31,603 bases of DNA from IMG/VR virus record IMGVR_UViG_3300020475_000689, positions 1 through 31,603 of that record; one strand, given 5' to 3'. Positions 1-31,603 of this stretch are shown here, piece by piece. Within the stretch, counting starts at the first letter, position 1, and each line of letters opens with the position of its first letter. The notes beneath the pieces were generated by a model that had not been told where the DNA came from, searched no databases, and was given only the letters and a program-made list of their open reading frames with translations. The translations under genes were made by a program, and so were the position numbers. Source of the DNA: a virus.

Positions 1-1050
1 TACGATATTTGTGGTGTGCAACCAATGACTGGCCCTACAGGATTAGTATTCTGTATGAAGGCTAGATATAACGATAACACTTCAAGGTTAGCAATGACCG
101 AAGCGTTATTTGACGAAGCTGATACAGATTTCTCTGGTACAGGAACACAAGCTGGTACAGACCCATTTGGGGATGCAGCTGCTTATGCAACTGGTACTGG
201 TATGTCAACTGCTGATGCTGAAGCAAAAGGTGATGTTGAAGCATCAAATCCTTTTGCATCAATGGCGTTCACTATTGAGAAAGCTACTGTGACTGCAAAG
301 TCCAGAGCTCTTAAAGCTGAATACACAATAGAACTTGCTCAAGACCTTAAAGCAATTCATGGTCTAGATGCAGAAACAGAACTTGCAAATATCTTATCTG
401 CTGAAATCCTTGCGGAAATCAACAGAGAAGTTGTAAGAACTGTTAACCTTCAAGCAAAAACTGGTGCTCAAACTGGTGTTGCAAATGCTGGTAGATTCGA
501 CTTAGATGTTGATTCATCTGGTAGATGGTCTGTTGAGAAGTTCAAAGGTATGCTCTTCCAAATCGAAAGAGATGCTAATGTAATCGCAAGAGAATCAAGA
601 AGAGGAAAAGGTAACTTTATCCTTTGTTCTTCTGATGTCGCTTCTGCATTGTCAATGGCAGGAATGCTTGACTATGCTCCAGCACTTAACACTGAATTAA
701 ATGTTGATGATGCTGGTAACACTTTTGTTGGTGTATTAAATGGTAAGTACAAAGTGTACATTGACCCATATTACACACTTGACCCAGTAAGTGGTCACTC
801 AAACGAAGGTTACATGACTGTAGGTTATAGGGGTTCTAATCCTTATGATGCTGGTGTCTTCTACTGCCCATATGTTCCATTACAAATGGTTCGTGCAGTT
901 GGTGAGAACACTTTCCAACCAAAAATTGGTTTTAAAACTAGATATGGAATGATTTCAAATCCATTTGTAGGTTCAACTCCAAGTTCTGGTCTAGCATCTG
1001 CTGGTTCAAACTTCTACTACAGAAAAGTTGAAGTAGAAAATATTCTATAA
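1..1050 (+). CDS. 23: Major capsid protein gp23, 5'-truncated by window edge
   Basis: Forms the hexameric capsomers of the T4-type prohead; in T4 the precursor is trimmed at its N-terminus by the gp21 protease. The reading frame is open from base 1, so the gene begins outside the window; the ATG at 16 is internal. Visible signatures match T4 gp23: DICGVQPMTGPTG at the left edge, then AKSRALKAEYTIELAQDLKA and HGLDAETELANILSAEI, then INREVVRTV. The C-terminal part with IDPYY and GFKTRYGMISNPF is also typical. T4 gp23 is about 520 residues; about 349 are present, so the N-terminal third, including the cleavage site, is missing. An intrinsic terminator follows 22 bases after the stop. Confidence 0.96.
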   Translation, partial: YDICGVQPMTGPTGLVFCMKARYNDNTSRLAMTEALFDEADTDFSGTGTQAGTDPFGDAAAYATGTGMSTADAEAKGDVEASNPFASMAFTIEKATVTAKSRALKAEYTIELAQDLKAIHGLDAETELANILSAEILAEINREVVRTVNLQAKTGAQTGVANAGRFDLDVDSSGRWSVEKFKGMLFQIERDANVIARESRRGKGNFILCSSDVASALSMAGMLDYAPALNTELNVDDAGNTFVGVLNGKYKVYIDPYYTLDPVSGHSNEGYMTVGYRGSNPYDAGVFYCPYVPLQMVRAVGENTFQPKIGFKTRYGMISNPFVGSTPSSGLASAGSNFYYRKVEVENIL

Positions 1051-1071
1051 GACTTAAGTCGTAGACTAATT

Positions 1072-1099
1072 AAAGAGGACTTTCGAGTCCTCTTTTTTT
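1072..1099 (+). terminator. Intrinsic terminator after gp23
   Basis: A perfect stem (AAAGAGGACT with AGTCCTCTTT, ten pairs counting A-T closing pairs) closes a TTCG tetraloop and runs into seven T. UUCG-capped hairpins are typical of T4-type phage terminators. Confidence 0.93.
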
Positions 1100-1104
1100 A
1101 TGCA

Positions 1105-1111
1105 CTAAATA
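1105..1111 (+). promoter_or_regulatory. Late-promoter-like element CTAAATA
   Basis: CTAAATA sits just after the gp23 terminator and about 55 bases before the next start codon. It is a near match to the T4 late -10 (TATAAATA). A single short motif in AT-rich DNA is weak evidence. Confidence 0.4.
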
Positions 1112-1165
1112 TAATTAGGGAAGTCAAAAGGACAACCCATACACACACATACAGAGGACAATATT

Positions 1166-1381
1166 ATGTCAGACAAAAAATCAGGCTATGAAATAAGAGC
1201 AGACCTACTAGGTCAATCAGAAGGTATTCTTCGTGAGAACTACCAAAGAGAAGTTGATGCTATTCATGCACACAATGAATCATTTCCAAATGATAAAAAA
1301 CCTTTACCTTTAAGAGAAATCACTGGTGAAGAAATCATTATGACTGCAAGACAACTTAATGAGTTTGTAACCGAGAAGTAG
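1166..1381 (+). CDS. Small conserved protein next to gp23 (71 aa)
   Basis: Function unknown. The protein is soluble and mostly helical, with GYEIRADLLGQ near the N-terminus and EEIIMTARQLNEFV at the C-terminus. This resembles a short protein commonly seen beside capsid genes in marine T4-like phages (recollection, not a search). The start is supported by AGAGGA seven bases upstream. It lies between the gp23 terminator and another hairpin terminator, so it is probably its own transcription unit, read from the late-like element at 1105. Confidence 0.8.
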   Translation: MSDKKSGYEIRADLLGQSEGILRENYQREVDAIHAHNESFPNDKKPLPLREITGEEIIMTARQLNEFVTEK

Positions 1382-1386
1382 TAGAT

Positions 1387-1512
1387 ACAAAAAAACCCAG
1401 AGGGTTCTTATGTTTCGTTCTGGGTTTTTGTCCACTTCCCCTATCGACATTAGGGGGTTGCCGTCACTCTATTTAATTGTATTTCATAATGTATTACCTC
1501 ACTTCAAATTAC
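1387..1512 (-). ncRNA. Candidate minus-strand small RNA, about 125 nt
   Basis: A minus-strand promoter (1519-1548) points into this otherwise geneless stretch, and the bidirectional terminator at 1389-1429 stops it. The predicted RNA starts near 1512. On the minus strand it has a possible 5' stem (ATTGTA with TACAAT), a short hairpin (CCCCTA with TAGGGG, plus-strand 1438-1456) and the terminator hairpin. The longest ATG-started frame seen is four codons, so it looks non-coding. Its target is unknown. Confidence 0.55.
1389..1429. terminator. Bidirectional intrinsic terminator
   Basis: A perfect 11-pair stem, AAAAACCCAGA (1391-1401) with TCTGGGTTTTT (1419-1429), closes a 17-nt loop. On the + strand it ends the 1166-1381 gene with five T. 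On the - strand the stem is followed by seven T (complement of 1389-1395), so it also ends transcripts coming leftward from the minus-strand promoter at 1519-1548. Confidence 0.85.
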
Positions 1513-1518
1513 AATAGT

Positions 1519-1548
1519 ATTATAACAAAATATGTACCTATGGTGCAA
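1519..1548 (-). promoter_or_regulatory. Minus-strand promoter of the ATAGGTACAT family
   Basis: Read on the minus strand: TTGCAC, an 18-nt spacer beginning CATAGGTACAT, then TATAAT. Hexamers, spacer length and position of ATAGGTACAT are the same as in the plus-strand promoters at 10817, 11324 and 13665. It is back-to-back with the rightward late promoter at 1553-1560. Confidence 0.7.
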
Positions 1549-1552
1549 GTGT

Positions 1553-1560
1553 TATAAATA
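1553..1560 (+). promoter_or_regulatory. T4-type late promoter TATAAATA
   Basis: An exact T4 late -10 element. In T4 transcription starts about six bases downstream, which here is the A of the ATG at 1566. No ribosome binding site lies between, so the message would be leaderless or nearly so. Confidence 0.8.
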
Positions 1561-1565
1561 GATAT

Positions 1566-2147
1566 ATGACAACAAAACAACTTACAACAGCATCATGGGC
1601 TGGTAATTTACCAGACAACTTATCTTATCTTGCACCAACTCAGTTTGAGTTGTTAGTTAAAAAGTTACCCAATACCAAATACTTTGCAACAGGTGTTAAT
1701 ATACCATCTGTTAGTATAGGTGAAACAATACAACCTACAAGACTAGGTGCAAATGTAAAACTTCCAGGCGATAAGATTCAATTTGGTGAAATAACAATTA
1801 CATTCATTGTAGACGAAAACATGGAAAATTGGACAGAATTATATACATGGATGGAAGGTATTACTGCATCTACAGATACAGAAAAGTATAGATTATTAGT
1901 GGGTGCAAACAAAAGAGAAGACCAACCACAAGATAATTCTGCTGATGGAGAAGAACTATATTCAGATATGACTATTGTAATTACAACAGCTGCAAATAAT
2001 CCTAACAGATATGTAAGAATTGCAGATGCTTATCCATCATCATTAGGTGAAATTACAATGGATACTACTGTTGCTGGTGGATTATCGTATGTAACATGTA
2101 CTGCATCATTCCAGTTTACATCATTTGAAATTGCATCTACATCTTAA
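1566..2147 (+). CDS. Probable tail-tube/baseplate structural protein (gp19-like)
   Basis: A 193-residue protein resembling the tail-tube-fold proteins of marine T4-like phages: an N-terminal segment with LSYLAPTQFELLVKKLPN, a central VNIPSVSIGETIQPT followed by LPGDKIQFGEITITFIVDE, then NWTELYTWM. The sequence around PGDKIQF...ITFIVDE...W matches T4 gp19-type subunits in pattern (family knowledge), though it is longer than T4 gp19 (163 aa) and could be a baseplate paralogue. Late expression is supported by the TATAAATA element directly upstream. No Shine-Dalgarno sequence is visible. It does not overlap the next gene. Confidence 0.65.
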   Translation: MTTKQLTTASWAGNLPDNLSYLAPTQFELLVKKLPNTKYFATGVNIPSVSIGETIQPTRLGANVKLPGDKIQFGEITITFIVDENMENWTELYTWMEGITASTDTEKYRLLVGANKREDQPQDNSADGEELYSDMTIVITTAANNPNRYVRIADAYPSSLGEITMDTTVAGGLSYVTCTASFQFTSFEIASTS

Positions 2148-2152
2148 TTAAG

Positions 2153-2180
2153 TAGACATATATCACTTTTGTGGTATAAT
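2153..2180 (+). promoter_or_regulatory. Extended -10 promoter for uvsY
   Basis: TAGACA, a 16-nt spacer ending TGG, then TATAAT, with six bases to the ATG at 2187. The TGN before the -10 is a classical extended -10. The same layout occurs at 5518, 16483 and 21893. Confidence 0.75.
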
Positions 2181-2186
2181 TATAGT

Positions 2187-2636
2187 ATGAAATTAGAAAA
2201 TATACAATCTATGTGGAAGGAAGATTCTGTAATCGACCAAATCGATTTAGATAAAGCATCATTACAAACACCTTCTTTACATGCAAAATACCTAGAACTC
2301 CTTAACGAAAAGAGATTATCTCTTAAATCGTATGAGGTCAAGTATAATCAACTTTTAAAGACTAAGTGGATGTGGTATACTGATAAGTTATCTAAAGACG
2401 AAATAGACGACTTAGGGTGGTCTTATGACCCTTTTGATGGGTATAATAAACCTTTAAAGTCTGATTACAGTTATTACTTTAATGCAGATAAAGATTTATC
2501 TGATTTAAAACTAAAAGTCGAATATCTTACAGAGTGTGTTGACACTTTAAAAGAGATACTAAATATAATTACATGGAGACATCAATCAATTAAAAATGCA
2601 ATTGATTGGTTAAAATTCACTAACCCAGCAGGTTAA
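2187..2636 (+). CDS. uvsY: UvsY recombination mediator
   Basis: UvsY helps load the UvsX recombinase onto single-stranded DNA coated by gp32, in the T4 recombination-dependent replication pathway. The 149-residue product aligns with T4 UvsY (137 aa) from the first residue (MKLENIQ against MRLEDLQ), then a central KWMWY aromatic patch, NADKDLSDLKLKVEYL, and a C-terminal IKNAIDWLKF. The alignment fixes the ATG at 2187; an upstream in-frame TTG at 2169 would place the promoter inside the coding sequence. There is no ribosome binding site, and TATAAT ends six bases before the ATG. It heads a block with an oxygenase and uvsW. Confidence 0.88.
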   Translation: MKLENIQSMWKEDSVIDQIDLDKASLQTPSLHAKYLELLNEKRLSLKSYEVKYNQLLKTKWMWYTDKLSKDEIDDLGWSYDPFDGYNKPLKSDYSYYFNADKDLSDLKLKVEYLTECVDTLKEILNIITWRHQSIKNAIDWLKFTNPAG

Positions 2637-2642
2637 TATATT

Positions 2643-3308
2643 ATGCCATCATTTTTACCAGAACATTGTATTACTTTATCAAGAGCTATTTCACCTAGTG
2701 TATGTGATGAAATAATAAAACTGGGTAAAGATACATGGACAGATTATGGTCAAATAGGTGGTGGTGAAGATGGATTTAGAGATGACTTTACTCGTAAATC
2801 TGGAGTTGCATGGTTAAAAAGAGAATCAACACTATCAGATGGAAGAACAGTATTCGACCATATTACACCACATATCAGAGAAGTTAATTCAGAGGTTTTT
2901 AAATTTGATTTAAATTTCCATGAGACATATCAATTTACATCTTATAAAGCACCAGACGAAAAGTATAGTTGGCATTGTGATGGACATTTTGAACCATACA
3001 GTGAAGAAGATTGTAAGAACGACCCAAACATAGAAGAAAGAGTTGGTGGATATAGAAAACTTTCTTATAGTGTAAATCTTTCACACCCAGATGAATATGA
3101 AGGTGGACACTTTGAATGGACAGACCCATTTGGATTAAGTCCACAAAATATGACACCAGACAATATTAAATATAGAGCTCAACAGAGTGCAAGAGAACAA
3201 GGAAGTATAATCATATTTCCAGCTTTTGTATATCATCAAGTAACACCAGTCACCAGAGGAATGAGACATTCATTAGTAGGATGGATAGCAGGCCCAACAT
3301 TCAGATAA
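2643..3308 (+). CDS. 2OG-Fe(II) dioxygenase 1 (PKHD-type)
   Basis: A 221-residue member of the 2-oxoglutarate/Fe(II) oxygenase superfamily, close in layout to prolyl-4-hydroxylase/PKHD proteins. These enzymes couple 2-oxoglutarate decarboxylation to hydroxylation of a protein, nucleotide or small molecule; the substrate here is unknown. The iron ligands are visible: H111 and D113 in SWHCDGHF, and H198 in VYHQV, with R208 ten residues later for 2-oxoglutarate. The core strands YSVNLSHPDEYEGGHFEW and GSIIIFPAF are intact. It follows uvsY by six bases and its last 28 bases overlap uvsW. Confidence 0.9.
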   Translation: MPSFLPEHCITLSRAISPSVCDEIIKLGKDTWTDYGQIGGGEDGFRDDFTRKSGVAWLKRESTLSDGRTVFDHITPHIREVNSEVFKFDLNFHETYQFTSYKAPDEKYSWHCDGHFEPYSEEDCKNDPNIEERVGGYRKLSYSVNLSHPDEYEGGHFEWTDPFGLSPQNMTPDNIKYRAQQSAREQGSIIIFPAFVYHQVTPVTRGMRHSLVGWIAGPTFR

Positions 3309-4714
3309 ACAAAATCGATAATACTCACTTGAAAATAGATGCAGATGAATCTATTAAAAGAGAGTTGTCTGATTACTTTACTTTCCCAGTTCCTGGCGCA
3401 AAGTTTATGCCTTCTGTTAAAAACAAATACTGGGATGGAAACATACGATTGTTTGCACAAACTACTGGTAAGTTGTATGTTGGTTTATACTATGCACTAG
3501 AACAATTTGCAAAAGATAGAGAATACAAAGTTGAAGGATACCAGTGGGAGACTGATTTAGAGACTCCAGACTTTACCGACAACTTAAACATGGGATTCCC
3601 ATTAAGAGATTATCAAGTAGAAGCAATAACAAGAGGTATTAAATACAGAAGACAATTACTAGTATCTCCAACTGCAAGTGGTAAGTCTGCAATCATATAT
3701 TGTATTGCAAGACACTTCATATCTATGCATAAAAAGAAAGTATTAGTAATCGTACCTACAACATCACTAGTGGAACAAATGTCAAAAGACTTTGCAGATT
3801 ATGGATATGATAAACCAATCGACAAGATGTATGGTGGTGCAAAGGTAGGAGATACCGATATAGTAGTAACTACTTGGCAAACATTATCCAGAATGCCGAA
3901 ATCGTTCTTCGATGGTTTTGGTGCAGTGTTTGGTGATGAAGCACATTTATTTAAAGCAAAAGTACTAACAGGTATCTTGGAGAAGATGAAAGATATAGGT
4001 CATAGATGGGGAATGACAGGTACATTAGATGATACTCAAACCCATAAACTTGTATTAGAAGGATTGTTTGGGCCTACTCATTATGTAACTACCAGTGCAG
4101 AACTTATGGATGAAGGTGTTCTTGCAGAGTTAAATATACAATGTTTAGTACTTAAATATCCACCAGAGGTGTCTAAAGAAGTGGTACAGATGGATTATCC
4201 TAGAGAAATGGAATTCCTTGCTGGTAATGAAAAAAGAACTCAGTTTATAAAAAATCTTACATTGGGTCAAAAAGGAAATACACTAATACTATTTCAATAT
4301 GTAGATAAACATGGTAGAAAGATATACGATGCATTCCAGAAAGCAGGTATCAAATCATTCTTCATATATGGTGGAACAGATACAATCAATAGAGAAAAAG
4401 TCAGAGAATTAATGGAAAAAGAAGATGGATGTGTAATCATTGCGTCATATGGTACTTTTTCTACAGGTATAAATATTAAGAACCTACACAACATTGTGTT
4501 TGCAAGTCCTAGTAAATCTAAGATTCGTGTATTACAATCAATTGGTAGGGTTCTTAGAACAAGTAAGGATAAGGTTAATGCAACTCTTTTTGATATTGCA
4601 GACGATTTAAGTTATAAAAAGAAAGAGAATTATACTTTAAGACACTTTAAAGAAAGAATAAATACATATAGTAAAGAGAAATTTAAATATACAATACATG
4701 AGGTGAAGTTTTAA
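3281..4714 (+). CDS. uvsW: UvsW DNA/RNA helicase
   Basis: A superfamily 2 helicase that in T4 unwinds R-loops and branched recombination intermediates and helps switch from origin- to recombination-dependent replication. The 477 residues (T4: 503) carry the N-terminal DNA-binding domain (LKIDADESIKRELSDYF, NKYWDGNIRLF), Walker A PTASGKS at 130-136, DEAH at 219-222, the WGMTGTLDD motif III region, and motif VI QSIGRVLR near 430. The ATG at 3281 lies inside the preceding oxygenase gene (28-base overlap) but matches the N-terminal alignment with T4 UvsW. Confidence 0.95.
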   Translation: MDSRPNIQINKIDNTHLKIDADESIKRELSDYFTFPVPGAKFMPSVKNKYWDGNIRLFAQTTGKLYVGLYYALEQFAKDREYKVEGYQWETDLETPDFTDNLNMGFPLRDYQVEAITRGIKYRRQLLVSPTASGKSAIIYCIARHFISMHKKKVLVIVPTTSLVEQMSKDFADYGYDKPIDKMYGGAKVGDTDIVVTTWQTLSRMPKSFFDGFGAVFGDEAHLFKAKVLTGILEKMKDIGHRWGMTGTLDDTQTHKLVLEGLFGPTHYVTTSAELMDEGVLAELNIQCLVLKYPPEVSKEVVQMDYPREMEFLAGNEKRTQFIKNLTLGQKGNTLILFQYVDKHGRKIYDAFQKAGIKSFFIYGGTDTINREKVRELMEKEDGCVIIASYGTFSTGINIKNLHNIVFASPSKSKIRVLQSIGRVLRTSKDKVNATLFDIADDLSYKKKENYTLRHFKERINTYSKEKFKYTIHEVKF

Positions 4715-4716
4715 TT

Positions 4717-4983
4717 ATGATGAAAAAGTGGTATGAAATACTATGGGGAAGTCGTGAAGAAGATGAACTTGTTCAAAGAGTTCAACAAGTAGAGAACAAA
4801 CTACATGGTATTGGTGATATGACTGATGCAAACAAAGTTCTTGATGCTGACCCAGACGAATTAACAATAGAAAATGCATATAAAACTCGATGGATATGGT
4901 ATCATACAATATTAGGACTTCTCATGTTAATGGCTAATATGATTATGTTAGCAATATTTTTACTACTAGCAATAAAACTATGA
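4717..4983 (+). CDS. Small membrane protein, unknown function (88 aa)
   Basis: Not recognised by function. The first 55 residues are charged and probably helical (EEDELVQRVQQVENKLHGIG). The last 30 or so form one hydrophobic membrane segment (WIWYHTILGLLMLMANMIML). Marine T4-like phages often carry a small membrane protein between uvsW and gp55, but I cannot name a family. GAGGTG lies 5' of the start; a second ATG follows immediately at 4720. It overlaps the next gene by four bases (ATGA), indicating translational coupling. Confidence 0.75.
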   Translation: MMKKWYEILWGSREEDELVQRVQQVENKLHGIGDMTDANKVLDADPDELTIENAYKTRWIWYHTILGLLMLMANMIMLAIFLLLAIKL

Positions 4984-5438
4984 ATCAATACAGATATATA
5001 AAATTAAGAAATGGTGAAGATGTTGTTGCAATAACTTCTGTAAAAGAAGATACTGGAACAGTTGAAATGACACTTCCATGCAATGTTGGTCTTAATCCAT
5101 CAGTAACAGGTAAAGGAGCAGTTATCAAATTGTCTCCTCTAGTTCCTTTTACTAAAGATAATAAGATAATTATTGCAGCTTCAGAGGTAGTTTATACTAC
5201 ATCATTAGATAAAAAGTTTATCCAATTTTATGATAAAGCATGTAAAGATTGGATTAACCTAAGAGATGAAGTTGGATTGGATATAATGTCTCCTAAACAA
5301 GAATTAGATAGAGGTTCAGATGCACTTGCACATCTAACTAATATTATGAATAGGGAACGATTGAGTCCAGAAGAGGAATATGCATTAGAGGAAGAGATGG
5401 ACTTAATGGATTTAGAGGATAAGAAAGTTGTCCACTAA
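4980..5438 (+). CDS. Conserved phage protein, possible Sm-like domain (152 aa)
   Basis: Function unknown. The N-terminal 80 residues are a series of short strands (YRYIKLRNGEDVVAIT, VEMTLPCNVGL, AVIKLSPLVPF, IIIAASEVVYTT) in an order resembling a small barrel of the Sm-like type; this is a pattern inference. The C-terminal 70 residues are helical and strongly acidic (SPEEEYALEEEMDLMDLED). Position before gp55 is shared with marine T4-like phages in my recollection. It is coupled to the upstream membrane protein by an ATGA overlap. About 110 bases without a gene follow, holding two divergent promoters. Confidence 0.75.
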   Translation: MNQYRYIKLRNGEDVVAITSVKEDTGTVEMTLPCNVGLNPSVTGKGAVIKLSPLVPFTKDNKIIIAASEVVYTTSLDKKFIQFYDKACKDWINLRDEVGLDIMSPKQELDRGSDALAHLTNIMNRERLSPEEEYALEEEMDLMDLEDKKVVH

Positions 5439-5474
5439 TTGGGCTATTCTCTCTTTTTCCCACGATACATATCT

Positions 5475-5502
5475 ATTTTATCATCGATTTCCAGCATGTC
5501 AA
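5475..5502 (-). promoter_or_regulatory. Candidate minus-strand extended -10 promoter
   Basis: On the minus strand: TTGACA (plus 5497-5502), a 16-nt spacer ending TGA, then TAAAAT (plus 5475-5480). This is the geometry of the plus-strand uvsY/gp55 class. Its -35 and the -35 of the gp55 promoter form the inverted repeat TGTCAAG/CTTGACA. A start near 5468 would give RNA antisense to the 4980-5438 gene; the only frame at its 5' end is eight codons. Confidence 0.45.
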
Positions 5503-5517
5503 GTCTTTTTTTTTAAC

Positions 5518-5545
5518 TTGACAAATATCAAATAAGTGAGATAAT
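5518..5545 (+). promoter_or_regulatory. Extended -10 promoter for gp55
   Basis: TTGACA, a 16-nt spacer ending TGA, then GATAAT, five bases before the gp55 ATG at 5551. No Shine-Dalgarno sequence lies between. Confidence 0.75.
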
Positions 5546-5550
5546 AAATT

Positions 5551-6105
5551 ATGACTAAAGCAAAACCAGAACATTATGTAAATAACAAAGAGTTTACAGC
5601 TGCAATTGCAACCCACAACCAAGCAGTAAAAGATGCAGTTGCAAAGGGTAAAGAACCACCAAGAGTGACAGAATACATAGGTGAATGTATTTATAAGATT
5701 GCAACAAGACTATCAACAAAACCAAACTTCATTAACTATTCATATAGGGATGAAATGATTTGTGATGGTATTGAAAACTGTTTACAATATATAAATAACT
5801 TTAATCCAGAAAAATCACAAAATGCATTTGCATATATAACCCAAATTATATATTATGCATTCTTAAGAAGAATTCAAAAAGAAAAGAAACAAGCTGCAAT
5901 CAAACATAAAGCAATCATGAATAGTGGTGTGCTTACAGATGCAGTAGGAAGTATGGAAGGTGACTCTACAGTTTATGATAACTCGTATGTTGAATTCCTA
6001 CAAAACAATCTAGAAGAACCCAACTACAAACCTAGAGGTAAGAAAAAGGTAGAAGATACCAGACCAGTAGGTGTAGAAAAATACTTTAACACTAAAGAGA
6101 AATAA
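5551..6105 (+). CDS. 55: gp55, late-transcription sigma factor
   Basis: A highly diverged sigma-70-family protein that directs host RNA polymerase to TATAAATA late promoters, working with gp33 and the gp45 clamp in T4. The 184 residues match T4 gp55 (185 aa) along the whole length: HYVNNKEFTAAI at the N-terminus, YRDEMICDGIENCLQYINNF in the middle, then NAFAYITQIIYYAFLRRIQKEKK. The match at the first residues (YVNNKE) supports the ATG at 5551. Exact TATAAATA elements at 1553, 25155 and 25946 are its expected targets. It is followed by gp47 after one base. Confidence 0.96.
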   Translation: MTKAKPEHYVNNKEFTAAIATHNQAVKDAVAKGKEPPRVTEYIGECIYKIATRLSTKPNFINYSYRDEMICDGIENCLQYINNFNPEKSQNAFAYITQIIYYAFLRRIQKEKKQAAIKHKAIMNSGVLTDAVGSMEGDSTVYDNSYVEFLQNNLEEPNYKPRGKKKVEDTRPVGVEKYFNTKEK

Positions 6106-6106
6106 T

Positions 6107-7168
6107 TTGAAATTTGCAGTATTGAATGATACCCATGCTGGTGTCAGAAACGATAGTATACATTTCCACGAATACATGAGAAAATTCTTCGAAGAAGTTT
6201 TTTTTCCTTATTGTGTAGAAAATGATATTAAACACATAGTTCACTTGGGTGATTACTTTGATAAAAGAACAGGGATTAACTTTCTATCTTTACAAAGAAA
6301 CAAAGAACATTTCATAGAACCATTGATTGCAAATGGTATGACTATGGATTTAATTTTAGGTAATCACGATTTATATTATAAAAATACTAGTGAAGTAAAC
6401 TCATGTGAAGCACTTCTTAAGTATGATAACATAACAATCTATGCAGATACTATTACTAAAGACTATGATGGATGTCTTATTACACTACTGCCTTGGATTC
6501 ACAAAACCAATATAGAAGATACATTAGAACATTTAGAACTTACTACAGCACAGATTGGAATGGGACATTTAGAAATAGAAGGTGCAATGATGATGCCAGG
6601 CTATTATTCTTCTCATGGTCTTGGGTTTGATACCTTTAAAAGATTCGAACATGTATACAGTGGTCACTTCCATACTGGTTCTACAATGCAAAACATAACT
6701 TATCTTGGTTCTCAAATGGAATTCACTTGGTCAGATTATAATAATCCAAAAGGATTTCATATTTTTGATACTGATACTAGGGAAATGAAAAAAATTAAAA
6801 ACCCTATTCGTATGTTTGAAAAAGTATTCTATGACGATTCTAAACTAACTCAAGAAGAAATACTTGCAATGGACTTTACTCATTTACAAGACATGTATGT
6901 AAAAGTTATTGTAATCAATAAAGAAAATCCATATTGGTTTGACCTATTCATTGAAAAATTAAACAAAGCAGAAGTTATAGATTTCAAAGTTGTAGAAGAC
7001 CATGGCAATCTTGGTGATATGTCAGATGAAGAAATGACATCAGATGCAGAAGATACACTTACAATATTAACTAAACATATCGAAGGAATGGAAATTACTG
7101 GAGATAAAACAAAACTAGAAAACATAGTTAGGTCTCTTTATACAGAGGCTCTTGACGAAACTTCATGA
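6107..7168 (+). CDS. 47: gp47, SbcD/Mre11-like nuclease subunit
   Basis: Metallophosphoesterase subunit of the gp46/gp47 complex, which resects DNA ends for recombination-dependent replication and takes part in host DNA breakdown. Of 353 residues, the phosphoesterase motifs are all present: D8-x-H10 in LNDTHAG, GDYFD (D49), GNHD (N86, H87), GHLEIEG and GHFHTGS. The start is a TTG at 6107: translation from it gives MKFAVLNDTHAGV, aligning with T4 gp47 MKILNLGDWHLGV, and no ATG is available upstream. It overlaps gp46 by four bases (ATGA). Confidence 0.95.
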   Translation: MKFAVLNDTHAGVRNDSIHFHEYMRKFFEEVFFPYCVENDIKHIVHLGDYFDKRTGINFLSLQRNKEHFIEPLIANGMTMDLILGNHDLYYKNTSEVNSCEALLKYDNITIYADTITKDYDGCLITLLPWIHKTNIEDTLEHLELTTAQIGMGHLEIEGAMMMPGYYSSHGLGFDTFKRFEHVYSGHFHTGSTMQNITYLGSQMEFTWSDYNNPKGFHIFDTDTREMKKIKNPIRMFEKVFYDDSKLTQEEILAMDFTHLQDMYVKVIVINKENPYWFDLFIEKLNKAEVIDFKVVEDHGNLGDMSDEEMTSDAEDTLTILTKHIEGMEITGDKTKLENIVRSLYTEALDETS

Positions 7169-8880
7169 TAAAATTTAAATCAGTAAAGTGGAAAAACTTA
7201 TTGTCCACAGGTAATCAATTTACAGAAGTCTTTCTGGGTAATCGAAAAGCAACCTTAATCTTAGGTGAAAATGGTAGTGGTAAATCTACAATGTTAGATG
7301 CACTATGTTTTGGATTATTTGGAAAAGGATTTCGTAAGATATCCAAGAACTCACTCATTAACTCAGTCAATCAAAGAGGGATGATTGTTGAGGTTGAGTT
7401 TGCAATTGGGTCAAAGCAGTATCGAGTTGTTCGAGGTGCAAAACCAAATCTATTTGAGATATTTTTGAACGATAGACTTATCAATCAAGATGCAAAGATG
7501 AGGGACTACCAAGAACAACTTGAGAAACAAATCCTAAAATTAAACTACAAGACATTTACTCAAGTAGTTATTTTAGGTAGTTCAACTTTCACTCCATTCA
7601 TGCAAATGAATCAGAATGATAGGAGAGGTATTATAGAAGATATCCTAGATATCAATATCTTTACTATTATGAATAATTTATTAAAGACAAGAATGACTGC
7701 ATTGAAAAGTGAACTCCACGACTTGGATTATGAAATCCGACTTTCAGAAGACAGAATCGAAACCTACAAAAAACACATCAAGTCTCTTGGTGATAATCGT
7801 AGACAAAAGATTGAAGAGTTTAATGAAAGTGTTGAAAAATCACAAACTCATATTAATAAAATACAAGAAGAATGTAATACTTTATTAGAAGAGATTGGTG
7901 AACTACAGAATGAATCTTCGGATAGTGAAAAAATAAAACAGCAACTAACCAAGACTCTTGAAATGCAAAAACAATTAGACAATGCAAGAGATAGAGGAAT
8001 CAAGGAGATAGAATTCTATGAGGATAACGAAGAGTGCCCGACATGTCACAGAGATATGGAGAACGAGTTTAAACAAGAAAAGATTGAATCAACAGAAACC
8101 AAAGTCCAAGAAATTGAGAAGGGTATCAGACAGATTACAGACAACATCGCATCCATTAACTTACGACTTGAAGAAATCCAAAAGATACAAAGCAAGGTCG
8201 ACACTCTCAACAGACAAGTTGCACAAAAACAGAATGAAATATCTGCAAGCAATCAATACATCACAAAAATAAATGTAGAGATTGAAAAGTTAAGAACTGA
8301 AAATGTAACAGATGATAGTAGTAAACTAAACAAAGAAGAAAAGTCTTTAAAACATCATAACAAATCAAAAGAAGAATTGATTGATAGAAGGTCTTACTTT
8401 GAAATTGCACAAGTATTGTTACAAGATGGTGGTATTAAAACTAAAATCATAAGACAATATTTACCTATTATGAACAAGTTAATTAATAAGTATCTTGCAT
8501 CTATGGACTTTTTTGTTCAGTTTAATCTTGATGAAGGATTCAACGAATCTATCAAATCTAGATATCGTGATGCATTCTCATATGCAAACTTTAGTGAAGG
8601 TGAAAAAATGAGAATTGACCTTGCACTATTATTTACATGGAGAGCAATTGCAAAATTAAAAAACTCTGTTAATACAAATCTATTAGTACTAGATGAAGTG
8701 TTTGATAGTTCATTAGATGAAGGTGGAACAGAAGAATTTTTAAAGATATTACATACCTTAGATGGAGATACAAATACCTTTATTATATCTCACAAAGGTG
8801 ATGTATTAACAGAAAAATTTAGACATACTATGACATTTGAAAAAGTAAAAAACTTTAGTAGAATAGTCGATAGTAAATAA
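7165..8880 (+). CDS. 46: gp46, SbcC/Rad50-like ATPase subunit
   Basis: SMC-like ATPase partner of gp47. The 571 residues (T4: 560) show Walker A GENGSGKST at 34-42, a first coiled-coil arm, the zinc hook CPTC at 291-294, a second coiled-coil arm, the ABC signature FSEGEKMRIDLALLF near 475-490, and Walker B with D-loop LLVLDEVFDSSLD near 505-518. All elements are intact and the length is normal. The start overlaps the gp47 stop (ATGA). Confidence 0.96.
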   Translation: MIKFKSVKWKNLLSTGNQFTEVFLGNRKATLILGENGSGKSTMLDALCFGLFGKGFRKISKNSLINSVNQRGMIVEVEFAIGSKQYRVVRGAKPNLFEIFLNDRLINQDAKMRDYQEQLEKQILKLNYKTFTQVVILGSSTFTPFMQMNQNDRRGIIEDILDINIFTIMNNLLKTRMTALKSELHDLDYEIRLSEDRIETYKKHIKSLGDNRRQKIEEFNESVEKSQTHINKIQEECNTLLEEIGELQNESSDSEKIKQQLTKTLEMQKQLDNARDRGIKEIEFYEDNEECPTCHRDMENEFKQEKIESTETKVQEIEKGIRQITDNIASINLRLEEIQKIQSKVDTLNRQVAQKQNEISASNQYITKINVEIEKLRTENVTDDSSKLNKEEKSLKHHNKSKEELIDRRSYFEIAQVLLQDGGIKTKIIRQYLPIMNKLINKYLASMDFFVQFNLDEGFNESIKSRYRDAFSYANFSEGEKMRIDLALLFTWRAIAKLKNSVNTNLLVLDEVFDSSLDEGGTEEFLKILHTLDGDTNTFIISHKGDVLTEKFRHTMTFEKVKNFSRIVDSK

Positions 8881-8896
8881 TGGACTATATATTATT

Positions 8897-9520
8897 ATGG
8901 AAGATGAAAATAAAATTGTAGAATATAATGACTTTATAGCAGTATATAAAGGTTGGTTTAATGATGAACATATACAACAGTTTCTAGACTTTTGGGATTT
9001 TGCAGAAAGAGTTACACCAGAAGCAATAAAAGATAGACAAGCTACAGAAGACATTACTAGATTAGCTAAATCTGATAATGCAATAGGGTTTAATAATGTT
9101 GCACAACATCCAAAATTAAAACATTTAAATGCAGACTTTGATGATTTTCAGAAATACATTAATGGTGATATATTAGAATTATACAATATAGAATATCCAG
9201 GCTTTGGTAGACCAACTTCTATTCAAGGTAAAATACAAAAAACCAAACCAGGCGAAGGTTATCATTCATGGCATTGTGAAGTTGATGAACATGAACCACA
9301 CAGAGTCCTTGCATGGGCATTATTCCTTAATGATGTAGAAGAAGGTGGTGAACTAGAATTTCTATATCAAAATAAAAGAGTAAAACCTAAAAAGGGTGAC
9401 TTTGTAGTATGGCCTGCATACTTTACACATATGCATAGAGGTAATCCACCAATCAGTGATGAGAAATATATTGTTACAGGTTGGTATCAATATGTAAATA
9501 TAGAACCAAGAGATAAATAA
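8897..9520 (+). CDS. 2OG-Fe(II) dioxygenase 2
   Basis: A 207-residue oxygenase of the 2-oxoglutarate/Fe(II) superfamily. Predicted iron ligands are H126 and E128 in SWHCEVDEH (an HxE variant of HxD) and H180 in THMHRG; K190 in SDEKYIVTGWY stands where many relatives have the 2-oxoglutarate-binding arginine. The core LAWALFLNDVEEGGELEF and KKGDFVVWPAYF is well preserved. Substrate unknown. It starts 16 bases after gp46 without a clear ribosome binding site and overlaps the deformylase start by one base. It is only distantly similar to the oxygenases at 2643 and 10019, so it is not a recent duplicate. Confidence 0.87.
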   Translation: MEDENKIVEYNDFIAVYKGWFNDEHIQQFLDFWDFAERVTPEAIKDRQATEDITRLAKSDNAIGFNNVAQHPKLKHLNADFDDFQKYINGDILELYNIEYPGFGRPTSIQGKIQKTKPGEGYHSWHCEVDEHEPHRVLAWALFLNDVEEGGELEFLYQNKRVKPKKGDFVVWPAYFTHMHRGNPPISDEKYIVTGWYQYVNIEPRDK

Positions 9521-10131
9521 TGACACTATTACACAAAGACGAACCAATATTAAGAAAAGAAATGCCTTTTTTTGATTTTGATAATCCACCAACAGACCCA
9601 ATAAAACTAAAAAACGAAATGGTTGATAGAATGTTTGAAGAAGGTGGTATTGGTTTATCTGCAAATCAAATAGGTTATGAATATCGTGTGTTTGTAATGA
9701 AAGGACAAAACAAAGAACAGTCTATGTTTTTTGCAAATCCAGAAATCATGGAGTTATCAGAAGAAACAGAACTTATGGAAGAAGGATGTCTTTCTGGTGG
9801 ATGTGAAGGAATCTTTGCATCTGTTTCAAGACCATCAAAAATTATTGGAAGATGGCAAGATGAACTTGGTGAAGTAAAAGAATTAGAATTTAGTGGAATG
9901 ACTGCAAGATGTTTTCAACACGAGTTAGACCACTTGAATGGTATTCTGTTTATCGACCATCTTTCTAGATTAAAACTAGAAAGAGCAATGAAGAAGAAAC
10001 AGAAAAGAGAAAAGGAATATGGAAGACTCAGAGAACAAATGTTATCAGTTACCAGAGAATATCGTAGCAAAAATCCCAAATTGCCTAACGAAGGAACAAT
10101 GTCGGAAACTGATAAAGTATCATCAAGCTAA
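9520..10131 (+). CDS. def: Peptide deformylase
   Basis: Removes the N-formyl group from nascent proteins. All three family motifs are present: motif 1 GIGLSANQIG (43-52), motif 2 EGCLS (88-92, metal ligand C90) and motif 3 QHELDH (133-138, ligands H134 and H138, catalytic E135). Phage deformylases are known in marine cyanophages. The catalytic domain ends near residue 160. About 40 further charged residues follow (KKKQKREKEYGRLRE onward), and their last 113 bases overlap the next gene in another frame. The host supplies deformylase too, so the phage copy may favour phage proteins. Confidence 0.95.
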   Translation: MTLLHKDEPILRKEMPFFDFDNPPTDPIKLKNEMVDRMFEEGGIGLSANQIGYEYRVFVMKGQNKEQSMFFANPEIMELSEETELMEEGCLSGGCEGIFASVSRPSKIIGRWQDELGEVKELEFSGMTARCFQHELDHLNGILFIDHLSRLKLERAMKKKQKREKEYGRLREQMLSVTREYRSKNPKLPNEGTMSETDKVSSS

Positions 10132-10816
10132 TTTCAATTTAGTTACTCACGATGATGCAGCTGAACAATACAATGGTCGTAGGATACCTATGGTCAGTAT
10201 TCGTAATCTCGAAATCAAAAGAATCTTAGCAGAGTATCAATACAAAGCAATTGCAGAAATCTGGAAAGTCTATGGTGAAATGGCATATCCAGAACAATCA
10301 GAACTTATGTGGTGGCCTGCAGGAAAAGGTCAAGACATGCACATCGATGTTATGGCAAAACCACTTTATGAAATACCACACGAAACTAGAAAAGGAACAC
10401 AACTAGAATTCATAGAAGACGAAGACGAAGTAATTAATGTTGTACCTTACACTGATTATGCATCTATCTTGTATCTTAATGAAGACTTTGAAGGTGGTGA
10501 AACATACTTCGAAGATGGACAAGTTGAAAGTCCAGAAACAGGAACATGTATAATTTTCCAAAGTATGAAACACTTTCATGGTGTTCATCCAGCAAACCCA
10601 ACAGGTGAAGGTCAAGATAGAATGACAGCACCAATATGGTATACCACTCAAGCAGAAGAAATGGAACTACAATCTCATGGTACAGAAGGTACTAATAAAG
10701 ATGGTGGATGGAGAGACTTGATTGCAAATCCAAATCCATCTACAGTTAATGTAGGTATTGATTCTGAACCAGTCAGAGAATGGTGGTCAAACCACTATAA
10801 CATCCCAAAAATCTAG
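10019..10816 (+). CDS. 2OG-Fe(II) dioxygenase 3
   Basis: A 265-residue oxygenase with H108 and D110 in DMHIDVMA, H190 in FHGVHPANP and R201 as the probable 2-oxoglutarate ligand. The strands YASILYLNEDFEGGETYF and GTCIIFQSMKHF are typical of the prolyl-4-hydroxylase-like group. The start ATG at 10019 lies 113 bases inside the deformylase gene. KIPNCLTKEQCRKLI, which looks like the usual N-terminal helix, is encoded in the overlap, and no later start keeps it. Substrate unknown. The stop is directly followed by the promoter at 10817. Confidence 0.87.
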   Translation: MEDSENKCYQLPENIVAKIPNCLTKEQCRKLIKYHQANFNLVTHDDAAEQYNGRRIPMVSIRNLEIKRILAEYQYKAIAEIWKVYGEMAYPEQSELMWWPAGKGQDMHIDVMAKPLYEIPHETRKGTQLEFIEDEDEVINVVPYTDYASILYLNEDFEGGETYFEDGQVESPETGTCIIFQSMKHFHGVHPANPTGEGQDRMTAPIWYTTQAEEMELQSHGTEGTNKDGGWRDLIANPNPSTVNVGIDSEPVREWWSNHYNIPKI

Positions 10817-10846
10817 TTGACCCATAGGTACATAAAGTCGTATAAT
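10817..10846 (+). promoter_or_regulatory. ATAGGTACAT-family promoter for the RNA/tRNA unit
   Basis: TTGACC, an 18-nt spacer beginning CATAGGTACAT, then TATAAT. Predicted start near the G at 10853. It begins immediately after the oxygenase stop codon. The downstream unit contains no protein gene. Confidence 0.82.
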
Positions 10847-10852
10847 ACTCTT

Positions 10853-11155
10853 GTCGTGTGATTGAACTCCTCGTTATGTTGGTTGGTAGGTTGAGAGGAG
10901 ACAGAACGAAGTGAGGATATCGTTTAAAATCTGTGAAATGACAAGACTCTAGCAGATATCCCCATAGTTCGAAATGATTCCAAGAAATCGATTATAGTAG
11001 TCGTGGGATTTGGGTGAAAACGAAGTCACATTATGGTCACTGCCTATTGACCTAGATAAAATTCTGGTAAGGCCAGACTTGAAGGACTCGGTGATAGAAT
11101 GGGGTGTCAAAGTGTTACTAATACACCCTAGAACAAATAGAGATAATACTATACA
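10853..11155 (+). ncRNA. Candidate structured non-coding RNA upstream of tRNAs
   Basis: About 300 bases between a strong promoter and tRNA-Arg with no plausible protein frame. Several perfect helices can be read: CTCCTC (10867) with GAGGAG; GGAT with ATCC enclosing ATCTG with CAGAT (10915-10960); CCAA/ATC with GAT/TTGG around 10980-11020; TCTGG with CCAGA around 11073; GGGTGT with ACACCC around 11101-11130. I tested it by eye against RNase P RNA, tmRNA, SRP RNA and group I intron signatures and found no convincing match. T4 also carries two stable RNAs of unknown role (C and D) beside its tRNAs. It may be a stable RNA or a long processed leader. Confidence 0.5.
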
Positions 11156-11232
11156 GTTCTCATAGCTCAACTGGAGAGAGCATTGGTTTTCTAAACCAAA
11201 GGTTGTAGGTTCGAGTCCTACTGGGAACGCCA
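11156..11232 (+). tRNA. tRNA-Arg(TCT)
   Basis: Complete cloverleaf with encoded CCA. Acceptor GTTCTCA pairs with TGGGAAC (one G-T pair). The anticodon stem TTGGT/ACCAA carries loop TTTCTAA, giving anticodon TCT, which reads AGA. The T-arm contains GGTTCGAGTCC. AGA is the dominant arginine codon in the phage genes here. Confidence 0.96.
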
Positions 11233-11240
11233 ATTCAGAT

Positions 11241-11315
11241 GGTCTGTTAGTTCATCGGTGAGAATACTGCCCTGTCACGGCAGAGAGAAGGGTTCGATTC
11301 CCTTACAGACCGCCA
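11241..11315 (+). tRNA. tRNA-Asp(GTC)
   Basis: Cloverleaf with encoded CCA. Acceptor GGTCTGT pairs with ACAGACC. The anticodon stem CTGCC/GGCAG carries loop CTGTCAC, giving anticodon GTC (aspartate). T-arm GGGTTCGATTCCC. It lies eight bases after tRNA-Arg, probably on the same transcript. Confidence 0.96.
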
Positions 11316-11323
11316 AATATGAT

Positions 11324-11353
11324 TTGACATATAGGTACATTTTTTTATATAAT
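11324..11353 (+). promoter_or_regulatory. ATAGGTACAT-family promoter for the VWA gene
   Basis: TTGACA, an 18-nt spacer beginning TATAGGTACAT, then TATAAT, with six bases before the ATG at 11360. It starts nine bases after tRNA-Asp. Confidence 0.85.
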
Positions 11354-11359
11354 ACATAC

Positions 11360-13672
11360 ATGAGGTCAAATAACGAAACACTTAAAACTAGAAAAAATTC
11401 TCTTGCAAGGTTACTTGCAACTGAGGATTTAGTAATAGAACACAAAAATGTACCTACTGCATATTTTGAGGTTGACTCAAGAAAGTTAGTATGTCCTATT
11501 CTTAAAGATGATATGTCTGCACAACTTTATGACTTGTTTATGGGTCACGAAGTTGGACATGCACTTATCACTCCAGCAGATGGATGGCATGATGCAGTTT
11601 CAGAAAAGGGTGCAACTTACAAAGGATATCTAAATGTCCTTGAAGATGTAAGAATCGAAAAACACATCAAATCAAAATATGCTGGTCTTAGAAAAATCTT
11701 CTTTGATGCATATAAAGAACTACATGAAGATTTAGATTTCTTTGGTGTTCATGGATATGATGTAAACAAACTTGCATTTATAGATAGAATCAATCTTTAC
11801 TTTAAGATTGGTCATTCTCTTATGGTTGAATTTTCTCCAGAAGAACAAAAAATCGTAAATCAAATAAACACTAAAATGGATACTTGGGAAAAGGTAGTCA
11901 AAGTTGCAGACTATCTTTATGAGTTATCTAAACTAGAAAAGTTACAACCACAAACAGATACTTCTGCACAAAGTGTAGAAACATCAGAAGGTGATGGGGA
12001 TGCAATTCCTCAAGACTTTGATGAAAGAGAATCAGAAGAAAATGATACAAATGATTCACTGGGTGGTAACATGGAATCAGAAAATGAGTCTGAGGAAGAA
12101 TCAGAAGATGGTGCAAAAGGTACTGAGTCTACTGATGAAGATTCAGAAGATGGTGAAGATGATGCTGATACATCTACTGGTGAAGGTGATGTTGATAAAT
12201 CACAGAACTTAAGTGGTGGTGAATTTGGTGAAGAAGGTGGTCAAAGTGGTGATGCACCAGTTTCAGATGATGGTGCAAAAGAGTCTATCACTGATAAGAA
12301 TTTCAGAAACAATGAAGACACACTTCAAAAAGAAATGGATAGATACGATTCAGAACCATCTTACATGGAATTCAATTCTAAAGAACACAAAGTAAAAGAT
12401 ATTACAATCCCTTACAAAAAGATGATTTCAGATATCACTAAAGAAATGGAAAATGGTAGAAAAGAATATGAACATTCTACTGATACCCTTGCTAACTCTA
12501 GAGTGTACACTGAAAAGTTTCTTGACCATAACAAAAATGTCATCAACTATATGGCAAAAGAATTTGATATGAGAAAGGCTGCAGATGCTTACAAAAAGTC
12601 AATGTCTGCAAAAACTGGTGAACTGGATATGTCAAAAATCCACCAGTACCTAATCAAAGATGATATCTTCAAAAGAGCAACTATTGTGCCTGATGGAAAA
12701 AATCATGGTGTGATTATGTTGGTTGACTGGTCTGGGTCTATGTTTGATGCAATCAGAGAGACTTACGAACAATCTATAGTTCTTACAATGTTCTGTAGAA
12801 GAGTTGGTATTCCTCATAGAGTGTATGCATTTACAGATGCTTGGAGAGAAGATGTTGATAGAGAGTACAAAGAAATTGAACATGAAAAGTTTAACTATAA
12901 TAGTTCTTTAAGACTTATCGAATTGTTCTCTGATAAAATGAACAAAAGAGATTTCAAAGAATCTTGTGTTGTTATGAATGCACAACTTGAATCAATGTGT
13001 GGTGGTGGTTATTACAGAAGTAATCAAGGTGACAGATTTGAAGCTGGTTATACTCATGAATACAACTATGCATTAGGTGGTACACCTCTTGATGAATCAC
13101 TAATGTTCATAAGAGACTACATTGCAGATTTCAAACATAACTACTCAATCGATAAGTTACAGTTTGTTACTCTAACTGATGGAGACAGTTTCAGAATGAA
13201 TGGTTTCAGAGGTTACAGAAGTGACAACTACATTCATGACAGAAGAACAAAAACTACATTCCTTTATAATGAAGATTATGGAAGGGATGGTACTAATAAC
13301 CTTCTTAAATGGATAGAGAGAACTACTGGTGTTGATACAGTTGGGTTCTTCATTTGTCCTAACAGACATAGAGATTTCGATTCAGCAGTTGACAAGTTCT
13401 CTGGAATTTACAATAACTGGGATGTTAAATCAGAAGGATACAAGTTATTCAGAAGAGAAGGTGGATACTCAGTTTCAACTACTGAAAAGAGTGGATACAA
13501 AGAGTTCTACATTCTAAACAAAAAGAAAATGGGTATCGTTGCAGAAGATGACACTTTAGATGTAGATGCTGGTGCAAGTAAACAAGCATTGAAGGGTGCA
13601 ATGAAAAGAATGGGTAATAACAAAATGTCCCAAAGAAAAATCCTTCAACACTTCGTTAAGAAGGTTGCATGA
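11360..13672 (+). CDS. Zinc-protease-motif/VWA-domain protein (CobT-like)
   Basis: A 770-residue protein combining an N-terminal domain with HEVGH (63-67, HExxH zinc motif, followed by ALITPADGWHDAV), a very acidic, low-complexity linker (about 200-330, runs of E, D, S and G), and a C-terminal von Willebrand A domain with the metal-binding DWSGS (456-460). Marine T4-like phages carry similar proteins, sometimes called cobT-like. Such proteins usually work with a MoxR/CobS AAA+ ATPase, which is the next gene; the target in the phage cycle is unknown. The ATG at 11360 is chosen because TATAAT ends six bases upstream; an earlier in-frame TTG at 11258 falls inside tRNA-Asp and is rejected. No ribosome binding site. 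Confidence 0.85.
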   Translation: MRSNNETLKTRKNSLARLLATEDLVIEHKNVPTAYFEVDSRKLVCPILKDDMSAQLYDLFMGHEVGHALITPADGWHDAVSEKGATYKGYLNVLEDVRIEKHIKSKYAGLRKIFFDAYKELHEDLDFFGVHGYDVNKLAFIDRINLYFKIGHSLMVEFSPEEQKIVNQINTKMDTWEKVVKVADYLYELSKLEKLQPQTDTSAQSVETSEGDGDAIPQDFDERESEENDTNDSLGGNMESENESEEESEDGAKGTESTDEDSEDGEDDADTSTGEGDVDKSQNLSGGEFGEEGGQSGDAPVSDDGAKESITDKNFRNNEDTLQKEMDRYDSEPSYMEFNSKEHKVKDITIPYKKMISDITKEMENGRKEYEHSTDTLANSRVYTEKFLDHNKNVINYMAKEFDMRKAADAYKKSMSAKTGELDMSKIHQYLIKDDIFKRATIVPDGKNHGVIMLVDWSGSMFDAIRETYEQSIVLTMFCRRVGIPHRVYAFTDAWREDVDREYKEIEHEKFNYNSSLRLIELFSDKMNKRDFKESCVVMNAQLESMCGGGYYRSNQGDRFEAGYTHEYNYALGGTPLDESLMFIRDYIADFKHNYSIDKLQFVTLTDGDSFRMNGFRGYRSDNYIHDRRTKTTFLYNEDYGRDGTNNLLKWIERTTGVDTVGFFICPNRHRDFDSAVDKFSGIYNNWDVKSEGYKLFRREGGYSVSTTEKSGYKEFYILNKKKMGIVAEDDTLDVDAGASKQALKGAMKRMGNNKMSQRKILQHFVKKVA

Positions 13673-13694
13673 TAGGTACATATTTTGGTATAAT
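13665..13694 (+). promoter_or_regulatory. ATAGGTACAT-family promoter for the AAA+ gene
   Basis: TTGCAT, an 18-nt spacer beginning GATAGGTACAT and ending TGG, then TATAAT. The -35 lies in the last codons of the VWA gene. The first ATG (13701) is six bases downstream; a second in-frame ATG at 13740 has GAGG five bases upstream. Confidence 0.8.
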
Positions 13695-13739
13695 GTACAC
13701 ATGGTAAAAAATATTAATAATTCAAAAAGTGAGGTAAAT

Positions 13740-14906
13740 ATGAAGTTGAATGCTAATCATTATAGGTTTCTCGATGCATGTGCAGAGCAGTTTCCTAGTC
13801 AAGTCGAATTTTCTAAATCGACAGTTAAAAAAATATGTGACAGGGCAGAGATTCCCTTTCCATCGTGGTTAATTAGAAAACCACAATTCAAAGCAGGTTA
13901 TGGAACTTATTCCATTAAATCTGTAGTTAAAGACCATTATTCCGAATATGCACCAGTTGTTCAAGCTGTTCAAACTGTTGAGACAGTTCCAGTTCCAACA
14001 TCTACTGTTGGTGTGAATGTTCTCGATGAAAACATTTCAGTTATTCCATCAATCATGGGTAACTATGTTCCTTTTGGTCACTTCAAAGACCTTAAGTCAA
14101 TCCTAAAGTCTGGAGTTTTCTTTCCAGTCTTTATTACTGGTCTCAGTGGTAATGGTAAGACTTTGATGGTCGAACAAATTTGTGCAAAACTCAAGAAGGA
14201 ACTTTTCAGAGTTAACATTACTATTGAAACTGATGAAGATGATTTGATTGGTTCAAATACTCTTATCAATGGTAACATTGTTTTTAAAGAAGGCCCTGTC
14301 CTCAAAGCAATGAGAAAAGGTGCAGTATTACTTCTTGATGAAGTTGACCTTGCATCAAACAAGATTATGTGTTTACAGTCTATCCTTGAGGGTGGTGGTT
14401 ACTTAATCAAGAAGACTGGTGAGTTGGTAACTCCATCAGAAGGTTTTACAGTGGTTGCAACTGCAAACACAAAAGGTAAAGGTTCTGAGGATGGAAGATT
14501 CATAGGAACTAATGTTCTTAACGAAGCATTCCTTGAAAGGTTTGCAATTTGTCTTGAACAAGAATATCCACCAGTTGCAACTGAGAAGAAAATTGTCAAA
14601 GGTGACTTTGCAATTCTTGGAGTCAGTGATGATGAGTTTGCAAACAAACTTGTTGACTGGGCAGATGTAATCAGAAAATCTTTTTACGAGGGTGCAGTCG
14701 ATGAGGTGATTTCAACTAGAAGGTTGGTTCACATTGCAAAAGCATTCTCAATGTTCAATGATAAAATGAAATCAATAGAGGTTTGTCTTGCAAGGTTCGA
14801 TGAAGATACCAAAGCAACATTCCTTGACCTTTATACAAAGGTTGATGAAAACATCTTAGGTCAAGATGATAACAACTTAGAGGAAGAAGATGGACTCAAC
14901 ATATAG
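13740..14906 (+). CDS. MoxR/CobS-like AAA+ ATPase
   Basis: An AAA+ ATPase of the MoxR/CobS type, commonly annotated cobS in cyanophages although cobalamin synthesis is unlikely here. From the 13740 start (388 aa): an N-terminal domain (NHYRFLDACAEQFPSQV), Walker A GLSGNGKT at 134-141, Walker B LLLDEVDLA near 197-205, a sensor-1 region VVATANTKGKG, and an arginine-finger region NEAFLERF. MoxR ATPases typically remodel a target together with a VWA protein, which is encoded directly upstream. I prefer 13740 because GAGG lies five bases before it; 13701 adds 13 residues and would be leaderless. The C-terminus overlaps the next gene by 17 bases. Confidence 0.87.
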   Translation: MKLNANHYRFLDACAEQFPSQVEFSKSTVKKICDRAEIPFPSWLIRKPQFKAGYGTYSIKSVVKDHYSEYAPVVQAVQTVETVPVPTSTVGVNVLDENISVIPSIMGNYVPFGHFKDLKSILKSGVFFPVFITGLSGNGKTLMVEQICAKLKKELFRVNITIETDEDDLIGSNTLINGNIVFKEGPVLKAMRKGAVLLLDEVDLASNKIMCLQSILEGGGYLIKKTGELVTPSEGFTVVATANTKGKGSEDGRFIGTNVLNEAFLERFAICLEQEYPPVATEKKIVKGDFAILGVSDDEFANKLVDWADVIRKSFYEGAVDEVISTRRLVHIAKAFSMFNDKMKSIEVCLARFDEDTKATFLDLYTKVDENILGQDDNNLEEEDGLNI

Positions 14907-15078
14907 TAAGACCTCACTAGAGTCCTCTTCTCCTCAACCCTGTGCTTTATGCACAGGGTCTTTTACAGGATATGGAAACAATCCACAACCAGTTCTTGAT
15001 AATTATGAAGACAGAGTTTGTGATGATTGTAATTGGAATAAAGTAATCCCAGCAAGGATTAGGAGTTATAATGACTGA
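14890..15078 (+). CDS. Small zinc-ribbon-like protein (62 aa)
   Basis: Contains CALC (C18, C21) and CDDC (C44, C47), a treble-clef or ribbon-like pair of CxxC motifs, with GNNPQPV between them and VIPARI at the end. Similar short proteins occur in marine T4-like phages (recollection). Role unknown. AGAGGAAG precedes the ATG, which lies 17 bases inside the AAA+ gene. A strong hairpin (14938-14964) sits in the coding sequence and encodes the first CxxC. Its last eight bases overlap the next gene. Confidence 0.75.
   Translation: MDSTYSKTSLESSSPQPCALCTGSFTGYGNNPQPVLDNYEDRVCDDCNWNKVIPARIRSYND
14938..14964 (+). terminator. Terminator-like hairpin inside the zinc-ribbon gene
   Basis: A perfect eight-pair stem CCCTGTGC/GCACAGGG with a five-base loop is followed by TCTTTT. 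It lies 31 bases after the AAA+ stop codon but within the frame of the 14890-15078 gene, so it may act as a partial terminator or attenuator. Confidence 0.5.
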
Positions 15079-15346
15079 GTATGATGATAGAGTTCAATTT
15101 CAAAGGGACTTATTAAAAGCAGAAAAGTGGGCAAAAGTGCCTGCAAGTGTTCATGTACATCAATTGGATTCAATGTGGTATGAAACAGAAGAATCTAAAA
15201 AGTATCTTGAAAAAGGTTCTGTTACTGATATTCAATATAACAATGGTATCATAACAAGATTACAGAATGGTAAAATCGTTCACACATTTGGTGAAGAAAT
15301 TACCAGTGAAGAATTAGTTCGTGCATATGTACGAGGTGGACAATAA
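15071..15346 (+). CDS. Hypothetical protein (91 aa)
   Basis: Not recognised. A helical N-terminus (DRVQFQRDLLKAEKWAKV) is followed by a short beta-rich section (VTDIQYNNGIITRLQNGKIV) and a helical end. Soluble, no cysteines. AGGAG eight bases upstream supports the start. It overlaps the zinc-ribbon gene by eight bases and is probably translated from the same message. Confidence 0.7.
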   Translation: MTEYDDRVQFQRDLLKAEKWAKVPASVHVHQLDSMWYETEESKKYLEKGSVTDIQYNNGIITRLQNGKIVHTFGEEITSEELVRAYVRGGQ

Positions 15347-15365
15347 TAGGGGCTACTGCTCGGGT

Positions 15366-15470
15366 ATGGGACAGGAAAACGATAGACAACAAATTGAACA
15401 CTATTTAACACGCGATTGTGTTGCGACTGTTTTCCATCCCACCAGTTTTATTGTGAGGTTCAAAGTATGA
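15366..15470 (+). CDS. Very small ORF coupled to the next gene (34 aa)
   Basis: ATG 15366 to TGA 15468-15470; the stop overlaps the next ATG as ATGA, the coupling used elsewhere in this genome. The product has no recognisable domain: a charged N-terminus (GQENDRQQIEHYLTRD), then short strands (CVATVFHP, FIVRFKV). AGGGG lies about 13 bases upstream. The same DNA can fold into a long hairpin (15367-15441), so it could be a structured RNA element instead. An in-frame GTG at 15336 is a possible longer start. Confidence 0.45.
   Translation: MGQENDRQQIEHYLTRDCVATVFHPTSFIVRFKV
15367..15441 (+). repeat. Long imperfect hairpin
   Basis: TGGGA plus GGAAAAC (15367-15380) pair with GTTTTCC plus TCCCA (15429-15441), twelve pairs with one small internal loop. 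Inside is a second hairpin, AACAC/GTGTT (15407-15422). No good T-run follows, so it is not an obvious terminator. Confidence 0.6.
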
Positions 15471-15634
15471 AAAGATTTTGGGTAGTATGGAAACATGCAT
15501 TAGGTTCATTTGATGAAGAGGATGGATATAATAGAAGAAACGAAAATGCAATTGCACTAGTTCGTTCTGTATTTGTACTTACAAATTTAATATGTGCAAT
15601 ATTTATTATGATAAACATAGTAAAGGGATGGTAA
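15467..15634 (+). CDS. Small membrane protein (55 aa)
   Basis: MKRFWVVWKHALGSF at the N-terminus followed by an acidic stretch and a single C-terminal membrane segment (SVFVLTNLICAIFIMINIV). Short proteins beginning in this way are common in marine T4-like phages in my recollection; function unknown. GAGG lies nine bases before this ATG; an upstream in-frame ATG at 15416 would add 17 cysteine-rich residues and has no ribosome binding site. Confidence 0.75.
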   Translation: MKRFWVVWKHALGSFDEEDGYNRRNENAIALVRSVFVLTNLICAIFIMINIVKGW

Positions 15635-15635
15635 T

Positions 15636-15839
15636 ATGAGTAAATGTCAAGATTATCCAAACATGGTATTTAAAGGTATTTTAGCTAGTGAAGGTCACTC
15701 AGTTAATTTTAATATCTTTGATGATTATGTGGAGATTACACATACACATGGTGCAATGATATCAGTGAATAGAGTCGATATTGATAATGCAATTAAACAA
15801 CAAAAAGACTTAATAGGGATGGGATACAAATGGATGTAA
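15636..15839 (+). CDS. Hypothetical protein (67 aa)
   Basis: Not recognised. A small, mostly beta-strand protein (VNFNIFDDYVEITHTHG, AMISVNRVDIDNAI) with a helical end. GGGATGG precedes the ATG, which lies one base after the previous stop. Its last ten bases overlap the hydrolase gene. Confidence 0.65.
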   Translation: MSKCQDYPNMVFKGILASEGHSVNFNIFDDYVEITHTHGAMISVNRVDIDNAIKQQKDLIGMGYKWM

Positions 15840-16345
15840 AATATAATGAGAAGATGTTAAAGTATCTTTGTCTTGGAGTCTTAGGATTCTGTTTGGGGTT
15901 TTGGAGTGGTAAAGCAACTGCCTCAGACCCAAATAATGAAGCATTTTGTCTTGCACAAAATATGTATTTTGAAGCTGGTAACCAACCACTTGCTGGTAAA
16001 GTTGCAGTCTCACAAGTTGTTATTAATAGAACAGAACATATGAATTATCCAACAGACATTTGTGGTGTAGTTTATCAAGCAAAATGGTCAGAGAATTGGA
16101 AAGGTAATATGATACCTACTAGAAACCAATGTCAATTTAGTTGGTTCTGTGATGGTAAGTCAGACGACCCAGAGGATTCAAAAACTTGGATTGAATGTTT
16201 AACCCTTGCAAGAAATATATTACAAGGTGAATATGGAGATATCACTGAGGGTGCTACTCACTATCATAGTGTATATGTGAATCCCTACTGGGCAGATTCA
16301 TTGAATGAAACTGTAACTATTAATGAACACATATTTTACAAATAG
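15830..16345 (+). CDS. SleB-type cell wall hydrolase, candidate endolysin
   Basis: A 171-residue Hydrolase_2/SleB-family enzyme that cleaves peptidoglycan. A positively charged start and one hydrophobic segment (residues about 11-31, ending ATAS) form a signal peptide or membrane anchor. The catalytic domain follows: CLAQNMYFEAG with the putative catalytic E48, then VAVSQVVINR, ICGVVYQ, QFSWFCDG and GATHYHS. The N-terminal segment suggests export by the host Sec system, as for signal-arrest-release endolysins. No T4-type lysozyme is visible in the window, so this is the best lysis-enzyme candidate here. Start GGGATGGGATACAAATG has a usable purine-rich site. Confidence 0.87.
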   Translation: MDVKYNEKMLKYLCLGVLGFCLGFWSGKATASDPNNEAFCLAQNMYFEAGNQPLAGKVAVSQVVINRTEHMNYPTDICGVVYQAKWSENWKGNMIPTRNQCQFSWFCDGKSDDPEDSKTWIECLTLARNILQGEYGDITEGATHYHSVYVNPYWADSLNETVTINEHIFYK

Positions 16346-16493
16346 TAAAGGATGGCAAGACTCGTCTGATGGATGGGTATCTACTATGAATAAGTCTAAA
16401 GAGAATAAAGAAAAATATAAAAAATACTTATCTACAACTGATAAACCATTACCATATAGGGATTGGTTAAAAGAACAAAGAGTTGACAAATAA
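16323..16493 (+). CDS. Small hypothetical protein (56 aa)
   Basis: An ORF from ATG 16323 to TAA 16491-16493. It overlaps the end of the hydrolase gene by 23 bases and fills the gap before the next promoter. The product is hydrophilic and lysine-rich, with GWQDSSDGW near the start and KPLPYRDWLKEQ at the end. A second ATG at 16386 has no better ribosome binding site. No function can be assigned; it is listed because it is uninterrupted, in strand, and codon use resembles its neighbours. The -35 of the next promoter lies in its last codons. Confidence 0.5.
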   Translation: MNTYFTNSKGWQDSSDGWVSTMNKSKENKEKYKKYLSTTDKPLPYRDWLKEQRVDK

Positions 16494-16510
16494 GGATTTT
16501 GTGAGATAAT
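16483..16510 (+). promoter_or_regulatory. Extended -10 promoter for DUF3310/gp45
   Basis: TTGACA, a 16-nt spacer ending TGA, then GATAAT, six bases before the ATG at 16517. The same class as the uvsY, gp55 and 21893 promoters. Confidence 0.75.
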
Positions 16511-16516
16511 AATATC

Positions 16517-16810
16517 ATGACTGAAAAAATAGAATACAAATATAACGAAGATGAATTGATAAAACAATTCAAGGAGTATGTTGATAAAACTTATAAACAA
16601 CATTACTCTCAAAACAAATATCAAGCAACAGAATTTATTATAGATGGTGGACATGGGGAAGGTTTCTGCATGGGTAACATCTTAAAATATGCACAGAGGT
16701 ATGGTAAAAAGAGTGGCCATAATCGTGCAGACCTAATGAAAGTTTTACACTATGCACTATTTGCTCTCTATGTGCATGACTTAGAAGTGGACAAGAGAGC
16801 TGCATTATAA
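16517..16810 (+). CDS. DUF3310 family protein
   Basis: A 97-residue protein with the DUF3310 core: GFCMGNILKYAQRYGKKSG then ADLMKVLHYALFALYVH. These proteins are widespread in phages and are sometimes annotated as nucleotide kinase-like; the role is not established. The ATG is six bases after the -10 element and lacks a ribosome binding site. gp45 follows ten bases after its stop and probably shares its transcript. Confidence 0.85.
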   Translation: MTEKIEYKYNEDELIKQFKEYVDKTYKQHYSQNKYQATEFIIDGGHGEGFCMGNILKYAQRYGKKSGHNRADLMKVLHYALFALYVHDLEVDKRAAL

Positions 16811-16820
16811 TGGAGTTATT

Positions 16821-17492
16821 ATGAAAATAAGTGACAGTACATTCGAAGTTCTACAGAACTTTAGTAGTATCAATAATGGTATTACAGTACAAACAGGGAG
16901 TGAAATCAGAACGATTTCACCTATGAAGAATATCTTAGGTAAAGCAACAGTAACAGACAATTTCACTAGTGAGTTTTCTGTATATGATTTGCCAGAGTTT
17001 CTTGCAACTATATCATTATTAGGTGATGATGCAGACTTTGAGTTTGGTGAAAATTCAGTTAACATCAGTGGTAATGGTGCAAGTGCAACATATAATTATG
17101 CAGAAGCATCAATGATTATTGTACCACCAGAAAAAGATATCACAATGCCTAATCCAGAGGTAGTCTTTGATTTATCTACTGATTTACTTTCTAAATTACA
17201 GAAAGCAAGTGCAGTGTTATCTCTTCCAGACTTAGTATTGGAAAGTAATGGTACAGTGGTAACATTGAATGTTAGAGATAAAAAGAATCCTACATCAAAC
17301 CATTTCAGTGAAGTTATTATGGATGGTGATGGACAAACATATTCAATGAACTTTAAAATGGAAAACATCAGAGTTGTGAAAGATGAGTATACAGTTTATG
17401 TATCATCAAAAGGTCTTTCTCATTTTGTTGCAAAAAACAAAGGTGTAGAATATTTTATTGCACTTGAACCAGATTCAACCTTTGGTTCTTAA
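16821..17492 (+). CDS. 45: gp45 sliding clamp
   Basis: Trimeric processivity clamp of the phage DNA polymerase; in T4 it also activates gp55-dependent late transcription, linking replication to virion gene expression. The 223 residues (T4: 228) align along the length: MKISDSTFEVLQNFSSINNG at the N-terminus, SVYDLPEFLATISLLGDDA in the first domain, NFKMENIRV and YFIALEPDST at the C-terminus. TGGAG lies upstream of the ATG. It is followed by a hairpin pair before gp44. Confidence 0.95.
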   Translation: MKISDSTFEVLQNFSSINNGITVQTGSEIRTISPMKNILGKATVTDNFTSEFSVYDLPEFLATISLLGDDADFEFGENSVNISGNGASATYNYAEASMIIVPPEKDITMPNPEVVFDLSTDLLSKLQKASAVLSLPDLVLESNGTVVTLNVRDKKNPTSNHFSEVIMDGDGQTYSMNFKMENIRVVKDEYTVYVSSKGLSHFVAKNKGVEYFIALEPDSTFGS

Positions 17493-17532
17493 TAAATACT
17501 TTTGTAGGTACTAGACATTGGTACTCAAGGGC

Positions 17533-17596
17533 GTCAATCTGTTCTCTCTCTTGGGGATTGACTCGATTCATAAAGGTGGGACTATGAATCTTTTTT
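17533..17596 (+). terminator. Tandem hairpins with T-run between gp45 and gp44
   Basis: Hairpin 1: GTCAATC/GATTGAC (17533-17562), seven pairs. Hairpin 2: GATTCATA/TATGAATC (17565-17590), eight pairs, followed by six T. The second has the form of an intrinsic terminator. It ends 20 bases before the gp44 ATG, so it could limit gp44 relative to gp45 or fold in the gp44 leader, a known target of RegA control in T4. Confidence 0.65.
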
Positions 17597-17615
17597 ATAA
17601 TGGAATGGTGAAAAT

Positions 17616-18548
17616 ATGAGTGATGAATTTTTATGGGTAGAAAAGTATAGACCCAAAAACATAGAAGATTGTGTTCTTCCAGCAGATATCAAACAAACAT
17701 TTTTTGATATCAAAGATGAAATACCAAATATGATTCTTACTGGTACTGCTGGTACTGGTAAAACCACAATTGCAAAAGCATTATGTGAAATGCATGGTTG
17801 TGATTATATTCTAATTAATGGTTCAGAAGAAAGTGGTATTGATGTTCTCAGAACCAAAATCAAAAACTTTGCATCTACAGTTTCACTAAGTGGTGGAAAC
17901 AAAGTAGTTATCCTCGATGAGGCAGACTATCTAAATGCACAATCAACTCAACCAGCACTTCGTGGATTCATAGAAGAGTTCCATAAGAATTGTAGGTTTA
18001 TCTTTACATGTAATTACAAAAACAGATTGATTGCACCTTTGCATTCAAGATGTACTGTTATTGATTTTAAAATACCACCATCTGAAAGACCAAGACTTGC
18101 ATCTGTATTCATGGCAAGACTTATGATGATACTTGATACAGAAGGTGTGAAGTGGAATTCAGAAGTTTTACAAGAACTAGTAATGAAACATTTCCCAGAC
18201 TTTCGTAGAACCATTAATGAACTTCAAAGATACTCAGTAAGTGGTAGTATAGATGTAGGTATCTTATCTAATATTGCAGAAGAAAGTATTACTGAATTGA
18301 TAGGTCATATTAAAACAAAAAGATTTACAGACATGAGAAAATGGGTTGCACAAAATGTAGACAACGACCCAGTAAGATTGTTCAGAAACATTTATGATAA
18401 ACTCTATGAAGTTTTAGAACCACAAAGTATTCCTAATGCAGTTATCATTATTGCAGATTACAGTTATAAATCTGCATTTGTAGTTGACCAAGAAGTCAAT
18501 ACAGTTGCATGTCTAACTGAACTTATGATGGAATGTCGATGGAAATAA
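17616..18548 (+). CDS. 44: gp44 clamp loader ATPase
   Basis: AAA+ subunit of the gp44/gp62 clamp loader that opens gp45 and places it on primed DNA. The 310 residues (T4: 319) contain Walker A GTAGTGKT at 43-50, Walker B VVILDEAD ending at 104, sensor-1 region FIFTCNY, the arginine-finger motif SRC at 144-146, and sensor 2 around FPDFRRTINELQRY. GGTGAAA precedes the start. In T4, gp62 follows directly; here gp62 lies 5.4 kb downstream. The end overlaps the next gene by 16 bases. Confidence 0.96.
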   Translation: MSDEFLWVEKYRPKNIEDCVLPADIKQTFFDIKDEIPNMILTGTAGTGKTTIAKALCEMHGCDYILINGSEESGIDVLRTKIKNFASTVSLSGGNKVVILDEADYLNAQSTQPALRGFIEEFHKNCRFIFTCNYKNRLIAPLHSRCTVIDFKIPPSERPRLASVFMARLMMILDTEGVKWNSEVLQELVMKHFPDFRRTINELQRYSVSGSIDVGILSNIAEESITELIGHIKTKRFTDMRKWVAQNVDNDPVRLFRNIYDKLYEVLEPQSIPNAVIIIADYSYKSAFVVDQEVNTVACLTELMMECRWK

Positions 18549-18733
18549 CTTTTGGTTTATACATACTAGTTGCAATATTAGTTGCAGTTGCATATTATCA
18601 TGGTCATAAGACTGGTATTAGAAAAGGTGCAGATACGATGTATGGACACTTGTATGATAATGGTGTTAGAAAAGATGACAAAGTAATAGTTCATTTAGAG
18701 TATGAGGATAGAAGTAGTGTTAAAGAGTTCTGA
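18533..18733 (+). CDS. Small membrane protein (66 aa)
   Basis: Not recognised. One N-terminal membrane segment (FGLYILVAILVAVAYYHG), then a short soluble tail with strands (KVIVHLEYED). The ATG at 18533 lies in the end of gp44; a second ATG two codons on (18539) is equally possible. It is the first gene of the accessory block between gp44 and gp62. Its end overlaps the next gene by 32 bases. Confidence 0.6.
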   Translation: MSMEITFGLYILVAILVAVAYYHGHKTGIRKGADTMYGHLYDNGVRKDDKVIVHLEYEDRSSVKEF

Positions 18734-19484
18734 TTTTTTTATAGAAAAAGATTGTGGTATAGACCATGAATTTATAACTGACTGGTGTATAAAGCATGAA
18801 GACCATCCATACTTTGCACATAGTGAAGATGGAACAATAACACCAAATCAATTTAGTGATAATCTTCGTGCATATGTTCGTGCATCCAAAGATGGTGAAG
18901 ACTTAACTCATATGGAACATCAACACCAAAGAGAACTGGATACAAAAAATACTCAAAATTTTTCTACTTATAATCCTTTTACATTTGGATTAAGACCCTT
19001 TGCAGATATATATTGGAAACTAAATCGTTTCTTTTATTCTAATCCCCAAGTACAAGAGGCAGAAGAACCTTTTTATATTCATGGATGGTTTAATGTATAT
19101 ACAAAAAAAGATGATAATAACAATAAAGGTTATGACCATATACCATTTCATAAACATATTGAATTTATGCATCCACATATCTATCATGGATTTTATTGTG
19201 CAAATGTAGAACCATCTACTACAACTTATAGAATAGGGCCTGAATCACCAAAAGAAGAATGGGTTGTACATCAAGATTATGATGATATGTTAATTTATTC
19301 TGCAAGTGGATACGAACATGCATCATCGCCTTGGGTTGAAGAAAAACCAAGAGTAACTATTGCATTTGATATTTTTCCAGAATCAATTTATTTTGGAGAA
19401 CAAAAAACAGATTACGATTGGAGTTTAGATTCAAAAATGTATCAAGCAATTCCATTCCCAGATTTATGGAAAGGTGAAGAATGA
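18702..19484 (+). CDS. 2OG-oxygenase-like protein 4
   Basis: 260 residues. The C-terminal half resembles the family of putative 2OG-Fe(II) oxygenases with a WxNVY...H.H core: HGWFNVYTKKD, then PFHKHIEF (H150, H152), a strand YHGFYCANVEPSTTTYRIG, then DMLIYSASGYEHASSP (H206) and R217 in RVTIAFDIFPE. The first iron motif is HxH rather than HxD, so activity is uncertain. The N-terminal 120 residues are not recognised. The start could also be the GTG at 18717; ATG 18702 is used, overlapping the upstream gene by 32 bases. Confidence 0.62.
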   Translation: MRIEVVLKSSDFFIEKDCGIDHEFITDWCIKHEDHPYFAHSEDGTITPNQFSDNLRAYVRASKDGEDLTHMEHQHQRELDTKNTQNFSTYNPFTFGLRPFADIYWKLNRFFYSNPQVQEAEEPFYIHGWFNVYTKKDDNNNKGYDHIPFHKHIEFMHPHIYHGFYCANVEPSTTTYRIGPESPKEEWVVHQDYDDMLIYSASGYEHASSPWVEEKPRVTIAFDIFPESIYFGEQKTDYDWSLDSKMYQAIPFPDLWKGEE

Positions 19485-19564
19485 ATGAATTTTTATTAGT
19501 AGTATTAGGTGGACTGTTTACTACACTTGTAGGTTGGACTGTTCATATCTGGACAAACAAATGA
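19481..19564 (+). CDS. Tiny membrane protein (27 aa)
   Basis: ATG 19481 to TGA 19562-19564. The product is almost entirely one membrane segment (FLLVVLGGLFTTLVGWTVHI). AAGGTGAAG directly upstream is a good ribosome binding site, and the start overlaps the previous stop as ATGA while its own stop overlaps the next ATG as ATGA. Both junctions support translation. Function unknown. Confidence 0.6.
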   Translation: MNEFLLVVLGGLFTTLVGWTVHIWTNK

Positions 19565-20919
19565 ATATATTTGAATTAGATAAGGAACTAATCCCAACTA
19601 AAACTACAAGAGTATTAGTTTATCCTAATATCACATGGCAAAAAGATTTAGAACAAGATTCATATGTTCAAGTTCTTAAGAATATGATTAGAGAATTAAA
19701 AGATAAAGATATCTTTTGGACGATACTATCACCCAAACATATTGATGGATTAAATTTTGATAATACAGAACAACTTATGTGGGAACTTCCTACATATCCA
19801 CCAGCAATGAGAAGTCACTTTGATGTAATGAAGTTTAGAAATCTTATGAAGGATGTTGATGAAATTGATTTGGTAATGAGTCATCTGCCTGAACATACAC
19901 ATCAACTTGTAAATACTTTATATAATCTTACACATCATACACCTAAAGTGATAGGTTATGCACATTGGTTTGACTTTGACCATGTATGTGTATGGGCAAA
20001 AGATTCATTCAAACAAAACATTTGTGGATTGTTAGAAATGGATAAATGTTATATCAATACACAAACACAAAAGAATATGGTATTAGAACAAGCAAGAGAC
20101 CATTTCAATTTACAAACTATACATCAATTAGATGAGATTCTAACTGTCCAATATCTGGGTGTTAAACAAGAAGACATACTTAAAGAGTATTCAGAAGAAC
20201 ATGAAAAGATAATAGTATTTAATCATAGACCAGAGGCATATAAACACTATAAAGAATTTATTCAGTTGATGGATGAACTCTGGAAACAAAGACAAGACTT
20301 TAAAGTTTGGGTGCCATTACTAACTGGTGAACCAGATAGACCTTATCTAACAAATGAAAAATTTGATAAACAAGGATACTATGATAAATTAAAAACATGT
20401 TGTGTTGGGTTTTCACCTAAACAAAAGTATGGTGGATGGAGTGTTGCAACTACAGATGGAATGATGAATGGTTGTCCTTACATAATGTATGATGGTGAAT
20501 ATTACCATGAGTTATGGGATGATGCAGACTTTTTTACAACAGACCAAGATGCATTAGATTTATTAAATAGATATCTTGATGATTCGTCCCACAGATTTAA
20601 AATGCAAATGTTAGGAATACAACACTTATCAACGAGACTAAATTACAAACATGAAATGGAAACAATGTATCAAGACTTTTGTGATTTAATAAACAATACT
20701 AAATCAACTAATTCAGATAAGACTAATGAACTTATAGAAGTTATTAAAGATAGAGGTAGTATAACTAAAAGAGAGTTGTTTAGTGAGTATTGTGGTTGGG
20801 GACGAGGAATCAAATGGACTCCATATAGAAGAGCATTGATGGAACATCCTAATGTATTTGATGTCATGGATAAGGAAACTACCTACTGTTGGAACGATGA
20901 AAATAGTTCTGCCTTATAA
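19561..20919 (+). CDS. GT-B-like glycosyltransferase with C-terminal extension
   Basis: 452 residues with the layout of a GT-B glycosyltransferase: N-terminal strands RVLVYPNITWQKD and IDLVMSHLPEH, a linker, then a C-terminal nucleotide-sugar domain IIVFNHRPEAYKHYKEF, VWVPLL and, near residue 291, YGGWSVATTDGMMNGCPYI, which fits the usual sugar-nucleotide-binding position. The last 75 residues (NELIEVIKDRGSITKRELF, then WTPYRRALMEHPNVFDV) look like a winged helix, suggesting DNA or protein contact. Modification of phage DNA or of a surface glycan are both possible. ATG 19561 is chosen for the ATGA junction; the in-frame TTG at 19534 is less likely. Confidence 0.65.
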   Translation: MNIFELDKELIPTKTTRVLVYPNITWQKDLEQDSYVQVLKNMIRELKDKDIFWTILSPKHIDGLNFDNTEQLMWELPTYPPAMRSHFDVMKFRNLMKDVDEIDLVMSHLPEHTHQLVNTLYNLTHHTPKVIGYAHWFDFDHVCVWAKDSFKQNICGLLEMDKCYINTQTQKNMVLEQARDHFNLQTIHQLDEILTVQYLGVKQEDILKEYSEEHEKIIVFNHRPEAYKHYKEFIQLMDELWKQRQDFKVWVPLLTGEPDRPYLTNEKFDKQGYYDKLKTCCVGFSPKQKYGGWSVATTDGMMNGCPYIMYDGEYYHELWDDADFFTTDQDALDLLNRYLDDSSHRFKMQMLGIQHLSTRLNYKHEMETMYQDFCDLINNTKSTNSDKTNELIEVIKDRGSITKRELFSEYCGWGRGIKWTPYRRALMEHPNVFDVMDKETTYCWNDENSSAL

Positions 20920-21919
20920 TACACACTTTGGTGAATACAATTCGGATATCATAGTTGGTGGTATTGAAAAGTTTTGTCATCAGATTGTAGAAAACTTTCC
21001 TAATGTAGAAATCATAAACATAGATAACAATGAACCAATCAAAGAAAATACTACCAAGATAAAAAACTTTGCTAGAAGTGTTGATGCAGATATCATTATA
21101 TCAAATTGGAATCAAGCATCTTTCTCTGGTTCAAAAATGTTAGATTCAGAAATACCAATAATGTATGTTGGTCATGGTCATGTTAATATGGGTTCTATTT
21201 TATCAACATTAGATAATTTAAGAAATAGAAATCATTCAGTTTATTTTGTAAGTCAATATCAATATGATTGGTATAGGTCAATGTCAAAAAGAATGAGAGG
21301 TAAAGATTTATTTATAGATGGATATATAAACTCAAGTTATGTTGATGGAGACAAACCAAAACTTCTTCCAATTGAATATGATTGTGCTACTATTGGTAGA
21401 TGTGACCCAGTAGAAAAAAAACCATTTATAATGAAACAATGGTTAAAGGATACAGATTATAAATCAATCTTACTTACAAATAGTCCACCAAATGAACAAT
21501 GTGAAAAGTATTATAATAAAAATTCTCATTGGGATGGTGTATTAATGAATCTTAAACATTCTGATGTTATGAAAACTTTATCAAAGTCTATGACTTATTT
21601 TTCAACTTGTCATAACGAAACATGGGGTATTACAGCACTTGAATCGTTATCACATGGTGTTCCCATAATATTAAATAGTAAGAATAATAAACATGCAAGC
21701 ACAAGTATATGTGCAAGTGATAATCATTATAAACTTGTATCTGATGAATTTGAATTAATAGATGCAATAAAGTCTTTTAGTAATGTAGATAGAAAAGAAA
21801 TACAAGATATGACTTGGGAAAAACATAGTAAAGAATCTTGGATATCCCAGATGAATAAATGTATGTGGGACACTATAGATAAATTTAAAAGGTCGACAGT
21901 TATGGACTTTGTGGTATAA
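20897..21919 (+). CDS. GT4-like glycosyltransferase
   Basis: 340 residues resembling GT-B/GT4 enzymes: N-terminal MKIVLPYNTHFGEYNSD followed by GGIEKFCHQI, an IIISNWN strand, VGHGHVNMG, and the C-terminal signature ETWGITALESLSHGVPIIL starting at residue 241, where E241 and E249 correspond to the conserved ExxxxxxxE pair. The acceptor is unknown. The start ATG 20897 overlaps the preceding glycosyltransferase by 23 bases; an in-frame ATG at 20852 would add 15 atypical residues. The stop codon TAA is part of the next gene's TATAAT box. Confidence 0.75.
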   Translation: MKIVLPYNTHFGEYNSDIIVGGIEKFCHQIVENFPNVEIINIDNNEPIKENTTKIKNFARSVDADIIISNWNQASFSGSKMLDSEIPIMYVGHGHVNMGSILSTLDNLRNRNHSVYFVSQYQYDWYRSMSKRMRGKDLFIDGYINSSYVDGDKPKLLPIEYDCATIGRCDPVEKKPFIMKQWLKDTDYKSILLTNSPPNEQCEKYYNKNSHWDGVLMNLKHSDVMKTLSKSMTYFSTCHNETWGITALESLSHGVPIILNSKNNKHASTSICASDNHYKLVSDEFELIDAIKSFSNVDRKEIQDMTWEKHSKESWISQMNKCMWDTIDKFKRSTVMDFVV

Positions 21920-21920
21920 T
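21893..21920 (+). promoter_or_regulatory. Extended -10 promoter for the DruA-like gene
   Basis: TCGACA, a 16-nt spacer ending TGG, then TATAAT, six bases before the ATG at 21927. CTTTGTGGTATAAT closely repeats the uvsY promoter. Confidence 0.75.
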
Positions 21921-21926
21921 AGTATT

Positions 21927-23054
21927 ATGGAATGGAAATGTGAATTAGTATTATCAAATGAGGATGCACAATACGCTGCATCTAAAATTGAAGAATACTA
22001 TAATCAGTTTGACGATATGAGTGAATACTTTCGTAAAGTAAAACTTGAGAGAGTAGAAGAAATGCCAACACCTTTGTTGGGTATGAATGTATCAGATGAT
22101 TTCTTTCAAGACTTTACAGTACATCCAAATGATATGGATTTTATTATTGACTGGAATCCAGTACCACAAGTTTATCATGATTACTTAAGTGTAGTATCTT
22201 CTCAAGTAATAGAAATGAGTAATCCAGGCCGCAAAGTTATCTTTATGGTTAGAGAAAAAAACTCTCGTAAGATTGTAGGTTTTGGTAGATTAGGTTCACC
22301 TATGATGAACATTAAACCAAGAAACACATACTTTGGAGAAGTTCTTAGTGCAAATGAAATGCCAGTATTCAACAAACATGCATTGATGGGTATGATAATT
22401 ATTCCAGTACAACCATTTGGATTTAATTATCTTGGTGGTAAACTACTTGCACTAATGTGTCTATCACATGAGTTGAGAGAGGTTGTAAACAAAAAGTATG
22501 ACATGGATATGTGTCATTTTGAAACTACATCCTTATATGGTTCATCTAAAAGTATGTCTCAGTATGATGGACTTAAACCTTTTATAAAAGGACAAGGACT
22601 AACTGAAAGTAAGTTTGCACCATTAATGAATGATGAATATTTTAGAGATTTAGAAAAATGGTTTGTGGAAAAGAATGATGGAACACCACTTGTATGGCCT
22701 GAAGCATCAAGTAGAAAAATGAAATGTCAAGCAACAATGGTAAGTATTATAAAAAGATGTTTAGATGATAATACACATTTTAAACAAGTAATGAAGGATG
22801 CAGAAGATTTACAAGAAAGAAAAAGATACTATGTTTCAACTATGGGATTCAGTAATGTCAAAGAAGTTATTACTGGTAAAGAAACAGAATTAAAAAGAGC
22901 AGAGAATTACGATAGATTTTCAATGGACAATTTAGTTCAATGGTGGAAAGTCAAAGCATCAAAAAGATATGAAAACTTATTGACAGATGGACGACTTAGG
23001 ACTATAATGGAAGTATGGAATGAAAATCCAGATGATATAGATATTATTAGATAA
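21927..23054 (+). CDS. DruA-like (DUF4338-type) protein
   Basis: 375 residues. The central region matches, in pattern, the DUF4338 family to which DruA of the Druantia defence system belongs: KVIFMVREKNSRKIVGFGRL (103-122), a strand-loop with MIIIPVQPFGFNYLGGKLLAL (156-176), SHELREVVNKKY, then HFETTSLYGSSKSMSQYDGL (198-217) and FIKGQGLT. The biochemical role of this family is not settled. The N- and C-terminal segments are unassigned; the C-terminus is basic and helical. The ATG at 21927 follows TATAAT by six bases; an upstream in-frame TTG at 21909 lies in the promoter. The stop is one base before tRNA-Gly. Confidence 0.5.
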   Translation: MEWKCELVLSNEDAQYAASKIEEYYNQFDDMSEYFRKVKLERVEEMPTPLLGMNVSDDFFQDFTVHPNDMDFIIDWNPVPQVYHDYLSVVSSQVIEMSNPGRKVIFMVREKNSRKIVGFGRLGSPMMNIKPRNTYFGEVLSANEMPVFNKHALMGMIIIPVQPFGFNYLGGKLLALMCLSHELREVVNKKYDMDMCHFETTSLYGSSKSMSQYDGLKPFIKGQGLTESKFAPLMNDEYFRDLEKWFVEKNDGTPLVWPEASSRKMKCQATMVSIIKRCLDDNTHFKQVMKDAEDLQERKRYYVSTMGFSNVKEVITGKETELKRAENYDRFSMDNLVQWWKVKASKRYENLLTDGRLRTIMEVWNENPDDIDIIR

Positions 23055-23055
23055 T

Positions 23056-23130
23056 GCGGGAGTAGTATAATGGTTATTACCAAAGGTTTCCAACCTTTAG
23101 ATGAAAGTTCGATTCTTTCCTTCCGCTCCA
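23056..23130 (+). tRNA. tRNA-Gly(TCC)
   Basis: Cloverleaf with encoded CCA. Acceptor GCGGGAG pairs with CTTCCGC (one G-T). Anticodon stem AAAGG/CCTTT with loop TTTCCAA gives anticodon TCC, which reads GGA. T-arm GAAAGTTCGATTCTTTC. It starts one base after the preceding stop codon and ends seven bases before the next ATG, so it must be processed from an mRNA. Confidence 0.95.
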
Positions 23131-23137
23131 TTTTATT

Positions 23138-23545
23138 ATGAAAAAAGTAGGATTTACATGTGGTGCATTTGACTTATTACATTCTGGACATGTAGTGATG
23201 ATGAAAGAAGCAAAAGATAATTGTGATTATCTAATTGTAGGATTACAAACAGACCCATCAATTGATAGACAAGAAAAGAGTCAACCAGTTCAATCTGTAT
23301 ATGAAAGATTTATACAACTAGATGCAATCAAGTATGTTGATGAGATTATACCTTATGATACTGAACAAAGTTTACTTGATTTATTAGAAGCAACAAAACC
23401 CATCCACCTAAGATTTATAGGAGAGGATTGGTCAAACAAAGAATTTACAGGAAAAGGACTTCATGAAGTCTACTATACTAGTAGAGAACATTCCTTTTCA
23501 ACCAGTAATCTCAAAGAAAAAGTAATAAGTCAAAATATTGAATGA
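23138..23545 (+). CDS. Cytidylyltransferase (glycerol-3-phosphate type)
   Basis: 135 residues of the nucleotidyltransferase alpha/beta phosphodiesterase family, which transfer CMP from CTP to a phosphorylated alcohol, making for example CDP-glycerol. Visible motifs: GAFDLLHSGHV with H15 and H18 of the HxGH box, VGLQTDPS, YERFIQLDAIKYVDEIIPY, and SREHSFSTSNLKEKV in place of the RTxGISTT motif. The product may feed a glycan made with the nearby glycosyltransferases (inference). Its last four bases overlap the next start (ATGA). Confidence 0.82.
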   Translation: MKKVGFTCGAFDLLHSGHVVMMKEAKDNCDYLIVGLQTDPSIDRQEKSQPVQSVYERFIQLDAIKYVDEIIPYDTEQSLLDLLEATKPIHLRFIGEDWSNKEFTGKGLHEVYYTSREHSFSTSNLKEKVISQNIE

Positions 23546-24012
23546 ACTATCTTCAAGAAATTCTAGGATACACAGAAAATGAAAATAAAGTATGTGTAAA
23601 GTGTGGTGAAAGTAAACACATAACAGAATTTGGTCATAGAGCATTTAATAAGGGAGATATTCCACAGACTTATAACTTTTGTAAATCATGTGCAAAGATA
23701 CAATCTACTGCACTTAGGAAAATGAAAAAAACTATTTCTTTTCCAGATAAAGATTACGAATGTCCTGGCTGTCAAATGACAGAAAAACAAATACTGGACA
23801 AATGGAAGTCTTTCCAGTATACTGATGGTAAGAAATGGAAAAGCTCAAAAAGAACAGTTTGGAGATTAGACCACGACCACAATAATTTAACACCAAGAGA
23901 ATATCTTTGTGATTATTGTAATAATACTGTTGGTCGTTGTGAATCCCCAAAAACCCTTCGTACTCTTGCAAAGTACCTAGAAAAATATGGAGTAAATGAT
24001 GAATCCCTTTGA
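23542..24012 (+). CDS. 49: Endonuclease VII-like HNH nuclease (gp49 type)
   Basis: 156 residues. The C-terminal half carries the recombination endonuclease VII signature: a zinc-binding CPGC (74-77), WRLDHDHNN (D110, H111, D112, H113), then YLCDYCNNTVGRCESP with C123, C126 and N128. T4 gp49 resolves Holliday junctions and branched DNA before packaging. The N-terminal half has an extra zinc knuckle (C18, C21, C47, C50) not typical of T4 gp49, so it could be a related HNH protein with another job. It sits just upstream of gp62, and the genes overlap by 14 bases. Confidence 0.8.
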   Translation: MNYLQEILGYTENENKVCVKCGESKHITEFGHRAFNKGDIPQTYNFCKSCAKIQSTALRKMKKTISFPDKDYECPGCQMTEKQILDKWKSFQYTDGKKWKSSKRTVWRLDHDHNNLTPREYLCDYCNNTVGRCESPKTLRTLAKYLEKYGVNDESL

Positions 24013-24376
24013 TTTTGTAAATGCAGTAACATATACCAAGAAAGATATCATGGTAGATGATGTGTCAAAGAAAGGATATTCAGCATTTCTTACCAACAAA
24101 AGTCTTAGTTATCACCAAGACTGCATTCTATATGTTAACGAAATGAACTTGAAATCTCACCTAGATTCGACTCTTCAATTTCATTATTTCCTAAATACTT
24201 TAAGAAAACGAAAAAGGTTTGCAAAATGGAGTAAACCTAAAGTATTAGAGAACATGAAAGTCATTGCAACTTATTATGACTGTTCTATGACCAAAGCAGA
24301 GGAGTACTATAAAATTCTATCTGCAAAGGAAATAAAGATTATGAAAGAGAGAATGAATAAAGGTGGGAGACAATAA
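23999..24376 (+). CDS. 62: gp62 clamp loader small subunit
   Basis: Partner of gp44 in the clamp loader. The 125-residue product is shorter than T4 gp62 (187) but like the short forms of marine T4-like phages. It aligns in the core: GYSAFLTNKSLSYHQDCILYVNEMN, then FHYFLNTLRKRKRFAKWSKP (T4: NYLMAAVPRGKRYGKWAK) and the TKAEEYYKILS segment. GGAG lies six bases before this ATG; another ATG one codon upstream has poor spacing. It is followed by regA with a one-base overlap (TAATG), preserving the T4 order 62-regA. Confidence 0.82.
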   Translation: MNPFDFVNAVTYTKKDIMVDDVSKKGYSAFLTNKSLSYHQDCILYVNEMNLKSHLDSTLQFHYFLNTLRKRKRFAKWSKPKVLENMKVIATYYDCSMTKAEEYYKILSAKEIKIMKERMNKGGRQ

Positions 24377-24774
24377 TGAGTTATGACCTCTCCAACATGG
24401 TAGAGGTAGAGTTAAAACAACAGGATGATTTTCTAAAAGTAAAAGAAACACTTACTCGTATAGGTGTTGCGTCCAGAAAAGAAAAAATACTTTACCAATC
24501 TTGCCATATACTTCACAAACGAGGTAGATATTTCCTCGTGCATTTTAAAGAATTATTCTTACTAGATGGTAAGGATAGTAGTCTAATTGATTCTGATATT
24601 GGAAGAAGGAATGCAATTGCACGACTTCTAGAAGAATGGGGATTACTCAAAGTGATATCTAACAACCACCAAGACCCAATTGCACCAATGTCCCAGATTA
24701 AAGTTTTACCTCACAAAGAAAAAACTGAATGGGAACTTATACCAAAGTACAACATCGGAGTAGTTAATAAGTAA
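24376..24774 (+). CDS. regA: RegA translational repressor
   Basis: Binds the start regions of many early phage mRNAs and blocks translation in T4, including messages of the clamp and clamp-loader genes. The 132 residues match T4 RegA (122 aa) closely: VEVELKQQDDFLKVKETLTR, then LYQSCHILHKRGRYFLVHFKE, RRNAIARLLEEWGL, and WELIPKYNIG at the end. A purine-rich GGTGGGAGA precedes the start. It is followed by a small gene with another TAATG junction. Confidence 0.95.
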   Translation: MSYDLSNMVEVELKQQDDFLKVKETLTRIGVASRKEKILYQSCHILHKRGRYFLVHFKELFLLDGKDSSLIDSDIGRRNAIARLLEEWGLLKVISNNHQDPIAPMSQIKVLPHKEKTEWELIPKYNIGVVNK

Positions 24775-24983
24775 TGTTTCAATTAATAATGACAGTGCTA
24801 AAAGTTGTTCTCAAGACACCATTTGTAAAAAATAATAAAACTATATTGAAACTTGATAAGTGGTTAGAATATAAAATTGGTCTTGATATAATAAAACAAG
24901 AACAAAAATGGTTCGTAAAACATCCACTTTTACTAGAAAGAATTGAAAAATTAGAAACAGATGTAGAAAAACTTAAGAAATAG
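24774..24983 (+). CDS. Small hypothetical protein (69 aa)
   Basis: Not recognised. An amphipathic or weakly hydrophobic N-terminus (FQLIMTVLKVVLKTPFV), then lysine-rich helices ending in a coiled-coil-like ERIEKLETDVEKLKK. Its ATG overlaps the regA stop (TAATG). It is the last gene of the gp62-regA run; its end overlaps a possible minus-strand peptide gene by 11 bases. Confidence 0.65.
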   Translation: MFQLIMTVLKVVLKTPFVKNNKTILKLDKWLEYKIGLDIIKQEQKWFVKHPLLLERIEKLETDVEKLKK

Positions 24984-25080
24984 TATCTACAATCCCTGCC
25001 TTTTTACATACTTTATTGAGTCTACCAGACTTCATTAGTTTGTGGAATCCCTTCCACTGTTCTTTTAAAAATATAATCAT
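24973..25080 (-). CDS. Possible minus-strand peptide (35 aa)
   Basis: On the minus strand, ATG (plus 25078-25080) opens a 35-codon frame to TAA (plus 24973-24975) that fills most of an otherwise empty 190-base gap. The product is basic and helical: FLKEQWKGFHKLMKSGRLNK, then VCKKAGIVDTIS. Composition looks protein-like rather than random. No ribosome binding site is clear, and only a weak promoter could lie upstream. It would be the only minus-strand protein gene here, so confidence is low. Confidence 0.35.
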   Translation of the reverse strand: MIIFLKEQWKGFHKLMKSGRLNKVCKKAGIVDTIS

Positions 25081-25090
25081 ACTTATATTT

Positions 25091-25129
25091 ATGTCACATA
25101 AATGTCACAATTGACACACTTTTGTGACA
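25091..25129. repeat. TGTCACA repeat cluster, candidate operator
   Basis: ATGTCACA occurs twice head-to-tail (25091 and 25102), followed by TTGACACA (25111) and the inverted TTGTGACA (25122). TGTCACA (25103-25109) and TGTGACA (25123-25129) form a perfect inverted repeat. The cluster lies between a possible leftward peptide gene and the rightward gene at 25171 and just upstream of its late promoter. TTGACA at 25111 could also be a -35. Confidence 0.5.
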
Positions 25130-25154
25130 ATTTAGATATATAGATATAAACTCT

Positions 25155-25162
25155 TATAAATA
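25155..25162 (+). promoter_or_regulatory. T4-type late promoter TATAAATA
   Basis: Exact late -10 element eight bases before the ATG at 25171. A start about six bases downstream leaves a leader of only two to three bases. Confidence 0.75.
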
Positions 25163-25170
25163 CTATAACT

Positions 25171-25410
25171 ATGCCAGTAAAATATAAACCAACTGTTAAT
25201 GTTGTGAAACGAGGTTCTAATCAAAGAATCATCGAACATCACTATATGAAAACTCAATCAATAAAAGAGTTGTTACAATGTTATAATAATGATAACACGA
25301 AACCCAAACTCAGACAAAAAGTAAAAAACGAGTTGATTAGAAGAAAACAGTTGGGTCTAGTTAATATAATAACTAGAGATGAATCTGGTAATGTATCTGA
25401 GTTCAAATAG
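25171..25410 (+). CDS. Small conserved marine-phage protein (79 aa)
   Basis: Begins MPVKYKPT and continues with IIEHHYMKTQSIKELLQ, YNNDNTKPKLRQKVKNELIRR. In my recollection very similar short basic proteins are common in T4-like cyanophages; function unknown. No ribosome binding site, with the late promoter just upstream. It is followed by a small membrane protein and an Fe-S carrier gene, probably on the same message. Confidence 0.75.
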   Translation: MPVKYKPTVNVVKRGSNQRIIEHHYMKTQSIKELLQCYNNDNTKPKLRQKVKNELIRRKQLGLVNIITRDESGNVSEFK

Positions 25411-25421
25411 AGGAAAACAAC

Positions 25422-25595
25422 ATGAATATGATTGTTGAATACTGTAAAGGTAGACTTGCAGAACTATCGTCTTTAGATGGTGCTGTTATAGTTGGTATCT
25501 CACTCGGAGTATTAGTACTAAGTCCAATCGTACATTGGTTAGCTTGGGCAGGACTTGCTTATGGAGCCTATAGAATACTCAAATCCGACAGCTAA
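25422..25595 (+). CDS. Small membrane protein (57 aa)
   Basis: ATG 25422 to TAA 25593-25595, with AGAGGA eight bases upstream. A short polar start is followed by a long hydrophobic region (AVIVGISLGVLVLSPIVHWL then AWAGLAYGAY), one or two membrane segments. Function unknown. It overlaps the Fe-S carrier gene by 35 bases. Confidence 0.6.
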   Translation: MNMIVEYCKGRLAELSSLDGAVIVGISLGVLVLSPIVHWLAWAGLAYGAYRILKSDS

Positions 25596-25911
25596 TATCG
25601 AACTGACTGATTCTGCAATTGTACAATTGTTGAAAAGGACAGAGGATAGAGGTGTCTCTGAGATAAGGTTAGGAATCACTGGTGGTGGTTGTGGTGGATA
25701 TGAATACATATTTGACTACAACTCTTCCAGTGACCCTTCTGACCATGTTCTAGACTTTGGTAAGTTCTCTATTCATGTCGATAATATGTCTCTACCCTAT
25801 CTTAATAATCTAGTTCTAGATTATGTAAAGAATGGAATTCAAGAAGAATTCACATTTACAAACCCAAATGTTACTGCATCATGTGGATGTGGTGTCTCAA
25901 TGACATTTTAA
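25561..25911 (+). CDS. A-type Fe-S cluster carrier (IscA/HesB-like)
   Basis: 116 residues of the HesB/IscA/ErpA family, which passes iron-sulfur clusters to target proteins. The three ligand cysteines are present: C44 in GGGCGGYEY, and C108 and C110 in ASCGCGVSMTF. The family fold is visible in IELTDSAIVQLLKR and LGITGGGC. HesB-like genes are known in marine T4-like phages. ATG 25561 is chosen; an in-frame TTG at 25555 is possible. The client protein is unknown; no Fe-S enzyme is evident in the window. Confidence 0.9.
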   Translation: MEPIEYSNPTANIELTDSAIVQLLKRTEDRGVSEIRLGITGGGCGGYEYIFDYNSSSDPSDHVLDFGKFSIHVDNMSLPYLNNLVLDYVKNGIQEEFTFTNPNVTASCGCGVSMTF

Positions 25912-25945
25912 TTTGATAATAATATCAGTTTAAGACCTCTCAAAG

Positions 25946-25953
25946 TATAAATA
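25946..25953 (+). promoter_or_regulatory. T4-type late promoter TATAAATA for the curli-like operon
   Basis: Exact late -10 element in the 61-base gap before 25973. The predicted start (near 25959) leaves a 14-base leader containing AGGAGAG (25963-25969), a conventional ribosome binding site. No other promoter or terminator is obvious between here and the right edge. Confidence 0.78.
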
Positions 25954-25972
25954 CTTACGAACAGGAGAGATT

Positions 25973-26266
25973 ATGTCTTTATTGAATTTTATGAGTGAAG
26001 TGGGTGTTCCGATTTTTGGGGCAGTCGTAATGGCGTTTTTCATATTTTTAAGTATGAAATACATCTTTGACTCTGTTATTGGACAAATTAAAAGTACAGA
26101 AAATATTATAAAAATGTTGGAAACTCGTGCATCGGTCATGAACAACGACATATTAAGAATCGATTTATTAGTTAGTAGTGCATTAGAATTAACTCCACCT
26201 ATTGATAGAGTGGCTAGAGCAGAAAACTTTGTAGAGGATGGCAAAATCGATGCAAGAAGAGATTGA
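25973..26266 (+). CDS. Membrane/coiled-coil protein A (BhlA-like layout)
   Basis: 97 residues: a short N-terminus (NFMSEVGVP), one membrane segment (about 11-32, IFGAVVMAFFIFLSMKYIF), then a coiled-coil tail (GQIKSTENIIKMLETR). The EVGVP before the membrane segment parallels EFGFP in the next gene, so the two look like diverged paralogues. The layout resembles small BhlA/UviB-type holin-like proteins; holin activity, or an inner-membrane role in the curli-like locus, are both only inferences. It is the first gene after the late promoter and overlaps the next by one base. Confidence 0.7.
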   Translation: MSLLNFMSEVGVPIFGAVVMAFFIFLSMKYIFDSVIGQIKSTENIIKMLETRASVMNNDILRIDLLVSSALELTPPIDRVARAENFVEDGKIDARRD

Positions 26267-26532
26267 TGGAGAAAATTGCCCAAATAATAGCAGAATTCGG
26301 ATTTCCAGTCGCAATGGCACTGGGTATGGGTTACTTTATCTATTACACATGGAAGTTTATTACTGTTGAAGTAAAACCAGCACTAGGTCGAATGTTTGCA
26401 TCAAGTATCAAACTTACAGACCAATTAAGAATGTTAGACCAAGACATGATAAGACTACAAGAAAAAATTAATGTGGTTTTAGAATATAGGGAGCGTCAAA
26501 AATACTTGGAAGAGGAAAAGGGGAATGAATAG
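26266..26532 (+). CDS. Membrane/coiled-coil protein B (BhlA-like layout)
   Basis: 88 residues: MEKIAQIIAEFGFPVAMALG leads into one membrane segment (about 12-34), followed by a charged, coiled-coil-prone tail (TDQLRMLDQDMIRLQEKINV). Start and membrane segment resemble BhlA-type proteins and its upstream neighbour. ATG 26266 is used (TGATG junction); an in-frame TTG at 26263 is the only alternative. The end overlaps the csgF-like gene by eight bases. Confidence 0.7.
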   Translation: MEKIAQIIAEFGFPVAMALGMGYFIYYTWKFITVEVKPALGRMFASSIKLTDQLRMLDQDMIRLQEKINVVLEYRERQKYLEEEKGNE

Positions 26533-27046
26533 ATATTTAATAACATCAATATTGTTTGGTTCGATAATAATGATGACATTATCACAAGGACTATTAGCAG
26601 ATGAAATTAAACATAAGTTTAAGAACCCATCATTTTCTGGAATAGGGTCAGGCGCACATTATCTTACGATTGAGAACCAAGAGTTCAGCAGAAAACAAGC
26701 AATCGAAGATGCACTTGAGTCTGCAAGAAAAGCTGCAGAAAGAGAAGCAGATAATACAACACTTGCAAAATTTATTAGAAATTTAGAGAGCAGAATTTAT
26801 GCTCAAATGGCAAAACAATTAGTTGAATCTATGTTTTCAAATGATAACCCAGTAAGATTTGGGTCATTTGTTTTAGAGGGTTCTACAGTTACATACGAGG
26901 TTATTACCAACGAAGATGGGACAGAGTTCATTAGAATGACTATTATTGACCAAGAAGGTTCATCAACAGTTATCGAAATACCAATAGGTACAGGTTACTT
27001 TGGAGATGATGGTTCTGGTTCATCTGATGGTGATGGAGGCGGTTAA
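26525..27046 (+). CDS. csgF: CsgF-like curli assembly factor
   Basis: In E. coli, CsgF is secreted through CsgG, caps the pore and couples subunit export to fibre nucleation at the cell surface. The 173-residue product has a signal peptide (residues 1 to about 25, ending GLLA) and the CsgF N-terminal signature FKNPSFSGIGSGAHYL (32-47; E. coli FRNPNFGGNPNNG...LL), which is the segment that binds CsgG. A helical middle (SRIYAQMAKQLVESMF) and strands with VTYEVITN and STVIEIPIG follow, as in CsgF. The last 20 residues are a Gly/Ser/Asp tail. AAAGGGG precedes the ATG. Overlaps csgG by one base (TAATG). Confidence 0.87.
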   Translation: MNRYLITSILFGSIIMMTLSQGLLADEIKHKFKNPSFSGIGSGAHYLTIENQEFSRKQAIEDALESARKAAEREADNTTLAKFIRNLESRIYAQMAKQLVESMFSNDNPVRFGSFVLEGSTVTYEVITNEDGTEFIRMTIIDQEGSSTVIEIPIGTGYFGDDGSGSSDGDGGG

Positions 27047-28068
27047 TGAAATGGTTTTCCATACTAACTCTTGCAATCTTAACAGGATGTGCATCAACAC
27101 CTAAGTTCTCGGAGAACCCAGCTGATTGTGCATATGAGACTGGAAGATTTGATGAGGGGTTTAGTAAAGATGTTGTTACTGGAGTTGCAAAGGTTTGGAC
27201 ACGACAATACATTTGTGTTGAAAGTCCAATAGTTGTAAAACTTCCAGCATATCTGGAACTATTACAGTTACCACCAGCAAAAGAAAAACCTATTGTTGCA
27301 GTATATAAGTTTCAAGATTTAACAGGTCAAAGAAAACAATTAGACCAGTATGCATCGTTCTCGACAGCAGTGACACAAGGTGCAGATGCAATGTTGATAG
27401 ATGCACTAAAAACTGCTGGTGGTGGAACATGGTTTAGAGTTGTAGAAAGAACAGGATTAGACCACCTAGTAAGAGAAAGACAAATTATTCGTTCTGCAAG
27501 AAAAGAATGGGCAGATGCAAAAGGTGAAGATGCAAAAGGAATTGCACCTATGCTCTTTGCTGGCATGATTATTGAAGGTGGGGTTATAGGTTATGATACT
27601 AATATCAAAACTGGCGGAAAAGGTGCCAGAACACTTGGTATTGGATTTAGTAAACAGTATCGACAAGATGCTGTAACAGTTTCAATTAGAGCTGTTTCTG
27701 TTTTAACAGGAGAAGTTTTATTAAATGTACAGACTCGGAAAACTATTTTGAGTTATGGTTCTGGAGGCGATGTGTTTAGATTCATCGAAGAAGGTACTCA
27801 ACTAATAGAAATCGAGGATGGGGTGGGTAATAATGAGTCAGTGACATACGCAACACGAAGTGCTATTGAGGCAGGAGTGTTGGAATTAATATACCAAGGC
27901 CACGACAGGGGTTATTGGATAATAGAGGAAGGTCATAGACATCCTCACAATAGTGATGGGACTAATGATAAACATGCTGTGGACGCATGGTATGATGAAG
28001 TAGAAAAAATCACTGGTGAGGAAATAGAACCTTTCGAGGAGCTTGAAGAAAATGAAGAAACTAATTAG
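27046..28068 (+). CDS. csgG: CsgG-like curli secretion channel lipoprotein
   Basis: CsgG forms the outer-membrane pore that exports curli subunits. The 340 residues begin with a lipoprotein signal (lipobox LTGC, C15) and match E. coli CsgG across the pore domain: IVAVYKFQDLTGQ, FSTAVTQGADAMLIDALK, FRVVERTGLDHLVRERQIIR, GGVIGYDTNIKTGGKGARTLGIG, QDAVTVSIRAVSVLTGEVL, RKTILSYG, and AIEAGVLELI...DRGYW. F105 corresponds to the constriction phenylalanine. It is longer than E. coli CsgG (277): an extra segment of about 30 residues with C28 and C57 follows the lipobox, and an acidic C-terminal tail is added. GGAGG lies six bases before the start. Confidence 0.95.
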   Translation: MKWFSILTLAILTGCASTPKFSENPADCAYETGRFDEGFSKDVVTGVAKVWTRQYICVESPIVVKLPAYLELLQLPPAKEKPIVAVYKFQDLTGQRKQLDQYASFSTAVTQGADAMLIDALKTAGGGTWFRVVERTGLDHLVRERQIIRSARKEWADAKGEDAKGIAPMLFAGMIIEGGVIGYDTNIKTGGKGARTLGIGFSKQYRQDAVTVSIRAVSVLTGEVLLNVQTRKTILSYGSGGDVFRFIEEGTQLIEIEDGVGNNESVTYATRSAIEAGVLELIYQGHDRGYWIIEEGHRHPHNSDGTNDKHAVDAWYDEVEKITGEEIEPFEELEENEETN

Positions 28069-28786
28069 TTTTTGCTTAATTGCACTAATGTCGACTAACA
28101 TTCTTTTCGCACAAGCGACTGATGATAATGAAATTAGGATAGACCAAGAAGGGGATACTTTAACCCTCTATATTGACCAAGTAGGATTCGGTAACAAAGT
28201 TGCAAACAACTCTGCTGCTGACGAAAAAATGGTTATAACAGGTACTACTTTAACTATTGATATCGACCAGATAGGTAACCAGAATAAAATATTTGGGCCA
28301 TTAATATTAGATACATCTGATTTAGATTTATCTTTTACAGGTGACTCTAATGTTCTAGATTGGAATATTGGTGCTTCTGGTTCTGCTGATGATTCAGTAT
28401 ACGATATTACAGTTACAGGTGATTCGAACACTTGGGATTTAGACCAAGGCTATCAGTTTAGTGCAGAAAGATTAGATTTGGATATGACCATTATTGGTAA
28501 TTCAAATGTTTTTGACTTAGACTTTGAATCAGATGATAACACATTTAACTGGGAAATTACTGGTGACAGTAACAACCTAAATGTACTTATGAAGGATGGT
28601 TCACATACTCAGACTGTAGATTATACAGGTGACAGTGGTGATATTGATATTAATCAAATATCTGGAACATGCGTAAGTGGTGCAAGTAATGCTTGTACAA
28701 GTCCAGATGCAAAAATCATCATGGATATAGATTCTGACAATGCAACTATTCAGATTACACAAAAAGACGCTGCTAACGACAGTTAG
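28052..28786 (+). CDS. Secreted curlin-repeat-like protein 1
   Basis: 244 residues with a signal peptide (1 to about 20, ending ILFA). Repeats of about 25 residues follow: IDQVGFGNKV (41-50), IDQIGNQNKI (71-80), then TGDSNVLDWNI, TGDSNTWDLD, IGNSNVFDLDF, TGDSNNLNVLM and TGDSGDIDI. The first two fit the curlin pattern QxGxxN; the later ones keep the G-x-x-N spacing with aspartate replacing glutamine. A beta-solenoid amyloid-type subunit exported by CsgG is the natural reading. C207 and C215 lie near the C-terminus. ATG 28052 is chosen with GAGGAG ten bases upstream; it lies inside csgG. Confidence 0.78.
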   Translation: MKKLISFCLIALMSTNILFAQATDDNEIRIDQEGDTLTLYIDQVGFGNKVANNSAADEKMVITGTTLTIDIDQIGNQNKIFGPLILDTSDLDLSFTGDSNVLDWNIGASGSADDSVYDITVTGDSNTWDLDQGYQFSAERLDLDMTIIGNSNVFDLDFESDDNTFNWEITGDSNNLNVLMKDGSHTQTVDYTGDSGDIDINQISGTCVSGASNACTSPDAKIIMDIDSDNATIQITQKDAANDS

Positions 28787-29888
28787 TGTATTTCTACTTA
28801 TGGGGTCGGTCTATGCACAAGACCCCATAGGTGATATAGTTGAATCTACAGGTGTAGGTGGTATCGTTAGAAATAATGAAAGACTACCTAGTCAAGTAGG
28901 TTCAAATGTAGTTTTATATGATGAGGCACGAACAGTAAATGGTCGTATGTTAATTGAGTTCTTAGATGAAGAAGAACTTGCATTAACAGAACATACAATC
29001 GTGTATATTGATGAAGTTTATTATGACCCTAATCCTAGTAAGTCCAAGATGGCAATTAGAATGGCACAAGGAACAGCAAGATTTGCATCTGGGAAAGGGA
29101 ACAAAATAAAAAAGGCAAATATATCGGTGTCAACACCGACTGCCCAGATTGCCATAAATGGCACAGATTTTACAACTACAATTGATGAACTTGGTAGGTC
29201 ACTTGTAGTTTTACTTCCAGATGAAGATGGTTCTGCATCTGGAGAGATAGTGGTGAGTAATGAAGGTGGTGAGATGTTATTAAACCAACCTTATCAAGCA
29301 ACTATGGTGTCAGCACTTGAGACACCACCAACAGTTGCAGTGACTATAAACAACATTACACCTAGTATGATTAATAATATGTTTATTGTTAATCCACCAC
29401 AAGAGGTCAAGGTTGCAATACAAGAACAAGCTGCAGATGACCTAGATAAAGACCAAGGCATACTTGATGTAGATTACTTAGAGTTTAACGATTTAGAAGT
29501 AGATGAACTTGAAGAAACAGAAGAAGACTTAGAGTATTCTGCATTGGATATAGATGCATTAAATGTAAATCTATTAGTTGATGTACTAGATGTCATAGAA
29601 GCATTAGATAAGAAAATAAGAGGTTCTGGGTCATCTGGTGATAGTAGCGGGAGTATAGGAACTTTCAGAGTAGATGGTGCAAAGATAGGATTAAATACAG
29701 ACTCACAATATAATGTGTTTATTGAAGATGAGAAGTTAGTCTTCTTTAGAGATGTAAATGGAGTTATAGAGATTTCATTTGACAGTGGTTCAAATGTATA
29801 TCTACAAACAATAGTAGAAGGATATGAGGGAGTAATCCTCATAGGAGATGGAGATGATTCACAAATTATTATTAATCAGTCTAATTAG
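28740..29888 (+). CDS. Secreted FecR-domain protein
   Basis: 382 residues. A signal peptide (1-27, LLTTVSVFLLMGSVYAQ) is followed by a FecR domain (about 40-180): VGSNVVLYDEARTVNGR, the repeated strand pattern MLIEFLDEEELALTEHTIV, RMAQGTARFASG and the characteristic ISVSTPTAQIAINGTDF. FecR domains usually sense or bind in the periplasm and often accompany CHASE2 proteins. Then comes a long acidic, leucine/aspartate-rich section (about 230-300) and a C-terminal strand-rich part ending GDGDDSQIIINQSN, curlin-like in flavour. No anti-sigma cytoplasmic domain or sigma factor is nearby, so a structural or accessory role is possible. Starts 47 bases inside the upstream gene. Confidence 0.83.
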   Translation: MQLFRLHKKTLLTTVSVFLLMGSVYAQDPIGDIVESTGVGGIVRNNERLPSQVGSNVVLYDEARTVNGRMLIEFLDEEELALTEHTIVYIDEVYYDPNPSKSKMAIRMAQGTARFASGKGNKIKKANISVSTPTAQIAINGTDFTTTIDELGRSLVVLLPDEDGSASGEIVVSNEGGEMLLNQPYQATMVSALETPPTVAVTINNITPSMINNMFIVNPPQEVKVAIQEQAADDLDKDQGILDVDYLEFNDLEVDELEETEEDLEYSALDIDALNVNLLVDVLDVIEALDKKIRGSGSSGDSSGSIGTFRVDGAKIGLNTDSQYNVFIEDEKLVFFRDVNGVIEISFDSGSNVYLQTIVEGYEGVILIGDGDDSQIIINQSN

Positions 29889-30516
29889 TATTGGGTTACC
29901 AGTATATGCAGGGCCCAGTGATGACAACCATGTTCATGTAGAACAAGTTGGTGGCAGTGGTGATGATTTATCACTTACAATATCACAAGTAGGATATGGA
30001 AATACGATAGACTTTTCGTTTGCACATTCTGGTAATGTATTTAACTTATCACAAAGTGGTAGTGATAATTCTATCTCATGGGTATCTTACTGGGGTTCTG
30101 GTAAATCGTGGGGTGGTGATGTTGATGGAACAAACAACAATGAAGCTGTTCAACAATTAAATGGTGCAACTTATGGAAGACACATCTGGGGTAATAGTAA
30201 TGATGTAGACATTTATCAAAATGGAACACATACACATAATCTAGACATCCATGCAAATTCAGTTGAACATGAACTTTGGCAAGAAGGTACTGGAAGTCAT
30301 TACAATCATACCTATTTTTATGGAACTACTTCTGGTTCAGAAACTAATATACTACAAAAAGGTGATGCAAATCATAATTCACAAATTAGATTACAGGGAA
30401 GTCAACCTACAACATTAAATATAATACAACAAGGTAATACAAACCAAAGTTATACATTAACCCAGAATTGTCATACATCTGGTGGATGTACTGTAAATGT
30501 AACTCAAGGTAACTAA
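29854..30516 (+). CDS. Secreted curlin-repeat protein 2
   Basis: 220 residues: signal peptide (1 to about 19, ISIGLPVYA), then glutamine/asparagine-rich repeats close to the curlin consensus: ISQVGYGNTI (43-52), NLSQSGSDNSI (64-74), DIYQNGTHTHNL (119-130), LWQEGTGSHYN (141-151), ILQKGDANHNSQI (166-178) and IIQQGNTNQSYTL (190-202). This is the better candidate for the main fibre subunit or nucleator. Cysteines C206 and C212 are close to the C-terminus, similar to the first repeat protein. ATG 29854 is preferred over 29848 because AGGAG lies six bases before it. It starts inside the FecR gene. Confidence 0.83.
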   Translation: MIHKLLLISLISIGLPVYAGPSDDNHVHVEQVGGSGDDLSLTISQVGYGNTIDFSFAHSGNVFNLSQSGSDNSISWVSYWGSGKSWGGDVDGTNNNEAVQQLNGATYGRHIWGNSNDVDIYQNGTHTHNLDIHANSVEHELWQEGTGSHYNHTYFYGTTSGSETNILQKGDANHNSQIRLQGSQPTTLNIIQQGNTNQSYTLTQNCHTSGGCTVNVTQGN

Positions 30517-30530
30517 AGGGGTTATTTTGA

Positions 30531-30758
30531 GTGGAAAATCCCAAACCAAAAAGAGATTTCTCGACTCTCGTAAGAATGCCATATCAAGATGCCATTGCAT
30601 TGGTACTAAGAACTATGGATTATCATTCAATGATGTCCATCCAATCAACAGATAAACATTACAAAGAATTTCATAAAAAACAACATCGAAGACTCAAAGA
30701 TTGGATGGTTGATATGAAAGACTATATAATAGAACTGGAGAAAGAATTGGATGTATAA
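30531..30758 (+). CDS. Small helical protein (75 aa), GTG start
   Basis: Not recognised. Soluble, basic and helical: RMPYQDAIALVLRTMDYHSM, then KEFHKKQHRRLKDWMVDM and a C-terminal coiled-coil-like YIIELEKELDV. GTG 30531 with AAAGGGG about 10 bases upstream is used; an ATG at 30576 is a shorter alternative. It overlaps the CHASE2 gene by eight bases, so it belongs to the same message. Confidence 0.6.
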   Translation: MENPKPKRDFSTLVRMPYQDAIALVLRTMDYHSMMSIQSTDKHYKEFHKKQHRRLKDWMVDMKDYIIELEKELDV

Positions 30759-31603
30759 CTGGAAAACAGTTCTAATCACAATAGGTGTATTAGTTGGTTT
30801 TAAAATATGGTCACCCTATCTTGTAGAAAACATCAAGTGGTCTTACTTTGATGTTCTACATCAACAGAAGGGTGAGAAACTAATAGAAGACATTGTACTT
30901 GTTGATATTGATGAGAAGTCATTAGACAAGTATGGACAATATCCATGGCCTCGTAACATCTATGCAGATATCATGTTGGATTCACATTACACCAACACTC
31001 ATGTATTCACACAAGTATTCAGTCAACCAGATAGATTTGGTGGAGATGAACAATTTGCAGAAGGACTAGTAAATAGATTAAGTATCTTATCTGCAGCTCC
31101 AACAAGTCAAAAGGATACTGGTTCTGCACCATATGTAAAGACTTCGGTATTCGGTGGTGGAGATATTAAGGAATCTATCTGGAACTTTTCTGGTATGTCT
31201 GCACCTATTAAAGTACTACAAGATAACACTTATGGTGTAGGAGTAACAGTTACAACACCACCTTTACCAGATACACCAAACTTCGATGGAACAGTTCGTT
31301 CTGCACCACTTATCGTATCTGCAAATGACCAGATATATCCATCGGTTGCACTGGAAACTCTTCGTGCATTCTATGACCAACCCAACTATCAAACCAAAGT
31401 TACACCAGAAGTAGGTATCGAATGGATAAGAATGGGTCGACAACAACCCATAGAAACTACATCTACATCAGATGTTATGATAACATATTGGAATAAGTTC
31501 CAAAGAGTAAGTGCATCGGAACTAGATGAATCATACCAGAACAAAATACTTATCTGGGGAATGACAGCAGAAGGATTTAATAATCCAGTTTCTACACCAT
31601 ATG
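30751..31603 (+). CDS. CHASE2-domain protein, 3'-truncated by window edge
   Basis: Open from ATG 30751 to the right edge (284 codons seen). A membrane segment (about 5-20) is followed by the CHASE2 signature: SYFDVLHQQKGEKLIEDIVL then VDIDEKSLDKYGQYPWPR (51-68), as in periplasmic or extracytoplasmic sensor domains of bacterial adenylate cyclases, kinases and phosphodiesterases. Typical CHASE2 proteins have three more membrane segments and a cytoplasmic output domain, which would lie beyond the window. AACTGGAGAAAG upstream provides a ribosome binding site. Its link with FecR and curlin genes suggests a shared envelope function. Confidence 0.85.
   Translation, partial: MYNWKTVLITIGVLVGFKIWSPYLVENIKWSYFDVLHQQKGEKLIEDIVLVDIDEKSLDKYGQYPWPRNIYADIMLDSHYTNTHVFTQVFSQPDRFGGDEQFAEGLVNRLSILSAAPTSQKDTGSAPYVKTSVFGGGDIKESIWNFSGMSAPIKVLQDNTYGVGVTVTTPPLPDTPNFDGTVRSAPLIVSANDQIYPSVALETLRAFYDQPNYQTKVTPEVGIEWIRMGRQQPIETTSTSDVMITYWNKFQRVSASELDESYQNKILIWGMTAEGFNNPVSTPY

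What the first reader, a model, noticed from the sequence alone, without database searches (positions are those of the whole stretch)
10817..13694. Promoter family with ATAGGTACAT fixed in an 18-bp spacer
Promoters at 10817, 11324 and 13665, plus one on the minus strand at 1519-1548, all have TTG-type -35, spacer of exactly 18, ATAGGTACAT starting two bases after the -35 and seven bases before TATAAT. Four copies with identical spacing cannot be chance. They drive a non-coding RNA/tRNA unit, the VWA gene, the MoxR gene and a minus-strand RNA. The motif is a likely binding site for a phage or host activator or repressor, a counterpart of the T4 MotA middle-promoter system.
Basis: seen in the sequence. 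Interest (0 to 1): 0.78.

Follow-up and report, generated by a model that had tools for sequence, protein, structure and literature searches.

The report
Phage promoters sharing a spacer motif
A group of uncultured ocean viruses of bacteria related to phage T4 marks about ten of its gene switches per genome with the same short DNA word, always at exactly the same place between the two standard promoter boxes, which suggests a virus-specific protein reads it, although that protein has not been found.

Summary
Four promoters (1519-1548 -, 10817-10846 +, 11324-11353 +, 13665-13694 +) are TTGNNN-N-ATAGGTACAT-N7-TATAAT with an 18-bp spacer; 0.01 matches are expected by chance. The pattern is a clade-wide promoter class of marine T4-like phages: 44 distinct sequences have exactly this spacing, against 0-2 for any other. 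A 146-kb relative has 11 sites. In VWA promoters collected by protein, GGTACA at -26 to -21 is invariant (20/20), while exact TTGACA occurs in 8/20. The exact motif is essentially absent from 257 Gb of cellular genomes. Each genome tends to its own variant, suggesting a lineage-specific trans-acting factor.

'Counterpart of MotA' is not supported. The motif sits inside the spacer and -35 is kept; no MotA or AsiA homologue is found in four related records of 114-151 kb (T4 control 72-74). Orthologues of T4 middle genes carry a second class instead, TTGACA-16-extended -10. The motif class heads VWA, cobS, RNA/tRNA and small ORFans, which looks early. Likely mechanism: a third promoter element read by a phage protein with host sigma70-RNAP (about 0.5); an early-promoter repressor is the main rival.

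The parts
1519..1548 (-). class B promoter TTGCAC-C-ATAGGTACAT-ATTTTGT-TATAAT; expected +1 about 1512
10817..10846 (+). class B promoter TTGACC-C-ATAGGTACAT-AAAGTCG-TATAAT; expected +1 about 10853
11324..11353 (+). class B promoter TTGACA-T-ATAGGTACAT-TTTTTTA-TATAAT; expected +1 about 11360, the A of the VWA ATG
13665..13694 (+). class B promoter TTGCAT-G-ATAGGTACAT-ATTTTGG-TATAAT, overlapping the end of the VWA gene; expected +1 about 13701
1391..1512 (-). putative short RNA from the minus-strand promoter: SD-like AGTGAGG, 4-codon ORF, hairpin, terminator-like hairpin
1553..1560 (+). T4-type late promoter TATAAATA back to back with the minus-strand class B promoter, ahead of the tail tube gene (1566-2147)
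10853..11155 (+). conserved RNA of unknown family at the head of the RNA/tRNA unit
11156..11232 (+). tRNA-Arg (TCT)
11241..11315 (+). tRNA-Asp (GTC)
11360..13672 (+). VWA protein (phrog_459 'peptidase'); ATG 6 nt after TATAAT, so the mRNA is predicted leaderless
13740..14906 (+). CobS/MoxR-type AAA+ ATPase (phrog_249; Pfam AAA_5, CbbQ_C), with an in-frame upstream ATG at 13701
2153..2180 (+). contrasting class A promoter (16-bp spacer, extended -10) ahead of uvsY (2187)
5518..5545 (+). contrasting class A promoter ahead of late sigma gp55 (5551)
16483..16510 (+). contrasting class A promoter ahead of a 97-aa gene that precedes the clamp gene

Best explanation
These are members of a pre-replicative promoter class ('class B') of a clade of marine T4-like phages: TTGACN-N-nnRGGTRCAY-N7-TATAAT with a fixed 18-bp spacer and about 4-11 copies per sampled genome. 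Shown: fixed architecture, clade specificity, invariance of GGTACA in the VWA promoter, and lineage-specific variants. Inferred: the spacer core at -26 to -20 is a third recognition element contacted by a phage-encoded, probably monomeric DNA-binding protein. It would act together with host sigma70-RNAP, which still uses -35 and -10, to switch on VWA/cobS, the RNA/tRNA unit and small early-type ORFs. Also inferred: these are early promoters, whereas replication and recombination genes use class A (TTGACA-16-extended -10) and virion genes use TATAAATA.
For: Spacing is exact in 44 distinct sequences, against 0-2 for other spacings. Promoters collected by protein show GGTACA 20/20, TTGACA 8/20 and TATAAT 18/20, so the core is better kept than -35. 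Information drops to about 0 outside -36 to -6, so recent copying of a longer cassette does not explain it. G001 has 11 sites scoring 19-40 bits with a gap to 9.4. Exact ATAGGTACAT is in this context 4/4 times in the window and 6/7 times in G001. Variants cluster by genome (permutation p 0.001). Cellular genomes lack it apart from phage contigs binned in one MAG and chance-level hits. HTVC008M and P-RSM1 lack it. The gene sets of the two classes differ.
Against: No protein candidate was identified. Retention of -35 and the position between -35 and -10 also fit a repressor operator. Expression timing is unknown. Variant homogeneity could partly come from recombination between promoters, and it is not complete: the cobS promoter is ATGGGTACAC in both G001 and G011. 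The site set was pre-filtered on the core, so only measures core conservation without motif selection.
Confidence: 0.5

Rival explanations
1. The motif is an operator: a phage-encoded repressor binds between -35 and -10 of strong early promoters and shuts them off when middle and late transcription begin.
For: The position inside the RNAP footprint is classic for repression. -35 and -10 are near-consensus and could work unaided in several copies. The genes look early.
Against: Operators usually tolerate shifts of a few bp, but here no shifted copy exists. The core is better conserved than -35. The element is a 10-bp non-palindromic word, unlike most dimeric operators.
Confidence: 0.27
2. The host's own RNA polymerase or a host regulator reads the spacer element; the phage mimics a host promoter type.
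For: Both hexamers are host-like. The host is unknown, so a degenerate host version cannot be excluded.
Against: An exact scan of 84,980 species (257 Gb) gave 8 hits, none recurrent in a cellular genome except phage contigs in one MAG. Related phages of picocyanobacteria and SAR11 lack it. Variants differ between phage lineages.
Confidence: 0.1
3. The similarity reflects spread of a mobile promoter cassette (as proposed for PeSLs of T4-type phages) or a structural constraint of an 18-bp spacer, without a dedicated reader.
For: T4-type phages are reported to shuffle promoter cassettes (cited in PMC4503421). G013 shows an 18-bp class with a looser spacer.
Against: Flanks are unrelated between sites. 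Orthologous promoters keep the core while the rest diverges. A purely structural constraint would not fix GGTACA.
Confidence: 0.13

Closest known systems
T4 MotA/AsiA middle promoters (sigma appropriation; PMC2988021)
   Same: A short phage-specific word at a near-fixed distance upstream of a sigma70 -10, shared by a set of pre-late promoters.
   Different: The MotA box (TGCTTtA) is centred at -30 and replaces -35; here the word is at -29 to -20 and -35 is kept. No MotA or AsiA homologue found. Orthologues of T4 middle genes carry another class.
T4-type early promoters with phage-specific consensus (RB49, RB43, Aeh1, 44RR, RB69; PMC1524935)
   Same: Near-consensus -35 and -10; they head novel ORFs and tRNAs; each phage has its own logo; RB49, RB43 and Aeh1 also lack MotA and a recognisable middle consensus.
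   Different: The described early logos centre on the -35, upstream A-rich and -10/GT-rich regions; in the passages read I found no report of an invariant word in the middle of the spacer, nor of a strict 18-bp spacer.
MerR-type spacer-bound activation (from general knowledge, not tested)
   Same: The regulator site lies between -35 and -10 in a longer than optimal spacer.
   Different: MerR operators are palindromic and centred in 19-20 bp spacers; here the word is non-palindromic, off-centre, in an 18-bp spacer.

Membership tests
T4 MotA-dependent middle promoters | MotA box TGCTTtA centred near -30 replacing -35 | tested here: not met
   -35 TTG retained; the conserved word is GGTACAY at -26 to -20
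T4 MotA-dependent middle promoters | phage encodes MotA (PF09114, PF09158) | tested here: not met
   0 of 6 records: four related virus records, HTVC008M, P-RSM1; T4 control rings at 3e-63 and 7e-71. The related records may be incomplete, and the 31.6-kb window record was not itself searched
T4 MotA-dependent middle promoters | phage encodes AsiA (PF09010) | tested here: not met
   0 of 6 records; T4 control 2e-43
T4 MotA-dependent middle promoters | heads replication and recombination genes | tested here: not met
   uvsY, gp55, uvsX, gp43, primase and RNase H carry class A instead
T4-type early promoters | near-consensus sigma70 -35 and -10 | tested here: met
   information profile
T4-type early promoters | heads small novel ORFs and tRNAs | tested here: met
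T4-type early promoters | TGn extended -10 | tested here: not met
   -14 is unconserved in class B; class A has it
T4-type early promoters | transcribed immediately after infection by host RNAP alone | not testable with these tools
   no culture, no transcriptome
PeSL promoter cassettes | early promoter joined to a stem-loop, mobile as a unit | tested here: inconclusive
   flanks show no shared sequence; stem-loops were not scored at each site

The most novel reading that the evidence does not exclude
A lineage of marine T4-like phages uses a three-part promoter (-35, an invariant spacer word, -10) whose middle part is read by an unknown phage protein bound within the RNAP footprint. That word has diverged between phage lineages together with its reader.
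Probability: 0.4. Interest if true: 0.75.

Novelty: new variant of a known kind. Interest (0 to 1): 0.52.

Why it matters
Published attempts to find middle and late promoters in SAR11 myophages failed (PMC7029224), and T4-like phages without MotA have no recognised middle-promoter signal (PMC1524935). A sharply defined motif with about 4-11 sites per sampled genome would let uncultured phage genomes be divided into expression classes from sequence alone. It also points to an unknown transcription factor acting between the two promoter boxes. The class is testable now: the 30-bp promoter is a ready-made bait.

Tried and rejected
Chance: rejected. Host consensus: exact scan of cellular genomes gave only chance-like hits and phage contigs in one MAG. 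Alternative spacings: 0-2 each and unrelated contexts. Displaced copies of the element: none found near promoters except two G012 copies overlapping -10/+1 (TATAATAGGTACATG), probably coincidence with the start codon context. MotA, AsiA: no homologue found (with T4 control 72-74). RNA families for the RNAs: none in Rfam. Literature for the motif: nothing relevant. A short-query blastn in the phage collection gave only hits with E about 2 among those listed. PeSL and Syn9 transcriptome papers were not held. LexA- and NtcA-type cyanobacterial boxes were considered from memory and set aside because no second half-site exists; not formally tested.

Full report
Observation. The four promoters are real and exact: 1519-1548 (-), 10817-10846, 11324-11353 and 13665-13694 (+), each TTG..., one base, ATAGGTACAT, seven bases, TATAAT, i.e. 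an 18-bp spacer. With three mismatches allowed there are still only these four, and 0.01 are expected. The 10-mer alone with two mismatches is no more frequent than chance, so the signal lies in the combination. The window is a 31.6-kb virus record with T4-type genes: major head protein, tail tube, uvsY, UvsW-like helicase, gp55, gp46-like, clamp and clamp loader, and the VWA/CobS pair. The closest cultured relatives are Pelagibacter phage HTVC008M and cyanophages, at only about 30% protein identity for the VWA protein.

It is a family, not a coincidence. An IMG/VR scan for ATAGGTACAT-N7-TATAAT, which does not ask for a -35, gave 109 stretches. Most carry TTG exactly where the -35 should be. 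Letting both gaps vary, 44 distinct sequences have exactly the observed spacing and no other spacing has more than two, all in unrelated contexts. A 146-kb relative (G001) has 11 sites at 19-40 bits; the next best scores 9.4, as in shuffles. HTVC008M and P-RSM1 have none.

Test without motif selection. I collected VWA-gene loci by protein similarity and read what precedes the gene. In 20 distinct promoters of the clade, GGTACA at -26 to -21 and T at -17 to -15 are invariant, TATAAT is exact in 18, but TTGACA is exact in only 8. More distant VWA relatives (52-55% identity) keep GGTACAT or GGTGCAT, and those below about 42% mostly lose it. Across sites of four genomes, information falls to about zero outside -36 to -6, so this is not a recently copied longer cassette. 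That site set was filtered on the core, so only measures core conservation without that filter.

Lineage-specific variants. G012 uses mostly TAGGGTACAT, G011 ATGGGTRCAY, G001 mostly ATAGGTACAT. Sites within a genome are more alike than between genomes (permutation p 0.001). A still more distant record (G013) has an 18-bp class with looser spacer, about TTGACA-AWGSNNNNCAY-TTTTT (read by eye). I read this as an old 18-bp class in which GGTRCAY became fixed in one clade. A reader protein that diverges with its site explains this best; recombination between promoters could contribute.

Three promoter classes. In window, G001, G011 and G012 a second class, TTGACA-16-extended -10, heads uvsY, gp55, primase, uvsX, gp43, RNase H and a 97-aa gene before the clamp, i.e. 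orthologues of T4 middle genes by function (identified by PHROGs or Pfam for uvsY, gp55 and the clamp, by eye for the rest); TATAAATA late promoters precede the tail tube gene and other genes. The motif class heads VWA, cobS, the RNA/tRNA unit, and ORFs of about 60-130 aa. By gene content it looks early. Many promoters of both classes have ATG exactly 6 nt after the -10, so many of these mRNAs are predicted to be leaderless; not verified.

Not MotA. MotA boxes replace -35 and are centred at -30 (PMC2988021). Here -35 is kept and the word is at -29 to -20. MotA and AsiA profiles find nothing in four related virus records, HTVC008M and P-RSM1, while the same searches ring strongly in T4. Lack of MotA is not unusual: RB49, RB43 and Aeh1 also lack it (PMC1524935).

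Host or phage reader. The full pattern occurs 8 times in 257 Gb of cellular genomes; one hit is a phage contig binned with a Synechococcus MAG (same RNA, VWA, CobS), whose bin holds seven such sites at up to two mismatches on three contigs. The rest look like chance. A host regulon of this form is therefore unlikely, though a degenerate one in an unknown host is not excluded.

Mechanism. Most likely (0.5) an integral third element read by a phage protein with host RNAP. Main rival (0.27): a repressor operator. Fixed spacing and a core better conserved than -35 favour the former; position within the RNAP footprint and intact hexamers fit the latter. The reader protein was not found.

Limits. 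No expression data, no host, possibly incomplete virus records, and simple motif statistics (PWM scores against mononucleotide shuffles).

Noticed in passing
window 10853-11155: Conserved RNA of about 285-315 nt at the head of the RNA/tRNA unit; 12 distinct homologues with 73% invariant columns, no Rfam match, no identity found.
   Followed up: partly
window 1391-1512 (-); L014, L018, L041, L045, L080: Short RNA in the gap between major head and tail tube genes: SD-like AGTGAGG, an ORF of 2-4 codons, then a hairpin whose loop (GTCG) could pair with downstream CGAC/TGAC (possible pseudoknot), then a terminator-like hairpin.
   Followed up: partly
L022, L070; G001 136276-136305 (+): A different conserved RNA driven by the same promoter class (ACTCTTGTAATTGAGAATTACC...), which in L070 contains a tRNA T-arm-like stretch (GGTTCGAATCC); ARAGORN finds no tRNA or tmRNA there.
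   Followed up: partly
window 11360 and 2187; G001, G011, G012: Recurrent ATG exactly 6 nt after the -10 box in both pre-replicative classes: predicted leaderless mRNAs for VWA, uvsY, primase, gp43.
   Followed up: partly
window 2153, 5518, 16483, 21893; Second promoter class TTGACA-16-bp spacer with extended -10 (TGTGGTATAAT / ATGAGATAAT) heading orthologues of T4 middle genes; HTVC008M has a 17-bp counterpart.
   Followed up: partly
L116 (Synechococcus sp. CPC35 MAG, contig NYUU01000005.1): Phage contigs of this clade are binned into a GTDB Synechococcus species genome; seven sites of the class at up to two mismatches on three contigs.
   Followed up: partly
G001 (146-kb relative) 54525-54974, 75492-75710: Small proteins that look by eye like an IscU/NifU-type scaffold and an acyl carrier protein in a phage genome; not searched.
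   Followed up: no
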